The position numbers were made by a program, and so were the translations under genes. The notes beneath the pieces were generated by a model. The model ran no database searches. It worked only from the letters and a program-made list of their open reading frames with translations, and was not told the origin of the DNA. From assembly GCA_040757085.1 (NCBI GenBank), contig JBFLXJ010000005.1:1-59819 (forward strand): DNA of 59,819 nucleotides. The letters are read 5' to 3'. Below are positions 1 through 59,819 of this stretch, piece by piece. Every line of letters begins with the position of its first letter. The first letter of the stretch is position 1. This DNA comes from Bacillota bacterium (GTDB lineage Bacteria > Bacillota > Sulfobacillia > JACIYH01).

Positions 1-82
1 GCCGGATCGGCAGACGAAACTGACTGTCTTGCGCCAGCGCGGCAACCATCAGGTCAAGGGCGGCCTGCCCTGCTTCTGGTGA

Positions 83-220
83 TGTTCACCTCGGGCGTTC
101 TCGAGGTGGGCGCTATTTGACGCTTACTTAGTCGTGATCGCCCTGATGGGTACCCTCGGACAGCTGCGCGATGCCCTCGCCTCGAAGCTGCAGGAAGTCA
201 TCCAGGAACTGCGCCGCTGA
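83..220 (+). pseudogene. Possible remnant of an Flp-type pilin
   Basis: A reading frame open from 83 to the TGA at 218-220 encodes a short hydrophobic stretch (LVVIALMGTLGQL) followed by an amphipathic helix ending QELRR. That resembles the C-terminal half of small Flp/Fap pilins and lies just upstream of TadE- and TadG-like genes, where flp genes are often found. There is no ATG upstream in frame, only a GTG at 134, and an out-of-frame ATG at 82 runs into a stop. It may therefore be truncated, frameshifted, or a chance reading frame. The rest of 1-305 shows no other gene. Confidence 0.25.
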
Positions 221-305
221 AGGTGGAGCGGTTCCCGCAAGATCCCGGGAGGATGGGTCCGTCTCGGGGCGCACCCATACCCTCCCCCGGCTGAGTTGCC
301 CGGGG

Positions 306-755
306 GTGGTTGGCCTGCAACCTTCAGCACGTATTTACCGCTTGCTACCGCCAGGGCGGAAACTGACGGGCGAGCGGGGGGCGGCGGCAGTTGAATTCGC
401 CCTGGTGGCGGGACTGTTGCTCACGTTGCTACTGGCCATGGTCGAGCTGGGCCTGGTGCTGGATGCGCAGCTGGTGGTGAGCATGGCCGCCCGCGAAGCC
501 GCCCGCCAGGCGGCGGTGGACGGGGGAGCGTCCGACAAGGCGTACCAACGGGCGGAGCAGACGCTGCAGCTGGGAGCACTCGACCCGGCGCTGGCCACGG
601 TGGAGATCTGGCCCCGACAGGCGAGTTACGGTACGGTGGTGCGTGCGCGCGTCTGCTACCCTTATACTTTCCTCACACACGCGTTGGAGTGGGTGGGAGG
701 CCGCGTGCTGGAGCTTAAGGCGGAAGCGGTCACTCGCAGCGAGAAGGTGCGCTGA
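306..755 (+). CDS. TadE-like pilus assembly / pseudopilin protein
   Basis: Predicted membrane-anchored TadE-family protein of the Tad (tight adherence) secretion and pilus machinery. The N-terminal region carries the family signature: a GERGAAAVEFALV segment with a conserved glutamate after a small-residue stretch, running straight into one hydrophobic helix, then an alanine-rich periplasm-type domain with AAREAARQAA. The GTG at 306 is a tentative start that gives about 149 aa; an ATG at 171 in the same frame would add an arginine-rich, unconvincing extension. The stop overlaps the start of the TadG-like gene by one base (TGATG), so the two are translationally coupled. No Tad ATPase or prepilin peptidase lies inside the window; they may be upstream of it. 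Confidence 0.7.
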   Translation: MVGLQPSARIYRLLPPGRKLTGERGAAAVEFALVAGLLLTLLLAMVELGLVLDAQLVVSMAAREAARQAAVDGGASDKAYQRAEQTLQLGALDPALATVEIWPRQASYGTVVRARVCYPYTFLTHALEWVGGRVLELKAEAVTRSEKVR

Positions 756-1306
756 TGCCTGGCGGGCTTGGGCAGGACACAAGAGCTGCTGTGGAATCCG
801 TACCAGGGCGGCGGGGATACGGTCGCCGGACTTGCGAGTCGGGGGCGGTGCTGGTCCTGGTGGTGGCGTTCTTGCCCGTGCTGGTGGCGACCATGGCGCT
901 GGTGGTGGAGACGGGGCGACTGTTCGTGGCGGCCCGCCGGGTGCAGGCGGCCTGCGACCTGGGTGCGCTGGCGGGTGCCCAGGAGGTAGATCTCGATCGG
1001 CTGGCACAAGGAGAGAGATACCTGGACGAGGAGCGGGCGCGGATAGAGGCGGAACGGATAACGAGAGAGAACCTGAGGGAGCTCGGTGGGGTGGCGGCGG
1101 AAACCGGCCGGGTGCACGTGTACGTCATCAACGTGGCGGGTGGCCCCACCGCCCACCCCCGCACGGGCCGGCTCATCCGCGATCCCACCGTGTCGGTGTG
1201 GGTGGAGGTGGTTGTTCCCGTGTACCTGGTCTGGTGGACATCGGAGGTGCATCTGAGTGCACACGCTGACGCCAGTGTGGTGGAAAAAAGATGCGCCCGG
1301 CGGTGA
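755..1306 (+). CDS. TadG-like protein (Flp pilus-assembly N-terminal domain)
   Basis: 183 aa. After about 28 polar residues comes ESGAVLVLVVAFLPVLVA and a long hydrophobic helix, then VVETGRLFVAARRVQAACDLGALAGAQ. That is the usual layout of the TadG-like N-terminal domain, in which the helix is followed by a short segment ending in an AADLAALAGAQ-like motif. The remainder is a small extracytoplasmic domain with no recognisable von Willebrand factor A domain, so this is a short family member. It overlaps the preceding TadE-like gene by one base. Role by homology: minor pseudopilin or envelope component of a Tad-type system; the specific role is not known. Confidence 0.65.
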   Translation: MPGGLGQDTRAAVESVPGRRGYGRRTCESGAVLVLVVAFLPVLVATMALVVETGRLFVAARRVQAACDLGALAGAQEVDLDRLAQGERYLDEERARIEAERITRENLRELGGVAAETGRVHVYVINVAGGPTAHPRTGRLIRDPTVSVWVEVVVPVYLVWWTSEVHLSAHADASVVEKRCARR

Positions 1307-1659
1307 GAGGTGGGTGAAGGGGTTGGCTGGCTGCTGTTTGTGCGGGCGAGAGTAAGGGATGCAAGCTGCGACCCTGCGTACGACGTCTGCAGCCCGGGGG
1401 AGCGTCTTGCACAGGGCGGTAGTCGCCCGGTCAGATGACTGCCTCTTCTATGACGAGTTGCCGGGTGTGGAACCTTCCTGGGGAGCGATCGTCGTGGGCT
1501 GAGGCGCAGGAGGAAAACGGGGCCGGAGGTAGAATACAATGGGTTGGGCTGCGGAACCAGCCCGGGCGACAACGGAATAACGGGGATGATGGTTGCGGGA
1601 AGCCGGCCCGGGCGCGCACGAGCGTAGGCGGGTGAGGGGTGCGCCGCAACCAGACCGTC

Positions 1660-1759
1660 CTCTGGAGAGGCGCGGTACCCGTGCGCTGCGAAAACGGCGG
1701 GGGACCGCCACCGAAGGGGCAACTTCGAGGAGAAGGAAACTCTCAGGTGCAAGGACAGG
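1660..1759 (+). promoter_or_regulatory. Glycine riboswitch aptamer (gcvT leader)
   Basis: Core of a glycine aptamer: GGAGAG at 1664-1669 pairs with CTCTC at 1740-1744 (P1), and between them is the hallmark CCGAAGGGGCAA at 1711-1722, followed by AAACTCTCAGG and AAGGACAG. The aptamer sits 150-240 nt upstream of gcvT, the standard location in Bacillota. Only one complete aptamer is seen; no second CCGAAGG-type core lies in 1307-1660, so this is a singleton rather than the usual tandem pair. The rest of the 1307-1660 stretch shows nothing convincing, and no clear -35/-10 pair was found for the transcript. Confidence 0.9.
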
Positions 1760-1799
1760 GGAGCTCACTTCCTGAGGTGGGTTCCCCTGTTCCTCTTTT
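1755..1799 (+). terminator. Intrinsic terminator forming the expression platform of the glycine riboswitch
   Basis: ACAGGGGA (1755-1762) pairs perfectly with TCCCCTGT (1783-1790). An inner stem forms from CACTTC and GAGGTG, and the T-rich run TCCTCTTTT (1791-1799) follows. The 5' arm overlaps the last conserved bases of the glycine aptamer (AAGGACAG), so folding of the aptamer with glycine should compete with terminator formation. This is the ON-switch arrangement known for gcvT operons. Confidence 0.85.
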
Positions 1800-1902
1800 C
1801 GGGGAGTATATACCCTGGCGAAGCGGCCCGGAAGTACCGCGGCGGCGGGGGGACGGCAGGGACGAGGCAGGCTTACGTAAACCAGAAAGGAGGGTGACGG
1901 CT

Positions 1903-3015
1903 GTGGGTGTGGAGGAACTGAAGAAGACTCCCTTGTACGGCAACCACCTGAAGTACGGCGGCAGGATCATCGACTTTGCCGGGTGGGCGCTGCCGGTGCA
2001 ATTTCGTAGCATCATCGAGGAACACCACCAGGTGAGGCGGGCGGCGGGTCTGTTCGACGTGTCGGACATGGGGGAACTGGACATCAGGGGGCCGCAGGCC
2101 CTGGACCTGATCCAGTACGCCCTCACCAACGACATGTCCACACTGGCGGTCAACCAGGTGCGTTACTCCCCCATGTGCAACCACCGGGGCGGGGTGGTGG
2201 ACGATCTCCTGGTCTACCGGCTCGGGGAGGACCACTATTTCCTGGTGATCAACGCCGCCAACATCGAGAAGGACTATAACTGGATCAGGGATCTGGCCGG
2301 CCGCTTCCCCGGGGCGAAGGTGGAGAACGTCTCCGACCGGGTGGCGGAACTGGCCCTGCAGGGCCCCAACTCGGAGGCAATCCTGGGGAAGCTGGCGAAA
2401 ACCGACCTTTCCGCCATCCGCTACTACTGGTGCCAGCAGAGCGTGGACGTGGGCGGAGTCAGGTGTATGGTTTCCCGCACCGGGTACACGGGGGAGGACG
2501 GATTCGAGATATTCTGCTCCCCGGAGGATGCGCCCGGGCTTTGGGATACCCTGCTGGAGGTGGGAGACGAGCTGGGGCTGTGGCCCTGTGGCCTGGGTTG
2601 CCGGGATACCCTGCGCTTTGAGGCGGCCATGCCCCTGTACGGGCAGGAGATGGACGACGACACCACCCCCCTCGAGGCGGGGCTGGGCAAGTACGTGAAG
2701 TTCGACAAGGGTGACTTCGTGGGACGGGAGCCCCTGCTGGAGGAGAAACGCACTGGCCTGCGCAAGAAGCTGGTGGGCCTGGAGATGGTGGGCCGGGGGA
2801 TCGCACGCACGGGGTATCCCGTGTTGAAGGATGGGGAAAAGGTGGGGTACGTGACCACCGGCTCGTACGCGCCCACCCTGGACAGGAACCTGGCCCTGGC
2901 CTTCGTGCCGCCGGGGCTTTCCGAAGTGGACACCGCGGTGCAGGTGGAAATCCGGGGCAGGGGCGTGGACGCGCGCGTGGTGAAGACCCCGTTTTACAGG
3001 AGGAGGGAACAGTGA
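1903..3015 (+). CDS. gcvT: Glycine cleavage system T protein (aminomethyltransferase)
   Basis: Transfers the methylene group of the aminomethyl-lipoyl arm of GcvH to tetrahydrofolate and releases ammonia. The 370 aa product starts [20 protein letters not shown] and shows the family's N-terminal [10 protein letters not shown] and FDVSDMGEL motifs and the C-terminal barrel seen in full-length GcvT. The GTG at 1903 is chosen because AAAGGAGG (1886-1893) lies 9 nt upstream; a GTG at 1894 would abut the ribosome binding site. First gene of the riboswitch-controlled gcvT-gcvH-gcvPA-gcvPB operon. Its stop overlaps the gcvH start. Confidence 0.97.
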
Positions 3016-3401
3016 TGTATCCGAAGGAGTTCCGTTACACCAAGACCCACGAGTGGGCCAAAGTGGAGGGTGACCTGGTGCGGGTGGGCATCACGAATTA
3101 CGCCCAGGAACACCTGGGGGACATAGTGTTCGTGGAGTTGCCCGAGGTGGGACGCGAGGTCAAGCAGGGTGAGGCCTTCGGGGTAGTGGAGTCGGTGAAG
3201 GCGGTGTCGGACTGTTACGCCCCTGTGAGCGGCGAGGTGGTGGAGATCAACGAGGCTCTGGCCGACAAGCCGGAGACCCTCAACCAGGACCCCCACGGGG
3301 AAGGTTGGATGGTGGTCATCCGCATGTCCGACCCCGCCGAGCTGAACAATCTGATGGACGTGGCCGCCTACGAGAAGCACTGTGAGGAGGAGGCGCACTG
3401 A
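3015..3401 (+). CDS. gcvH: Glycine cleavage system H protein (lipoyl carrier)
   Basis: 128 aa lipoyl-domain protein that shuttles the aminomethyl group between the P, T and L proteins. The lipoylation site is Lys62 in the motif ESVKAVSD. Length and layout are typical. ATG at 3015 overlaps the gcvT TGA, with GGAGG about 9 nt upstream. In this operon GcvH is also the probable acceptor for the LipM-like octanoyltransferase and substrate for the LipS-like radical SAM pair encoded downstream. Confidence 0.97.
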
Positions 3402-4741
3402 TGGACTTCATCCCCAACACGGACCGCAACCGGGAGGAGATGTTGCGGGCCATCGGGGTGGGGTCGCTGGAGGAACTCTTCGCCGACATCCCTCCGGAGG
3501 CCCGGCTGGACCGCCCCCTGCGGCTGCCGGAGCCCATGGCGGAGCTGGAACTCCAGCAGCACATGCTGGAGCTGGCCGACAAGAACACCCACCTGGGGCA
3601 CCTGGTATGCTTCGCGGGGGCGGGCATTTACGACCACTACATTCCCGCCGTGGTTGACCACGTCATCTCGCGCTCGGAATTCTACACCGCTTACACGCCG
3701 TACCAGCCCGAGGTCAGCCAGGCGGTGCTACAGTCCATATTCGAGTACCAGACCATGATTTGTGAACTCACGGGGATGGATGTGTCCCAGGCCTCCCACT
3801 ACGACGGGGCCACCGCCCTGGCTGAAGCGGGGCTCATCTCGTGCAGCACCACGGGGCGGCGCCACATCGTGGTATCGTCCACCGTTCACCCCGAGTACCG
3901 GCGGGTGCTGCACACCTATGCCGCGGGCGCCAACCTGAAGGTGACGGAAGTGGCCTACCGGGACGGCGTCTCCGACCTGGAGGACTTGGAGCGGGTGCTG
4001 GCGGACGACCCCGCCTGCCTGCTGGTGCACCATCCCAACTTCTTCGGCTGCCTGGAACCGGTGCAGGAGATGAGCGGGCTGATCCACGGGCGGGGTGGCC
4101 TGTTTGTGGTGGCGGCTTCCCCCATCAGCCTGGGCCTCCTGGCCCCGCCCGCCAGCTACGGGGCGGACATCGCCGTGGGCGAGGGGCAGGCCCTGGGCAA
4201 TCCCCCGTCCTTCGGAGGGCCCACCTTCGGTTACTTTGCCGTGACCGAGAAGCTGGTGCGGCGCCTGCCCGGGCGGGTGGTGGGTGCCACCGTGGATTCC
4301 CGCGGGCAGCGGGGGTTCGTGCTCACCCTGCAGACCCGGGAGCAGCACATCAGGCGGGAGAAGGCCACGTCCAACATCTGCTCCAACGAGGCCCTCAACG
4401 CCCTGGCGGCCACCGTTTACCTGGCCATGATGGGGAAGCGGGGGGTCAGGGAAGTCGCCGAACTGTGTTTGAAGAAGGCACACTACGCCCGGGATGTCAT
4501 CGCGGCCCTGCCCGGGTTCACGCCCGCCTTCGGGTCCCCCTTCTTCATGGAGTTCGTGGTGCGGTGCCCCTGCTCGCCCGTCGAACTGGTCAAGCGGGCG
4601 ACGGCCAGGGGCATCCTTCCCGGGGTGGCGCTGGGTCGCTTCTATCCCGAACTGGATGACTGCCTGCTGGTGGCGGTGACCGAAAAACGGAGCAGGGCCC
4701 AGATCGACGCCCTGGCCAAAGTACTGGAGGGATGCGCATGA
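3401..4741 (+). CDS. gcvPA: Glycine dehydrogenase (decarboxylating) subunit 1
   Basis: 446 aa N-terminal half of the split P protein, as in Bacillota and archaea. It has the PLP-enzyme fold but no catalytic lysine of its own, and pairs with GcvPB. Recognisable segments are the start [13 protein letters not shown], the [14 protein letters not shown] block and the [16 protein letters not shown]-like region (here [13 protein letters not shown]). The start overlaps the gcvH stop by one base. The 3' end overlaps gcvPB by 4 bases, which fits stoichiometric co-translation. Confidence 0.97.
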
Positions 4742-6198
4742 AGGGCCCGGAACCCCTCATTTTCGAACTCAGTTCGCCGGGACGGAAGGCACACTCCCTC
4801 CCCGCCTGTGACGTGCCGGAGAAGGACCCAGAGTCCCTCATCCCTTCCGGATTCTTGCGCACGTCCGAACCCGACCTGCCGGAAGTGTCCGAGGTGGATG
4901 TGGTCAGGCACTACACCCGCCTGAGCCAGCTCAACCACGGGGTAGACATCGGCTTTTACCCCCTGGGCTCGTGCACCATGAAATACAGTCCCAAGGTGAA
5001 CGAGTGGGCCTCGCGCCTGCCCGGTCTGGCCTGGCTGCACCCGTACCAGCCCGAGGAACTGGTGCAGGGGGCTTTGCAGCTCATGTACGAGTTGCAGCAG
5101 TACCTGGCCGAGATCGGCGGGGTGGACAAGGTATCCCTGCAGCCGGCGGCGGGCGCCCATGGCGAGCTGACCGGCCTGCTCATCATCCAGGCCTACCACC
5201 GGCACCGGGGCGAGCAGCGCGACAAGATCATCATCCCCGATTCCGCCCACGGCACCAACCCGGCCTCGGCGGCCATGACCGGATGCCGCATCGTGGAGGT
5301 CAAGTCGGACAGCCGGGGCGGTGTGGACCTGGGTGAACTGGAAAAGGTCCTGGACGAGCGGGTGGCGGCGCTCATGCTCACCAACCCCAACACCCTGGGG
5401 TTGTTTGACGAGAACATCGTACGCATAGCCCGCATGGTGCACGAGAAGGGCGGCCTGCTGTACTACGACGGAGCCAACGCCAATGCCATCATGGGCTTCT
5501 CCCGACCCGGGGACATGGGGTTCGACGTGGTGCATTTCAACCTGCACAAGACCTTCTCCACGCCGCACGGGGGCGGGGGTCCGGGTTCCGGGCCCGTGGG
5601 GGTGAAGGAAAAGCTGATCCCGTTCCTCCCCGTGCCCACGGTGGGCTTCGATGGCCAGCGCTACTTCCTGGAGTACGACCGGCCCCTCAGCATCGGGAAG
5701 GTGAAGGCCTTCTACGGCAACTTCGGGGTGGCGGTGAAGGCCTACGCCTACATCCGGGCCCTGGGTGGCGAGGGCCTCAAGCGGGTGTCGGAGAACGCGG
5801 TGCTCAACGCCAACTACGTGATGCGCAAGCTCCAGCAGTGGTACGACCTGCCCTACGACCGCCACTGCAAGCACGAGTTCGTGGTCAACCCGCGCCGCAT
5901 CAAGGACCGGACCGGCGTCAAAACCCTGGACATCGCCAAGCGGCTGCTCGATTACGGTGTGCATCCGCCCACGGTGTACTTCCCGCTCATTGTGGACGAG
6001 GCCCTCATGGTGGAGCCCACCGAGACGGAGAGCCAGGAGAGCCTGGACTACTTCGTGTGGGCCCTGGGGCAGATTGCCGAAGAAGCGGAGCGGGAGCCGG
6101 AGAAGGTCAAGACGGCCCCCCACACCACCCCGGTGGGTCGTCTGGACGAGGCGGGAGCGGCCCGCCGGCCCGTGCTGCGCTGGAGGCGAGGCGGCTGA
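4738..6198 (+). CDS. gcvPB: Glycine dehydrogenase (decarboxylating) subunit 2
   Basis: 486 aa C-terminal half of the P protein, which decarboxylates glycine with pyridoxal phosphate. The cofactor lysine is Lys271 in [14 protein letters not shown]. The ATG at 4738 is preferred over the in-frame ATG at 4732 because GGAGG ends at 4730, giving 7 nt spacing rather than 1. It overlaps gcvPA by 4 bases, and its stop overlaps the ATG of the first radical SAM gene (TGATG), so lipoylation genes and GCS genes are translationally coupled. Confidence 0.96.
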
Positions 6199-7079
6199 TG
6201 ATTGAGGTGGCACCCGTCCCGGGGGAGGTCCTGGCGCGTGCATGGGAGGTGCGGCAGTCCTTCTCGCCCGTGCTGGCCGTGGACCGTCCCCGGGACACGG
6301 TGCCCGTGAGTGTGACGGGCACCGCCTGCGGGCTGGAATGTGCCCATTGCGGCGGCCATTACCTGAGAGGTATGCGGGGCACCGGGGAGGTCCCCGTGCC
6401 CGGCGCCCGGAGTTACCTGGTGAGCGGCGGCTGCGACCTCCGCGGCCGGGTCCCCCTCCACTGCCACCTCGATGTGCTGGCACGGCTGCGGGCCACTGGT
6501 GCACGCCTGAACCTGCATACGGGCCTGGTGGGCGATGAGGAAGCCCGCCTCCTGGCCCCCTATGCGGCGGTGGCGTCTCTGGATTGGGTGGTGCACGGCC
6601 CCACTGTGCGGGAAGTGAGCGGTCTTCCCGTGGGCAGGGAAGGCTACCTGCGTGCCTATCGGGCCCTGGAACGTCATTTGCCGGTTGTACCCCACCTGTG
6701 CATCGGGTTGCGGGGAGGACGGATCGAGGGGGAGTGGGAGGCCCTCGACCTCTTGGCGGAACTGCAGCCAGGGGCGGCGGTATTCCTGGTGTTCATACCC
6801 ACACCGGGTACGCGCTATGCGGCCTGTTCTCCTCCTCCCGCCGAGGAGGTGGCCCGGGTACTGGCCCGAGCCCGCATCCTTCTGCCCCGTACGCAGATCG
6901 CCCTGGGATGCATGCGGCCAGGAGGCAGCTATCGGCACCGGCTCGATCCCCTCGCCGTAGCGGCGGGGGTGAACCGCATCGTGATGCCGGCGCCGGCCGC
7001 CCTGAAGGAGGCGGCCAGGCGCGGCCTGTCCCTGGAGGAGACGCGGGAGTGCTGCGCCCTGGGGATGGTGTCGCCATGA
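6198..7079 (+). CDS. Radical SAM protein, LipS1/LipS2-type lipoyl synthase candidate (first of pair)
   Basis: 293 aa, biotin-synthase-like radical SAM protein. The SAM-cluster motif CX3CX2C is at Cys44, Cys48 and Cys51 (CGLECAHC). The C-terminus carries GCMRPGG and a terminal CC pair that could hold an auxiliary iron-sulfur cluster. It is not LipA: the LipA signature CX4CX5C is absent. Known from the family: LipS1 and LipS2, first shown in Thermococcus, together insert sulfur at C6 and C8 of protein-bound octanoyl groups. The inference here rests on operon position (between gcvPB and a LipM-like gene) and on being one of two adjacent radical SAM genes. Which of LipS1 or LipS2 it matches is not decided. 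Start overlaps the gcvPB stop. Confidence 0.7.
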   Translation: MIEVAPVPGEVLARAWEVRQSFSPVLAVDRPRDTVPVSVTGTACGLECAHCGGHYLRGMRGTGEVPVPGARSYLVSGGCDLRGRVPLHCHLDVLARLRATGARLNLHTGLVGDEEARLLAPYAAVASLDWVVHGPTVREVSGLPVGREGYLRAYRALERHLPVVPHLCIGLRGGRIEGEWEALDLLAELQPGAAVFLVFIPTPGTRYAACSPPPAEEVARVLARARILLPRTQIALGCMRPGGSYRHRLDPLAVAAGVNRIVMPAPAALKEAARRGLSLEETRECCALGMVSP

Positions 7080-8095
7080 TGCTGCGGGTGTCCCTGGGCA
7101 CGGCCGAGGTGCTGGGGTTGCGCCGGATCAGGCAGCCTCATCCCCCCACCACGGCTTACCTCATGTGGGGGGAAAAGTGCCGGCGCAACTGTGCCTTTTG
7201 TGCCCAGGCCCGGGAGGCGAGCAGCCGGGCGGACATGCTGTCCCGGGTTACCTGGCCGGCTTTTCCGGTGGGTGAGGTGCTTTCCCGCCTGCCCCGCTCC
7301 GGCCTCCGCCGGGTGTGCGTGCAGGTGGTGGAGCCTGGCTCGCCCCGGGAGCTGGAGAGGGGGCTCGTCCCCCTGGTGGCGGAACTTGCCTCCTGTGGGC
7401 TCCCGGTGTGCGTCTCCTGCTTTTTGCCCTCCCTGGACCTGGCGGAGGTCATCCTGCGCGCGGGCGCCGATGGAGTGACGCTTCCCCTGGACGCTGCTTC
7501 CCGGGAAACCTACCGCCGCGTCAAGGGGGGCTCCCTCGACGCCGCCCTGCGCCACCTGGAGAAGGCGGCGCGGGCCTTCCCGGGGCGGGTGGGGACCCAC
7601 CTGATCGTCGGGCTGGGGGAAAGCGAGCAGGAAATGGTAGGGCTCATCGGCCGTCTGGTGACCGCCGGGGTGCGGATCGGACTGTTTGCCTTCACCCCTG
7701 TGCCCGGTACGCCGATGGCCCATAACCCGCCTCCGCCGCTGGAGAGCTACCGGCGGGTGCAGGCCGCTCACTATCTCATCCGGCGGGGGATGGCTCGGCC
7801 AGCGGATTTTTCTTTTGATCAGGGGCGGCTGGTGAGTTTCGGAACGTCCTTCCCTCCGTCGCGCCTTGAGGCAGTGCTGGGAGAGGGGGAGGCGTTCCGG
7901 ACCACCGGATGCCCCGACTGTAACCGGCCCTATTACAACGAGCGTCCGGGCCAGCCGGTGCCTTACAACTATCCCCACCCCCTGGATGCAGGGCAGGCCC
8001 GGCGCGAGGTGGAGTGCCTGCTGGGTTCCCTCGCGGTGGCCGACGACCGTTCCGGCAGGGCGGAAGCGGGTGGTCCGCGGTGCGCTGGCGTTTGA
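7076..8095 (+). CDS. Radical SAM protein, LipS1/LipS2-type lipoyl synthase candidate (second of pair)
   Basis: 339 aa. The radical SAM motif is at Cys35, Cys39 and Cys42 (CRRNCAFC), followed by AQAREASSRADMLSRVTWP. A second cysteine motif near the C-terminus, TTGCPDCNRPYYNERPG, is a plausible auxiliary-cluster site and sulfur donor. The ATG at 7076 (or 7079) overlaps the stop of the preceding radical SAM gene. The pair, the neighbouring octanoyltransferase and the GcvH substrate in the same operon all point to lipoyl synthesis rather than biotin synthesis; no other biotin gene is nearby. Annotation pipelines may call it biotin synthase. Confidence 0.7.
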   Translation: MMLRVSLGTAEVLGLRRIRQPHPPTTAYLMWGEKCRRNCAFCAQAREASSRADMLSRVTWPAFPVGEVLSRLPRSGLRRVCVQVVEPGSPRELERGLVPLVAELASCGLPVCVSCFLPSLDLAEVILRAGADGVTLPLDAASRETYRRVKGGSLDAALRHLEKAARAFPGRVGTHLIVGLGESEQEMVGLIGRLVTAGVRIGLFAFTPVPGTPMAHNPPPPLESYRRVQAAHYLIRRGMARPADFSFDQGRLVSFGTSFPPSRLEAVLGEGEAFRTTGCPDCNRPYYNERPGQPVPYNYPHPLDAGQARREVECLLGSLAVADDRSGRAEAGGPRCAGV

Positions 8096-8925
8096 TCCGG
8101 GACGGATACCACGATGGCCCCACCAACATGGCGGTGGACGAGGCCATCATGCGGGCACATGCCGAGGGGCGCGTCCCTCCCACTTTGCGGTTTTACGGCT
8201 GGCGCCCACCCGCGCTGTCCCTGGGTTACGCCCAGCACGCAGAGCGAGAGGTGGACCTGGAGGCGTGCCGGCGGGCCGGGGTGGACGTGGTCAGGCGGCC
8301 CACGGGGGGGCGGGCAGTCCTGCACGACCGCGAGGTCACGTACAGCGTGGTCATATCCACGGACCTCTTTCCCGGGAGCGTGGTGGAGACATACCGCCGG
8401 CTCAGTGCCGGGTTGGTGGAGGGGTTGCGGATCCTGGGGTTGCCGGCGGGTGTACAGGACGGGCCCCCACGACCGGGGTTGCGGTCGGCGGCATGTTTTG
8501 ACAGTCCCTCCTGGTACGAGCTGGTGGTTGCCGACAAGAAGGTGGTGGGGAGTGCCCAGGTGCGGCGCTGGGGAGTATTGCTCCAGCACGGCTCCATCCT
8601 GCTGGAATTTTCCCCGGCGCAGGTCGTTTCCCTGCTCCGGGTACCCGCTGGGTGGCGGGCCCGCCTGGAACAGGACCTGGCTGACCACGCCGGGGGTCTG
8701 TCCCAGTTCGGCAAGCCGCTAACGTTTGATGAGGTGACGGCGGCCATGACGGAAGGATTCCGCCGCGCCCTGGGGCTGGAACTTGAGCCTGGCGTGCTAA
8801 GTGCCTGGGAAGATGAGCAGGTGGCCCGGCTGCGGGCCGAGAAGTACGCAACCCGGGACTGGAACCTGCTGGGTAAACTCGTAAGGGAGGATGCCGTCGG
8901 TGTACGACATAGTGGTGATCGGTAG
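8080..8925 (+). CDS. lipM: Octanoyltransferase LipM-like (lipoate-protein ligase A family)
   Basis: 281 aa member of the BPL/LplA/LipB fold. Signature RRPTGGRAVLHD lies near residue 72. The likely acyl-accepting nucleophile is Cys139 in AACFDSPSWYEL, followed by GSAQ and LQHGSILLE. This is the pattern of B. subtilis LipM, which moves octanoate from acyl carrier protein to GcvH, rather than of ATP-dependent lipoate ligases. The GTG at 8080 is chosen so that the protein begins MRWRLIRDGY as in homologues; it overlaps the upstream gene by 16 nt. Its 3' end overlaps lpdA by 26 nt. A lipoate ligase function cannot be fully excluded from sequence alone. Confidence 0.8.
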   Translation: MRWRLIRDGYHDGPTNMAVDEAIMRAHAEGRVPPTLRFYGWRPPALSLGYAQHAEREVDLEACRRAGVDVVRRPTGGRAVLHDREVTYSVVISTDLFPGSVVETYRRLSAGLVEGLRILGLPAGVQDGPPRPGLRSAACFDSPSWYELVVADKKVVGSAQVRRWGVLLQHGSILLEFSPAQVVSLLRVPAGWRARLEQDLADHAGGLSQFGKPLTFDEVTAAMTEGFRRALGLELEPGVLSAWEDEQVARLRAEKYATRDWNLLGKLVREDAVGVRHSGDR

Positions 8926-10297
8926 CGGTCCGGGTGGTTACGTGGCTGCCATCCGGGCTGCCCAGAAGGGAGCCCGGGTGGCCGTGGTGGAACGGCGGGA
9001 ATTGGGAGGCACGTGCCTCAACCGGGGCTGCATCCCCACCAAGGCCCTGGTGAGGTCGGCCGAGGTGCTGGAGATGACCCGCCGGGCGGCCGAGTTCGGC
9101 GTAAGGGTTTCTGCTCCCGAAATCGACCTGCCCCGCGTCAGGGAGCGCCGGGCGCAGGTGGTGAGGCAACTGGTCGACGGCGTGGAGAGGCTTTTCGCCT
9201 CCTGGGGGGTTACCCTGGTGAGGGGGACTGCCCGCGTGAGCCGGCCGGGAGTGGTGGAGGTCGAGTTGCCGGGAGGCGGGCGGGAAGTGCTCTCGGCCCG
9301 TCACGTCATCATAGCCACCGGATCGGCCCCCGAGCAGCCGCCCATACCCAGAGAAGATCTTCGCCTGTGCATGTCCTCGGACGACGCTCTCGACCCCGAT
9401 CACATCCCGGAGAGCATGGTGATCATCGGAGGAGGGGTGCTGGGCGTCGAGTTCGCCTGTCTCTACCGGGCTTTTGGCTGCAAGGTGGACATGGTCAAGC
9501 GCTCTCCCCTCATCCTGCCGCCGGTGGACGAGGAGCTGTCCCGACGCATGATGGCCATCTTGCGCCGGCAGGGGATCACGGTGCACACGGGGATCTACGT
9601 GCAGCGGGTCCTTGAGCGCGACGGGGGACGTCGTCTCGTCGCCAAGGACAAGGAGGGCCGGGACGTGCACTTTGATGCTGAGTGCGTCCTGGTGGCCATG
9701 GGCAGGGTACCCGACTTCGGCGGGCTGGACCTTGATACCCTGGGGGTGAAGTACGACCGCAAGGGGATCAGGGTGGGCCCGGACATGGCCACGGATGTGC
9801 CCGGGGTGTGGGCAATTGGGGACGTGGTGGGACGCACCTTCCTGGCCTCCGTGGCCTCCCACGAGGGCCTCGTGGCGGTGGACAACATCATGGGTGAGCA
9901 TCGGCAGATGGATTATCGCAGTGCCCCCTACTGCGTGTTTTCCCTGCCCGAGATCGCCGGGGTGGGCCTCACGGAAAGGGCCGCCCGGGAAGCCGGTCAC
10001 CGGGTGAAGGTCGCCCGCTTTCCATACTCGGCCAACGGCCGCGCCCAGGCCCTGGGCGAGACCGAGGGGCTGGTCAAGATAGTGGTCGACGAGGAGACAC
10101 AGCAGGTGCTGGGCCTGCACATCCTGGGGGCCGGGGCGGACGTCCTCATCCACGAGGGGGCCGTGGCCATCAGGATGGGTGCCACCGCCCGCGATCTGGC
10201 CGAAATCGCTCACGCCCATCCCACCCTGGCGGAAACGGTGATGGAGGCGGCGGAAGGGGCCGCGGGGCAGTCCATCCACCTGGTCAGGGTGCGTTAA
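8900..10297 (+). CDS. lpdA: Dihydrolipoyl dehydrogenase (GCS L protein)
   Basis: 465 aa FAD/NAD-dependent disulfide oxidoreductase that reoxidises the dihydrolipoyl arm of GcvH. It has an FAD-binding GSGPGG at residues 8-13, the redox disulfide Cys39/Cys44 in GGTCLNRGCIP, an NAD-binding GGGVLGVEF, and a C-terminal catalytic HAHPTLAE. GTG at 8900 is preferred because AAGGGAGG ends at 8890; an ATG at 8891 would have no spacing. Last gene of the gcv operon, completing T, H, P and L proteins in one transcription unit. Confidence 0.95.
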   Translation: MYDIVVIGSGPGGYVAAIRAAQKGARVAVVERRELGGTCLNRGCIPTKALVRSAEVLEMTRRAAEFGVRVSAPEIDLPRVRERRAQVVRQLVDGVERLFASWGVTLVRGTARVSRPGVVEVELPGGGREVLSARHVIIATGSAPEQPPIPREDLRLCMSSDDALDPDHIPESMVIIGGGVLGVEFACLYRAFGCKVDMVKRSPLILPPVDEELSRRMMAILRRQGITVHTGIYVQRVLERDGGRRLVAKDKEGRDVHFDAECVLVAMGRVPDFGGLDLDTLGVKYDRKGIRVGPDMATDVPGVWAIGDVVGRTFLASVASHEGLVAVDNIMGEHRQMDYRSAPYCVFSLPEIAGVGLTERAAREAGHRVKVARFPYSANGRAQALGETEGLVKIVVDEETQQVLGLHILGAGADVLIHEGAVAIRMGATARDLAEIAHAHPTLAETVMEAAEGAAGQSIHLVRVR

Positions 10298-10310
10298 GGA
10301 TGCAGAGCAG

Positions 10311-10346
10311 GAGCGGAAAGGGGAGCCGAAAGGGGAGCGGAAAGGG
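10311..10346 (+). repeat. Three tandem 12-bp purine-rich repeats
   Basis: GAGCGGAAAGGG, GAGCCGAAAGGG and GAGCGGAAAGGG follow each other directly (10311-10322, 10323-10334, 10335-10346) between lpdA and pepP. One base differs in the middle copy. The last copy runs into the pepP ribosome binding site. Probably slippage-prone spacer DNA; no function is evident. Confidence 0.8.
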
Positions 10347-10355
10347 GGAGGCCCG

Positions 10356-11426
10356 TTGAAGCGGTTGGAGGCCTTGAGGCGCAACATGGCCGAGCGGGAA
10401 CTGGAGTTCCTTCTGGTGACGGGAGCGGCCAACCGCCGCTACCTCTCTGGGTTCACGGGTTCGGCGGGAGTCCTGCTGGTGACCCCTGACCGGTGCTGGT
10501 TGGTTACCGACTTTCGCTACTTCGAGCAGGCCCGCCAGCAGGCCCCCGACTGGGAACTTTACCCCCAGAAGGGCAGGCTTACGGAAGCCCTGGCCCAGTT
10601 GCTCAGGGAACAGGGGATCCGGCGCCTGGCATTCGAGAAGGAGCACGTCACTTACGCCCAGTACGAGAGCCTGGCCGAACTCGGGCTCGAGCTCGTCGGC
10701 CAGGCCGGCCTGGTAGAAAAGTTGCGTATGACCAAGGACGAGGGTGAACTGGAAGCCATCCGCGTGGCCGCAGCCCTGGCCGACGCCGCCTTTGCCCACG
10801 TCCTCTCCGTGATCAGGCCGGGAGTGAAAGAAGAGGAAGTGGCGCTGGAATTGGAGTATCATATGCGCAGGGCGGGGGCCAGCGCGGCGGCGTTCGACAT
10901 TATCGTGGCCTCCGGTCCTCGCTCTGCTCTCCCCCACGGGCGGGCCTCTTCCCGACGCATCGAGCCCGGGGATTTCGTGACCATAGATCTGGGGTGCGTG
11001 GTGGATGGTTACTGTTCGGACCTCACCCGTACCGTGGTGGTGGGAAGGGCGGACGAGAGACAGAGGGAGGTGTACGAACTCGTGGCCCGGGCCCAGCGGG
11101 CAGGATTGGAAGCCCTGCGGGCGGGGCGGCGGGGCTCAGAGGTGGACGCCGAAGCCAGAGAGGTAATCATCCGGGCCGGTCACGGCGACCACTTCGGCCA
11201 CGGCCTGGGTCACGGGGTCGGCCTGGAGGTGCACGAGGCACCGCGACTCTCCCCGCAGGCGGCCGGGCCGGACGAACCTCTCCTGGAGGCCGGCATGGTG
11301 CTGACCGTGGAGCCGGGGGTATACATACCCGGGTGGGGAGGGGTCCGCATCGAGGATCTGGTGGTGGTACGGCAGGAAGGCTGTGAGATCCTGTCCCGGG
11401 CTGACAAGCAACTGATAGAGTTGTGA
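10356..11426 (+). CDS. pepP: Xaa-Pro peptidase, M24B family
   Basis: 356 aa creatinase-fold metallopeptidase that removes an N-terminal residue preceding proline (or splits X-Pro dipeptides). An N-terminal creatinase-type domain (about 1-125) precedes the catalytic domain. The metal-site motifs are visible: the two aspartates in IDLGCVVDGYCSDLTRT, GHGLGHGVGLEVHE, the glutamate in LTVEPGVYI, and the final EDLVVV. TTG start at 10356 after a GGGGGAGG ribosome binding site. It directly precedes efp, an arrangement common in Bacillota. Confidence 0.92.
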   Translation: MKRLEALRRNMAERELEFLLVTGAANRRYLSGFTGSAGVLLVTPDRCWLVTDFRYFEQARQQAPDWELYPQKGRLTEALAQLLREQGIRRLAFEKEHVTYAQYESLAELGLELVGQAGLVEKLRMTKDEGELEAIRVAAALADAAFAHVLSVIRPGVKEEEVALELEYHMRRAGASAAAFDIIVASGPRSALPHGRASSRRIEPGDFVTIDLGCVVDGYCSDLTRTVVVGRADERQREVYELVARAQRAGLEALRAGRRGSEVDAEAREVIIRAGHGDHFGHGLGHGVGLEVHEAPRLSPQAAGPDEPLLEAGMVLTVEPGVYIPGWGGVRIEDLVVVRQEGCEILSRADKQLIEL

Positions 11427-11453
11427 GGTCCGGGATGCGGGGGGTAACGAGGA

Positions 11454-12011
11454 GTGATTTCGACCAACGACTTCAGGCCCGGGATCACCGTCGAGGTGGA
11501 CGGCGAGATCTGGATGGTGGTGGAGGCCCAGCACGTCAAGCCCGGTAAGGGCTCCGCATTCGTGCGCACCCGGCTGAAGAACATCAAGACGGGGGCAGTT
11601 CTGGACCGTACCTTTGCCGCAGGGGAACGGTTCCCCCAGGCCCACGTGGAGCGGCGGGAGATGCAATACCTGTACAGCACCGGAGACCAGTATTTCTTTA
11701 TGGATACTGGTACCTACGATCAGATCCAGTTGGGCAAGGACCGGTTGGGCGACGCCATCCTCTACATGAAGGAGAATTCCATCCTCTATGTGCTCATGCA
11801 CGAGGGGAATCCCATCGGGGTGGAACTCCCCAACTTCGTAGAACTGGAAGTGGTGGAGACTGAGCCCGGCGTAAAGGGGGATACTGCCACCGGGGGGACG
11901 AAGCCCGCCCGGCTGGAAACGGGAGCGGTGGTGAAGGTTCCCCTCTTCGTGGAAGTGGGGGACATCATCCGGGTGGATACCCGCACCCACCAGTACCTTG
12001 AGCGGGTTTAG
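11454..12011 (+). CDS. efp: Translation elongation factor P
   Basis: 185 aa, three beta-barrel domains. EF-P enters the ribosomal E site and relieves stalling at polyproline. The modifiable tip residue is Lys32 in [10 protein letters not shown]. The C-terminal [14 protein letters not shown] is typical. GTG start. The stop overlaps by one base the longest possible frame of the next gene, whose real start is likely at 12125. Usual pepP-efp neighbourhood. Confidence 0.97.
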
Positions 12012-12124
12012 TGGCACGTGTGACCCGGGTGTACCGTGACATCACCCGGGCGCATAGCGTGAAACCGCGCGGGCGCATAACATCTTCCGGGCGGCAACCC
12101 GCGCCGGGGAAGGAGGTGGGGCAG

Positions 12125-12529
12125 GTGGGCGACCTGAGCTCTCGGGTGGCTTACCTCAAAGGACTGGCAGAAGGGCTGAACCTGGAGGCCGAATCCAAGG
12201 AAGGCCGGTTGTTGAAGGCCATTCTGGACGTGCTGGGCGAGTTCGCGGAAGAGGTTGAGAACCTGCGCTCGCGGTTGGACGAACAGGAGGAGTACCTGGA
12301 AGACCTGGACGAGGATGTAGCCGAACTGGAAGAGCGCGTCATGCAGACGGAGGAAGAGGAAGAGTTCCTGGAAGTGCAGTGCCCCCACTGCGGGGAGACC
12401 GTGTCCTACGCGGAGGAAGAGCTGGGGGAAGAGGGCCCCATGCAACTGCGCTGTCCCAACTGCGGGGAACTCATCTATCGGGATGAGGAAGACGACGAGG
12501 AAGAAGAAGGGCCTCCCGACCGCCGTTGA
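12125..12529 (+). CDS. CD1247-domain coiled-coil zinc-ribbon protein
   Basis: 134 aa, function unknown. The N-terminus LSSRVAYLKGLAEGL matches the domain seen in clostridial CD1247-type proteins. It is followed by a strongly acidic coiled coil (about 45-75) and a C-terminal zinc ribbon with CPHC and CPNC, ending in a very acidic tail (EEDDEEEE). GTG at 12125 is chosen because GGAGG (12112-12116) lies 8 nt upstream; longer frames back to 12011 look non-coding. Commonly found next to efp in Clostridia and likely cotranscribed with it here. Confidence 0.7.
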   Translation: MGDLSSRVAYLKGLAEGLNLEAESKEGRLLKAILDVLGEFAEEVENLRSRLDEQEEYLEDLDEDVAELEERVMQTEEEEEFLEVQCPHCGETVSYAEEELGEEGPMQLRCPNCGELIYRDEEDDEEEEGPPDRR

Positions 12530-12573
12530 CGGGCTCTGCCGCCAGGCAGGTTTCGCCAGGAGGTGGGTCCCCG

Positions 12574-12614
12574 GGCGGTGCCCGCCTCTCCACGTGCGGG
12601 CACCGCCTGTGTTT
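12574..12614 (+). terminator. Rho-independent terminator after the efp operon
   Basis: A perfect 12-bp stem, GGCGGTGCCCGC (12574-12585) with GCGGGCACCGCC (12596-12607), has a 10-nt loop and is followed by TGTGTTT. It separates the pepP-efp unit from the spoIIIA control region. Confidence 0.8.
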
Positions 12615-12639
12615 GCGCGCGGGATCCTGGCGGAGTGAC

Positions 12640-12669
12640 GCATAGAGAGCCCAGCCGTGGGAAACTATA
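12640..12669 (+). promoter_or_regulatory. Candidate sigma-F/sigma-G promoter
   Basis: GCATA (12640-12644), a 15-nt spacer, then GGAAACTATA (12660-12669). The forespore consensus is about GYATA-N15/16-GGnrAnAnTW, and one position differs. Expected start is near 12676, immediately before a structured stretch (12675-12737) and about 290 nt upstream of spoIIIAA. The match is by eye in a GC-rich background. Confidence 0.4.
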
Positions 12670-12674
12670 GCAAC

Positions 12675-12737
12675 GAGCCCCGCAACAGCCCCGGAACTTC
12701 TCGGGCCCCCCAAGGAAGCTCCCGGGCGGCGGGGCTC
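12675..12737 (+). other. Structured element ahead of spoIIIA
   Basis: GAGCCCCGC (12675-12683) pairs perfectly with GCGGGGCTC (12729-12737), enclosing a C/G-rich stretch that can form inner hairpins. It begins where transcription from the candidate forespore promoter would start. No ORF with a ribosome binding site is seen. It could be a 5' structure of a small RNA or a chance palindrome in GC-rich DNA. The rest of 12530-12959 holds only the terminator and the two promoter candidates. Confidence 0.35.
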
Positions 12738-12823
12738 TACCATTTCCTGCGGAGCGGTGTGCTAAACCCTTGTAAATCGGGGTACGTACCGTTCCCCCGT
12801 GACCATCGGGCTCGCTCAGGTTG

Positions 12824-12851
12824 GCATAACATGGTTCGGGAGGCATATAGT
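12824..12851 (+). promoter_or_regulatory. Candidate sigma-E promoter of the spoIIIA operon
   Basis: A -35-like GCATAAC (12824-12830), a 13-nt spacer and a -10-like CATATAGT (12844-12851) match the mother-cell sigma-E pattern (ATA-rich -35; CATACAnT -10). It lies about 110 nt before the chosen spoIIIAA start. In B. subtilis spoIIIA is sigma-E dependent, which supports the assignment. Confidence 0.6.
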
Positions 12852-12959
12852 GGTCATGGATGGTGGGCGTTGTCGTGGTGCCGGGTATGGTCGGCCGGCG
12901 GCACGCAGGCCGGGGCGGGGTGGTGGGGCAGGCAGGGGGCGCCTGCAGGAGGGCTGGAT

Positions 12960-14009
12960 GTGGGTCGAGCGTGGGAGGAAGACTTGTTGCCCCTGGTGGC
13001 TGAGCCGGTGCGTTCCGCCCTGCGCCGCCTGGCGCCAGAAACGGCGGCGCAACTGGAGGAGATCCGGTTGCGGGTGGCCCGGCCGCTGGCGGTGGGTAGC
13101 TACGGGCGGGAGACCTTCGTTTGCAGTGACGGGCGTTTCACCAGCCGGCCCGAAGAAGCATACCGGGTGAGCCGCGGCGATGTGGAGGCCACCTTGCAGC
13201 TTCTCTTCCGCGGCTCGTTGTACGCAGTTGAGGAACAGCTCCGCCAGGGGTACGTAACCGTGGCTGGCGGACACAGGGTGGGATTCTGCGGGCGGGCGGT
13301 ACTGGAAGACGGGCACATTGCCGGCCTGGTGGACATATCGTCACTCAGTTTCCGGATTTGCCGGGAGGTGCCCGGAGCTGCCGACCCTATCATCCCTTTT
13401 CTGGTCGTTGACGGCCGGGTCGTGGGGGCGCTGATCCTGTCGGCTCCCCTGGGAGGCAAGACCACCGTGCTGCGTGATGCTGTCCGCCAGCTCTCCGATG
13501 GGGTCCCCGCCCTGAGGTTTCCGGGGGCGAAAGTCTGCCTGGTGGACGAGCGGTCGGAGGTGGCCGGGTGCTGGAACGGGGAACCCCAGCGCTACGTGGG
13601 ACTGCGCACGGACGTGCTGGACGGTGTTCCCAAAGCCACGGGGTTGATGATGGCGGTGCGGGCCATGTCTCCTCAGGTGGTGGCCACCGACGAACTGGGG
13701 GGTGCTGCCGACGTGGCGGCAGTTGAGGAAGCCCTGCATGCGGGGGTAGCCGTTTTGGCCACGGCTCACGCTTCCTCACTGGCAGAGGCGCGATCCCGGC
13801 CTCATCTCGGGGGGCTCATGGCCCGGGGCGCTTTCCCGCGGGTCATCCTCCTCAGCCGGCGGCTGGGTCCGGGGACCGCGGAAGCGGTGTGGTCAGCCGA
13901 GGGAGAAAACTTGCTCCCGCAACCTTTGCCGCCGGGGCCGTGGACCCGGGGGCATATCCCTGCGGGGCCGGCCATATCATGCAGGAAGGAGGGACAAGGT
14001 GGGGCTTAA
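12960..14009 (+). CDS. spoIIIAA: Stage III sporulation protein AA (secretion-type ATPase)
   Basis: 349 aa. Mother-cell ATPase of the SpoIIIA-SpoIIQ channel ('feeding tube'), related to type II/IV secretion ATPases. The P-loop SAPLGGKTT is at residues 161-169 (SpoIIIAA proteins normally show SPPxxGKTT), followed by LRDAVRQLSDG. Walker-B-like LVDERSEVAG and VVATDELGG lie further on. GTG at 12960 is chosen for AGGAGGG 6 nt upstream; the open frame extends upstream but looks non-coding. First gene of the eight-gene operon; its 3' end overlaps spoIIIAB by 11 nt. Confidence 0.93.
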   Translation: MGRAWEEDLLPLVAEPVRSALRRLAPETAAQLEEIRLRVARPLAVGSYGRETFVCSDGRFTSRPEEAYRVSRGDVEATLQLLFRGSLYAVEEQLRQGYVTVAGGHRVGFCGRAVLEDGHIAGLVDISSLSFRICREVPGAADPIIPFLVVDGRVVGALILSAPLGGKTTVLRDAVRQLSDGVPALRFPGAKVCLVDERSEVAGCWNGEPQRYVGLRTDVLDGVPKATGLMMAVRAMSPQVVATDELGGAADVAAVEEALHAGVAVLATAHASSLAEARSRPHLGGLMARGAFPRVILLSRRLGPGTAEAVWSAEGENLLPQPLPPGPWTRGHIPAGPAISCRKEGQGGA

Positions 14010-14514
14010 GTTCCTGGGAGCTGCTCTGTTCCTGGCAGCGGGGATAGGGCTCGGGTGGCAGTCGGCAGCTCGCCTGGAGCACAGGGTGAGGGAACTGCGG
14101 TCCCTCGTCGTGTCCCTGCGGGTCCTGGAGAAGGAAGTGGCGGTGGGTGCGACCCCCCTGCCTGTGGCCCTGGAACGGTCGGCCCAGGTGGCGGAACCCT
14201 CCGTTGCCCGCCTGCTCGGGGAGGTGGCGGCTCGCCTCTCGGACGGCAGCGGACGTACGGCGCGACAGGCCTGGGAAGAAGCCCTGGGGCAGGTATCCCT
14301 TTCTCTGGCGGCGCCGGACCTGGAGGTACTGCGGGGGCTGGGCGTGACCCTGGGATCGAGCGGGCGAGCCGACCAGGTGCGGCACATATCCCTGACGCGG
14401 GAGCGGCTGGCTGCCCGCGAGCAGGCGGCCCGCGAAGAGGAGCAGCGGCAGGGCAAACTTTACCGCTACCTGGGCGTGTTGGTGCCCCTGGCCCTGCTCC
14501 TGGCCCTGTGGTGA
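13999..14514 (+). CDS. spoIIIAB: Stage III sporulation protein AB
   Basis: 171 aa with an N-terminal membrane segment (FLGAALFLAAGIGLGW), a helical cytoplasmic domain with the characteristic RVRELRSLVVSLRVLEKEV, and a C-terminal membrane helix. Similar in architecture to the GspF-type platform proteins of type II secretion, as known for SpoIIIAB. GTG start with GGAGGG just upstream, inside the spoIIIAA 3' end. Confidence 0.9.
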   Translation: MGLKFLGAALFLAAGIGLGWQSAARLEHRVRELRSLVVSLRVLEKEVAVGATPLPVALERSAQVAEPSVARLLGEVAARLSDGSGRTARQAWEEALGQVSLSLAAPDLEVLRGLGVTLGSSGRADQVRHISLTRERLAAREQAAREEEQRQGKLYRYLGVLVPLALLLALW

Positions 14515-14535
14515 GGGACACGGGGAGGCAGAAGC

Positions 14536-14733
14536 GTGGACGTGGAGCTCATCTTCAAGATAGCCGGGGTGGGCATCCTGGTATCCGTCCTCTACACCGT
14601 CCTCAAGCAGGCGGGTAAGGAGGAGCAGGGGCAGTTGGTGGCCCTGGCGGGAGTGGTAGTGGTCCTGATGATGGTCATTCAACTGGTGGTGCGCCTGTTT
14701 GAGACCGTCCGCACCATGTTTCGCCTGTACTGA
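14536..14733 (+). CDS. spoIIIAC: Stage III sporulation protein AC
   Basis: 65 aa, two transmembrane helices (FKIAGVGILVSVLYTVL and LVALAGVVVVLMMVIQLV), the standard size for SpoIIIAC. Small membrane component of the SpoIIIA complex. GTG start 21 nt after spoIIIAB. Confidence 0.9.
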   Translation: MDVELIFKIAGVGILVSVLYTVLKQAGKEEQGQLVALAGVVVVLMMVIQLVVRLFETVRTMFRLY

Positions 14734-14744
14734 GAGGGTGTGCC

Positions 14745-15143
14745 GTGGAGCTTGTGCAGGTGGTGGGGTTTGCGCTGGTGGTCACGGTCATCCTGGTCGT
14801 CTTGCGCCAGCAGCGACCGGACATGGCGGTGTTACTTTCGGTGGCCGCGGCGGCCGCCATCCTGTTTTTCCTGGTGGATCGTATCTGGCAGGCCGTCGGA
14901 CTGCTCCAGGATCTGGCGGCGCGCGCCGGCGTCCGGGATACGTACGTCCAGATCCTGCTGCGGGTGATGGGGATCGCGTACCTGGCGGAGCTGGGCAGCC
15001 AGGTGTGCCGGGACGCCGGGGAAGGGGCCATGGCGACCAAGGTGGAGATGGCGGGCAAGATCATCATCCTCATCCTGGCCATACCCATTGTGCGTGCCCT
15101 GGCCGACGCTGTCCTGGGCGCCATTCCCCTGGCCACCCGCTGA
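14745..15143 (+). CDS. spoIIIAD: Stage III sporulation protein AD
   Basis: 132 aa membrane protein with about four hydrophobic helices; similar in its first part to SpoIIIAC, as is usual. Conserved block YVQILLRVMGIAYLAELGSQVCRDAG is present. GTG start at 14745, 11 nt after spoIIIAC. Confidence 0.9.
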   Translation: MELVQVVGFALVVTVILVVLRQQRPDMAVLLSVAAAAAILFFLVDRIWQAVGLLQDLAARAGVRDTYVQILLRVMGIAYLAELGSQVCRDAGEGAMATKVEMAGKIIILILAIPIVRALADAVLGAIPLATR

Positions 15144-15157
15144 GTCAGGTGGGGACC

Positions 15158-16471
15158 ATGGGCCGCATATTCCGGGTGGCATCACAATTGAGGATGGGAT
15201 TGGGCCGGCTGTGGCGGGTGGTGCTGGGCCGGGGATGGCGGGCGGGGTGGGCCATCACGCTCGTGGTCCTGGGGGTGGCGGGACGGGCGGGTTTCCCTGT
15301 GCGGGCGGAAGGAGAATTGCGGGCACCCGGCGTGGTGGAACTGGCACCCGGGCCGGGCGAGAATGACCAGCGCCAGGAAGGGCTGTGTCCGGATCCGCTG
15401 CACGGGGCAGAAGAACAGTGGGAGGCCGCCCGGTCCCCGGAACTGGACGAGTTGCTACGGCAGATAGAGAAGGAACTCGGGCGGCCGGGAGCGCTGGATG
15501 TGCCCGCCATCGTGTCGCGGCTGCGCGAGGGCGGGATCATGGTGGACCTGCCTGCCCTGGGCCGGCGGCTGGCCCAGGTGCTCTGGGGCGAGGTCCCCTC
15601 CACCGTCTCGCTCCTGGGCAAGCTGGTCCTCCTGGCTCTGGTGGCAGGTCTGCTGGTGCAACTGGGGGAGGCCTGCGGCGGGGGGCAGGTCGCTCGGGTG
15701 GCTTACTTGGTGGCTTTCCTGGCCTTCATGGGCCTGGCCATTTCCAGCTTCGTGGCGGCCTTTGCGGCCGCACGAGCGGTGGTCAACCGCCTGGTGGCCC
15801 TCATGCTGGCCCTCATCCCGCCCTTCTTGGCCCTCACCGTGGCCAGCGGTACCCCAGCCAGTGCCGGGCTGCTGCACCCGGCCCTGATGCTGGCGGTCAA
15901 CGGAGCGGGGCTGCTGGGAGCGGCGGTGGCCATGCCCCTGCTGTTTGCTTCCGCCTTGATCGAACTGGTCGACGGCCTGGCGCAACGGAGGCGGCTGGAG
16001 GGCCTCAGCACGCTCTTGCGACAGGGCAGCGTGTGGACGGTTGGCCTGGGTATGGCCGCCTTCCTGGGTGTGGCGGTGGTGCAGAACGCCGCTGGCAGGG
16101 CCCTGGACGGGGTGGTGGTACGCACCACCAAGTTCCTGTCCGGCACCTTCGTGCCCGTGGTCGGCAAGATGTTTTCCGATGCCACCGAGGTGGTGTTTGC
16201 GTCCACCCGGCTGGTGATGGCAGGCCTGGGAGTGGCGGGGGTGTTGGCCGTGCTGGCCGTCATCATGCTGCCCCTGGTGAAGATCCTGCTTCTCGTACTC
16301 TGCTTTCGCCTGGCGGGAGCCCTAGTGGCAGTACTTGACGCCCGGGAACTGGCGGGGTGCCTGCGCGGTATCGCCTCGGCCCTGGGGTGGCTGGGGGTAA
16401 TCGTGGGTATGATCGCCCTTTCCTTTCTGGTTTGCATTGCCATCCTGGTGGGGGCAGCTCGCCCGGCCTAG
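15158..16471 (+). CDS. spoIIIAE: Stage III sporulation protein AE
   Basis: 437 aa polytopic membrane protein, the largest subunit of the SpoIIIA complex. It has an N-terminal signal-like hydrophobic stretch (about 25-45), a polar extracytoplasmic segment, then about eight membrane helices with the conserved NAAGRALDGVVVRTTKFLSG region. ATG at 15158 follows spoIIIAD by 14 nt; the frame is open further upstream but overlaps spoIIIAD and is not credible there. Confidence 0.93.
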   Translation: MGRIFRVASQLRMGLGRLWRVVLGRGWRAGWAITLVVLGVAGRAGFPVRAEGELRAPGVVELAPGPGENDQRQEGLCPDPLHGAEEQWEAARSPELDELLRQIEKELGRPGALDVPAIVSRLREGGIMVDLPALGRRLAQVLWGEVPSTVSLLGKLVLLALVAGLLVQLGEACGGGQVARVAYLVAFLAFMGLAISSFVAAFAAARAVVNRLVALMLALIPPFLALTVASGTPASAGLLHPALMLAVNGAGLLGAAVAMPLLFASALIELVDGLAQRRRLEGLSTLLRQGSVWTVGLGMAAFLGVAVVQNAAGRALDGVVVRTTKFLSGTFVPVVGKMFSDATEVVFASTRLVMAGLGVAGVLAVLAVIMLPLVKILLLVLCFRLAGALVAVLDARELAGCLRGIASALGWLGVIVGMIALSFLVCIAILVGAARPA

Positions 16472-16499
16472 CCGGCAGGACCCTGCGGGGGGATGAACG

Positions 16500-17039
16500 G
16501 TGACGGTGCTTTGGGTCTGGGTGCGGGGAATAGTGCTGCTCCTGCTCGTGATCCTGGGCGTGGAATTGCTCATGCCCCGGTCGGCGTTCCGGCAATACCT
16601 GCGGTTGGTGGCGGGCATGATCCTGGTGCTGGTGGTGCTCGAGCCGGTACTGGGCTGGTTAGGCGGGGAAGTTCCCAGCCTGGGCTCCCCACCCGGGGGT
16701 CTTACCCCGGGCTGGTTTCCCTCCGTGCCCGCAGGCCCTGGCGGGGCGGGGAATCTCCGCCGCGAAGTGCAGGCGGCCGTCGACCGCCAGGTGCGGGCAG
16801 CGTTCCGGGAGCGGGTGGCCGCAGCGGTAAGGGAAGTCCTCCTTGGCTCCGGCAGCGTTTCGGAAGCATGGGTAGAGGTGGTCCTGGGGGGTGACGGCTT
16901 TGAGATCACGGGGGTCCGTGCCCGGGTGCGGGCCCGGGCGGGGGGTACCCTGTCGCCCACCGAGCGCGAGCGCCTGCGGGGAGCAGTGGCGGCCTACCTG
17001 GGCATATCCCCCGATCGTGTTACCGTGGGGGAGGGATAG
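16500..17039 (+). CDS. spoIIIAF: Stage III sporulation protein AF
   Basis: 179 aa with two N-terminal membrane helices (VWVRGIVLLLLVILGVELL; LVAGMILVLVVLEPVLGWL) and a soluble C-terminal domain of ring-building type. The motif LLMPRSAFRQYLRLVAGMI is characteristic of SpoIIIAF. GTG start after a GGGGGGA site. Confidence 0.9.
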   Translation: MTVLWVWVRGIVLLLLVILGVELLMPRSAFRQYLRLVAGMILVLVVLEPVLGWLGGEVPSLGSPPGGLTPGWFPSVPAGPGGAGNLRREVQAAVDRQVRAAFRERVAAAVREVLLGSGSVSEAWVEVVLGGDGFEITGVRARVRARAGGTLSPTERERLRGAVAAYLGISPDRVTVGEG

Positions 17040-17041
17040 TT

Positions 17042-17614
17042 TTGGATAATGGTTCGCCCTTCTGGAAACTGTGGGGACAGGGTTCACGTCCGAATCCCTG
17101 GTTGCTGGTGGCAGGGGCAGTGGGACTGATCCTCGTATTGGCGGGATCGTGGTTGGGGCAGCGCCGGCCGGAACCACCGCTTCCCACCAGGCAGGAGACG
17201 GAAGTGATGGCCCGTGTGGCCGGCGGGGGGGAAGTGACGGCGCGGGATCTGGAAGGCGTGTTGTCGCTGATAGCGGGGGCAGGTGAGGTCGCCGTGAGTA
17301 TCACCTACCGGTCAGGACCGCGTCAGGACGTGGTGCAGGACGTTTCCCACACCAGCCGTCGCACGGAGGAAAAGGAACCCAGCGGGACCACGCGGGTGAC
17401 CGAGGAGGAACAGGAGACCGTCCAGACGGTTATGGCCCGGCCCCAGGGCCAGGATCAGCCGGTCATCTCCAGACAGGAAGCCGCCGAGATAGCGGGGGTG
17501 CTGGTGGTGGCCACGGGGGCCCGGGATCCCCAGGTGCGTGAAATGCTTACCCGGGCCGTGCAGACCCTGCTCGGGCTTCCCGCCCACCGGGTGCAGGTAG
17601 TCCCCAGCCGTTAG
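17042..17614 (+). CDS. spoIIIAG: Stage III sporulation protein AG
   Basis: 190 aa. One N-terminal membrane helix (LLVAGAVGLILVLAGSWL) and an intermembrane-space domain with a ring-building motif. SpoIIIAG forms a large ring in the feeding-tube channel in B. subtilis. TTG start, 2 nt after spoIIIAF. Confidence 0.9.
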   Translation: MDNGSPFWKLWGQGSRPNPWLLVAGAVGLILVLAGSWLGQRRPEPPLPTRQETEVMARVAGGGEVTARDLEGVLSLIAGAGEVAVSITYRSGPRQDVVQDVSHTSRRTEEKEPSGTTRVTEEEQETVQTVMARPQGQDQPVISRQEAAEIAGVLVVATGARDPQVREMLTRAVQTLLGLPAHRVQVVPSR

Positions 17615-17620
17615 GGAGGG

Positions 17621-18196
17621 ATGGAGGTGTCCGGCAAGACGGCGACCATAAGAGTGCTTGGCAGACGGGAACTGAAGAGGTTCCTGACCCTGCTCGTGGT
17701 CCTGGCCCTGCTGGCGCTGGGAGCGGTCTACCTGCGCAGCCAGGGCCACGGGCCCCGCCTGGGAGCTACTCACGTACCCGGCAGCACCCCTCCTGTCCCT
17801 GCCGGAGCAGAGAGCAAGGAGGTTATGGCACCCTTTCAGCCCGGTTCTTCACTGGCGGAAGCGCGCATGGAACGGGAGCGGGTACGCAGTCAGCAGCTCG
17901 AGCTTCTGGAGCGGATGATCGCTTCCCGCGACACGGCCCCGGAGATCAGGGCCAGGGCGCAGGAACAGATGCTGGCCATCATCAGTGCCATGGGAAAGGA
18001 AGCTGAGATCGAAGGTATTCTCAGGTCGAAGGGATACCGGGATGCCCTTGCCTACGTGCGGGACGGGTCGGTGACGGTGGTGGTACCGGATGCGCTGCAG
18101 GGACCCGATGCCACCCGCATCGCCGATGCCGTGTGCCGGGTCACCGGGTGCCGGCCCGAGCAGGTGGCCATCGTGGCGCCGGTGGCCGGGCGATAG
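17621..18196 (+). CDS. spoIIIAH: Stage III sporulation protein AH
   Basis: 191 aa. One membrane helix near residues 22-37, then a helical linker and a C-terminal ring-building domain that contacts forespore SpoIIQ in known systems. The conserved ARMERERVRSQQLELLERMI segment is present. Last gene of the spoIIIA operon. Its stop codon lies inside the first copy of a short direct repeat (18186-18234). Confidence 0.9.
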   Translation: MEVSGKTATIRVLGRRELKRFLTLLVVLALLALGAVYLRSQGHGPRLGATHVPGSTPPVPAGAESKEVMAPFQPGSSLAEARMERERVRSQQLELLERMIASRDTAPEIRARAQEQMLAIISAMGKEAEIEGILRSKGYRDALAYVRDGSVTVVVPDALQGPDATRIADAVCRVTGCRPEQVAIVAPVAGR

Positions 18197-18234
18197 TACC
18201 GCCTGGTGACCCCGATGCCGGGGCGATAGTACCG
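18186..18234 (+). repeat. Direct repeat at the spoIIIAH 3' end
   Basis: GGGCGATAGTACCG occurs at 18188-18201 and again at 18221-18234. The similarity extends a few bases upstream (GCC with one extra G in the second copy). The first copy contains the spoIIIAH stop codon. It marks a small duplication in the spacer where accB is expected in related genomes. Confidence 0.85.
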
Positions 18235-18334
18235 GTCGGCCTCCCCTGGTCACAAGGAATGGCGGAGGATGCTGCCGAATGAACCTCCACACAACGAGCC
18301 TCCATACTCCCTTCTCGGAGAGCGAGGTCAGACC

Positions 18335-19672
18335 GTGCGCAGAGTCCTCATTGCCAACCGGGGAGAGATCGCGGTTCGCATCATCCGCGCCTGCCGCGAA
18401 CTCAACCTGGAAACGGTGGCCGTATATTCGGAGGCAGACGCCGCATCGCTGCACGTGAGGTTGGCCGACGAGGCGGTGGCCATTGGGCCGCCGCCGGCCC
18501 TGCGTTCCTACCTGAACATACCCCGCTTGATCCAGGTGGCCATTGACACCGGGTGTGACGCCGTCCACCCGGGCTACGGGTTCCTCTCGGAAAACCCCGC
18601 TTTCGCTCAGGTGTGTGAGGCCATGGGGATCACCTTCGTGGGGCCTTCTTCCGCGACCCTGCGCACACTGGGGGATAAGATCGCCGCCCGGGAACTGGCC
18701 GTGCGGGCGGGGGTTCCCGTGGTGCCCGGTAGTAGCCGACCTCTGGCGTCCCTGGAGGAAGCCTGCCACCTTGCCCGTGAGCTGGGTTACCCCGTCCTGC
18801 TCAAGGCCCTGGCAGGTGGCGGAGGGCGGGGCATCCGCCTGGTGCGCGACACGGAAAGCTTGCGCCGGCGCTGGGAACTGGCGGCCGAAGAGGCCAGGAA
18901 CGCATTCGGTTCACCGGAACTGTACCTGGAGAAGTACCTGGAGCACCCGCGCCACATCGAGATCCAGGTGCTGGCCGACGCTTACGGGAACCTGGTCCAC
19001 CTGGGGGAACGGGACTGCTCGCTGCAGCGGCGGCGGCAGAAAGTACTGGAAGAATGTCCCTCGCCTGCGCTGGACGAGGGTATGCGCCGCACCCTGGCGC
19101 GGGCGGCCCTGAAGATCATGCGCGCCGCCCGTTACCGCGGTGCGGGGACGGTGGAATTCCTGGTGGCCGGCAATGCCTATTACTTCCTGGAGGTGAATGC
19201 CCGCATCCAGGTGGAGCATCCGGTGACGGAAGTGGTGTGGGGAGTGGACCTCGTGCAGGAGCAGCTCAGGGTGGCCGCAGGAGAGCGACTGCGCTTTTCT
19301 CAGACCGACCTGAGACCGCGGGGGTGGGCGCTGGAGATGCGCATCTGCGCCGAAGATCCCGACCAGGACTTTCTCCCTTGCCCGGGGTCGATCACTGCCT
19401 ACCGGCCTCCCGGAGGACCGGGGGTGCGGGTGGACGATGGTGTATACGCGGGGTGGACCATCCCGCCCCACTACGATTCCCTGCTGGCCAAGCTCACCGT
19501 GTGGGGCCGGGACCGGCAGGAGGCTGTGACCCGGGCTCGACGCGCCCTGCAAGAGTATGTGATAGAGGGGGTGCGGACCACCATTCCCCTGCACCTCAGG
19601 TTGCTGGATGATCCCATTTTCCGCCGGGGCGAAACAAGCACGGTTTACCTCGACCGGGGTGCCGATCCCTGA
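18335..19672 (+). CDS. accC: Acetyl-CoA carboxylase biotin carboxylase subunit
   Basis: 445 aa ATP-grasp enzyme that carboxylates biotin on BCCP at the first step of fatty acid synthesis. N-terminal RRVLIANRGEIAVRIIRA, the glycine-rich ATP loop KALAGGGGRGIRL, and EVNARIQVEHPVTE are diagnostic. GTG at 18335 with GAGGT 6 nt upstream gives the standard N-terminus; an ATG at 18269 would add 22 unrelated residues. The partner accB, which usually precedes accC between spoIIIAH and asp23, is absent. Confidence 0.95.
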   Translation: MRRVLIANRGEIAVRIIRACRELNLETVAVYSEADAASLHVRLADEAVAIGPPPALRSYLNIPRLIQVAIDTGCDAVHPGYGFLSENPAFAQVCEAMGITFVGPSSATLRTLGDKIAARELAVRAGVPVVPGSSRPLASLEEACHLARELGYPVLLKALAGGGGRGIRLVRDTESLRRRWELAAEEARNAFGSPELYLEKYLEHPRHIEIQVLADAYGNLVHLGERDCSLQRRRQKVLEECPSPALDEGMRRTLARAALKIMRAARYRGAGTVEFLVAGNAYYFLEVNARIQVEHPVTEVVWGVDLVQEQLRVAAGERLRFSQTDLRPRGWALEMRICAEDPDQDFLPCPGSITAYRPPGGPGVRVDDGVYAGWTIPPHYDSLLAKLTVWGRDRQEAVTRARRALQEYVIEGVRTTIPLHLRLLDDPIFRRGETSTVYLDRGADP

Positions 19673-19722
19673 ACCGGTATGCTATCATTAGGCGGGGCGG
19701 GGGAGCGGACGGGGGGGAAACC

Positions 19723-20103
19723 GTGGCCGAGGTGCGCAGGCCCGAAGCCACCGTCAAGATCTCGGACGAGGTAGTTGCAACCCTGGCTGCCGTTGCCGCC
19801 ACCAGCGTGGAAGGGGTAGCCGGGCTCTCTGCCGGCCTGGTGGGCGACCTCAGTTCCGCCCTGGGACGGAGGGGTGGTCCCCAGGGTGTGAAGGTAGAGG
19901 TGGGTGAGCGGGAGGCAGCCCTGGACCTGTACCTGGTGGTGAAGTACGGGGTGCGCATACCGGAAGTGGCGCACCGCGTGCAGCAGGTGGTTAAGAAGTC
20001 GATTGAAGAGATGACCGGCCTCAAGGTGGTGGAGGTAAACATCCACGTCCAGGGAGTGGTATTTCCGCCGGTGCGGAAAGGGGAGCGGGGGGGTCCGGCA
20101 TGA
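19723..20103 (+). CDS. Asp23/Gls24 family envelope stress protein
   Basis: 126 aa Asp23-fold protein with ISDEVVATLAAVAATSVEGVAGL at the N-terminus and ITGLKVVEVNIHVQGV-like C-terminal strand (here MTGLKVVEVNIHVQGV). Homologue of B. subtilis YqhY, which sits next to accBC and affects acetyl-CoA carboxylase activity. GTG start; 4-nt overlap with the amaP-like gene. Confidence 0.88.
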   Translation: MAEVRRPEATVKISDEVVATLAAVAATSVEGVAGLSAGLVGDLSSALGRRGGPQGVKVEVGEREAALDLYLVVKYGVRIPEVAHRVQQVVKKSIEEMTGLKVVEVNIHVQGVVFPPVRKGERGGPA

Positions 20104-20636
20104 GTCTGGCCGACAGGGTGTTCTTGACTTTTTATAGTCTGTGCCTGGCGGTGGTCTCGCTGGTGGTGGTGGCGGTAGCCTCGGGCTGGCAGGGACCCGT
20201 TACCAGCCTGCAGGCCAGTCTGGCCGATCCCCAGTGGCGCTGGGTGCTGGGAGCACTGGGGGTGATATTCTTCGCCTTTTCGGTGCGTTTTCTCACCCTG
20301 GGGGTACGCAGCCAGCGGGGGTCAAGGAGCGTGGTGCACGAGACGGCCATGGGGGACGTGAGTGTCTCCCTGGTGGCAATCGACAACCTGGTGCGGCGGG
20401 TGGCCCGGCAATGCGCGGGAGTGCGCGACGTGCGGGGGTGGGTACGCTACGGAGCGGCCGGGCTCTCCGTGCACCTCCGCCTGACCGTAAGCCCGGACGT
20501 GAGCATTCCCAAAGTATCGGATGAGGTCCAGAAGACGGTGGCCCAGTATGTGCGGGACGTGGTGGGCGTGGGGGTCGCGGAGGTCCAGGTGATGGTGGAG
20601 AACATCAGCACCGAGCCGCGGCGTCGCGTAGAATGA
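20100..20636 (+). CDS. amaP: AmaP-like alkaline shock membrane anchor protein
   Basis: 178 aa with two N-terminal membrane helices (about 8-30 and 48-66) and a cytoplasmic Asp23-like domain. Known role in staphylococci: anchors Asp23 at the membrane. Starts inside the asp23 stop region and is followed closely by the DUF2273 gene, the usual three-gene set. Confidence 0.85.
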   Translation: MSLADRVFLTFYSLCLAVVSLVVVAVASGWQGPVTSLQASLADPQWRWVLGALGVIFFAFSVRFLTLGVRSQRGSRSVVHETAMGDVSVSLVAIDNLVRRVARQCAGVRDVRGWVRYGAAGLSVHLRLTVSPDVSIPKVSDEVQKTVAQYVRDVVGVGVAEVQVMVENISTEPRRRVE

Positions 20637-20649
20637 GGGCGGGAGCGAG

Positions 20650-20895
20650 GTGGCGGGTGTGGCTCCCGAGTGGCTCCGGCAAGCGTGGCAAATAATCCGG
20701 CCCCACAAGGGAAGGTTGATCGGGGCTGGGTGCGGCCTGGCCTTTGCCCTTTTTGTCCACCACTACGGGTTTCTGTGGGCGGTATTCATCGCCATCTGCA
20801 CGGCGGCGGGGTACTTCGTGGGGAAACGCATCGATGAAGACAAGGAGCGCTGGCTGGAGATCCTGGAAAGGTACCTGCCGCCGGGAAGGACGTGA
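20650..20895 (+). CDS. DUF2273 family small membrane protein
   Basis: 81 aa with two hydrophobic helices (GRLIGAGCGLAFALFV and FLWAVFIAICTAAGYFVG) joined by a short turn and ending KRIDEDKERWLEILERYLPP. DUF2273 proteins accompany Asp23 and AmaP; the individual function is unknown. GTG start with GGGAGCGAGG upstream. Confidence 0.82.
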   Translation: MAGVAPEWLRQAWQIIRPHKGRLIGAGCGLAFALFVHHYGFLWAVFIAICTAAGYFVGKRIDEDKERWLEILERYLPPGRT

Positions 20896-20904
20896 GCCTG
20901 TCTC

Positions 20905-21327
20905 ATGGCAAGGCGCAAAGCGCGCGAGGTTGCGCTCAAGGTACTTTTCCAGATGGACCTGGGAAGGCATACTCTGGAAGGGGCCTGGCCGCTGGCGGTG
21001 GAGGGGGAAGCCCTGCCGGAGGGGTCGGCGGCATTTGCCCGTGAACTGGCGGCGGGGGCAGCTTCCCACCTGGAGGAAATCGACCGCCTGCTGTCGGAAT
21101 GTTCCGAGGGCTGGAAAGTGAGTCGCATGGCCGGTGTAGATCGCAATATCCTCAGGCTGGCCGTTTACGAGTTGCTTTACCGGCACGACATCCCCGCCAG
21201 CGCCACCATCAACGAGGCGGTAGAGCTGGCCAAGGTTTACGGGACGGAGGAATCGCCGCGGTTCGTCAACGGTGTACTGGGGGAACTCGCCCGGCGTCTG
21301 GGGCGGGTGGCTAACCCGGCGGGATGA
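20905..21327 (+). CDS. nusB: Transcription antitermination factor NusB
   Basis: 140 aa all-helical RNA-binding protein of the rRNA antitermination complex. N-terminal ARRKAREVALKVLFQMD and C-terminal INEAVELAKVYGTEESPRFVNGVLG are family hallmarks. The stop overlaps the start of the TsaD-like gene by 4 nt. Confidence 0.96.
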   Translation: MARRKAREVALKVLFQMDLGRHTLEGAWPLAVEGEALPEGSAAFARELAAGAASHLEEIDRLLSECSEGWKVSRMAGVDRNILRLAVYELLYRHDIPASATINEAVELAKVYGTEESPRFVNGVLGELARRLGRVANPAG

Positions 21328-22391
21328 GCGGACGCGCCATTTTAGCGCTGGATACGTCGTGTTACACCACCTCGTGTGCCCTGGTGGGTGCCGCCGGAGA
21401 GGCCATCGTTGATTTGCGGCTGCCCCTGCCAGTGCCGCCGGGGCAGCGCGGGCTGCGCCAGGCAGAGGCCGTATTTGCCCACCTGATCCGCCTGCCCGGG
21501 CTGGTGGGGCAGGCTATGGACGTGGCCCGCACCCGGGGTTGGGAGGTGGTCGGGGTGGCCGCCAGTACCCGCCCCCGTCCGCCCCGGGATTCATACCTCC
21601 CCGTGTTCCGGGTGGGAGAAGGATTCGGGCGTGCCCTGGCTGCTTCCCTGGGTGTTCCCTTTGGCGATGCTTCCCACCAGGAAGGACACCTGGCGGCGGG
21701 GTGGCACGCAGGTCTGCCGGACACCTTGCTGGCCGTGCACGTGTCGGGGGGGACGACGGAGCTCCTCCGTTTGCAGGGCGGTTGTCCCTGGGAAGTGGTG
21801 TCGCTGGGGACAAGCCTCGACCTGCACGCTGGTCAGTTCCTGGACCGGGTAGGTGTGGCCCTGGGGCTCCCCTTCCCGGCCGGGCCTGCCCTCGATCGTT
21901 TGGCTGGGGGGCAGGCGGAGGATGCGGTGACCGCGGGAGCGCCCCCCGGCGCCGACCCCCGTGACGCGGATGGGGAAACCGGGGCACAGCAGGTGGCCAT
22001 CCCCGTGACGGTCCGCGGTTACCGTCCCAGTTTCGCGGGACCCGAGGCGGCAGCCATGCGGCTGATCGAGCGGGGTACGGCACCACCGCTGGTGGCGCGG
22101 GCTGCCCTGCTCTGTGTGGCGCGGGCACTGGAAAAAATGGTGCTGGCGGCTATTCAGGCGGGGGAACCGCGGGTGGTGCTGGTGGTGGGCGGGGTAGCTG
22201 CCTCCTCCCTGGTGCGGGAGAGGCTGCGGCACCGCCTCGCTCATCCCGCCGTGGGGATGGAACTCCACTTCCCCCCGCCTGAGCTGTGCACCGATAACGC
22301 AGTGGGAGTGGGTCGCTGGGCGTGGCAACGGGCCCAAGCCCCTGTCCACGGAGATGATTTGAAAGGACTTGGCGGTGCAAGCGTCGAATAG
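21324..22391 (+). CDS. TsaD/Kae1-like (peptidase M22 family) paralogue
   Basis: 355 aa ASKHA-fold protein. N-terminal LALDTSCYTTSCALV and the metal-site-like SHQEGH resemble TsaD, but the sequence is divergent. It corresponds to the Kae1-like paralogue often found after nusB in Clostridia, not to the canonical t6A enzyme. Substrate unknown. A low-similarity insert rich in Ala, Gly, Pro and Asp lies at about 195-225. Confidence 0.75.
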   Translation: MSGRAILALDTSCYTTSCALVGAAGEAIVDLRLPLPVPPGQRGLRQAEAVFAHLIRLPGLVGQAMDVARTRGWEVVGVAASTRPRPPRDSYLPVFRVGEGFGRALAASLGVPFGDASHQEGHLAAGWHAGLPDTLLAVHVSGGTTELLRLQGGCPWEVVSLGTSLDLHAGQFLDRVGVALGLPFPAGPALDRLAGGQAEDAVTAGAPPGADPRDADGETGAQQVAIPVTVRGYRPSFAGPEAAAMRLIERGTAPPLVARAALLCVARALEKMVLAAIQAGEPRVVLVVGGVAASSLVRERLRHRLAHPAVGMELHFPPPELCTDNAVGVGRWAWQRAQAPVHGDDLKGLGGASVE

Positions 22392-22407
22392 CGGTGGGGA
22401 TTGGGGG

Positions 22408-22426
22408 GTCGGGCCCCGGCTTTTTT
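22408..22426 (+). terminator. Short intrinsic terminator
   Basis: GTCGG-GCC-CCGGC hairpin (22408-22420, one G-T pair) followed directly by six T residues (22421-22426). It lies between the TsaD-like gene and nfnA, in an 80-nt gap, and probably ends the accC-nusB transcript in part. Confidence 0.65.
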
Positions 22427-22472
22427 GCGTTGGCATTGTGACAGGTGTAACTTGTAAGTCGGGAGGGGTGGA

Positions 22473-23321
22473 TTGGTGTTTCGGATTCGGAAAAAGCGAG
22501 TGCTGACACCGGTTACTGTATTGTTCGAGGTTGAGGCACCCCTGGTCTGCCGGCACGCTCAGCCGGGGCAGTTCGTCATCGTCAGGCTGGGGGAGAAGTC
22601 GGAACGCATCCCGCTCACCATCATGGATGCCACCCCGGATGGGGTGCTGAGCATCGTCATCCAGGCGGTGGGCAAGAGCACCCGGGAACTGATCGCCCTC
22701 AACGAGGGAGACCACCTGGCGGACGTGGTGGGACCCCTGGGGCAGCCCTGCCCCCTGCGGGACAGCGGCACGGTAGCGGTGGTGGGAGGGGGATTCGGCG
22801 TAGCCCCCATCATCCCCATTGCCCGGGCCCTGCATGACCGTGGCGTAAACGTGATCGCCATCAACGGTGCCCGCACCGCCGATCTCCTCATCCTGGAAGA
22901 AGAGCTCAGGGCCGTGAGCGACCGCTACCTGGTGTCCACCAACGACGGGTCGCGGGGGATAAAGGGAATGGTCACCGACGTGCTCCAGATGCTCATCTCC
23001 CAGGGAGAGCGTCTGGACGAGGTGATCGCCATAGGTCCCATGGTGATGATGCGGGCGGTAGCGGAGGTGACAAGGCCACACGGCATCCGCACCCTGGTGA
23101 GCCTGGATCCCATCATGGTGGACGGGACGGGAATGTGCGGAGTGTGCCGGGTGAGCGTGGGTGGCCAAACCCGCTTCGCCTGCGTCGACGGCCCCATCTT
23201 CGATGCCCACCAGGTGGATTTCGACCTGGCGGTGAGGCGCGGACACATGTACGACGCCGAGCAGAAACGGGCGCTCGAGCACTACGAGAAATGCCGTTGC
23301 CAGTGTGGAGGTGAGGCTTGA
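22473..23321 (+). CDS. nfnA: NfnA: ferredoxin-NADP+ oxidoreductase subunit alpha
   Basis: 282 aa. FAD/NAD-binding subunit (sulfide dehydrogenase beta/dihydroorotate-dehydrogenase-electron-transfer type) of the bifurcating NADH-dependent reduced ferredoxin:NADP+ oxidoreductase. An FAD domain (PGQFVIVRL, RIPLTI) is followed by an NAD domain (VGGGFGVAPI) and a C-terminal [2Fe-2S] region with CGVCRVSVGG and FACVDGPIFDAHQVDF. TTG at 22473 or GTG at 22476 after GGAGG. One-base overlap with nfnB. Confidence 0.9.
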   Translation: MVFRIRKKRVLTPVTVLFEVEAPLVCRHAQPGQFVIVRLGEKSERIPLTIMDATPDGVLSIVIQAVGKSTRELIALNEGDHLADVVGPLGQPCPLRDSGTVAVVGGGFGVAPIIPIARALHDRGVNVIAINGARTADLLILEEELRAVSDRYLVSTNDGSRGIKGMVTDVLQMLISQGERLDEVIAIGPMVMMRAVAEVTRPHGIRTLVSLDPIMVDGTGMCGVCRVSVGGQTRFACVDGPIFDAHQVDFDLAVRRGHMYDAEQKRALEHYEKCRCQCGGEA

Positions 23322-24721
23322 TGCCGCTCCGGAAGACCAAAGTACCGATGCCCGAGCAAGATCCCCAGGAGCGCATCCGCAACTTCCGGGAGGTGGCGCT
23401 GGGCCTTACGGCGGAACTGGCAAGAGAGGAGGCGGAACGCTGCCTGCAGTGCAAGAATCCCGCCTGTGAGCAGGGGTGCCCGGTTAACGTACGTATCAAG
23501 GAGTTCATCGGCAAGCTCCGCGAGGGAGACCTGGAGGGAGCATACCGCACCATCTGGTCCACCAACATCCTGCCGTCCATCTGCGGACGGGTATGTCCCC
23601 AGGAGGAACAGTGCGAGAAGTACTGCCTCATGGGCAAGAAGAATGAGCCGGTGGCCATCGGCCGGCTGGAACGGTATCTGGGGGACTGGGCGCGCGAGCA
23701 GGGCCTGCGCCTGGCCGAGAAGGCCCGTCCCAACGGCAAGAGGGTGGCTGTGGTGGGATCGGGCCCGGCCGGACTCACCTGTGCCAGTGACCTGGCCCAG
23801 AAGGGATATGAGGTGACGATCTTCGAGGCCCTGCACGTACCCGGCGGGGTGCTCATGTACGGCATCCCGGAGTTCCGGTTGCCCAAGACTGTGGTGCAGG
23901 CGGAAATCGACGGCCTGCGCGACCTGGGGGTCGAGATAAAGACGGACGTGGTGGTGGGGAAAACCCTGACCGTGGACGACCTGTTCGCCGACGGTTACCA
24001 GGCGGTCTTCCTGGGCACGGGGGCAGGGCTGCCCAACTTCCTGGACATCCCGGGCGAGAACCTGTGCGGGGTCTACTCCGCCAACGAGTTCCTCACCCGC
24101 ATCAACCTCATGAAGGGGTACCTCTTCCCCGAATACGATACCCCGGTGAAATGTGGGCGGCGGGTAGCAGTGATCGGGGCGGGGAACGTGGCCATGGACG
24201 CCGCCCGCTGCGCCCTGCGCCTGGGGCCGGACAAGGTCTATATTGTATACCGGCGTACGTGGGAGGAGATGCCAGCGCGGCGGGAGGAAATCCACCACGC
24301 CAAAGAGGAGGGCATCGAGTTTCACCTCCTTACTGCTCCGGTGGAGATCCGGGGCGACGAGAACGGCTGGGTGAAGGGCATGGTGTGCCAGCGCATGGAA
24401 CTGGGAGAGCCGGACGCCTCCGGACGCAGGCGGCCGGTGCCCATCCCGGGCAGCGAGTACGTCCTGGACGTGGACACGGTGATCGTGGCTATCGGCACCA
24501 CCCCGAACCCGCTGGTGTCCCGCTCCACCCCGGGCCTTAACACGACGCGCTGGGGAGGGCTGATAATAGACGAGGAGACGGGTATGACCAGCCGGCCGGG
24601 TGTTTTCGCAGGGGGTGACAGCGTGACCGGGGCAGCTACGGTAATCCTGGCCATGGGCGCCGGGCGCCGGGCTGCTGCCGGCATCGACCGCTATCTTTCC
24701 GAAGGGGGGAAAGAAGGTTGA
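23321..24721 (+). CDS. nfnB: NfnB: NADPH-binding subunit (glutamate synthase small subunit family)
   Basis: 466 aa. The N-terminal domain binds two [4Fe-4S] clusters ([14 protein letters not shown] and [15 protein letters not shown]); a GSGPAG FAD site and a [13 protein letters not shown] site follow. Annotated elsewhere as gltA or gltD, but pairing with nfnA and the lack of a glutamate synthase large subunit favour NfnAB, which balances NADH, NADPH and ferredoxin pools in anaerobes. ATG 23321 overlaps the nfnA stop; the stop overlaps the folD start. Confidence 0.9.
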
Positions 24722-25572
24722 GCGCGCGCATCATAGATGGCAAGGCCATCGCGGAGGAGGTGCGCCAGGAAGTCCGGGAAGAGGTCGCCCGCCTGAAGGA
24801 GCGAGGAATCTTGCCCGGCCTGGCCGTGATCCTGGTGGGTGACGACCCCGCTTCCAAGACCTATGTGCGCAACAAGGAGCGGGCCTCCAGGGACGCCGGC
24901 ATCCATTCCGAGGTATACCGTCTGCCCGCAGACACCCCCGAGCACGAGGTTCTGCGCCTGATCGGTGAACTGAACGCCCGCCCGGAGATCTCCGGCATCC
25001 TGCTCCAGCACCCGGTGCCGGGGCACATCGATGAGCGGCGCTGCTTTGACGCTATCAGCCCGGAAAAGGACGTGGACGGCTTTCACCCCGTAAACCAGGG
25101 CAGGTTACTCATCGGCGAGAAGTGTTTCGTCCCCTGCACCCCCCGGGGCATCCTGCACCTTCTGGATCGTACGGGAGTGGACCTGAAGGGAAAGCGGGCC
25201 GTGGTGGTGGGGCGTTCCAACATCGTGGGTAAGCCCGTGGCTCTGCTCCTTCTTTCCCGGCACGCCACTGTGACCATCTGCCACTCCCGCACTCAGGACC
25301 TGGCTGCCGAGACCCGGGCGGCCGACGTACTGGTGGTGGCCATCGGTAAGGCCCGCGCCATCCGGGGCGACATGGTCAAGCCGGGGGCAGTGGTCATCGA
25401 CGTGGGCGTGAATCCCGAGGACGGCAAGCTGGTAGGTGACGTGGACTTCGAGTCGGCGGTGGAGGTGGCATCCGCCATCACCCCGGTGCCGGGGGGAGTG
25501 GGCCCCATGACCATCGCCATGTTACTGAAGAACACTCTGGAGGCGGCCAGGAGGCAGGCCGGCCTGGAGTAG
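24718..25572 (+). CDS. folD: Bifunctional methylene-THF dehydrogenase / methenyl-THF cyclohydrolase
   Basis: 284 aa. Interconverts 5,10-methylene-THF and 10-formyl-THF, so it uses the C1 product of the glycine cleavage system encoded upstream. Signatures: [36 protein letters not shown], and [17 protein letters not shown] start overlapping the nfnB stop by 4 nt. Adjacent to NADP(H)-handling NfnAB. Confidence 0.96.
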
Positions 25573-25615
25573 CCCCGGGGTGGTGTGGCATTTCGCGGGA
25601 CCCAGGGGTGCGCTG

Positions 25616-26857
25616 ATGGCCTGGAAACTGACAACCGGTCAACCCGGCCAGAAGGTGTGGCGGGTGAGCGAGATCACCCGCCACATCAAACAGGTGCTGG
25701 AGAGTGAGGCCCCCCTGCGGGATACCTGGGTGCGGGGGGAGATGGCGAATTTCAAGCGGCACTCTCGAGGCCATCTCTATTTTTCCCTGCGGGATGGTGA
25801 AGCCCGCCTGGCCTGTGTCATGTTCTCTTCCCGGGCGATGGACCTGGCATTTGCCCCTGCCAATGGCATGAGCTTGCTCTGCCGGGGGTCGATCGGGGTT
25901 TTCGAGAGAGACGGTGTCTATCAGCTTTACGTGGAGGAGATGCAGCCGGACGGAATAGGCTCTCTCTGGCAGGCCCTGGAGGAATTGCGCCGGCGCCTGG
26001 AGCGGGAGGGCTTGTTCTCGGTGGCTCGCAAGCGTTCCCTCCCCCGCGTGCCGGGGCGGGTGGCGGTGATCACTTCGCCTACGGGGGCGGTCATCCGGGA
26101 TATCGTCAGGGTGGCTACCCGCCGCTTCCCCCGGTTCAACCTGCTGCTCGTGCCGGTGCAGGTGCAGGGCATCGACGCACCGGGCGAGATCGCAGCCGCT
26201 CTCGATCTGGTGAACCGCCACCGGCTGGCCGACGTCATCATCGTCGCGCGCGGGGGTGGGTCCATGGAAGAACTGTGGGCCTTCAACACCGAAGAGGTGG
26301 CCCGGGCCATATACCGCTCGGCCATCCCTGTGGTTTCGGCGGTGGGTCATGAGTCGGACGTCACCATCGCCGACCTGGTGGCCGACGTGCGGGCTGCCAC
26401 CCCGTCCCATGCCGCGGAGATGGTGGTCCCCGATCGCACTCAGCAGGAAGAGATACTGGCCGCGCTGCGGGCTCGCCTGCAACTGGCCCTCCGGGGCCGG
26501 GTTAGCAGGTTAAGACAGCGGCTGGAGGAACTGGCCCGGCGGCCGTGTCTGGCCCGTCCCGCCGACACGGTATGGCAGCGGCGCCAGGCCCTGGACATCC
26601 TGGCCGGCCGGCTGGAGCGGGCCATGGAAAACCACCTCAGGGCCTGGCGCCTGGAGCTGGAGGGTCTAAGCGGGCGGGTGGCTGCTCTGGACCCGAGGGC
26701 GGTTCTTGCCAGGGGTTACGCCATCTGCTACCGCCTGCCCGAGCGACTGGTGGTGGGGAGCGTGGATCAGGTGGCGGTGCGGGATCAGGTGGCGGTGAAA
26801 CTTAAGGACGGGGAGCTGGGATGCCGCGTGGAGACGACGTGGGGGGATGCGCGGTGA
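25616..26857 (+). CDS. xseA: Exodeoxyribonuclease VII large subunit
   Basis: 413 aa. N-terminal OB-fold domain (VSEITRHIKQVLE, VRGEMANFKRHSRGHLYFSLRD), catalytic core with ITSPTGAVIRDI, ARGGGSMEELWAFN and VGHESDVTIADLVAD, then a long coiled-coil. ATG at 25616 chosen; a GTG at 25580 in frame is possible. It overlaps xseB by 4 nt. Confidence 0.95.
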   Translation: MAWKLTTGQPGQKVWRVSEITRHIKQVLESEAPLRDTWVRGEMANFKRHSRGHLYFSLRDGEARLACVMFSSRAMDLAFAPANGMSLLCRGSIGVFERDGVYQLYVEEMQPDGIGSLWQALEELRRRLEREGLFSVARKRSLPRVPGRVAVITSPTGAVIRDIVRVATRRFPRFNLLLVPVQVQGIDAPGEIAAALDLVNRHRLADVIIVARGGGSMEELWAFNTEEVARAIYRSAIPVVSAVGHESDVTIADLVADVRAATPSHAAEMVVPDRTQQEEILAALRARLQLALRGRVSRLRQRLEELARRPCLARPADTVWQRRQALDILAGRLERAMENHLRAWRLELEGLSGRVAALDPRAVLARGYAICYRLPERLVVGSVDQVAVRDQVAVKLKDGELGCRVETTWGDAR

Positions 26858-27159
26858 AGGAGCCTCCCGAACTCACTTTTGAAGAAGCGCTGGCACAGCT
26901 GGAAAGGATCGTACGGGCGCTGGAAGAGGGCAACGCGGGTCTGGAGGAATCCCTGCGCCTGTTCGAGGAGGGGACCCGGCTGCTTTCGCTTTGCCACCGC
27001 CGGTTGGACGAGGCAGAAGGCCGGGTGGCCAAACTGATACGGGGTGAAGATGGTGAGCTTGGCGAAGAGCCCTGGCATGAGGAATTGGGAAGCGTCCCGG
27101 CTGATCGGGGAGTGGCAGGGCCGGGTGGAGGAGCGCCTGGGTCAGCTCCTGCCCGCTGA
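26854..27159 (+). CDS. xseB: Exodeoxyribonuclease VII small subunit, extended C-terminus
   Basis: 101 aa. LTFEEALAQLERIVRALEEGNAGLEESLRLFEEG is split here as a typical XseB helical hairpin. GTG at 26854 with GGGGGGA upstream. Most XseB proteins end near residue 75; here about 25 further low-complexity residues (rich in Gly, Ala and Pro) overlap the ispA reading frame by roughly 80-115 nt, depending on the ispA start. Confidence 0.9.
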   Translation: MKEPPELTFEEALAQLERIVRALEEGNAGLEESLRLFEEGTRLLSLCHRRLDEAEGRVAKLIRGEDGELGEEPWHEELGSVPADRGVAGPGGGAPGSAPAR

Positions 27160-27922
27160 GGATGCAGAGCCTCGGGAGCTCCATGCCGCCATGAGGTACG
27201 CGGTGTTCCCTGGTGGCAAACGGTTGCGGCCTCTGCTGGTGATGGCGGCTGCTCACCTGGCAGGCCGCGCCTATGAGGCGCTGGATGCAGCCTGCGCGGT
27301 GGAACTGGTGCATTCGTATTCCCTGGTCCACGACGACCTGCCCTGCATGGACGACGACGACATGCGCCGGGGGCGGCCTTCCTGCCACCGTGTGTTCGGC
27401 CAGGTGGTGGCCCTCCTGGCGGGGAACGCCCTTCTCTCGCTGGCTTTCCGGGTCCTCACCTCCTATCCGGGAGACCTGGTCCGGGGAGTGGTACGGGAAC
27501 TGGCAGAGGCCTGCGGGTCACTGGGGCTGGCAGGTGGACAGGTGGGCGACCTGTTATGGCGGGCAACCCCGGAGAACTACCTGTTCGTGGCCGATGCCAA
27601 AACGGCCGCCCTTTTCCGGGCCTGTCTGCGCATGGGCGGCCTGGTGGCAGGCGTGCCCGAGGAGACCATGGCGGTGCTGGACAGGTGCGGCCGGCACCTG
27701 GGTCGCGCGTTCCAGATCAGGGACGACCTGGACGACTGGGTCTCCGGGCAGGACGCCGGCGGCATGAACGCGGTGGCGGTGTGGGGCGAAGAGCGCGCCC
27801 GACGGCGTGCCGTGGAGGAAGCGGGCACGCTGTTCAGCATACTGGGGTCGCTGGGGGAAGGGGCGGGCGTACTCGCTCACCTGGTCACGCAGGTGATTCC
27901 CATGCCCGACGCGCCCATTTGA
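27044..27922 (+). CDS. ispA: Polyprenyl (farnesyl/geranylgeranyl) diphosphate synthase
   Basis: 292 aa all-helical prenyltransferase that condenses isopentenyl diphosphate with allylic diphosphates. First aspartate-rich motif is DDLPCMDDDDMRRG (about 97-110); the second is IRDDLDDWVSG. GGKRLRPLL is also typical. The start is uncertain: GTG 27044, ATG 27050 or ATG 27077 all lie inside the xseB frame. The next gene is dxs, in the same isoprenoid pathway, with the OLE RNA between them. The -35 of the RNA promoter overlaps the ispA stop codon. Confidence 0.92.
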   Translation: MKMVSLAKSPGMRNWEASRLIGEWQGRVEERLGQLLPAEDAEPRELHAAMRYAVFPGGKRLRPLLVMAAAHLAGRAYEALDAACAVELVHSYSLVHDDLPCMDDDDMRRGRPSCHRVFGQVVALLAGNALLSLAFRVLTSYPGDLVRGVVRELAEACGSLGLAGGQVGDLLWRATPENYLFVADAKTAALFRACLRMGGLVAGVPEETMAVLDRCGRHLGRAFQIRDDLDDWVSGQDAGGMNAVAVWGEERARRRAVEEAGTLFSILGSLGEGAGVLAHLVTQVIPMPDAPI

Positions 27923-27947
27923 TTGGCTGGGCCCCGCGTGTTATATT
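27919..27947 (+). promoter_or_regulatory. Promoter of the OLE-type RNA
   Basis: TTGATT (27919-27924), 17-nt spacer, TATATT (27942-27947): a good housekeeping-sigma match in a GC-rich genome. Predicted start is about 27954. The -35 overlaps the stop codon of ispA. Confidence 0.65.
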
Positions 27948-27953
27948 GAGAGT

Positions 27954-28545
27954 GCACAACTTTTGCGGCAGGTGGCGCAGTATCCTAGTCGGTGCCCCCA
28001 TCTCTGAAGACGGGCCTAAAAATCCGTCGCGGGCACATCGATGAAGCCCCTGGTTCCGGCTTGTGACGCCCAGTCATGGGTTGGGGCTGGGGGAAAGGGG
28101 AAGGGGCGATCTACAACGGCATGTAGGCGTAGACCCTATCCCCGGGGAGGCCCGGGTGCGCAGATGCCTTCTGCGGCCCGGGGTTAACCTGCATCCGGCT
28201 GGCGGGCTGGGTGCAGTGTAGCCCGCCTTGAGTGGGCGGGGGGATGGCAGGTTCAGCCTCTTGCCGGTGGGCCCGCCGGCACGAGCGGTGCTGCCCGAAA
28301 CTCCGTCTGCAAAAGAGGCTAGGGGATGATGGGTGCTGTCGAGGAAAACTCCTAGGCTGTTTCCACCGGGGAGACCGGGTGGGGATTGCAGTGTGCGCTA
28401 AGTGGTGATCCAGCGCCGTGGTCGGTGACGTCACGGGGCGGGACATAAAGGGAAACCGCCCGGGTGGCGACGCCCGGGTGTCCCGTAGGGAAAGCCTGCT
28501 GGACCTAAGCCACAACCTTTACCCACCCGGTTGCCACCTGCCCCC
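27954..28545 (+). ncRNA. ole: OLE RNA (ornate, large, extremophilic), by context
   Basis: About 600 nt between ispA and dxs contain no credible ORF but many stable hairpins. Examples are TGCCGG/CCGGCA and GCCCGCC/GGGCGG stems around 28220-28295, a CCACC..GGTGG stem near 28360-28380, and a GGGACA/TGTCCC arm near 28440-28485 enclosing CCCGGG/CCCGGG. OLE RNA is known to be about 600 nt and to lie among nusB-folD-xseA-xseB-ispA and dxs-argR-recN genes of anaerobic and extremophilic Bacillota, which is exactly this neighbourhood. In known systems it binds the membrane protein OapA. No OapA gene is adjacent here. Ends are approximate; the assignment rests on context, size and structure rather than on an alignment. 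Confidence 0.82.
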
Positions 28546-28572
28546 TCTGTATTATTGCCCAGGGGGAGGGGC

Positions 28573-30468
28573 GTGGGCGGGACCGTGGGGCTGGAAAAGA
28601 TAAGGGGTCCCCAGGATCTGAAGAGTTTGAGCGTGCCGGAACTGGAGGGCCTGGCCGCGGAGCTGAGGCGTCTCATCACCGAGGTGACCTCCCGCACCGG
28701 CGGACACGTGGGCCCCAGCCTGGGGGCAGTAGAATTGGCTCTGGCCGTTCATTCCGTTTTCTCCAGTCCCCGCGATGTCATCATCTGGGACGTGGGTCAC
28801 CAAGCCTATGCCCACAAGATACTCACCGGCCGCCGGGAGGTATTTTCCTCCCTGCGACAGAAGGGGGGCATCTCGGGCTTCCCCGACCGTGATGAGTCGA
28901 AACACGATCACTTCGGTACCGGTCATGCTTCCACGTCCATATCGGCAGCCCTGGGATTTGCGAAAGCCCGCGACTTGAGCGGTGAACCCCGGCAGGTAGT
29001 AGCAATCCTGGGAGACGGGGCCCTCACGGGCGGCATGGCTTACGAGGCCATGAACCACGCCGGCCAGGATGGAACTCACCTCATCGTGATTTTGAACGAC
29101 AACTCGCTTTCTATCTCTCCCAACGTGGGGGCGATGGCCCGCTACCTGGCCAGATTGCGCTCGGCGGCCGCTTACCGCGGAGCCAAAGCCAGAATCAAAA
29201 AGATCCTGGAACGGGTGGGGCCGGTTGACCTGATCGCGGCGCTTGAGCGCATCAAAGGCAGCATCAAGTACCTGCTGTTGCCGGGCGTATTCTTCGAAAC
29301 CCTGGGGTTCACCTACCTGGGTCCGGTGGACGGGCACGACATCGCCGCCCTTCAGCAGGTGCTGCGGCAGGCTCGCCAGCTCGACGGGCCGGTGCTGGTC
29401 CATGCCGTTACCCGTAAGGGCCGCGGGTACGGGCCGGCAGAAGCGGAACCCAGCCTGTTCCACGGGCCCGGGCCCTATGACCTGGAGACGGGGCAGATCA
29501 GGGCAGGGAGCGGTACCACCTGGAGCCAGGCATTTGGCACCATCGCCTGCGAACTGGCCCACAAGGACCCCCGTGCGGTGGCTATCACCGCCGCGATGCG
29601 GGACGGTACCGGGCTGGCCGAGTTTGCCCGGCGTTTCCCCGACAGGTTTTTCGATGTGGGGATTGCCGAACCTCACGCTGTTACGTTTGCCGCCGGCCTG
29701 GCCGCCGCGGGCATGCGTCCCCTGGTGGCTATCTATTCCACCTTCCTGCAGCGGGCCTACGATCAGCTGGTGCACGATGTGGCTCGGCAACGTCTCCCCG
29801 TGATATTCTGCCTGGACCGGGCCGGGGTGGTGGGTGAAGACGGCGCCACCCACCAGGGCCTGTTCGACCTGGCCTACCTGCGCCACATTCCCGGCATGAC
29901 CGTGGCCTGTCCCCGGGACGTACCCGACCTCAAGGCGCTTTTGCAACTGGGGCTGCAACTGGATGGCCCTCTGGCCGTGCGCTACCCCCGTGCAGTCACC
30001 CCGCCACCGCTGGGAAGTCCGGAGCGGCGCATCCCCGCTCCTGGCCGGGGAGAAGTGTTGCGGACGGGCAGCGATGTTCTCCTGCTGGCGGTGGGCACCA
30101 TGGTGGAGGTGGCCCTGGGGGCAGCCCGCTTGCTCGAAAGGGAAGGCATCCGGGCCGCGGTCATCGACGCCCGCTTCGTGAAGCCGCTGGACGAGTCCCT
30201 GGTGCTGGGTTGGGCCGGTCGCACCGGGCACGTGGTCACCGTGGAAGAGCACGCCTGCCAGGGAGGGTTCGGAAGCGCCGTGCTGGAAGCGCTGGCCCGG
30301 GCCGGGCTGCACGTAGCGGTGAGGGTGCTGGGTATCCCGGACGAGTACGTGCCCCATGGCACCCGGGCGGAGTGGCTTGAGCATTACGGGCTCACTCCGG
30401 CGGGCGTGGCGGCCGCGGCACGGGGGCTGGTTTCTCACCGCCAGGCTGCGGCAGGCGGGGAAGCCTGA
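28573..30468 (+). CDS. dxs: 1-deoxy-D-xylulose-5-phosphate synthase
   Basis: 631 aa thiamine diphosphate enzyme that starts the MEP isoprenoid pathway from pyruvate and glyceraldehyde 3-phosphate. It has ThDP-binding GDGALTGGMAYEAMNHAG with NDN, the pyrimidine domain with DVGIAEPHAVTFAAGLA and a C-terminal transketolase domain. GTG 28573 is tentative (GGGGAGG a few nt upstream); GTG 28585 would also give a normal N-terminus. Paired functionally with ispA upstream of the OLE RNA. Confidence 0.95.
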   Translation: MGGTVGLEKIRGPQDLKSLSVPELEGLAAELRRLITEVTSRTGGHVGPSLGAVELALAVHSVFSSPRDVIIWDVGHQAYAHKILTGRREVFSSLRQKGGISGFPDRDESKHDHFGTGHASTSISAALGFAKARDLSGEPRQVVAILGDGALTGGMAYEAMNHAGQDGTHLIVILNDNSLSISPNVGAMARYLARLRSAAAYRGAKARIKKILERVGPVDLIAALERIKGSIKYLLLPGVFFETLGFTYLGPVDGHDIAALQQVLRQARQLDGPVLVHAVTRKGRGYGPAEAEPSLFHGPGPYDLETGQIRAGSGTTWSQAFGTIACELAHKDPRAVAITAAMRDGTGLAEFARRFPDRFFDVGIAEPHAVTFAAGLAAAGMRPLVAIYSTFLQRAYDQLVHDVARQRLPVIFCLDRAGVVGEDGATHQGLFDLAYLRHIPGMTVACPRDVPDLKALLQLGLQLDGPLAVRYPRAVTPPPLGSPERRIPAPGRGEVLRTGSDVLLLAVGTMVEVALGAARLLEREGIRAAVIDARFVKPLDESLVLGWAGRTGHVVTVEEHACQGGFGSAVLEALARAGLHVAVRVLGIPDEYVPHGTRAEWLEHYGLTPAGVAAAARGLVSHRQAAAGGEA

Positions 30469-30469
30469 A

Positions 30470-31402
30470 GTGCGCAGGGCAGGTATTTACCCAAACCTGG
30501 ATAAGCCGGGCGCCCTCGAGGTGACGGGTCGCCTGGTTAAGTGGCTGGAAGACCGGAGTGTCGGGGTCTTACTCCCCCAGGAGGTGGCACTTCTGCTGGG
30601 TCGGCCGGAGCTGGGCGGAGAAGTGCCGGCCTGGGCCAAAGAAGCGGAATTCTTGATCGTCCTGGGTGGGGACGGTACTCTGCTGCAGGCGGCGCGCGCG
30701 GTGGCCCAGGCGGAAACCCCGATTCTGGGCGTCAACCTGGGGCACCTGGGATTCCTCACGGAGGTGGAAGTACCCCAGTTGTGGGAGGTGCTCCCCCGCA
30801 TCTTGGCCGGCGACTTCGAGGTGGAAGAGCGCATGATGCTCGAGACCCGGGTCTTGCGCTCGGGCCGGGAAGAAGCCCGCTTTTTGGCCCTCAACGAGGT
30901 GGTCGTATCCAAGGGGGTATTCGCCCGCCTTATCCAGCTCGAGCTTCTCGTCGGGGGCCGCCCCGTGGAAGAGTACTGGTCGGACGGCCTGATCATTGCC
31001 ACCCCCACGGGTTCTACGGCTTACTCCCTTTCTGCAGGCGGTCCCATCGTGAGCCCCCAGTTGGAAGTGCTCATCATAACGCCCATCTGCCCCCACACCC
31101 TCTACTCCCGGTCCCTGGTCATATCCCAGCGCGAGCAGGTGCGCGTGAGGGTATGGGCCAACCACCGCGAGCTGGCGCTGACCATCGACGGGCAGCGGGG
31201 TTACCGGCTGGAACCCGGCGACGAACTGGAGGTCAGCAAGGCGTCGGAAACAGCCCGTCTTATCAGGCAGAGAGGCTGGAGCTTTTACGAAGTATTGCGG
31301 CGCAAGTTGAAGGAAGGGCCTAAAGGGGACGTGGGCGAGCAGGAAATGACGAAAAAGAGAAGAAGTAATAGTCGGACCGGCTGGGGTGGGAGGGAGGCAT
31401 GA
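30470..31402 (+). CDS. nadK: NAD kinase
   Basis: 310 aa. Phosphorylates NAD to NADP. GGDGT at residues 66-70 within IVLGGDGTLLQAAR, then NLGHLGFLTE, and the conserved ATPTGSTAYSLSAGGPI. GTG at 30470 lies 1 nt after the dxs stop. The last ~25 residues are charged and variable; the stop overlaps argR by 4 nt. Confidence 0.95.
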   Translation: MRRAGIYPNLDKPGALEVTGRLVKWLEDRSVGVLLPQEVALLLGRPELGGEVPAWAKEAEFLIVLGGDGTLLQAARAVAQAETPILGVNLGHLGFLTEVEVPQLWEVLPRILAGDFEVEERMMLETRVLRSGREEARFLALNEVVVSKGVFARLIQLELLVGGRPVEEYWSDGLIIATPTGSTAYSLSAGGPIVSPQLEVLIITPICPHTLYSRSLVISQREQVRVRVWANHRELALTIDGQRGYRLEPGDELEVSKASETARLIRQRGWSFYEVLRRKLKEGPKGDVGEQEMTKKRRSNSRTGWGGREA

Positions 31403-31851
31403 AGGCCCGACGCCAGATGAAAATCCTGGAGATCATCCGGGAGCGCCCGGTGGAGACCCAGGAGGAACTCGCCCAGGAGTTGCGCAAGCTCGGTATGCCC
31501 GTGACCCAGGCTACCGTCTCCCGAGACATCAAGGACCTCAACCTGGTCAAGGTGCCCACGGGGGACGGCCGCCAGCGTTACGCCCTTCCCCAGGAGCAGG
31601 TGATGAGCGGGTACACCGACAGGTTGCGGCGCGTCCTGCGCGATAGCGTACTGAGCCTGGATGTATCGGAGAACCTGATCGTGGTGAAGTGCCTGAGCGG
31701 GGCGGCGCCGGCGGTGGGTGAAGCCCTGGACAACCTGCGCTGGCAGGAGATAGTGGGTACGGTGGCCGGGGACAACACGGTGCTGGTGGTGGTACGGGGA
31801 CGGGAGCGGGCACAGACGGTGATGGAACGGATGCGGCAACTCATCGAGTAG
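31399..31851 (+). CDS. argR: Arginine repressor ArgR/AhrC
   Basis: 150 aa. N-terminal winged helix (KILEIIRERPVETQEELA, ATVSRDIKDLNLVKV) and C-terminal hexamerisation/arginine-binding domain (LVVVRGRERAQTVMER). Represses arginine synthesis and activates catabolism in Bacillota. Conserved nadK-argR-recN order. Confidence 0.95.
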   Translation: MKARRQMKILEIIRERPVETQEELAQELRKLGMPVTQATVSRDIKDLNLVKVPTGDGRQRYALPQEQVMSGYTDRLRRVLRDSVLSLDVSENLIVVKCLSGAAPAVGEALDNLRWQEIVGTVAGDNTVLVVVRGRERAQTVMERMRQLIE

Positions 31852-31859
31852 GGGGACCC

Positions 31860-33578
31860 TTGGTGCTCAGGGAGCTGTACATAGAGAACCTGGCTATCAT
31901 AGGCCGGGTCCGGCTGAGTCTGGACGCCGGCCTCAATGTGCTCACGGGGGAGACTGGAGCCGGCAAATCCATCGTCATCGACGCCCTGGAACTGGCGCTG
32001 GGAGGGCGGGCTTCCCCCGACCTCGTCCGTACCGGGGAAGACCGCCTGCTGGTGGAGGCTCTCTTCGAGGTAGATGCCGATCACTATCCCCGGGCGGCGG
32101 CGGCGTTGAAGGAAATGGGATGGGCGGCGGGAGAACTGGTGCTCAGCCGGGAGGTGCAGCGCACGGGGCGCTCCCTCTGCCGGATCAACGGTCGTCCGGC
32201 CACGGTCGCCATGGTGCGGGCGCTCACCCGCTACCTGGTAGAACTCCATGGCCAGCACGAGCATCAACTTTTGCTCGATCGTTCCAGCCACCTGGGTTTT
32301 CTGGACGGCTTCGCCGGGCTGGATCAGTTACGCCGGGAGATGGAAGAGACTTACCGCGGGTGGCTTAAGATCAGGGGTGATCTGGAGCACCTCCGTTCTT
32401 CGGCCCGGGAGAGGGCCCGCCGCCTGGACCTGCTGGAGTTCCAGATCCGGGAGATCGATGCCGCCCGGTTGCGGGTGGGCGAAGATGAGGAACTGGTGCG
32501 GGAGCGTCAGATCCTGGTAGCCGCCGAAAAGCTGGTCGCCAGTGCGCGGCAGGTATACGAACTGCTTTACGGAGGGACGGAGGGAACCGTACACGACCGT
32601 CTGGCCGAGGCTGCCTCATTGCTGGGGGAAGCCTGCCGTGTTGACGAGGGCCTGCGTCCGCTGGCAGCGCAGGTGGAAGACCTCTTGACGGCCGTCGATG
32701 AGGTATCCCGCGAGGTGGCCGCTTATGCCGACCGGGTGGAGGGAGATCCTGCCCGTCTGGCCCAGGTGGAGGCTCGCCTCGCCATCATAGATGCGTTGAA
32801 GCGAAAGTATGCCGATACGGTGGCCGGGATCCTGGCGTTTCGCGACGAAGCCGCCCGGGAGAGAGATGTGCTCCTCCACGGGGAAGAATCGGCTCAGGAA
32901 CTGGAGAAGGAACTGGCCCGGGTGGAAACCCGCCTGGTGGGGCTGGCCCAGCAAGTTTCATCTTTGCGTTCCCAGGCAGCCTCCCGTCTGGCCGAACGGG
33001 TGACCGGCGAACTGGGGGAGCTGGCCATGGGTTCTGCCCAGTTCCTGGTGGCGGTATCCCAGCGGGAGGATCCCGCAGGGCTCCCCTGCGGTGGGCGGCG
33101 GCTGGCCATGGGACCTCACGGCATGGACCAGGTTGAGTTTCTCTTTTCTGCCAACCCCGGTGAACCACCCCGGCCGCTGGAAAAGGTGGCCTCGGGGGGA
33201 GAACTGGCCCGGGTGATGCTGGCCTTAAAGACAGTGCTGGCCGACCTGGACGGCATACCCACCCTGGTTTTCGACGAGGTGGACGCCGGTATCGGGGGGC
33301 AGACGGCCCACGTGCTGGGGGCCAAGCTGGCCCGAGTGGCCCGTCACCGCCAGGTGGTGGTGGTTACCCACCTGGCCCCGGTAGCGGCATTTGCCCGTCA
33401 CCATCTTGTCGTGCAAAAAACCGTAAGTGGCGCGCGCACGGACGTCGAAGTGACCGTGCTGGCAAGAGAAGAACAGCGATTGCAGGAACTGGCCCGCATG
33501 CTGGGAGGAGCCCAGGTCACCAGGGAAGCCCTGGAGCACGCCCGCCGCCTGCGCCAGGAAGCGGCCCCGCAGGCATAA
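31860..33578 (+). CDS. recN: DNA repair protein RecN
   Basis: 572 aa SMC-like ATPase acting at double-strand breaks. Walker A GETGAGKS at residues 30-37; ABC signature ASGGELARVMLALK; Walker B TLVFDEVDAGIGG near the C-terminus; a long coiled coil between. TTG (31860) or GTG (31863) start. Confidence 0.96.
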   Translation: MVLRELYIENLAIIGRVRLSLDAGLNVLTGETGAGKSIVIDALELALGGRASPDLVRTGEDRLLVEALFEVDADHYPRAAAALKEMGWAAGELVLSREVQRTGRSLCRINGRPATVAMVRALTRYLVELHGQHEHQLLLDRSSHLGFLDGFAGLDQLRREMEETYRGWLKIRGDLEHLRSSARERARRLDLLEFQIREIDAARLRVGEDEELVRERQILVAAEKLVASARQVYELLYGGTEGTVHDRLAEAASLLGEACRVDEGLRPLAAQVEDLLTAVDEVSREVAAYADRVEGDPARLAQVEARLAIIDALKRKYADTVAGILAFRDEAARERDVLLHGEESAQELEKELARVETRLVGLAQQVSSLRSQAASRLAERVTGELGELAMGSAQFLVAVSQREDPAGLPCGGRRLAMGPHGMDQVEFLFSANPGEPPRPLEKVASGGELARVMLALKTVLADLDGIPTLVFDEVDAGIGGQTAHVLGAKLARVARHRQVVVVTHLAPVAAFARHHLVVQKTVSGARTDVEVTVLAREEQRLQELARMLGGAQVTREALEHARRLRQEAAPQA

Positions 33579-33585
33579 GCTGTCT

Positions 33586-33615
33586 TCATATGTACGTGTC
33601 GACGCGGCAACCTTA
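33586..33615 (+). promoter_or_regulatory. Candidate sigma-F/sigma-G promoter of spoIVB
   Basis: TCATA (33586-33590), 15-nt spacer, GGCAACCTTA (33606-33615). Two positions differ from the forespore consensus. It lies about 55 nt before the chosen spoIVB start; spoIVB is a forespore gene in B. subtilis. Confidence 0.4.
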
Positions 33616-33669
33616 AGCCGGACCAAACCCGCTTCCAAGCGGAATTTGACAGTTCCGGAGGTTGCTGTC

Positions 33670-35025
33670 GTGGAGAAACGCAGGCCCTTAACCTTTTTCC
33701 CATCCAGGCCGGGAAGGCTCTGGGTGGCCCAGAGAACGCTCGTCTTTCTTGCCCTAATCCTGTCCACCCTGGCCAGCTTCGCCGTGCGCCCCCTGGCCGA
33801 ACTGCCGGAAGAACTGGCGCTGGTAGCTGGCCAACCCCACGACCTGCGCCTGCCCGCCGGTATTCGGGGGTATCTTGACCCCGCTGGTCAGGTGCAGGTG
33901 ACTGCCGGGTATCCCGACAGCCTGGCCGGCTGGCTCACGGGTGGAACCCGCTTCACCCTGAGTCCTCGGGCCCAGGGAAAGGCCCGCCTGGAATTCCGCC
34001 TTTTGGGTGTATTACCCGTGCGTTCCGTCCTGGTGAGCGTGATCCCCGACACCAGGGTCATGGTGGGAGGGCACTCCATCGGAGTGGTGGTCTCCAGCCG
34101 GGGGGTGGTGGTCACCGGGATCAGGCCAGTGCGGACGACGGCAGGGGTACGCTCTCCCGCCCAGGATGCCGGCATCCTGCCCGGCGACATTATCCTCAGC
34201 GCGGGCGGAGCACCCGTGCGTGACGAAGAAGACCTGGCCCGCCGCGTTGGGCAGGCGGGCAGGAGCGGACAGGCCCTGGTTTTGGAAGTAGAAAGAGATG
34301 ACCGCCGATTCACGGTGACGGTTACCCCCGTGGCCCTGCCCGATGGCACTTTCCGCATTGGGCTGGCCGTGCGAGACGGCACCGCCGGCGTGGGCACCCT
34401 CACCATGTGGGACCCCGCCACCATGCGGTTCGCCGCTCTGGGGCATATGGTCACGGATGCGGAGACGGGGCGGCCCGTGCGCCTGGACGAGGGCCACATC
34501 GTCCTGGCGGGGATTCTGGCCGTCCACCAGGGCAGACGGGGTCACCCCGGGGAGAAGGTGGGCGTGTTCCTCCCCGAGCAGGATGTCCTGGGCCGCATCG
34601 ATCGTAACACCCCTTGCGGCATCATGGGGGAACTGCAACGCCCCCTTTCCAACCTCCTCTATGCCGCTCCGGTGCCCCTGGCGGCCGCTGCCACGGTACG
34701 GGAGGGAGCGGCGGAGGTACTCACCGTGGTCGATGGCCAGACTATTGAGTCGTTCAGTGCCCAGATCCAGAAGGTGTGGGCGGATCGGCGTTATGAGGGA
34801 AAGGGCATGGTGGTCAAGATCACCGACACCCGGCTCCGGCAGCAGGCAGGGGGTATCGTGCAGGGCATGAGCGGGAGTCCGGTGATCCAGGACGGCCGGC
34901 TGGTAGGGGCGGTGACCCACGTCTTCGTCAATGACCCCACCCGCGGGTACGGCGTGCTGGCCCAGTGGATGTGGGAAGAGATGGTGCAGGCGGCCACCGT
35001 GCGTGCTGACGGGCAGGCTCGGTGA
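33670..35025 (+). CDS. spoIVB: SpoIVB serine peptidase
   Basis: 451 aa. Forespore-secreted protease that triggers processing of pro-sigma-K in known systems. N-terminal membrane helix (about 20-40), a PDZ domain (SPAQDAGILPGDIILSAGG), and the SpoIVB catalytic domain with His259 in ALGHMVTDAETG and Ser403 in GMSGSPVIQDGRLVGAVTHV. GTG at 33670 with GGAGGT 7 nt upstream. Sits between recN and spo0A as in B. subtilis. Confidence 0.95.
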   Translation: MEKRRPLTFFPSRPGRLWVAQRTLVFLALILSTLASFAVRPLAELPEELALVAGQPHDLRLPAGIRGYLDPAGQVQVTAGYPDSLAGWLTGGTRFTLSPRAQGKARLEFRLLGVLPVRSVLVSVIPDTRVMVGGHSIGVVVSSRGVVVTGIRPVRTTAGVRSPAQDAGILPGDIILSAGGAPVRDEEDLARRVGQAGRSGQALVLEVERDDRRFTVTVTPVALPDGTFRIGLAVRDGTAGVGTLTMWDPATMRFAALGHMVTDAETGRPVRLDEGHIVLAGILAVHQGRRGHPGEKVGVFLPEQDVLGRIDRNTPCGIMGELQRPLSNLLYAAPVPLAAAATVREGAAEVLTVVDGQTIESFSAQIQKVWADRRYEGKGMVVKITDTRLRQQAGGIVQGMSGSPVIQDGRLVGAVTHVFVNDPTRGYGVLAQWMWEEMVQAATVRADGQAR

Positions 35026-35099
35026 GACCGGCGTGCCCGCGGACGGGCATGCCCCGCATAGACCCTCTGTGAGCGCCGGGCGCGTACGTCCCGCTGGAC

Positions 35100-35130
35100 C
35101 CTTTTGTCGGTTGGTGACGAAAGGTTTTTT
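35100..35130 (+). terminator. Intrinsic terminator after spoIVB
   Basis: CCTTT(TGT)CG (35100-35109) pairs with CGAAAGG (35118-35124) with a small bulge, followed by TTTTTT (35125-35130). It separates spoIVB from the spo0A promoter region. Confidence 0.65.
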
Positions 35131-35139
35131 CTGGAATAA

Positions 35140-35168
35140 GTAGGAATCGACCCCGCTGGCGGCGAAAT
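35140..35168 (+). promoter_or_regulatory. Possible sigma-H promoter of spo0A
   Basis: GTAGGAATC (35140-35148) and GGCGAAAT (35161-35168) approximate the sigma-H pattern RnAGGAwWW-N11/12-RnnGAAT with one mismatch. spo0A has a sigma-H promoter in B. subtilis. The start codon at 35217 is about 45 nt downstream. Confidence 0.4.
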
Positions 35169-35216
35169 GATGAGGGCGCGGTCACGAGGGTGAGTTTGGG
35201 GAAGGGGGTCACGTTT

Positions 35217-35972
35217 ATGGAGAAGATCAGGGTTCTCATCGCCGACGACAACCGGGAATTCTGCGAACTGCTGCGCGAGTACATAGACCAGCAGCCTGAC
35301 CTCCAGGTCGTGCAGATGGTGCACAACGGCTCTCAGGTGCTTGTCTCCCTCCAGGACACCAGGCCGGACGTGCTCCTCCTGGATATCATCATGCCTCACC
35401 TGGACGGCATCGGCGTGCTGGAGAAACTGGTCGATCTGCCCCGGAAGCCGCGGGTGGTGGTGCTTACCGCCTTCGGGCACGAACACGTGACCGGGCGCGC
35501 CGCGGAACTGGGGGCCGATTACTGCGTACTGAAACCCTTCGACCTGGACGTGCTGGCAGCGCGCATCCGGGAAGTAGCCAGAGGTGCCCCGGCGCGGCCG
35601 GCGCCCCAAGCGCGGGCGCGGAACCTGGATGCCGAGGTTACCTCGGTGATCCGCGAGGTGGGCATTCCCGCCCACATCCGGGGCTACAGTTACCTGCGGG
35701 ATGCGATCCTCATGGTGATCGAAGACATGGAACTCATCAACGCGGTGACCAAGAGCCTGTACCCGGCGATCGCCCAAAAGTACCGCACCACGCCTTCCCG
35801 GGTGGAGAGGGCGATCCGGCATGCCATCGAGGTGGCGTGGAACCGGGGGAACTTGGAGGCCATCGAGGAGATGTTCGGTTACACCGTGAGCCGCGACAAG
35901 GGCAAGCCCACCAATGCCCAGTTCATCGCCATGGTGGCCGACCGCATGCGCGTCGCCCTGCGCGCCAGCTAA
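35217..35972 (+). CDS. spo0A: Sporulation master regulator Spo0A
   Basis: 251 aa response regulator. Receiver domain with Asp10/Asp11 and phospho-acceptor Asp56 ([10 protein letters not shown]), Thr and Lys in VLTAFGHE and LKPFD, then a Pro/Ala-rich linker (about 122-135) and the C-terminal DNA-binding domain ([39 protein letters not shown]). ATG 35217 has GAAGGGGG 8 nt upstream; a GTG at 35190 would add nine residues. Confidence 0.97.
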
Positions 35973-36191
35973 GGTGGCATGCGCAGGAGTACGGCATGCA
36001 CGCCGCCACCGGTGTGAAAAGGGCAAAAGGGGGTGTGAGGGCGAAGCCCGGCGACCCCGGGTGAGAAGGGAAACGACCGCGGAGTGGAGAATAGGTAACT
36101 GGTCAGACGGCGCGAAGAGGAGCTGATGCAGTTTGCTCCCTGTGCTGTTGCCCCTGGTGGCGATGCGCACCCGGGGTCAGTGTATATCCTG

Positions 36192-36225
36192 AGAGCCGTT
36201 CCCGAGAGGAGCGGCTCTAATTTTT
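36192..36225 (+). terminator. Leader terminator ahead of the leucine dehydrogenase operon
   Basis: An 11-bp stem (AGAGCCGTTCC, 36192-36202, with GGAGCGGCTCT, 36208-36218; one T-G pair) has a 5-nt loop and is followed by AATTTTT. It ends only 17 nt before the ATG at 36242. Either it ends spo0A transcription with the next promoter inside the hairpin region, or it attenuates the dehydrogenase operon. The preceding 36000-36190 is G-rich and can form several hairpins, but no known riboswitch or T-box motif was recognised. Confidence 0.8.
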
Positions 36226-36241
36226 GGGCGGAGGTGGTGGC

Positions 36242-37324
36242 ATGGGTATCTTCGAAGCCATGGCCCGGGCAGGCCACGAGCAACTTTCCTTTTGCCGGGA
36301 GCCCGTTTCCGGGCTGCGGGCCGTCATCGCGATCCACAACAGTACCATCGGGCCTGCCCTGGGGGGCTGTCGCATGTGGAAGTACGAGACGGAGGAGGAT
36401 GTGGTGCGCGACGTCCTGCGGCTGTCGCAGGGGATGACGGAAAAGAATACGGCGGCGGGCCTCAATTACGGGGGAGGAAAGTGCGTAATCTGGGGTGACC
36501 CGGCCCGGGACAAGAGCGAGGCCCTCTTCCGGGCCCTGGGGCGCTTCGTGGAAGGGTTCGGAGGCCGGTTCATCACGGGCACCGACGTGGGCACGGTCCC
36601 TGCGGACTTCGTGTGGGCGGCTGCGGAAACCCGATATGTGGTCGCTCTTCCGGAGGAGTACGGCGGGAGCGGGGATACCTCGATCATCACCGCCTTTGCT
36701 GTTTGGAAGGGCATGAAGGCATGCGCCCGGGTGGTCTTCGGGTCCGATTCCCTGCGGGGGCTGAAAGTGGCCCTGCAGGGAGTGGGCAAGGTGGGGGGGC
36801 ACCTGGCCCGTCAACTGCACGAAGAAGGGGCACTCCTGCTGGCATGTGACGCCAACCCGGCCCGGCTGGACGAGGTGGCGTCCCGGATCCCGCTGGAAAA
36901 GATCAGCCAGGAGGAGATATACGACGTAGAATGCGATATCTTCTCTCCCAATGCCCTGGGCGGGATCCTCAACGACCACACCATCCCCCGGCTGCGGTGC
37001 CGGGTGGTGGCGGGGGCGGCCAACAACCAGCTCCAGGAGCTGCGGCACGCAGACATGCTCAAGGAGCGGGGCATCCTCTATGCGCCCGACTTCATCATCA
37101 ACGCCGGCGGCGCGATCCAGGCCGCCGACGAACTGGGGGGTTACAACCGCGATCGCGCCCTGCGCAAGGCGGCGGGTATCTACGACCACTTGCTGGAGGT
37201 ATTTCGGATCGCTCGCGAGCAGGACATCTCCCCTGCCCGGGCGGCGTACGTGTACATCGAACGCAGGCTAGAGATGCTCGGGGCCCTGGGCCGCATCCTG
37301 GTGCCCCGGGCCGCATCAAGGTGA
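36242..37324 (+). CDS. Leucine dehydrogenase family protein, copy 1
   Basis: 360 aa Glu/Leu/Phe/Val dehydrogenase. Substrate and catalytic lysines fall at positions 68 (MTEKN) and 80 (GGGK), the numbering of characterised leucine dehydrogenases. The catalytic aspartate is in TGTDVGT, and the Rossmann motif is VALQGVGKVGGHLA. Deviations from typical LeuDH (MTYKNA) include Tyr to Glu before Lys68 and a Trp in VIWGDP. Expected reaction: reversible NAD-dependent deamination of branched-chain amino acids. It is followed 12 nt later by a paralogue. Confidence 0.85.
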   Translation: MGIFEAMARAGHEQLSFCREPVSGLRAVIAIHNSTIGPALGGCRMWKYETEEDVVRDVLRLSQGMTEKNTAAGLNYGGGKCVIWGDPARDKSEALFRALGRFVEGFGGRFITGTDVGTVPADFVWAAAETRYVVALPEEYGGSGDTSIITAFAVWKGMKACARVVFGSDSLRGLKVALQGVGKVGGHLARQLHEEGALLLACDANPARLDEVASRIPLEKISQEEIYDVECDIFSPNALGGILNDHTIPRLRCRVVAGAANNQLQELRHADMLKERGILYAPDFIINAGGAIQAADELGGYNRDRALRKAAGIYDHLLEVFRIAREQDISPARAAYVYIERRLEMLGALGRILVPRAASR

Positions 37325-37336
37325 GGAGGTGGCGCC

Positions 37337-38407
37337 ATGGAAGTTTTCACCTCCATGGACGAGTACGGGCATGAGCAGGTCGTGTTCTGTTACGACGAAG
37401 GGTCGGGGCTGAGGAGCATCATCGCCATCCACGACACTTCCCTGGGGCCGGCCCTGGGGGGCTGTCGCATGTGGCCGTACCGCAGTGAGGAGGAAGCCCT
37501 CTGGGATGTATTGCGGCTGTCCCGGGGGATGACCTACAAGAACGCGGCCATGGGTCTCAACCTGGGCGGGGGTAAGGCGGTCATCATAGGCGACCCCCGC
37601 CGGGATAAGACCGAAGCGCTGCTGCGGGCTTTCGGGCGCTTCGTCCACACCCTGGGGGGAAGGTATGTCACCGCCGAGGATGTGGGCACCACGGTTTGGG
37701 ATATGGCCGTGGTGCGGTACGAGACGCCTTACGTGGCCGGCCTGAGCGAGAAGTCGGGCGACCCTTCTCCCGCCACCGCCTTTGGGGTGTGGAGGGGGAT
37801 GAAGGCCTGCGCCCGCTGGCTGTGGGGGTCGGAATCCCTGCGGGGTAAGACCGTGGCCTTGCAGGGAGTGGGGAAGGTGGGTGCGGTGCTGGCCCGTCAC
37901 CTGCGGGACGAGGGGGCCCACCTGGTGATCACCGACATGGACTCCGAGCGGGTCCGCGCCGTCGGCCAAGAACTGGGAGCGGAAGTGGTGGAGCCCGACG
38001 CCATCTACGACGTACCGTGTGACATCTTCTCCCCCTGCGCCCTGGGAGCAGTGGTGAATGACGACACCCTGAGGAGGTTCCGGTGTTCCGTAATCGCGGG
38101 CGCCGCGAACAACCAGCTTGCCGAACCGCGCCACGGCTACGCCCTCGAGGAGCGGGGCATCCTGTATGCGCCCGACTTCGTTATCAACGGCGGAGGCGTA
38201 ATTAACGTGAGCGACGAGTTCGAAGAAGGGGGTTACAACCGGGACCGGGCATTTGCTAAGATAGCAACAATTTATGACAAGCTGTGGCGGATCTTCACCG
38301 TTGCCCGCGAGGAGAAGATCCCCACTTTCCTGGCCGCGGACCGGGTGGCCGAGGAGCGCATCGCAGCCATCCGTCGCCTGCACCGGATATACGTGCCGGG
38401 GCGATGA
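37337..38407 (+). CDS. Leucine dehydrogenase family protein, copy 2
   Basis: 356 aa. Lys68 in MTYKNAAMGL and Lys80 in LGGGKAVIIGDP match canonical LeuDH more closely than copy 1; catalytic Asp in TAEDVGT; Rossmann VALQGVGKVGAVLA. Collinear with copy 1 over the whole length, so the two arose by tandem duplication followed by clear divergence. Its product, a branched-chain 2-oxoacid, is the substrate of the VorABC complex encoded just downstream. Confidence 0.88.
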   Translation: MEVFTSMDEYGHEQVVFCYDEGSGLRSIIAIHDTSLGPALGGCRMWPYRSEEEALWDVLRLSRGMTYKNAAMGLNLGGGKAVIIGDPRRDKTEALLRAFGRFVHTLGGRYVTAEDVGTTVWDMAVVRYETPYVAGLSEKSGDPSPATAFGVWRGMKACARWLWGSESLRGKTVALQGVGKVGAVLARHLRDEGAHLVITDMDSERVRAVGQELGAEVVEPDAIYDVPCDIFSPCALGAVVNDDTLRRFRCSVIAGAANNQLAEPRHGYALEERGILYAPDFVINGGGVINVSDEFEEGGYNRDRAFAKIATIYDKLWRIFTVAREEKIPTFLAADRVAEERIAAIRRLHRIYVPGR

Positions 38408-38410
38408 GGG

Positions 38411-39073
38411 ATGGCGCAGGACCAGGTGACCGTGTTCCTGGGCCCGTACGGCAGCGGCAAAACGGAGATCGCCCTCAATTATGCGGTTTGGCTGGCCCGT
38501 CAGGTGCCGGCGGTGTGGCTGGCGGACCTGGACCTGGTGACCCCGTACTTCCGGGCCCGCGACGCCCGAGATAGCCTGGAGCGGGAAGGAGTGCATGTGG
38601 TGGCCGCCGACCCTGCCTGGGGCGACGGGGACCTCCCCATTCTGCCCCCCGGCCTGAGCGGGCTCTTGCGGAAGGGGGGCCCCGGGGTGGTGGACGTGGG
38701 GGGAGGCGACGCGGGGGCGCGGGTGCTGGGATCCGTGCGCCCGCTCGTCGAGAGTCACCAGCGCGTCTTGATGGTGTTCAACCCCTACCGGCCCGGATGC
38801 GATTCTCCTTCCCGGCTGGCCGCCTTGGCCCGCGAGGTGGCCGAAAGCAGCCGTCTTAACCCCATCGGGGTGGTGTCCAATCCTCACCTGGGATCCCATA
38901 CCACGGTGGAGACCGTGGGTCGGGGACACCTGGTTGTGGAACAGGCGGCCCACCTGCTGGGCCTGCCCGTGGTCATGCTCGCTGCGTTACAGGACATTGC
39001 GCCTGCCGTGGAGAAGATGCTGGGCCGGGAAGTATTCCCCCTGCGGCGGTACCTTGTTCTGCCGTGGGAGTAA
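38411..39073 (+). CDS. P-loop ATPase of unknown role, vor-linked
   Basis: 220 aa. MinD/ParA-like nucleotide-binding protein with Walker A GPYGSGKT at residues 11-18, ADLDLVTPYFRARD (switch-like) and VDVGGGDAGARVLG. No DNA-binding or membrane domain is seen. It lies 3 nt after the second LeuDH gene and 13 nt before the ferredoxin gene, so it is cotranscribed with the 2-oxoacid oxidoreductase. It could be a maturation or assembly factor for the iron-sulfur/ThDP complex; that is inference from location only. Confidence 0.7.
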   Translation: MAQDQVTVFLGPYGSGKTEIALNYAVWLARQVPAVWLADLDLVTPYFRARDARDSLEREGVHVVAADPAWGDGDLPILPPGLSGLLRKGGPGVVDVGGGDAGARVLGSVRPLVESHQRVLMVFNPYRPGCDSPSRLAALAREVAESSRLNPIGVVSNPHLGSHTTVETVGRGHLVVEQAAHLLGLPVVMLAALQDIAPAVEKMLGREVFPLRRYLVLPWE

Positions 39074-39086
39074 GTCAAGGGAGGCG

Positions 39087-39302
39087 GTGGATACGGAAAA
39101 GAGGGTGGTTTTTGCGGAAGAGAGATGCAAAGCCTGCGAGCTGTGCGTCCACTTTTGCCCGCAGAAGATCATCCGGCTGGCTCCCGACCGCATCAACCCG
39201 TCCGGGTACCACCCGGCCGAGGTGGTGGAGCAGGAGCGCTGCACCAGTTGCCGCATATGTGCGCTCATGTGCCCGGATGTGGTGATCGAGGTATACCGGT
39301 GA
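39087..39302 (+). CDS. 2-oxoacid:ferredoxin oxidoreductase ferredoxin (delta) subunit
   Basis: 71 aa, two [4Fe-4S] motifs: CKACELCVHFCP and CTSCRICALMCP. GTG 39087 chosen although the GGAGG is close (2 nt); GTG 39102 is an alternative. Electron carrier subunit of the Vor/Kor-type complex; directly precedes vorB. Confidence 0.88.
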   Translation: MDTEKRVVFAEERCKACELCVHFCPQKIIRLAPDRINPSGYHPAEVVEQERCTSCRICALMCPDVVIEVYR

Positions 39303-39311
39303 GGGGGTGGG

Positions 39312-40385
39312 ATGGTGGCGGAACTGGTTCTCATGAAGGGAAACGAGGCCATTGCCGAAGCGGCCATCCGGGCCGGGTGCCGGTTTTACGCCGGCTACCC
39401 CATAACCCCCCAGAATGAGCTGTGCGAATATATGGCCAGGCGTATGCCCGAGGTGGGGGGTACTTTCATCCAGTCGGAGTCGGAAATCGCGGCGATCAAC
39501 ATGGTGTACGGGGCTGGCTCGGCGGGGGCCCGAGCCATGACCTCCTCTTCTTCGCCGGGGATAAGCCTCAAGCAGGAGGGAATTTCCTACCTGGCCGGGG
39601 CGGAGGTGCCCGGGGTAATCGTAAACATGGTCCGGGGGGGACCTGGGCTGGGGAGCATCCAGCCCGCCCAGTCCGATTACTTTCAGGCCACCCGGGGGGG
39701 AGGCCACGGTGACTACCGTACGGTGGTACTGGGCCCGGGTAGCATCCAGGAGGCAGTGGAACTGACCATGCTGGCCTTCGACATCGCCGACCGCTATCGC
39801 AACCCGGTGGTGGTGCTGGGCGACGGGATGCTGGGGCAGATGATGGAACCCGTGCGGTTCCCCGATACTCCACCGCCTTCTCCCCAACCTAAACCCTGGG
39901 CCACCACCGGCACCAGGGGACGGGGGCACCCCAATATCATCAACTCCCTGTATATCGAAGCAGAAGCCTGTGAGCGCCACAACCAGCGCCTGCAGGAGAA
40001 GTACCGGCGAATAGAGCGGGAAGAGGTCCGATACGAGCTTGTGGATCCCGAAGCGGAATACTTCCTGGTGGCGTACGGGACCGGTTCCCGCATTTGCCGG
40101 GCGGTGATCGCGCGGGCGCAGGCAGAAGGGCTGCGCGTGGGTATGGTGCGTCCCATCACCCTGTGGCCTTTTCCCCAGGTGGCCATCGAGCAGGTGGTGG
40201 AGCGGGCACGGGCGTTCCTGGCCGTGGAAATGTCGGCGGGGCAAATGGTCGAGGACGTCAGGCTGGCTGTGGCGGGGCGGTGCCCGGTGTATTTCTTCGG
40301 ACGCACCGGGGGGGCCGTGCCCACTCCCCAGGAAGTGATGTCCCGCCTGAAGATGATCGTGGAAGGCCGGGGAGGTGAGCTCTGA
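39312..40385 (+). CDS. vorB: 2-oxoacid (3-methyl-2-oxobutanoate) oxidoreductase VorB, alpha subunit
   Basis: 357 aa. [29 protein letters not shown] is broken here as two blocks: [17 protein letters not shown] and [12 protein letters not shown], both diagnostic of Vor[14 protein letters not shown] and [14 protein letters not shown] follow. Oxidatively decarboxylates branched-chain 2-oxoacids to acyl-CoA with reduction of ferredoxin. The stop overlaps vorA by one base. Upstream LeuDH genes supply the oxoacids. Confidence 0.92.
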
Positions 40386-41134
40386 TGCAGCGCATATTCA
40401 CCCGTCCCCAGGCTCTGACCGATGTTCCCTTTCACTACTGTCCCGGGTGTCCCCACGGGATCGTGCACCGTCTGGTGGCCGAGTGCATCGACGAGCTGGG
40501 GGTCAGGGAGAGAACCGTGGGGATCGCCCCCGTGGGATGCGCCGTATTCGCATACAACTACTTCAACTGCGATATGATCCAGGCCGCTCACGGGCGCGCC
40601 CCGGCGGTGGCCACGGGGGTGAAGCGGGCCCAACCCGACGCGGTGGTATTCACCTACCAGGGAGATGGGGACCTGGCTGCCATCGGTACGGCGGAGATCA
40701 TCCACGCTGCCACCCGGGGTGAGCGCATCACGGTGGTATTCATCAACAACGCCATCTACGGCATGACAGGCGGTCAGATGGCCCCCACCACCCTGGTGGG
40801 GCAGGAGACCACCACGACCCCGCGGGGCCGGGATGCCTCTTACCACGGCCATCCCGTGCGGGTGTCGGAGATGCTGGCTCTCCTTGATGGAACCGCCTAC
40901 GTGGCCCGGGTCTCGGTGCACGGCCCCGGGCACGTGAACAGGGCCAAGCGGGCCCTGCGCAAGGCCTTCGAGGTGCAAATTCACAACCTGGGCTTTTCCC
41001 TGGTGGAGGTTGTTTCCGCCTGTCCCACCAACTGGGGGATGACACCGGTGGAAGCCCTCCGCTGGGTCGAGCAAAACATGCTCCCCTACTACCGCCTGGG
41101 GGAGTTCAAGACGCCCGGGCAGGGGGAGGCATGA
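40385..41134 (+). CDS. vorA: 2-oxoacid oxidoreductase VorA, ThDP-binding beta subunit
   Basis: 249 aa. Thiamine diphosphate motif GDGDLAAIG...[16 protein letters not shown] is present (residues about 96-140); CPGCPHG near the N-terminus. Catalytic partner of VorB. ATG overlaps the vorB stop (TGATG). Confidence 0.92.
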
Positions 41135-41138
41135 TCTC

Positions 41139-41681
41139 ATGGTGCACGAGGTGCTCATGGCCGGGTTTGGAGGCCAGGGAGTGATGGCCATGGGTTCGCT
41201 GCTCGCGTACGCGGGCATGCTGGACGGCAAGCAGGTATCCTGGCTGCCCTCCTACGGGCCCGAGATGCGGGGAGGCACCGCCAATTGTCATGTGGTGATT
41301 TCCGACGAACCGGTGGCCTGCCCCCTGGTGACGGAACCCACGGCTGCCATCGTCCTCAATCGCCCTTCCCTGGACCGCTTCGAGAAGGCGGTGCGGCCCG
41401 GCGGCATCCTGGTCTACAACTCCTCGCTGATCGATCGGCAGCCGGTGCGGACCGACGTCAGGGTGGTTGCCATTCCCGCCAATCAGATAGCGGAAGAACT
41501 GGGCTCAGGCCGGGTGGCCAACATGGTGTGCCTGGGTGCTTTTTTGGCCCTCACGGGGGCGGTGTCCGTGCAAGCGGTGTGCGAATCCCTGCGGAAGGTA
41601 CTTCCCGTTCACCGGCACGACCTCATCCCCGTCAACGAAGCCGCCCTGCGCCGCGGCAGAGAGCTGGCCCAGGGACACTAG
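41139..41681 (+). CDS. vorC: 2-oxoacid oxidoreductase VorC, gamma subunit
   Basis: 180 aa. GFGGQGVMAMG near the N-terminus and WLPSYGPEMRGGTANC are family signatures of the gamma domain. Four nt after vorA. Completes an alpha-beta-gamma-delta complex with the preceding three genes. Confidence 0.92.
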   Translation: MVHEVLMAGFGGQGVMAMGSLLAYAGMLDGKQVSWLPSYGPEMRGGTANCHVVISDEPVACPLVTEPTAAIVLNRPSLDRFEKAVRPGGILVYNSSLIDRQPVRTDVRVVAIPANQIAEELGSGRVANMVCLGAFLALTGAVSVQAVCESLRKVLPVHRHDLIPVNEAALRRGRELAQGH

Positions 41682-41742
41682 AGGAGCCGCTCGACAGTCC
41701 GCGAAAAATGTAATAGAGGGGGCCGGGAACGGGGAGAAGACT

Positions 41743-42477
41743 GTGGAAGAACAACCGCGCCGGATCATCACGGTGGAAGAAGTGGAGGACCTCATCCGCC
41801 AGCTGCCCTCCGTTCAGGCGGTGCGGGTGGTGGTCTCCGACTGGGGGGCCATTGAGGAGATCCATGTGCTGGCCGGGAGTGAGCGTCCTGCCAAACAGAT
41901 CGTGCGGGACGTGGAATCCTGCCTTATGGCCCGCTGGGGGCTGGTGGTGGACCACAAGTGCATCAGCGTGGCCCAGTTAACCCCAAGGGAGCCACCCCCT
42001 TTCGGCGTCCGTGTTCGCCTGCTGGGCGTTCATATTTTGAACGACGCCGTTCGGCACACCTGTCGGGTAGAGACTAGCCTGGGGCTCATGGACCCGGCCA
42101 CCGGAGAGCCCGTGTTCACATACCGGGGGAGTGCGGAAGGAGGGGATATGCCCCAGGCCATCTGGTTCACGGCGGTCAGCGCCACCGTCCAGGCTCTCAA
42201 CCAACTTGCGGACCCGGGGTGGGAGTTTGCCCCTCAGGGTGCTACGTGCGTAGAGGCGGGGAGCGAGCAGGTGGCCGTAGTATCGCTGGTCTTGCTCACG
42301 CCCCGCGGAGACGAGGAGACCCTGGCGGGAGCAGCGGTGGTGCGAGGTGAACGGGTGGAAGCATTCGTGAAGGCCACCCTGGACGCTGCCAACCGGCGTC
42401 TGGGTAAGGCATGTGCTCAACAATCCCGCCGACGCTGGTCGGAGGTACCGGGAGGGGAAGAAGGCAATGACGACTGA
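41743..42477 (+). CDS. Uncharacterised protein
   Basis: 244 aa, not recognised. The N-terminal part (about 1-75) has a compact motif, VVSDWGAIEEIHVLA then KQIVRDVESCLMARWG and DHKCISVAQL. The C-terminal part reads as an alternating beta-strand domain (VRVRLLGVHILND; EQVAVVSLVLLTPRG; AAVVRGERVEAFVKATLDAANR). No membrane segment or signal peptide. GTG 41743 after GGGGAGAAG. It overlaps the start of the Nudix gene by 11 nt, which suggests a shared transcript; function unknown. Confidence 0.6.
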   Translation: MEEQPRRIITVEEVEDLIRQLPSVQAVRVVVSDWGAIEEIHVLAGSERPAKQIVRDVESCLMARWGLVVDHKCISVAQLTPREPPPFGVRVRLLGVHILNDAVRHTCRVETSLGLMDPATGEPVFTYRGSAEGGDMPQAIWFTAVSATVQALNQLADPGWEFAPQGATCVEAGSEQVAVVSLVLLTPRGDEETLAGAAVVRGERVEAFVKATLDAANRRLGKACAQQSRRRWSEVPGGEEGNDD

Positions 42478-43237
42478 CCGGGACGGAGATGACGTGCTGC
42501 CATCTCCCGGAAAGCCGCCGCACCCGCGGGAGTGTCCGCGTTCACCCATCAGGAGGGGAGGAAGTCGCATCCGCATTCCCAAGCCCCAGATCCCGCCGGT
42601 GGAACCGTACGGCACCGAGGTGCACGTACGCCGTCCCGACCCGGCCCAGCCCGTCCGGGTGGTGGGGCCCAGTCCCCGTCCCCTGTTGACACCTCTGCCC
42701 CGCTCAAGCAAGACCGTATTCCGCGGGAAGCTCCTGCAGGTGCAGGTGGACCGGGTGAGGGTGGGTGGTCACACCCTGGAGAGAGAGGTGGTGCATCACC
42801 CGGGGGCGGTGGCGGTGGTGGCCATCACGCCCGCGCGTGAGGTGGTTCTGGTGCGCCAGTACCGGCATGCCGTCCGCGCGTGGCTGTGGGAGATCCCGGC
42901 CGGGACTCTGGAACCGGGCGAGCAACCCCTCGTAGCCGCCCGGCGTGAGCTGGAGGAGGAGACTGGATACCGGGCGGAAAATTGGGTGAAACTGGCGGAG
43001 GTCTATACCACCCCCGGGTTCTGCACGGAGAAAATGGTGCTGTACCTGGCCAGGAACCTGACCGAGGGGACGGTTTGCCCGGAAGAAGACGAGGACTTGC
43101 AGGTGAGCAAAGTTCCCTGGGAGGAGGCCCTCGAGGGGATCAGGCAGGGTCGTTTCCGGGATGCCAAGACCATCCTGGGACTGGTGCTGGCTCGTTCCTA
43201 CCTGGACGGGGACATACCACCGGCAGAGGGGGCATAA
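42467..43237 (+). CDS. Nudix hydrolase (ADP-ribose pyrophosphatase type) with long N-terminal extension
   Basis: 256 aa. Perfect Nudix box around residues 145-167 (GTLEPGEQPLVAAR-RELEEETGY), in a domain like B. subtilis NudF (KTVFRGKLLQVQVDRV, VLVRQYRHAV, WEIPAGTLE). About 80 residues rich in Pro and Arg precede it; ADP-ribose hydrolases normally lack this, and it looks disordered. ATG 42467 has GGAGGGG upstream. NudF also lies near spoIIM in B. subtilis, so the locus is conserved. Confidence 0.88.
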   Translation: MTTDRDGDDVLPSPGKPPHPRECPRSPIRRGGSRIRIPKPQIPPVEPYGTEVHVRRPDPAQPVRVVGPSPRPLLTPLPRSSKTVFRGKLLQVQVDRVRVGGHTLEREVVHHPGAVAVVAITPAREVVLVRQYRHAVRAWLWEIPAGTLEPGEQPLVAARRELEEETGYRAENWVKLAEVYTTPGFCTEKMVLYLARNLTEGTVCPEEDEDLQVSKVPWEEALEGIRQGRFRDAKTILGLVLARSYLDGDIPPAEGA

Positions 43238-43286
43238 CCTCTACTGGAATCCCGGGGGGAAGGGGTGAACCGCCACGCGCAGCGGT

Positions 43287-43904
43287 GTGGCCTCTTTCTT
43301 CGTTGCCCACCTGCGCTTGACGGTCCTGGTGGTGGTGATGTTCGCGCTGGGTGTGGGAGCGGGGGCGTGGGCGGTCCGGGCCCTGGACGCCGCCCAGCGT
43401 GCCGAGCTGGTTACATATCTAGAGGAACTGGGTCGTGTGATCGGAGACGGCGCCGGTGGCCAGAGCGGGCCGGAGATCCTGCGAGCTTCCCTTGTGCAGA
43501 ACCTGCGCACACTGGCGGCCATGTGGTTGGGCGGGTTGCTGGTCATCGGCGTTCCCCTGGCCCTCCTTCTCGTCATGGTGCGGGGGTTTGCCATCGGTTT
43601 CACGGTGGGTTTCCTGGCCAGTGAGGCGGGCTGGAGAGGGGTGGTCTTCAGCCTGGGTGCCGTGCTGCCCCACAGCCTGCTGGCCGTACCCGCCCTCTGG
43701 GCGGCGGCCGTTGGCTCCCTTTCTTTTGCCGGCAGGGTGTGGGGTGCCCGCAGACGCCGGTGGACAGGCGCTCTGGCAGGCGACGTGGTGGCCTACCTGG
43801 GGATAGGCATGGTGGTGGCGTGCCTGCTGGGCCTGGCCAGCCTGGCAGAAGCCTACATCACCCCTGCCCTCATCAGGCTGCTGGGGGGGCTGGTTAAGGG
43901 CTGA
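43287..43904 (+). CDS. spoIIM: Stage II sporulation protein M
   Basis: 205 aa polytopic membrane protein of the SpoIIDMP engulfment machine. N-terminal helix (LTVLVVVMFALGVGAGAWAV), then three or four further helices, with the conserved SLGAVLPHSLLAVPALW-like (here FSLGAVLPHSLLAVPALW) segment. GTG start. Recruits the peptidoglycan-remodelling SpoIID and SpoIIP in known systems. Confidence 0.9.
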   Translation: MASFFVAHLRLTVLVVVMFALGVGAGAWAVRALDAAQRAELVTYLEELGRVIGDGAGGQSGPEILRASLVQNLRTLAAMWLGGLLVIGVPLALLLVMVRGFAIGFTVGFLASEAGWRGVVFSLGAVLPHSLLAVPALWAAAVGSLSFAGRVWGARRRRWTGALAGDVVAYLGIGMVVACLLGLASLAEAYITPALIRLLGGLVKG

Positions 43905-44054
43905 TGCGGTTGCGGTATCCCGTGCCGGTGTCACCCGGTGCTTTCCCTGCCGGAAGCAGGAATCCGGGTCGGCAGGGAAGTATTGTTCTTGAGGTTCACC
44001 ATGCGGAACAACGGCCGCTGTCAGGGATGTGCCAATGTGAGGAGGGATGTGCAC

Positions 44055-45164
44055 GTGGTAATCGGGGTCCCCAAAGAGATCAAGGCAGATGAGAACCGGG
44101 TGGCCATCACGCCCGCCGGGGTCATGGCCCTGACCGGGCACGGGCATCGGGTAGTGGTGGAGTCCGGTGCGGGAGAGGGAAGCGGCTTTTCTGACGAGGA
44201 CTTCCGCGCGGCGGGAGCAACCATCGTCAACCGGGAAGAGGCCTGGAGTGCGGAAATGGTTCTCAAGGTGAAGGAGCCCCTGCCGGAAGAGTACGGTTTC
44301 TTCCGGCCCGGCCAGGTACTGTTCACCTACCTCCACCTGGCCGCCGAACGTGAACTCACCCTTGCCCTGGCCAGGCGCGAGGTGGTCGCGATCGCTTACG
44401 AAACGGTGCAGCTTGAGGACGGTTCCCTGCCCCTCCTGACGCCCATGAGCGAGGTGGCGGGCAGGATGGCGGTGCAGATAGGGGCCCACTTCCTGGAGAA
44501 GCGCCAGGGAGGAAGGGGAGTGCTGTTGGGTGGGGTACCCGGTGTACCCCCAGCGGACGTGGTCATCGTGGGCGGAGGTACGGTGGGGACAAATGCCGCC
44601 AAGATCGCCTTCGGCATGGGAGCCCGGGTCACCGTCCTGGACATCAGCGCCGAGCGGCTCCGCTATCTGGATGACCTGTTCGGCGGTCAGGTTACCACCC
44701 TCATGTCCAACAGCTACAACATCGGACAAGCTGTCAGCCGGGCCGACCTGCTCATCGGGGCCGTGCTCATACCGGGGGCCCGCGCTCCTCACCTGGTGAC
44801 CGAAGACATGGTCAGGTCCATGAAGCCTGGGTCAGTGATCGTAGACGTGGCCATCGACCAGGGCGGCATCGTAGCCACCATGGACCGGGTTACCACCCAT
44901 TCCAATCCTACGTTCGTGAAGCACGGAGTGGTCCATTATGCCGTGGCCAACATCCCGGGGGCTGTGCCCCGCACGTCGACCCTGGCCCTCACCAACGTGA
45001 CGATTCCTTACGCCATACGACTGGCGGATAAGGGCTGGAGGCGCGCGGTGCAGGACGAGCCTGCCCTGGCGCGGGGGGTCAACGTTTGCCTAGGCCACAT
45101 CACATACCCAGCGGTGGCCGAGGCCCATGGCCTGCAGAGCCGGCCCCTGACCGAGCTGCTCTGA
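44055..45164 (+). CDS. ald: Alanine dehydrogenase
   Basis: 369 aa. NAD-dependent alanine/pyruvate interconversion. [19 protein letters not shown], catalytic His in FTYLHLA, and the NAD site [15 protein letters not shown] are typical. GTG 44055 is set by AGGAGGG 8 nt upstream; the frame is open upstream but shows no protein-like content. Important for sporulation metabolism in Bacillota; its position between spoIIM and xerD is not the B. subtilis one. Confidence 0.95.
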
Positions 45165-45218
45165 ATTCTGCATTCCCACCGGTATCTTCCGGGTCGACCT
45201 GCGACCGTGGCCGTTCTG

Positions 45219-45248
45219 CCCCCGGCCCCCGTTCTGGGGGGCCGGGGG
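45219..45248 (+). terminator. Strong GC hairpin downstream of ald
   Basis: CCCCCGGCCCCC (45219-45230), 5-nt loop, GGGGGGCCGGGGG (45236-45248). There is no T run after it (AATACATAAC), so it may act as a transcript-stabilising hairpin or a weak terminator rather than a classical one. Located in the 224-nt gap before xerD. Confidence 0.5.
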
Positions 45249-45388
45249 AATACATAACTATGAGTTGGGAACATTGCTATGAGGGGCGGGGACTGATGGC
45301 AAAGCAGAAAGGAATTCCCTTGCCTACGCCGAATACCCAGGAGGCGGCCCAGAGGAGCATAGGGCGCAGCACAAAGGGTGGTAAGGCG

Positions 45389-46279
45389 ATGTCGGTGCCC
45401 GACCTGATCGCCCATTTTGTAGACTACCTGCGGACCGAGAAGGGCCTGTCTCAGAACACCCTGGCATCGTACGGCTGCGACCTGGACCAGTACCAGCAGT
45501 TCCTGAGCCAGCTGGGGCAGAGCCTGGCCACCGCCAGCCGGGCCACGGTGGTCTCCTACCTGGTGTGGCTGCAAAAGCAGGGGCGGGCTACGGCCACTGT
45601 GGCGCGGCGGTTGGCTGCGCTGCGGGCTTTTTACCAGTTCATGGTGCGCGAGCGCTACATAGATAGCGATCCCACGGACAACCTGGAGTCTCCCCGCCTG
45701 GAACGGAAGTTGCCGCGCGTGCTGACGGTCAGGGAAGTGGAAAGGCTGCTGGCCCAGCCGGACCCGGCCACACCGGCGGGCTTGCGGGACCGGGCCATGC
45801 TGGAGCTTCTGTACGCCACTGGGATCAGGGTTTCCGAACTTGTTAACCTGCGCGTAGAAGACGTCAACCTGAACCTGGGCTACGTGCGCTGCCTGGGCAA
45901 AGGGGGCAGGGAGAGGATCATCCCCCTGGGACGTATGGCCCGCAAGGCGGTGAAGGAATACCTCACCTACGGGCGTCCCCGGCTGCTGGGTGATCCCGGT
46001 GAGCACACCCTGTTTCTGAACCATCAGGGTGCCCGCCTCACCAGGCAGGGGTTCTGGAAAATAATCAAGAAGTACGCCCAGCAGGCGGGCATCGGCAAGA
46101 ACATCACCCCGCACACCCTGCGGCACTCCTTCGCCACCCATTTGCTGGAGAACGGGGCCGACCTGCGTTCCGTGCAGGAGATGCTGGGGCACGTCGATAT
46201 CGCCACCACCCAGATTTACACCCAGGTAACCAAGGGGAGACTGAAGGAGGTATACTCACGCACCCACCCGAGGGCATGA
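45389..46279 (+). CDS. xerD: Site-specific tyrosine recombinase XerD
   Basis: 296 aa. Resolves chromosome dimers at dif with XerC. N-terminal SAM-like core-binding domain (VDYLRTEKGLSQNTLASYGCDL), catalytic residues in TGIRVSEL (Arg), GKGGRERIIPL (Lys), HTLRHSFATHLL (His, Arg), LGHVDIATTQIYTQVT (His, Tyr). ATG 45389 gives the standard length; an ATG at 45296 would add 31 residues. It overlaps deoB by 4 nt, as in the conserved xerD-deoB-dacF-spoIIA order. A chromosomal Xer protein rather than a mobile-element integrase. Confidence 0.93.
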   Translation: MSVPDLIAHFVDYLRTEKGLSQNTLASYGCDLDQYQQFLSQLGQSLATASRATVVSYLVWLQKQGRATATVARRLAALRAFYQFMVRERYIDSDPTDNLESPRLERKLPRVLTVREVERLLAQPDPATPAGLRDRAMLELLYATGIRVSELVNLRVEDVNLNLGYVRCLGKGGRERIIPLGRMARKAVKEYLTYGRPRLLGDPGEHTLFLNHQGARLTRQGFWKIIKKYAQQAGIGKNITPHTLRHSFATHLLENGADLRSVQEMLGHVDIATTQIYTQVTKGRLKEVYSRTHPRA

Positions 46280-47451
46280 TTCCCTGCCGTCGTGCCATCC
46301 TGCTGGTGATAGACGGGCTGGGCGTCGGGGCTCTTCCCGACGCCGATTTCTACGGCGACCGGGGCTCTAACACCCTGGGGAACCTGGGCCGCGCCGCAGG
46401 AGGGCTGCGCATCCCCCATCTGGCCGGCCTCGGCCTCACCCATTGCACCGAAGTGCCGGGGAGCCCCCTGGTGCCAGCCGGGCAGGTAGCAGGTGCCTGG
46501 GGGATCATGGCTCCCCTTTCCCCGGGCAAGGAGACCATGATTGGCCACTGGGAATTGGCCGGGGTGGTGATCGACGCCCCCCTTGATACCTTCCCCCGAG
46601 GTTTTCCCCGCTGGTTGATAGATGAAGTGGAGCGTATCACTGGCCGCCCGGTGCTGGGGAACGTGCCCGCCTCCGGGACGGTAATCATTTCCGAACTGGG
46701 CGAAGAACACCTACGCACGGGACGTCCCATCGTCTACACCTCCGCCGACAGCGTGCTGCAGGTCGCTGCCCATGAGGAAGTAGTTCCCCCGTCGCTCCTT
46801 TACCAGTGGTGTGCCCAGATCAGGGCCCTGCTCGACCGGGGCCCCCTGCGGGTGGGACGGGTGATCGCCCGTCCCTTCACCGGGAGCCCCGGTTCCTTCC
46901 GGCGCACACCCGGCCGGCACGACTGGGCCTTGCCCCCTCCCGGGCGTAGCGTACTGGACGCCCTCGCCGAAGCGGGGTACGAGGTGGTGGGGATCGGCAA
47001 GGTTCCCGACATATACGCGGGGCGGGGCATCACCAGGCGCGTCCCGGCTGGCGGCAACAGAGAGATCCTGGCTGCCCTGGAAGAGACGTTCGCCGGCCTG
47101 GAGCGAGGCCTCATCGTAGCCAACCTGGTGGATTTTGACATGCTTTACGGTCACCGCAACGACGTTTCCGGGTACGCCCGCGCCCTCGAGGAACTGGATG
47201 TCTGGCTGGGGGACTTTCTGCCTCGTCTTGATGAAGGGGACGAGGTGGTCATCACTGCAGATCACGGGTGTGATCCCACCACCCCCAGCACGGATCATTC
47301 CCGGGAGCTGGTACCGGTGCTGGTGACCGGCCCCGGCTGGCGGCAGCGAGGGTGCCTGGGGGTGAGGCACACCTTCAGCGACGTGGCTGCTACCCTGGCC
47401 CGCCAATTCCAGGTGGACTGGTTATCGGCCGCGGGCGCCCGGCCGTTCTGA
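46276..47451 (+). CDS. deoB: Phosphopentomutase
   Basis: 391 aa alkaline-phosphatase superfamily metalloenzyme that interconverts (deoxy)ribose 1- and 5-phosphate. N-terminal LLVIDGLGVGALPDA, phospho-acceptor threonine in GKETMIGHWEL, and metal-binding TADHGCDPTTPSTDHSRE. The purine nucleoside phosphorylase gene that follows deoB in B. subtilis is missing; dacF comes next. Confidence 0.95.
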   Translation: MIPCRRAILLVIDGLGVGALPDADFYGDRGSNTLGNLGRAAGGLRIPHLAGLGLTHCTEVPGSPLVPAGQVAGAWGIMAPLSPGKETMIGHWELAGVVIDAPLDTFPRGFPRWLIDEVERITGRPVLGNVPASGTVIISELGEEHLRTGRPIVYTSADSVLQVAAHEEVVPPSLLYQWCAQIRALLDRGPLRVGRVIARPFTGSPGSFRRTPGRHDWALPPPGRSVLDALAEAGYEVVGIGKVPDIYAGRGITRRVPAGGNREILAALEETFAGLERGLIVANLVDFDMLYGHRNDVSGYARALEELDVWLGDFLPRLDEGDEVVITADHGCDPTTPSTDHSRELVPVLVTGPGWRQRGCLGVRHTFSDVAATLARQFQVDWLSAAGARPF

Positions 47452-47610
47452 CCGGGCACCCGGGGGCAGTGGCAGTGTTCAACCCCGGCTGAGATGGCCG
47501 CCGTGAGCCTGGCCTAAGGGGGGGCGGCGTCACGGCGGCGGCTGTTCCGCGGGTGTACGTGCTCCCGTGCCCGGGCAAGCTAAGGAAAAAGGCCCGGGGA
47601 GGTGGCGGTA

Positions 47611-48849
47611 TTGCGCGCGAAAGTGCGCCTTCACGCGATAGTGGGTATTGCGCTGCTGGTGGTATCTCTGGGCTGTGCCTGGTGGCCGCTCGAGACTGGC
47701 CTTGCCGACGGCCCTCCCGGCGAAGAAGAGGGCCAGACGGCCACCGGGGAACTAGCCGAGGCCGCGACCAGGATAGAATTCCCCCTCAAGTCAGAAGCGG
47801 CGGTCCTCATGGACGTGGTCACCGGGCAGGTGCTGTACGCCAGGGAGCCCCACAAGAAGTGGCCGCCGGCCAGCCTGACCAAGATCATGACCCTGGCCCT
47901 GGCCTGCGAGGCCCTGGAGCAGGGGAAGGTCAAGCCCGAGGACGTGGTGGTGGCCAGCGAAAACGCCTGGGAAATGGGGGGTTCGGAGATCTGGCTGGAG
48001 CCCGGTGAAGAGATGCCCTTCTCGGACCTCCTGCTTGCGGTGGCGGTGGGTTCGGCCAACGATGCGGCGGTAGCAGTGGCCGAGTACCTGGCCGGCTCTG
48101 AGCAAAAGTTCGTGGAGTGGATGAACGAGAAGGCGCGGGCCCTGGGCTGCCAGAACACCACCTTCATGAACAGCCACGGCCTGGACGAGGAAGGCCAACA
48201 GACCACCGCCTACGACTTGGCCCTTATTTCCCGGTACGCCCTCGGCCTGCCCGAGGTGGTGCGGCTGTCGTCCCTGCGGGAAGCCTGGATCAGACAGGAT
48301 GCGCCCAAGAAGAGCTGGCTGGTGAGCCGTAACCGGCTCCTGGTGACTTATCCGGGTGCCACCGGGCTCAAGACCGGCCATACTTCGAAGGCCCAGTACT
48401 GCCTGGTGGGCTCGGCCAAGAGGGATGACCGCGAGTTCCTGGCCGTCATCCTGGGGGCTCCGGATCCGGCCACGCGCTTTCGGGAAGCCACCCAACTGCT
48501 GAACTACGCCTTCGCTACCTTCACCCCTGTGGTGGCAGCCCGGAAGGGGGAAGAGGTGGCACAGGTGAAGGTGGTGCGGGGCAAGGAGCGGTGGCTTCCC
48601 GTGGTGGCAGCCGCCGACCTAGCCCTCTCGGTGGAGAAGGACAAGGCGGAAAAGGTAGAAAAGGTGGTTCGGGTGGAACCCCGGGCGAATGCCCCTGTGC
48701 GCGCCGGAGACGAACTGGGCAGCATGGCGCTCCATCTGGAGGGTAGGGAACTGGCCCGCATCCCCCTTGTGGCTGCGCGGGGCGTGGAAAAGAGTACCTT
48801 CCTGGGGATGATAGGGCAAACTATCGCCCGTTTCTTCTCCATCCGATAA
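47611..48849 (+). CDS. dacF: D-alanyl-D-alanine carboxypeptidase DacF-type
   Basis: 412 aa penicillin-binding protein 5/6 family. Signal peptide at residues about 6-30, SxxK in PASLTKIMTL, SxN in VGSANDAAVAV, KTG in LKTGHTSKA, C-terminal beta domain and an amphipathic anchor helix. TTG 47611 is preferred (GGGGAGG 8 nt upstream) over GTG 47602. Forespore-expressed in B. subtilis from sigma-F; only a poor sigma-F-like match (GTGTA-N15-GGGCAAGCTA, 47553-47582) was seen. Followed by a terminator. Confidence 0.92.
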   Translation: MRAKVRLHAIVGIALLVVSLGCAWWPLETGLADGPPGEEEGQTATGELAEAATRIEFPLKSEAAVLMDVVTGQVLYAREPHKKWPPASLTKIMTLALACEALEQGKVKPEDVVVASENAWEMGGSEIWLEPGEEMPFSDLLLAVAVGSANDAAVAVAEYLAGSEQKFVEWMNEKARALGCQNTTFMNSHGLDEEGQQTTAYDLALISRYALGLPEVVRLSSLREAWIRQDAPKKSWLVSRNRLLVTYPGATGLKTGHTSKAQYCLVGSAKRDDREFLAVILGAPDPATRFREATQLLNYAFATFTPVVAARKGEEVAQVKVVRGKERWLPVVAAADLALSVEKDKAEKVEKVVRVEPRANAPVRAGDELGSMALHLEGRELARIPLVAARGVEKSTFLGMIGQTIARFFSIR

Positions 48850-48874
48850 CAGCCCAGAGAGGGGCGGTTTCCCA

Positions 48875-48900
48875 GGCCCGGGGTCCGGCCCGGGCCTTTT
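48875..48900 (+). terminator. Intrinsic terminator after dacF
   Basis: GGCCCGGG (48875-48882), 6-nt loop, CCCGGGCC (48889-48896), TTTT. A perfect 8-bp stem separating dacF from motA. Confidence 0.85.
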
Positions 48901-48931
48901 CGCGTCTGCCGCCCGGAGGGAGGCTGGCCGC

Positions 48932-49723
48932 TTGGACGTGACCACCGGACTGGGTATGGTGGTTGCCTTCGCTGCGCTGATCGTATCGGTGTTCATGGAA
49001 GGGGGTCACCTGGGGGCTCTCTTAAATCCTTCCGCTCTGGTCATCATCCTGGGCGGTACGCTGGGGGCCACCGTGATGTCGTACTCTCCCGCGGAACTGG
49101 CCAAGATCCCTTCTCTGGTGGCCCAGGCCTTCTTCGGCCGCGATCCACCCATGGCAGAGGTCATCGATACCCTGGTGGGATATGCGGAAAAAGCCAGGCG
49201 GGAGGGGCTGCTGGTATTGCAGGAGTATGTGCACGAGGGTGACGATCCCTTCCTGGTGCGCGGCCTCAACCTGGTCATTGACGGTGCCGATCCCGAGATG
49301 GTGCGCAGCATCCTGGAGACTGATCTGGCCGTCAAGGAGAAGGAGTATCAGACCGAGGCGGGCATATTCGAAACGGCAGGGGGGTACGCCCCCACCATGG
49401 GCATCATCGGCACGGTCATGGGGCTGGTGCACGTGCTGGGCAACCTGCACGATACCTCTCGGCTGGGGCCGGCCATCGCGGTGGCTTTCCTGGCCACGCT
49501 TTATGGCATTGCTTCCGCCAACCTGATCTGGCTGCCCATCGCCGCCAAGCTCAAGCTAAGGGCGCGCAAGCTCGTCGCTCAGAAGGAACTCATGCTGGAA
49601 GGAATACTCTCCATTCAGGCGGGTGAAAACCCGCGCATGGTGAGGGAGAAGCTGGAGGTGTTCTGGCGGAAGACGGCCCGGGACGGCCGCTCGCGTCCGG
49701 TCCACAGGGAGGAAGCAGCTTGA
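48932..49723 (+). CDS. motA: Flagellar motor stator protein MotA
   Basis: 263 aa proton/sodium channel stator subunit with four membrane helices (GLGMVVAFAALIVSVFMEG, LVIILGGTLGATVMSY, TAGGYAPTMGIIGTVMGLVHVL, AIAVAFLATLYGIASANLIWLPIA). The cytoplasmic loop that meets FliG contains ARREGLLVLQEYVHEG. TTG start after GGAGGGAGG. The 4-nt overlap with motB is standard. Placed unusually, between dacF and spoIIA. Confidence 0.93.
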   Translation: MDVTTGLGMVVAFAALIVSVFMEGGHLGALLNPSALVIILGGTLGATVMSYSPAELAKIPSLVAQAFFGRDPPMAEVIDTLVGYAEKARREGLLVLQEYVHEGDDPFLVRGLNLVIDGADPEMVRSILETDLAVKEKEYQTEAGIFETAGGYAPTMGIIGTVMGLVHVLGNLHDTSRLGPAIAVAFLATLYGIASANLIWLPIAAKLKLRARKLVAQKELMLEGILSIQAGENPRMVREKLEVFWRKTARDGRSRPVHREEAA

Positions 49724-50475
49724 GGCGGTCTCGCCGGCTTGGGGAGGAAGGGGGAGGCGGTGGCGACCACGGGGCCACCGGCATGATGAGGTGGCTGCTC
49801 ACCTACGCCGACCTCATCACTCTCCTCATGGCCTTCTTCGTGGTCATGTACGCCATGTCCAGCGTAGACGTGGGCAAGTACCGGGCCCTGGCTCATTCCC
49901 TGCGCGGCGCCCTGGCCGGGAATTCCTTTTTCGATCTGCCCCTGCAGGGTACGGAAACACGGCCCGAGCCGCTTGAGGCTATGGGACGGGAGGTGGCGGG
50001 TGCCCTGGCGGAGATGGGCCTGGAGGGCCAGGCGGCTGTGTTTCGGACCGAGCGAGGAGTGGTGATCAGCCTGTACGGGGCGGTGCTATTCGACCTGGGC
50101 AAGGCGGACATCCGACCCCAGGCCGAAGCCGTGCTCGACCGGGTGGCCGCCGCCCTGGCACGCATCCCCAATTACGTGAGCGTGGAGGGGTCCACGGACG
50201 ACCTTCCCATCAACACGGCGCTGTTCCCGACCAACTGGGAGCTTTCCGTACGCCGGGCCACCACCGTGGTGCGCTATTTCGTCGACCGGCACGGCCTGGA
50301 TCCCCGCCGGTTCCTGGCCGTGGGCTACGGGGAATACCAGCCCATGTTTCCCAACGATTCGGAGGCCAATCGGGCCCGCAACCGCCGGGTGGACATCGTA
50401 GTCCTTTCCCACTCGCCGTTCCCGCGCGGAAGGCCCGAGCCCATCTTGCCTGTGCCGCCAGCGGACAACCCCTAG
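49720..50475 (+). CDS. motB: Flagellar motor stator protein MotB
   Basis: 251 aa. One N-terminal helix with the ion-binding aspartate in WLLTYADLITLLMAFFVVMYAMS, then a linker and an OmpA/Pal peptidoglycan-binding domain (VEGSTDDLPI, NWELSVRRATTVVRYFV, NDSEANRARNRRVDIVV). TTG start overlapping motA. The end of the gene overlaps the spoIIA sigma-H promoter. Confidence 0.93.
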   Translation: MRRSRRLGEEGGGGGDHGATGMMRWLLTYADLITLLMAFFVVMYAMSSVDVGKYRALAHSLRGALAGNSFFDLPLQGTETRPEPLEAMGREVAGALAEMGLEGQAAVFRTERGVVISLYGAVLFDLGKADIRPQAEAVLDRVAAALARIPNYVSVEGSTDDLPINTALFPTNWELSVRRATTVVRYFVDRHGLDPRRFLAVGYGEYQPMFPNDSEANRARNRRVDIVVLSHSPFPRGRPEPILPVPPADNP

Positions 50476-50501
50476 CAGGAAAAACTTTCCGGAGAGAGAA
50501 C
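50475..50501 (+). promoter_or_regulatory. Sigma-H-type promoter of the spoIIA operon
   Basis: GCAGGAAAA (50475-50483), 11-nt spacer, AGAGAAC (50495-50501). This fits RnAGGAwWW-N11/12-RnnGAAT with only the last base different. It starts on the last base of motB and lies 26 nt before the spoIIAA start. spoIIA is a classical sigma-H operon. Confidence 0.75.
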
Positions 50502-50526
50502 TTCTCCCGCTACGGGGGAGTTGTTT

Positions 50527-50904
50527 TTGACAGTTGCGGGCCTGCAGGTCGAGGAGGAACTGGTGGGACGGGTGCTGGTACTGCGCCTGTCCGGCGAGCT
50601 GGACGTGTACACAGCCGGTACCTTCAGGCAGAAGGCTGACGAGGCCATGCGCAACGCGGGCGCCCGGGCGGTGGTACTGGCTTGCCGCCACCTGACCTTC
50701 CTGGACAGCACGGGCCTGGGGGCCATCCTGGGTCGCTATCGCTGGCTGCAGGAGCGGGGGGGGCGCATGGTGGTGGCCGGGGCGGCCGGACGGGTTAGGA
50801 CGGTACTTGAGGTGTCGGGGGTATCCAGGCTCATCCCGCTTTTCGATTCGGAACGCAAGGCGGCCGGTGCACTGGGCGGGGAAGGCGGGGGGGAGGTGGT
50901 CTGA
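50527..50904 (+). CDS. spoIIAA: Anti-sigma-F factor antagonist SpoIIAA
   Basis: 125 aa STAS-domain protein. The phosphorylatable serine is Ser61 in TFLDSTGLGAILG (Ser58 in B. subtilis). Unphosphorylated SpoIIAA releases sigma-F from SpoIIAB. TTG 50527 has GGGGGAG 7 nt upstream; TTG 50521 is too close. The C-terminus is extended by a Gly-rich tail and overlaps spoIIAB by one base. Confidence 0.94.
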   Translation: MTVAGLQVEEELVGRVLVLRLSGELDVYTAGTFRQKADEAMRNAGARAVVLACRHLTFLDSTGLGAILGRYRWLQERGGRMVVAGAAGRVRTVLEVSGVSRLIPLFDSERKAAGALGGEGGGEVV

Positions 50905-51338
50905 TGGAGGCCGGGCAGCACAACTACCTGCACATAGAATTCCCGGCCCTGCCCGCCAATGTGGGAGTGGCCCGGGTGGCCGTGGCCTCCTTCGCGGCCC
51001 AGCTAGAATTCACCTGGGCCGAACTGGAGGAGGTCAAGGTGGCCGTATCCGAAGCAGTCACCAATGCCGTGGTCCATGCCTACCCGAAGGGACCAGGACC
51101 GGTGAAGGTGCGGGCCCAGCTGGACGGGGGGATTCTGGCCGTCGAGGTCGAGGACCAGGGGGTGGGGATCGCGGACGTGGCCCAGGCCCGCCAGACCAGC
51201 TTCACCACCGATCCGGAGCGCATGGGCCTGGGCTTCACCTTCATGGAGTCTTTCATGGACCAAGTGGAGGTATGGTCGGAGCCAGGACGGGGCACGCGGG
51301 TGTCCCTGGCCAAGCGGCCCAGCCGGAGTCAGGGGTGA
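50904..51338 (+). CDS. spoIIAB: Anti-sigma-F factor SpoIIAB
   Basis: 144 aa GHKL-fold serine kinase. N box EAVTNAVVHAYP, G1 EDQGVGIADV, G2 MGLGFTFMESFMD. Binds sigma-F or phosphorylates SpoIIAA. ATG overlaps the spoIIAA stop; sigF follows after 9 nt. Confidence 0.95.
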   Translation: MEAGQHNYLHIEFPALPANVGVARVAVASFAAQLEFTWAELEEVKVAVSEAVTNAVVHAYPKGPGPVKVRAQLDGGILAVEVEDQGVGIADVAQARQTSFTTDPERMGLGFTFMESFMDQVEVWSEPGRGTRVSLAKRPSRSQG

Positions 51339-51347
51339 GCCGGTATC

Positions 51348-52073
51348 GTGGAACGGGAGTTATGGCCCGGTATCGAGCAGCATTTCCCGCTGGTGTGGTC
51401 GCTCGTCAACCGGCTGGGGGCGAGGGGGCCGGAGCGCGAGGATCTCTTCGCGGCCGGCTGCCTCGGGCTGGTCAAGGCCTGGAAGAGATTCAACCCCGAC
51501 CTGGGCACTGCTTTCTCCACTTACGCCGTACCCTTTATCCTGGGGGAGCTGCGGCGCCATATGCGCGGGTCGAGGGGGGTGGTGGTCCCCCGGTCGGCCC
51601 GGGACCTGGTGCTGCGGGCCGGGCAGACCCGCGCCCGTCTGGCCCAGGAAAGGGGAGAGGAACCCTCCCTGGGGGAAGTAGCGGCCACTCTGGGAGTGCA
51701 CCCGGCTGACCTGGTAGCCGCCCAGGAAGCCTGCCTCCCACCCCGTCCGCTGGAAGAGGGGGGGCGGTCGGTCCCTGGGCCGGGAGAGCCGGGCGATGAG
51801 GACAGCCTCGATCTGGCCCTGGCCCTGGGCAGGCTGGAGCCGCGGGAGAGGGCCATCGTCCAGGGGCGGTACCTCGAAGATCTCACCCAGCAGGAGATGG
51901 CGGCCCGCCTGGGGATTTCGCAGTCCCAGGTTTCGCGGCTGGAGCGAAAGGCCCTGCTCCGACTCCGCGAACTGCTGGCATGGCATACCAGCGGCTGCAA
52001 CCGAGACAAACTACTAGCCGCAAAGGAGGGTGATGGCCATGCCGGTGGTCAAGGTTTTGGAACTGGTGGGTAG
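51348..52073 (+). CDS. sigF: RNA polymerase sigma factor SigF
   Basis: 241 aa, first forespore sigma factor. Region 2 (PEREDLFAAGCLGLVKAWKRFNPDLGTAFSTYAVPFILGELRR, given here only as the family core), region 3 (RGEEPSLGEVAATLGVHPADL) and region 4 (LTQQEMAARLGISQSQVSRLE) are intact. The C-terminus runs about 25 residues beyond the helix-turn-helix and overlaps the dodecin gene by 35 nt. GTG start. Confidence 0.94.
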   Translation: MERELWPGIEQHFPLVWSLVNRLGARGPEREDLFAAGCLGLVKAWKRFNPDLGTAFSTYAVPFILGELRRHMRGSRGVVVPRSARDLVLRAGQTRARLAQERGEEPSLGEVAATLGVHPADLVAAQEACLPPRPLEEGGRSVPGPGEPGDEDSLDLALALGRLEPRERAIVQGRYLEDLTQQEMAARLGISQSQVSRLERKALLRLRELLAWHTSGCNRDKLLAAKEGDGHAGGQGFGTGG

Positions 52074-52269
52074 TTCGCCTAACAGCTTTCAGGAAGCGGT
52101 GCAGAATGCGGTGACGGAGGCTGCCCGCACGGTGGAAAACATCACGGGAGTCGAGGTGGTCAACTGGACCGCCGAGGTACAGGGGCAGCAGGTCTCCGAG
52201 TACCGGGCCAATGTCAAGGTAGCTTTCGTGGTGGACAATCAAAAGCGGAAGATCAGGCCGGGAACCTGA
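52039..52269 (+). CDS. Dodecin family flavin-binding protein
   Basis: 76 aa. VVKVLELVGSSPNSFQEAVQNAV and the beta strands through AEVQGQQVSEYRANVKVAFVV are typical of dodecins, small dodecameric flavin-storage proteins. ATG 52039 has AAAGGAGG 9 nt upstream, located inside the sigF 3' end; spoVAC follows 2 nt later. Its position between sigF and spoVAC suggests developmental expression, but a role in the spore is not established. Confidence 0.85.
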   Translation: MPVVKVLELVGSSPNSFQEAVQNAVTEAARTVENITGVEVVNWTAEVQGQQVSEYRANVKVAFVVDNQKRKIRPGT

Positions 52270-52271
52270 AC

Positions 52272-52727
52272 ATGAGCCAGGCCAGATCCCCGCAGCAAGT
52301 TTATCAGCAGACGGCGCGGGCCATGCAGCCCCGACGTCCCATCTTTAAGAACACAGTGCTGGCATTCCTGGTAGGGGGCGCGATCTGTGGCCTGGCCCAG
52401 TTTTTCCTTTCCTACCTCACGGCCCGTGGCCTGCCCCAGAAAGAGGCTCTGGCGGCCACCTCCGGATTCATGGTGTTCTGGGGGGCGCTGCTGACCGGCC
52501 TGGGCGTGTACGACGTCATCGGCCGGGTGGGAGGAATGGGAGCTGCTCTCCCCATCACCGGGTTTGCCAACTCCATGGTCTCCCCGGCCCTTGAATTCAA
52601 ACGGGAAGGTTACGTCCTGGGGGTGGGGGCCAAGCTGTTCACGGTAGCGGGCCCCGTCATCGTCTACGGTCTGGTTTCGGCTGTCTTCGTGGTTCTGGCC
52701 AGGTGGCTGATCACGGGCCACCCCTGA
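52272..52727 (+). CDS. spoVAC: Stage V sporulation protein AC
   Basis: 151 aa membrane protein of the SpoVA dipicolinic acid channel. NTVLAFLVGGAICGLAQFF, then the conserved FMVFWGALLTGLGVYD and ITGFANSMVSPALEFKREG blocks. SpoVAC acts as a mechanosensitive channel in B. subtilis. spoVAA and spoVAB are not present here. Confidence 0.93.
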   Translation: MSQARSPQQVYQQTARAMQPRRPIFKNTVLAFLVGGAICGLAQFFLSYLTARGLPQKEALAATSGFMVFWGALLTGLGVYDVIGRVGGMGAALPITGFANSMVSPALEFKREGYVLGVGAKLFTVAGPVIVYGLVSAVFVVLARWLITGHP

Positions 52728-52756
52728 AGCGGGGATGGCGGGAGGAGGTCGGCGGT

Positions 52757-53770
52757 TTGTCCAAGCGGCTGGGACAGCAGACGGTGGTGTTTTCCCAACC
52801 ACCGATCATTCTGAGCGCTGCCAGCGTAGTGGGTCCCGAAGAGGGTAACGGCCCCCTGGGTCAGTATTTCGATGTGGTTAAGCAGGACCGACTGCTGGGA
52901 CAAAAGTCGTGGGAACTGGCGGAAAAGCTGCTGTGCGAGGAAGCCTGCGACCTTGCCATCAAGAAGGTGGGGTTTACTCCCCAGCGGGTGGATTTTTTCC
53001 TGGCCGGTGACCTGCTCAACCAGATCATCACCGCCAGCTTTTCCGCCCAGACCCTGGGTGTCCCCTTCCTGGGATTGTTCGGGGCCTGTTCCACCCTGGC
53101 CGAAGGGCTCGCCCTGGGGGGGATGCTGCTGGACGGGGGATTTGCCACCTGCGTGCTCACCGCGTGCGCCAGCCACCACGATACCGCCGAGAGGCAGTAC
53201 CGCTACCCCACCGAGCTGGGAGTGCAGCGGCCTCCCACCGCCCAGTGGACGGTTACCGGGGCGGGAGCGGTGCTGCTCGGGTTGTCCGGCCCCGGCCCCC
53301 GGCTGACCCACTGCACCGTGGGAAAGGTTATCTCCATGGGGCTGAAGGACCCCTCCGACCTGGGCTCGGCCATGGCCCCGGCGGCAGCGGAGACCATCTG
53401 GCAGCACCTGCAGGACACCGGCCGCCTGCCGGCCGACTATGATCTCATCGCCACCGGAGACCTGGGGGCGGTGGGTCATCCCATCTGCGGGCGCCTGCTG
53501 GCCGACCGGGGAGTTGCCCTGGGGGAAAACTTCACGGACTGCGGGCTCCTCATTTACGACCGCAAAAAACAGCGGGTGGACGCGGGCGGTTCCGGCTGTG
53601 GCTGCTCGGCGGTGGTGTTTGCCTCATACCTGGTCCCCCGGCTGGTGGCAAAGGAAATCAGGCGGCTTCTGCTGGTGCCCACGGGGGCGCTGTTCAGCAC
53701 GACCTCGTGGAAGCAGGGTCAGGAGATTCCGGCTGTCGCCCACGCGGTGGCAGTAGAAATTCCCGCCTGA
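52757..53770 (+). CDS. spoVAD: Stage V sporulation protein AD
   Basis: 337 aa thiolase-fold protein that binds dipicolinic acid. Conserved ACSTLAEGLALGGMLLDGGF and the GSGCGCSAVV segment. TTG 52757 follows GGAGGAGG by 8 nt; longer frames overlap spoVAC. SpoVAE and SpoVAF, normally next, are separated from it by about 4 kb here. Confidence 0.93.
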   Translation: MSKRLGQQTVVFSQPPIILSAASVVGPEEGNGPLGQYFDVVKQDRLLGQKSWELAEKLLCEEACDLAIKKVGFTPQRVDFFLAGDLLNQIITASFSAQTLGVPFLGLFGACSTLAEGLALGGMLLDGGFATCVLTACASHHDTAERQYRYPTELGVQRPPTAQWTVTGAGAVLLGLSGPGPRLTHCTVGKVISMGLKDPSDLGSAMAPAAAETIWQHLQDTGRLPADYDLIATGDLGAVGHPICGRLLADRGVALGENFTDCGLLIYDRKKQRVDAGGSGCGCSAVVFASYLVPRLVAKEIRRLLLVPTGALFSTTSWKQGQEIPAVAHAVAVEIPA

Positions 53771-53901
53771 TCGCCAGGATCTCGGGCCCCTGCTGTCAAA
53801 CATCTATGTGGTGACCACCTTGCCATGGGGTTTCACGGGTGGCCGCCCGTCGGTATTGGTGCAGTTACAGGGCAGTATTCGTTCTGAGGGGGTAATCCCA
53901 C

Positions 53902-54372
53902 ATGAGATTGCCGGCAGGGGCTGAACAGAGCATCTTGCGGTCAGCGGGTCTGCGCGTCACCCCTCAGCGCGTGGCGATCCTCGGGTTCCTGCGGGGCAGC
54001 AAGGCCCACCCCAGCCCGGAGATGGTGTACCGGGAACTCAAGCCCGTCTATCCGGGGCTGAGTCTTAACACGGTGTACCAGACCCTCCACGCCCTGGAGG
54101 AGGCGGGGCTGCTCCGGCGCATCAGCATGGAGGAGAACGTCTACCGGTACGACGCCAATGTAGCTCCCCACGTGCACCTGGTGTGCCGCGGCTGCGGGCG
54201 GGTGGAAGATTGTGACGGCGACCTGGGACCCCTGCTCGAACAGCTGGGACGGGCAGTGGCAGCCCGGTCCGCCTGGGACATCCGGGCCCAGGATTCCTGC
54301 TTCTACGGGTACTGCCCCCGCTGCCGGCAGGAACAGGGGGAGTCCCCGCAGACCGGAGAGGAGGAGGTCTGA
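53902..54372 (+). CDS. Fur family transcriptional regulator (PerR-like)
   Basis: 156 aa. Winged-helix DNA-binding domain (GLRVTPQRVAILGFL, LSLNTVYQTLHALEEAGLL) and metal-binding dimerisation domain (HVHLVCRGCGRVEDC; CFYGYCPRCRQE with CxxC for structural zinc). Which metal or peroxide it senses cannot be told; PerR-type features (HVHLVC, short length) are favoured. First gene of the island that splits the spoVA genes. ATG at 53902 after GAGGGGG. Confidence 0.88.
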   Translation: MRLPAGAEQSILRSAGLRVTPQRVAILGFLRGSKAHPSPEMVYRELKPVYPGLSLNTVYQTLHALEEAGLLRRISMEENVYRYDANVAPHVHLVCRGCGRVEDCDGDLGPLLEQLGRAVAARSAWDIRAQDSCFYGYCPRCRQEQGESPQTGEEEV

Positions 54373-54376
54373 GGGG

Positions 54377-54442
54377 ATGGCATTCGATGTGATCGACGCA
54401 GTCAGGCTGGGGGCGGCCAAAGGCACGCGCGCTTGTTGGTGA
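54377..54442 (+). CDS. Very small ORF between the fur-like and xre-like genes
   Basis: Encodes 21 residues starting MAFDVIDAVRLGAAKG and ending at TGA 54440-54442, with GAGGGG just before the ATG. It could be a translated leader peptide, the remnant of a longer gene, or a chance reading frame. No similarity is recognised. Confidence 0.2.
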   Translation: MAFDVIDAVRLGAAKGTRACW

Positions 54443-54468
54443 CGTAAGACAGGGGGGAGGGGGAGGCC

Positions 54469-55047
54469 TTGGAACCGCTGTCGGGCGCGGTGAAAGAGGG
54501 CGGTGAGGGCAGTCTGGGGGCCAGGCTCAGGCGGCTGCGCCTGGAGAAGGGGATCAGCCTGCGTGCCCTGGCCCAGGCCACGGGACTCACGCCCAGCTTC
54601 CTGAGTCAGGTGGAGCGAGACCTGGCTGAACCCTCCATTACCTCCCTGCGCCGTATCGCCGAGGCGCTTTCCGTGCCGGTATTTCTCCTTTTCGTGAACT
54701 CAGCCGGGCAGAGCCCTGTGGTGCGGAAGCACACGCGCCGCATGGTGCACCTGCCCGGCTCCGGACTCACCTACCAGTTGCTGGTACCTGACCTGAACCG
54801 CCAGATGGAGGCCATCATGACCACCGTGCAGCCGGGGGGCCAAACCTCAGAAGTGCCCATTAGCCACGAGGGCGAAGAGTGGACGATGGTCCTGAGAGGA
54901 AGGATGGTCATCCATCTGGCCGATGAGACGTACACCCTTGAGGAAGGCGATTGCATTTACTACCACGCCAGCCTGCCTCACCTGATCCGTAACGGGGGTG
55001 AGGAGGAACTGGTCGTGGTATCCGTCATGACCCCTGCCCGCTTCTAA
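54469..55047 (+). CDS. XRE-family regulator with cupin domain
   Basis: 192 aa. Helix-turn-helix (about 18-72: LRLEKGISLRALAQATGLTPSFLSQVE split across two helices) followed by a cupin sensor domain (about 110-190, SHEGEEWTMVLRGRMVIHL, EEGDCIYYHASLPHLIRN). Such regulators control metabolic genes in response to small ligands. TTG start after GGGGGAGGGGGAGG. Its 3' end overlaps the convergent minus-strand gene by 23 nt. Confidence 0.85.
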   Translation: MEPLSGAVKEGGEGSLGARLRRLRLEKGISLRALAQATGLTPSFLSQVERDLAEPSITSLRRIAEALSVPVFLLFVNSAGQSPVVRKHTRRMVHLPGSGLTYQLLVPDLNRQMEAIMTTVQPGGQTSEVPISHEGEEWTMVLRGRMVIHLADETYTLEEGDCIYYHASLPHLIRNGGEEELVVVSVMTPARF

Positions 55048-56386
55048 CGGCGGTCGGTTGGGCCAGGTGCGTTTCCACGAAGGTTGCCACCACGTCGCTC
55101 AGGTCGGGCTTGCCGACTTCCTGGAGCTCGTACCTTACCCGCACGGCCGGCTTGTCGATCCTGATCAGGCGACCCAGGTCGATGGGGGTGGCTACCACTA
55201 CCAGGTCCGCGGGCGTGGCGTTGATGGTAGCTTCCAGTTCCCGCACCTGCTGCGGGCTGTATCCCATAGCCGGCAGAACCCGCTCCAGGTGTGGATACTT
55301 GCGGTACACGTCCCGGATGCTCCCGGTAGCGAAGGGGCGAGGGTCCACCAGTTCGGCTGCGCCCCAGCGCCGGGCGGCCACGGTCCCCGCACCGTACGGC
55401 ATCTCCCCGTGGGTGACGCTGGGCCCGTCCTCGACCACCAGAACCCGGCGGCCGTGTACGCGGGACGAGTCACTGGCAAATATGGGGGAGGCGGCCTCGA
55501 TGATCAGGGCCCCAGGGTTGACCTCGACCACGTTGTTGCGCACGGCCAGCACATCTTCGGGGCGGGCGGTATCCACCTTGTTGATGACCACCGCCTGTGC
55601 CCGCCGCACGTTGGTTTCGCCGGGGTGGTAGCTCAACTCGTGACCGGCGCGATGAGGATCGACCACGCACACCGTGTAGTCGGGTTGGAAGAAGGGGAGG
55701 TCATTGTTGCCACCGTCCCAGACGATGATGTCCGCCTCCTCTTCGGCGGCGCGAAGGATGCGGCCGTAATCCACCCCTGCGTACACGATGGCCCCCCGGT
55801 CCAGGTGCGGTTCATATTCCTCGCGCTCTTCGATGGTGCACCGGTGCTCGTCCAGGTCCTGATAAGAGGCAAAGCGCTGGCAGACCTGGCGGCGCAGGTC
55901 GCCGTACGGCATGGGGTGACGGACCACCACCACCCGCCATCCCGCTTCTCGGAGGAGGCGGACGAGCTTGCGGGAAGTCTGGCTTTTCCCCGAGCCGGTG
56001 CGGGCGGCCACCACGGCCAGCACGGGGCACCGAGACCGCAGCATGGTGCGGTTGGGGCCCAGCAGCCAGAAGTCAGCTCCTTCGGCCAGCACCAGCGACG
56101 CCCGGTGCATCACGTACTGGTGGCTGACGTCGCTGTACGAGAACACCACCGCGTCCGCGCGGAGCTCCCGGATCAGTCGGGGAAGTTCCTCTTCCGGGTA
56201 GATAGGGATGCCGTCCGGGTACAGTGCCCCCGCCAGCTCGGCGGGATAAGTACGGTTGGCGATGTCCGGGATCTGGGTGGCGGTGAACGCCACCACCTGG
56301 TACCGGGGGTCGTCCCGAAAGACCGTGTTGAAATCGTGGAAGTCGCGACCGGCTGCTCCCATGATGATGACTCTTGTCTGCGACAT
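55025..56386 (-). CDS. COG2403-type GTPase (cyclic 2,3-diphosphoglycerate synthetase-like)
   Basis: 453 aa, the only minus-strand gene in the window. N-terminal Rossmann-like part (RVIIMGAAGRDFHDFN), then a P-loop domain with ARTGSGKSQTSRKL and VVINKVDTA (NKxD, GTP specificity). The family is annotated as cyclic 2,3-diphosphoglycerate synthetase or predicted GTPase; the actual reaction in bacteria is unclear. Start at 56386 with GAGGAG 8 nt upstream on its strand. Divergent from the threonine synthase gene and convergent with the XRE-cupin gene, which may regulate it. Confidence 0.8.
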   Translation of the reverse strand: MSQTRVIIMGAAGRDFHDFNTVFRDDPRYQVVAFTATQIPDIANRTYPAELAGALYPDGIPIYPEEELPRLIRELRADAVVFSYSDVSHQYVMHRASLVLAEGADFWLLGPNRTMLRSRCPVLAVVAARTGSGKSQTSRKLVRLLREAGWRVVVVRHPMPYGDLRRQVCQRFASYQDLDEHRCTIEEREEYEPHLDRGAIVYAGVDYGRILRAAEEEADIIVWDGGNNDLPFFQPDYTVCVVDPHRAGHELSYHPGETNVRRAQAVVINKVDTARPEDVLAVRNNVVEVNPGALIIEAASPIFASDSSRVHGRRVLVVEDGPSVTHGEMPYGAGTVAARRWGAAELVDPRPFATGSIRDVYRKYPHLERVLPAMGYSPQQVRELEATINATPADLVVVATPIDLGRLIRIDKPAVRVRYELQEVGKPDLSDVVATFVETHLAQPTAVRSGQGS

Positions 56387-56518
56387 GGCGATTTCTCCTC
56401 TCCCTCCCATTTTATGCAGGCCTGCATATGCATCGCCTGAATGATTCGCGGTCCCCCCCGTGCTTTCCTTCCGGGAGGAATCCCGATGGGGGCGTTGAAT
56501 TAGCCTGGAGGATGTTAA

Positions 56519-57805
56519 GTGACGCTTACCAGGGAGGGAACCGCCTTGGCCGAAAATGTGGTGGGGCTGCAGTGTACCCTGTGCGGGCGTGTGCACCAGG
56601 CTGCACCCGACGTCTACACTTGCCCCTATTGCGGGGACAGGGGCATCCTGGACGTGCTGTTCGACTACGATTACGTGCGCTCCCGCCTGACCCGCGATTC
56701 CCTGCGGGCCAATCAGGACCTGACCATGTGGCGTTACCTGCCCCTCTTACCCTGCGCACCGTCCTCCCCGCGTCCCGCCCTGCGGGTGGGGTGGACCCCT
56801 CTGTACCGGGTGGAGCGGTACGCCCGCGCTCTCGGCCTGGGGGAGGTGTACGTCAAGGATGACGGTCTCAATCCCACCTGCTCGCTTAAAGATCGTGCTT
56901 CCGCCCTGGGGGTGGTGAAGGCGCAGGAAGCGGGGGCTACGGCCATCGCCTGCTCGTCCACGGGTAACGCCGGCTCGTCCCTGGCTGGCAACGCCACCTC
57001 GGCGGGGCTCCGCAGCTACATTTTCGTGCCGGAAAGGGCTCCCAAGGGTAAGCTGGCGCAACTTCTTTTGTTCGGAGCCACCGTGGTGAGCGTAAAGGGC
57101 AACTACGAGGACGCCTTTCGCCTTTCCATGGAGGCCATCCGCAGGTGGGGGTGGTATAACCGTAATGCTGCCCTGAACCCATATCTGGTGGAGGGCAAGA
57201 AAACAGTATCGCTGGAGATCGCCGAGCAGATGGGCTGGCGGGTACCCGACTGGGTGGTAGTCTCCGTGGGGGATGGGTGCACCATCGCAGGTGTAGGCAA
57301 AGGGTTTTCAGACCTCCTGGCCTGTGGCCTTATCGACCGATTGCCCCGATTGCTGGGTGTGCAGGCGGAAGGTTGTGCCCCCATCTACCGCGCCTTCCGG
57401 GCGGGGCGGGAAGAAATCGTGCCCGAACCGGAGGAGACGCTGGCCGACAGCATCGCCGTGGGGGTACCGCGAAACCCGGTGAAAGCCCTACGAGCGGTGA
57501 GGAGTTCGGGCGGGGAGATTATCACGGTGAGCGACCGGGAGATCCTGGAGGCCATGCGTCTTTTGGGTTCCACCGAGGGGTTGTTTGCCGAGCCGGCGGC
57601 CGCAGCGGGGTTCGCTGGCCTGGCCCGGGCGGTGAACCGGGGCCTCATCAGGCGGGGCGAACTGGTGGTGGGTATCATCACCGGGAACGGGTTGAAGGAT
57701 GTGGCCAGCGCCATGAAGGCCGCCGGGGAGCCCATCCACATCCCGCCCGACCTGGACGTGCTGGCGGAAGCGATGCATACTCGAGAGAGGCGGGGCGGAG
57801 AATAG
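56519..57805 (+). CDS. thrC: Threonine synthase
   Basis: 428 aa PLP enzyme converting O-phosphohomoserine to threonine. An N-terminal zinc-ribbon (CTLCGRV, CPYCGDRG) precedes the fold-type II core; the cofactor lysine is in NPTCSLKDRAS, and STGNAGSSLAGN is the phosphate-binding region. GTG 56519 with GGAGG 8 nt upstream. No homoserine dehydrogenase or kinase is adjacent, and a related PLP lyase activity is possible. Last gene of the island before spoVAE. Confidence 0.85.
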   Translation: MTLTREGTALAENVVGLQCTLCGRVHQAAPDVYTCPYCGDRGILDVLFDYDYVRSRLTRDSLRANQDLTMWRYLPLLPCAPSSPRPALRVGWTPLYRVERYARALGLGEVYVKDDGLNPTCSLKDRASALGVVKAQEAGATAIACSSTGNAGSSLAGNATSAGLRSYIFVPERAPKGKLAQLLLFGATVVSVKGNYEDAFRLSMEAIRRWGWYNRNAALNPYLVEGKKTVSLEIAEQMGWRVPDWVVVSVGDGCTIAGVGKGFSDLLACGLIDRLPRLLGVQAEGCAPIYRAFRAGREEIVPEPEETLADSIAVGVPRNPVKALRAVRSSGGEIITVSDREILEAMRLLGSTEGLFAEPAAAAGFAGLARAVNRGLIRRGELVVGIITGNGLKDVASAMKAAGEPIHIPPDLDVLAEAMHTRERRGGE

Positions 57806-57826
57806 CCCACCGGAGGGGAATAGCAC

Positions 57827-58177
57827 GTGCAGGTTCTGGTAGCCTTCCTGGTGGGAGGGGCTCTTTGCGCCCTGGCCCAGTTGGTGCTGGACATCGCGAA
57901 AATACAGCCGGCTCACGTGATGGTCCTCTTTGTCATCCTGGGGGCGGTGGCCAGCGGGCTGGGTCTCTACGGGCCCCTGGTGCAGACCGCGGGCGCGGGG
58001 GCGAGCATCCCCCTGAGCGGGTTTGGTCACGTGCTGGTGCAGGGCATGGCGCAAGACGTGGCCCAAAAGGGCGCGGTGGGCCTTATGACGGGGGGATTGC
58101 GGGCCGCTTCCCTGGCCCTCACAGCTGCGGTGTTCTTTGCGTGGCTGATGAGCGTGCTCTTCAACCCCCGGGGTTAG
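57827..58177 (+). CDS. spoVAE: Stage V sporulation protein AE
   Basis: 116 aa with three or four membrane helices; FLVGGALCALAQLVLD at the start and LSGFGHVLVQGMAQDV in the middle are the SpoVAE(b) signature. Component of the SpoVA dipicolinate channel. GTG start 21 nt after the threonine synthase gene; spoVAF follows after 3 nt. Confidence 0.92.
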   Translation: MQVLVAFLVGGALCALAQLVLDIAKIQPAHVMVLFVILGAVASGLGLYGPLVQTAGAGASIPLSGFGHVLVQGMAQDVAQKGAVGLMTGGLRAASLALTAAVFFAWLMSVLFNPRG

Positions 58178-58180
58178 GGG

Positions 58181-59659
58181 ATGGACAGGGAACAGAAGCT
58201 GCAGAAAAGACTGGAAGAGAACCTGAAGGTCCTCGAGGGCGAGCTGGGGGTGGGTGTCAGTTTCGACATGCTGGCCCGGCACCTCAGAATCGCCGGCCGG
58301 GATGCCGCCTTGCTGGGCGTGGACGGCCTCATCAACGACGCCGTCCTCACCAACGTCCTCCGCACCATGCTGCGCCTGAAGAGGGAGGACCTCACCCCCG
58401 ATGCGGTGCAGGCTCTGTTCCAGGAGGGCATCCCCCACGTGGAAGTGAACGCGGTGACCACCTACGGGGGGGTCGTGGACCAGGTGCTTAGCGGTCCGGC
58501 GGTGCTGCTTGTGGATGGCATGGACACCGCGTTTGCCATCGATGTCCGCACATACCCTGCCCGCACGCCCCAGGAACCCCAGCTGGAAAGGGTACTCAGG
58601 GGTTCCCGGGACGGCTTCGTGGAAACGCTGGTGTTCAATACCGCCCTGATCAGGAGGCGCATCCGCGACCCCCGATTACGGGTTGAGCGCTTCCAGGTAG
58701 GCCGGCGGTCAAAGACAGACGTGGCCCTGGTTTACCTCCAGGACGTTGCCAATCCCAAACTGGTGGCCCAGGTGCGGGACCAGTTGAAGGAGATCCAGGT
58801 TGACGCCATTCCCATGGCGGAGAAAAGCATCGAGGAATACCTGCAGTCCGGGCCCGCGCAGTGGTGGAATCCGTTCCCCCTGGTCCGCTACACCGAGCGC
58901 CCCGACGTAGCCGCCGTCCACCTGTTCGAAGGGCACTTGGTGATCCTGGCGGACACCTCCCCCGCCGCCATCATCCTGCCGGTTACCTTCTTCCACCACA
59001 TCCAGCATGCTGAGGAGTACCGGGAAGACGTCTCCGTGGGGACGTACCTGCGCCTCGTGCGCTTCCTGGGGATCATGCTGGCCTGGGTGGGCCCACCCCT
59101 GTGGGTAGCCCTGGTGCTGAGCAAGGAGATATTGCCCCCGGGGCTACAGCTCTTAGGGCCCAAAAAGCCCGGTTCCGTTCCCCTGCCCCTGCAGTTCTTG
59201 ATCGGGGAAATTGTGCTCGACCTGGTGCGCCTCGCCCTGATTCACACGCCCGAACCGGTTTCCACGGCCCTGGGATTCATCGGCACCGTGTTGCTGGGGG
59301 AGATCGCCTCCCAGGTGGGGTTGCTGGCCAGTGAAACCGTGCTTTACGTGGCCCTCGCCGCCCTGGGGGGGTTTGCCACCCCGAGCATGGAATTCGCCAT
59401 GGCGGTGCGGCTGATGCGCCTGCTCCTGCTCGGTGCGGCCAGTGTCTTCCGCCTGTGGGGGGTGGCGGTGATCTTCTTTTTGCAACTCTTATTGCTGGGG
59501 TTCACGCGTTCATTCGGGGTGCCCTACCTGTGGCCTCTGATCCCTCCAGACTGGGGGGCGCTGAAGGCCGTCACTTTGCGCCTGCCGCTGCCGGCCCGCC
59601 ATGTCCGGCCATCTATCTTGAAGCCCAAGGAACAGAAGACCGCCCGGCGGATCCGGTAG
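58181..59659 (+). CDS. spoVAF: SpoVAF-like spore germination protein (GerA/GerKA family)
   Basis: 492 aa. N-terminal cytoplasmic domain (about 1-290) with VDGLINDAVL, VDGMDTAFAIDVRTYPAR and the conserved SRDGFVETLVFNTALIRRRIRDP-like block, then about five membrane helices in the C-terminal half. GerA-family A subunit; its place right after spoVAE identifies it as SpoVAF rather than a nutrient-receptor subunit. ATG start. Confidence 0.9.
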   Translation: MDREQKLQKRLEENLKVLEGELGVGVSFDMLARHLRIAGRDAALLGVDGLINDAVLTNVLRTMLRLKREDLTPDAVQALFQEGIPHVEVNAVTTYGGVVDQVLSGPAVLLVDGMDTAFAIDVRTYPARTPQEPQLERVLRGSRDGFVETLVFNTALIRRRIRDPRLRVERFQVGRRSKTDVALVYLQDVANPKLVAQVRDQLKEIQVDAIPMAEKSIEEYLQSGPAQWWNPFPLVRYTERPDVAAVHLFEGHLVILADTSPAAIILPVTFFHHIQHAEEYREDVSVGTYLRLVRFLGIMLAWVGPPLWVALVLSKEILPPGLQLLGPKKPGSVPLPLQFLIGEIVLDLVRLALIHTPEPVSTALGFIGTVLLGEIASQVGLLASETVLYVALAALGGFATPSMEFAMAVRLMRLLLLGAASVFRLWGVAVIFFLQLLLLGFTRSFGVPYLWPLIPPDWGALKAVTLRLPLPARHVRPSILKPKEQKTARRIR

Positions 59660-59662
59660 TCA

Positions 59663-59692
59663 TGCAAAATAATGGAGTGCAAAATAATGGAG
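59663..59692 (+). repeat. Two tandem 15-bp repeats
   Basis: TGCAAAATAATGGAG occurs twice in direct succession (59663-59677 and 59678-59692), just after spoVAF. It abuts the putative insertion-sequence end and is clearly more A/T-rich than the neighbouring genes. Confidence 0.9.
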
Positions 59693-59819
59693 TGTCAACG
59701 GACTGAGAAAATGTCACCCCAATTAACGTTCAACCGGACTGAGGAAATGTCCCCTTCCTGAGGTTGTGGCCCTGGATCATCATGTCTCAGCATACACCGT
59801 CTCCCAGAAAGGATCTTTG
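59693..59819 (+). mobile_element. Probable end of an insertion sequence (partial)
   Basis: Starting with TGTCAACGGACTGAG, two imperfect direct repeats (59696-59720 and 59731-59754, each GGACTGAG-AAATGTC-CCCC) follow in lower-GC sequence. Multiple repeats of a GGACATTTC-type motif near a TGT terminus are typical of IS21-like element ends. No transposase coding sequence is reached before the window stops, so family and extent are inferred. Confidence 0.5.

Follow-up and report, generated by a model that had tools for sequence, protein, structure and literature searches.

What is the stretch of 269 nt that separates spo0A from an amino acid dehydrogenase gene in this member of the Bacillota, and does the terminator-like hairpin at its end belong to the gene upstream or to the genes downstream? 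The window, a stretch of 59,819 nt, comes from a 2.67-Mb genome made up of 34 contigs, and the corresponding species (G000) was compared with its two congeners (G001 and G002). In the window, spo0A (35220..35972, plus strand; NCBIfam TIGR02875, 371.9 bits, cut-off 200) is the upstream neighbor. A terminator located 3' of spoIVB (35100-35124) and then a sigma-H-like AGGAATC...GAAA (around 35142-35166, noted by eye) precede spo0A, and the lineage encodes Spo0A, SpoIVB, and sigma-H.

Downstream, on the same strand, lies a tandem pair of dehydrogenase genes, the first of which (36242..37324) is 86-87% identical to its counterparts in both congeners. This gene had been labeled leucine dehydrogenase in a first-pass annotation made from the sequence. 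It encodes an amino acid dehydrogenase for which leucine is a candidate substrate; the best NCBIfam model, that of the tryptophan dehydrogenase ScyB (NF035922), scored below its cut-off (346 bits against 600). The second gene of the pair (37337..38407, plus strand) reached 407.7 bits with NF035922, also below cut-off. The vor genes at 39312..41681 (plus strand) encode the VorB, beta, and gamma subunits of a 2-oxoacid:ferredoxin oxidoreductase, of which VorB scored over its cut-off and the beta and gamma subunits below theirs. The dehydrogenase/Vor cluster is probably dedicated to the breakdown of branched-chain amino acids. Between the dehydrogenases and the vor genes there is an open reading frame of 220 amino acids (38411-39073) with no NCBIfam match at an E value of 0.001, in which the motif GPYGSGKTE suggests a nucleotide-binding P-loop.

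The hairpin itself is well defined. An 11-bp stem followed by a T run shortly before the start codon had been proposed, and hairpin scan, folding, and alignment of the three species all identify an intrinsic-terminator-like hairpin of 11 pairs with a 5-nt loop at 36192..36218 (plus strand), followed by TTTTT at 36221-36225, with 16 nt between this run and the start codon at 36242. Folded in its context (36186-36226), it has a free energy of -20.4 kcal/mol (z -5.5), a value reached by none of 200 shuffles. The stem is present in all three species (94.4% of cells paired, four one-sided changes), contains the invariant block GCCGTTCCC, and is maintained in the genus despite sequence change. Its AATTTTT tail (36219..36225, plus strand) starts with AATTTTTGGG, and the U-run is offset from the stem by AA. 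A terminator score amounts to -24 in the window (-32 if the stem is taken to be shorter), to between +10 and +21 in G001, and to +12.5 in G002; the stem is stable, and by this score the U-tract is poor in the window and acceptable in G001 and G002.

The position of the promoter bears directly on the role of this hairpin. The sigma-H two-box motif AGGAnnn-N11/12-nnnGAAT was matched, with AGGG replacing AGGA, by AGGGAAA-N12-GGAGAAT at 36067..36092 (plus strand; -35 box 36067-36073, -10 box 36086-36092). Both boxes are identical in the three species, and the site ends 147-150 nt before the start codon. Since this pattern was composed after some of the upstream regions had been read, an independent matrix was built from the C. 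difficile SigH promoters given in Table 3 of PMC7438776, with 2 of the 40 sites omitted for length. The best matrix site was again 36067-36092, and sites as good were obtained in 2 of 200 shuffles for the window and in 0 of 200 for each congener. In all, the matrix was run on 8 upstream regions, picked from the 17 dehydrogenase upstream regions with a pattern match described below; in these 8 its best site coincided with the pattern site, and 0 to 2 of 200 shuffles were as good. As a yardstick, the strict pattern recovers 16 of the 40 C. difficile promoters in that table (PMC7438776); the 60-kb window contains 7 matches to it, 6 on the plus and one on the minus strand. The gene sigH was found over cut-off in all three genomes of the genus, as was rpoN. 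We read 36067-36092 as a sigma-H promoter that is presumably in use; its position upstream of the hairpin implies that transcripts should begin near 36099, about 7 nt past the -10 box, and traverse the hairpin.

This start would make the leader considerably shorter than the 269 nt initially assigned to it: a leader of about 140 nt (36099..36241, plus strand; 85% mean column identity in the alignment of the three species) corresponds to roughly the second half of the interval 35973-36241. The initial 94 nt (35973-36066) precede the likely promoter, and the leader RNA probably does not include them. They are nearly absent in G002: there, the end of the spo0A match is 191 nt and the start of the promoter 176 nt away from the dehydrogenase, leaving 15 nt that include the stop codon. 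Promoter and leader together are 74-77% identical among the three species, compared with 49-53% at fourfold sites in the dehydrogenase gene. Conservation thus extends beyond the hairpin, and the leader as a whole exceeds the neutral level. At its 3' end, the conserved GGGCGGAGG (36226..36234, plus strand), which contains the ribosome binding site of the dehydrogenase, is invariant in the three species.

Some 190 nt of foldable sequence had been reported ahead of the terminator. The interval as a whole does fold moderately better than expected (z -2.5, 2 of 200 shuffles as good), but this is mainly due to the terminator: 36099-36226 folds at z -3.4 with 0 of 200 shuffles as good, whereas without the terminator z is -1.4 for 36110-36192, -0.5 for 35973-36110, and -0.95 to -1.54 for the leaders of the three species. 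Two hairpins can be drawn in this part. P1, GGAGC...GCTCC (36119..36139, plus strand), has 7 of 9 pairs unvarying in the three species, including the blocks GGAGC and GCTCC, which neither supports nor refutes pairing; its 5' arm doubles as a Shine-Dalgarno-like stretch before an ATG at 36126. P2, CTGTTGCCCCTGG...CCGGGGTCAG (36141..36184, plus strand), has 96.3% of its cells paired in the alignment of the three species; among its 18 pairs, 2 are altered on both sides and 4 on a single side, and TGCTGTTGCCCCTGGT and CCGGGGTCAG form its invariant blocks. The covariation check suggested for aligned leaders had three sequences to draw on, and shuffled letters matched the observed covariation in 109 of 500 cases; with three sequences, covariation proves nothing either way.

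The elements thus stand in the order promoter, leader, terminator, and ribosome binding site, which is that of a transcription attenuator, and in all three species the putative promoter precedes the terminator-like hairpin. What can be read directly from the sequence is the promoter motif, the fact that it precedes the hairpin, and the conservation of the whole leader; use of the promoter, termination, its regulation, and any signal are interpretations built on them. We give slightly better than an even chance to a genus-restricted transcription attenuator acting on a sigma-H-driven dehydrogenase/Vor operon. RNA polymerase with sigma-H would start at about 36099 and make a leader of about 140 nt able to fold into P1 and P2; the polymerase would then either halt at the hairpin (36192-36218) or continue into the dehydrogenase/Vor operon. 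Candidates for the deciding factor are a metabolite, a protein that binds the RNA, and the speed of the polymerase or of ribosomes, and the hairpin may additionally end read-through from spo0A. The genome contains 12 T-box matches, of which 2 are over cut-off, so attenuation is in use in this organism. The attenuation proposed earlier is partly supported: the promoter upstream of the hairpin and the conservation of the leader speak for it, and the poor U-tract of the window and an antiterminator that does not rise above chance, as detailed below, speak against it.

The hairpin might instead be a plain terminator of spo0A, leaky or constitutive and without regulation, which the operon promoter happens to precede or which a further promoter follows; we consider this doubtful, though with an appreciable chance of being correct. 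No other terminator-like hairpin was detected by scanning between spo0A and the dehydrogenase in any of the three species, and the hairpin may for this reason stop spo0A read-through. Of five other spo0A-adjacent loci scanned (a ninth such locus, L029, with a distant spo0A match, was left out), two, L027 and L030, show a terminator at most about 50 nt 3' of spo0A; in L019 a weak terminator overlaps the spo0A end, and L014 and L015 have none. In L030, however, the terminator precedes the sigma-H-type site, an order unlike that in this genus. A promoter downstream of the hairpin had been named as the observation that would reduce it to the end of spo0A transcription, and by eye a -10-like TCTAAT (36215-36220) that lacks a -35 box overlaps the end of the hairpin, but a scan found no sigma-70-like site in 34500-37500. 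Furthermore, the conserved block comprises the entire leader rather than the hairpin alone. Because a sigma-H-type promoter lies upstream of the hairpin, attenuation is favored over simple termination of spo0A transcription. The hairpin may nevertheless have both functions, a 3' terminator perhaps having been taken over as a 5' regulator. As proposed in the survey by Naville and Gautheret (2010; PMC2965389), the 3' terminators of insertion sequences or prophages can be exapted as 5' regulators; this idea fits the junction between spo0A and the operon, with the difference that mobile elements are concerned there.

It is unlikely that the leader acts instead on translation or mRNA stability, with its 5' end GTCCAGA pairing with TTTGGGC near the ribosome binding site and the hairpin protecting or exposing that site. 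This helix is present in the RNAalifold consensus, where it joins columns 6-13 to columns 132-139 (22 of 24 cells paired), with conserved blocks on both of its sides, but three sequences are too few to judge covariation, and the arrangement seen here, a stem and then a U-run directly ahead of the ribosome binding site, is that of a terminator.

A new sensor RNA, also raised in the first-pass annotation, is not supported by these comparisons: the element was found at one locus in one genus, three-sequence covariation is uninformative, and pairing of the terminator 5' arm compared with shuffles revealed no antiterminator above chance in the three species. In its specific form, that of a genus-restricted P1-P2-terminator RNA that responds to a branched-chain amino acid, to the corresponding oxoacid, or to a related cofactor and gates the sigma-H-driven catabolic operon, we regard it as quite unlikely. 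With the 3' arm absent, the upstream pairing probability of the 5' arm was 0.61-0.79 against shuffle means of 0.56-0.66, values reached by 71, 23, and 204 of 300 shuffles in the three species. An antiterminator in a shared register can be drawn between the 5' arms of P1 and of the terminator. It consists of a 7-pair helix (20 of 21 cells paired; 6 pairs unvarying and one lost in the window's species) and an accompanying 4-pair helix in which each pair has changed on one side and 12 of 12 cells are paired. Its covariation was equaled by shuffled letters in 104 of 500 cases, and in the window's species it is implausible, lying well away from the best fold (-24.8 against -43.7 kcal/mol for the truncated RNA); this structure, which is not above shuffles, was rejected.

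Attenuation by a ribosome translating a short reading frame from ATG 36126 is highly improbable, since, despite an SD-like AGGAGC and ATG that are invariant in the three species and a frame in which none of them has a stop before the end of the hairpin stem, 15 of 38 codons differ between G000 and G001 with 15 of 15 changes nonsynonymous (9, 8, and 3 bases changed at codon positions 1, 2, and 3), which disfavors a conserved peptide, the G002 frame diverges after MGFAPDAVAPGR, and neither a Leu-, Ile-, or Val-rich stretch nor a stop is common to the three species. The search thus gave no conserved peptide that has control codons and ends close to the hairpin.

The element appears to be confined to the genus. 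The exact P2 pattern was found in 3 of 154 genomes of the class, namely, the three congeners, once per genome, and a covariance model gave the same single match in each of them and convincing scores nowhere else among the 154 genomes. Covariance model and HMM together had matches at E values up to 1 in 26 of the 154 genomes; beyond the three congeners the best had E values of 0.002-0.005 per genome, which is about chance level for 154 genomes. Since stricter filters were applied in this search, weak relatives of the leader may be lost. In a search of 66 upstream regions with nhmmer, the best match outside the genus had an E value of 0.14. Two loci that stood out by gapped pairwise score (L081, z 5.3, and L013, z 4.2) were unsupported by nhmmer, and homology is therefore not claimed. 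A contig scan returned a single locus, in Bacillota bacterium isolate MAG-73 (JACIYH010000002.1), on a contig as long as that of G002.

The initial observation that the leader resembles no known riboswitch or T-box was confirmed: no Rfam 15 family was detected at the locus, either in the window at gathering threshold or, at permissive settings, in 35900-36300 and both congener leaders. Matches below gathering, all of them far below, were to suhB and CRISPR-DR20 (other strand), MIR7532, and BcKCsr2, and 19 related loci had no Rfam match at gathering. A search for ANTAR proteins returned none in the three genomes of the genus, and the same search also gave none in 14 controls. Among the titles listed by literature searches, no such leader was found, which does not prove its absence from print.

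Elsewhere in the window, a glycine riboswitch (RF00504; 1652-1768, 51.9 bits) overlaps an 18-pair terminator (1753-1792), and a sigma-H-type motif is located upstream of it (1511-1535); this is also a cis-regulatory leader but an unrelated one, and 35900-36300 has no match to its aptamer. A full-length OLE RNA (RF01071; 27956-28553, 481 bits) runs into the start of an open reading frame listed from 28531, which we read as DXS-like. A further sigma-H-type motif (45310-45334) lies inside the 5' part of an open reading frame listed from 45086, in our reading recombinase-like.

In T-box leaders (RF00230), a terminator precedes the ribosome binding site. The leader described here shares this feature but, unlike them, has no T-box match even at E values up to 10. 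Naville and Gautheret, in their survey of uncharacterized 5'-terminator attenuators, describe diverse, fast-evolving sensing structures (PMC2965389). As in those attenuators, a putative premature intrinsic terminator precedes the gene; the main text of that survey does not contain the words leucine and dehydrogenase, and the present element differs in being restricted to one locus in one genus. The Bacillus bkd operon, as presented in PMC4428206, is a branched-chain amino acid catabolic operon that includes a leucine dehydrogenase gene and is controlled by sigma-54 and BkdR. The operon studied here is similar in kind, with the reservation made above on its substrate, but differs from that account of bkd (PMC4428206) in that its promoter in this genus is of the sigma-H type and the sigma-54 pattern has no match there.

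This difference is reflected across the class. The 66 upstream regions of dehydrogenase family genes comprise 30 loci and 36 more picked from the listed matches, mostly skipping second copies directly behind a first; the set includes close relatives and some operon-internal copies. Within the last 350 nt, the sigma-H pattern was matched in 17 of the 66 regions (mean 0.66 and maximum 5 in 200 shuffle rounds) and the sigma-54 pattern in 13 (mean 0.2, maximum 2), with no match to either on the reverse strand and no region containing both. The upstream regions of this family in the class therefore appear to carry either sigma-H-type or sigma-54-type promoters, a conclusion that is firmer than the attenuator reading; one sigma factor seems to have been exchanged for the other among members of a single class. 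In 9 of the 66 regions, a terminator-like hairpin lies in the last 110 nt or so before the dehydrogenase start, compared with a mean of 1.9 (SD 1.25, maximum 4) in 40 shuffle rounds; farther upstream, at 310-412 nt, where much of the sequence is expected to be coding, none of 64 regions has one. Six of the 9 regions, which represent four lineages, have a sigma-H-type site ahead of the hairpin (L001-L003 of this genus, L012, L013, and L087). This excess is support rather than proof, since intergenic regions are expected to hold the terminators of upstream genes and three scored hairpins from other lineages have values below zero (-1.3, -9.8, and -6.8). A different leader hairpin, AAGCCCACTA...TGGGCTTTATCCG, was noted by eye at a similar place before the dehydrogenase in family f25 (L005, L007, and L011).

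The promoter comparison suggests that genes of the dehydrogenase family came under the control of sigma-54 in some members of the class and of sigma-H in others. The leader RNA is, as far as is known, one local example of a common kind of element. If the attenuator reading is correct, the breakdown of branched-chain amino acids in this lineage would pass through two gates, one set by the sigma factor of the transition phase and the other by a leader RNA.
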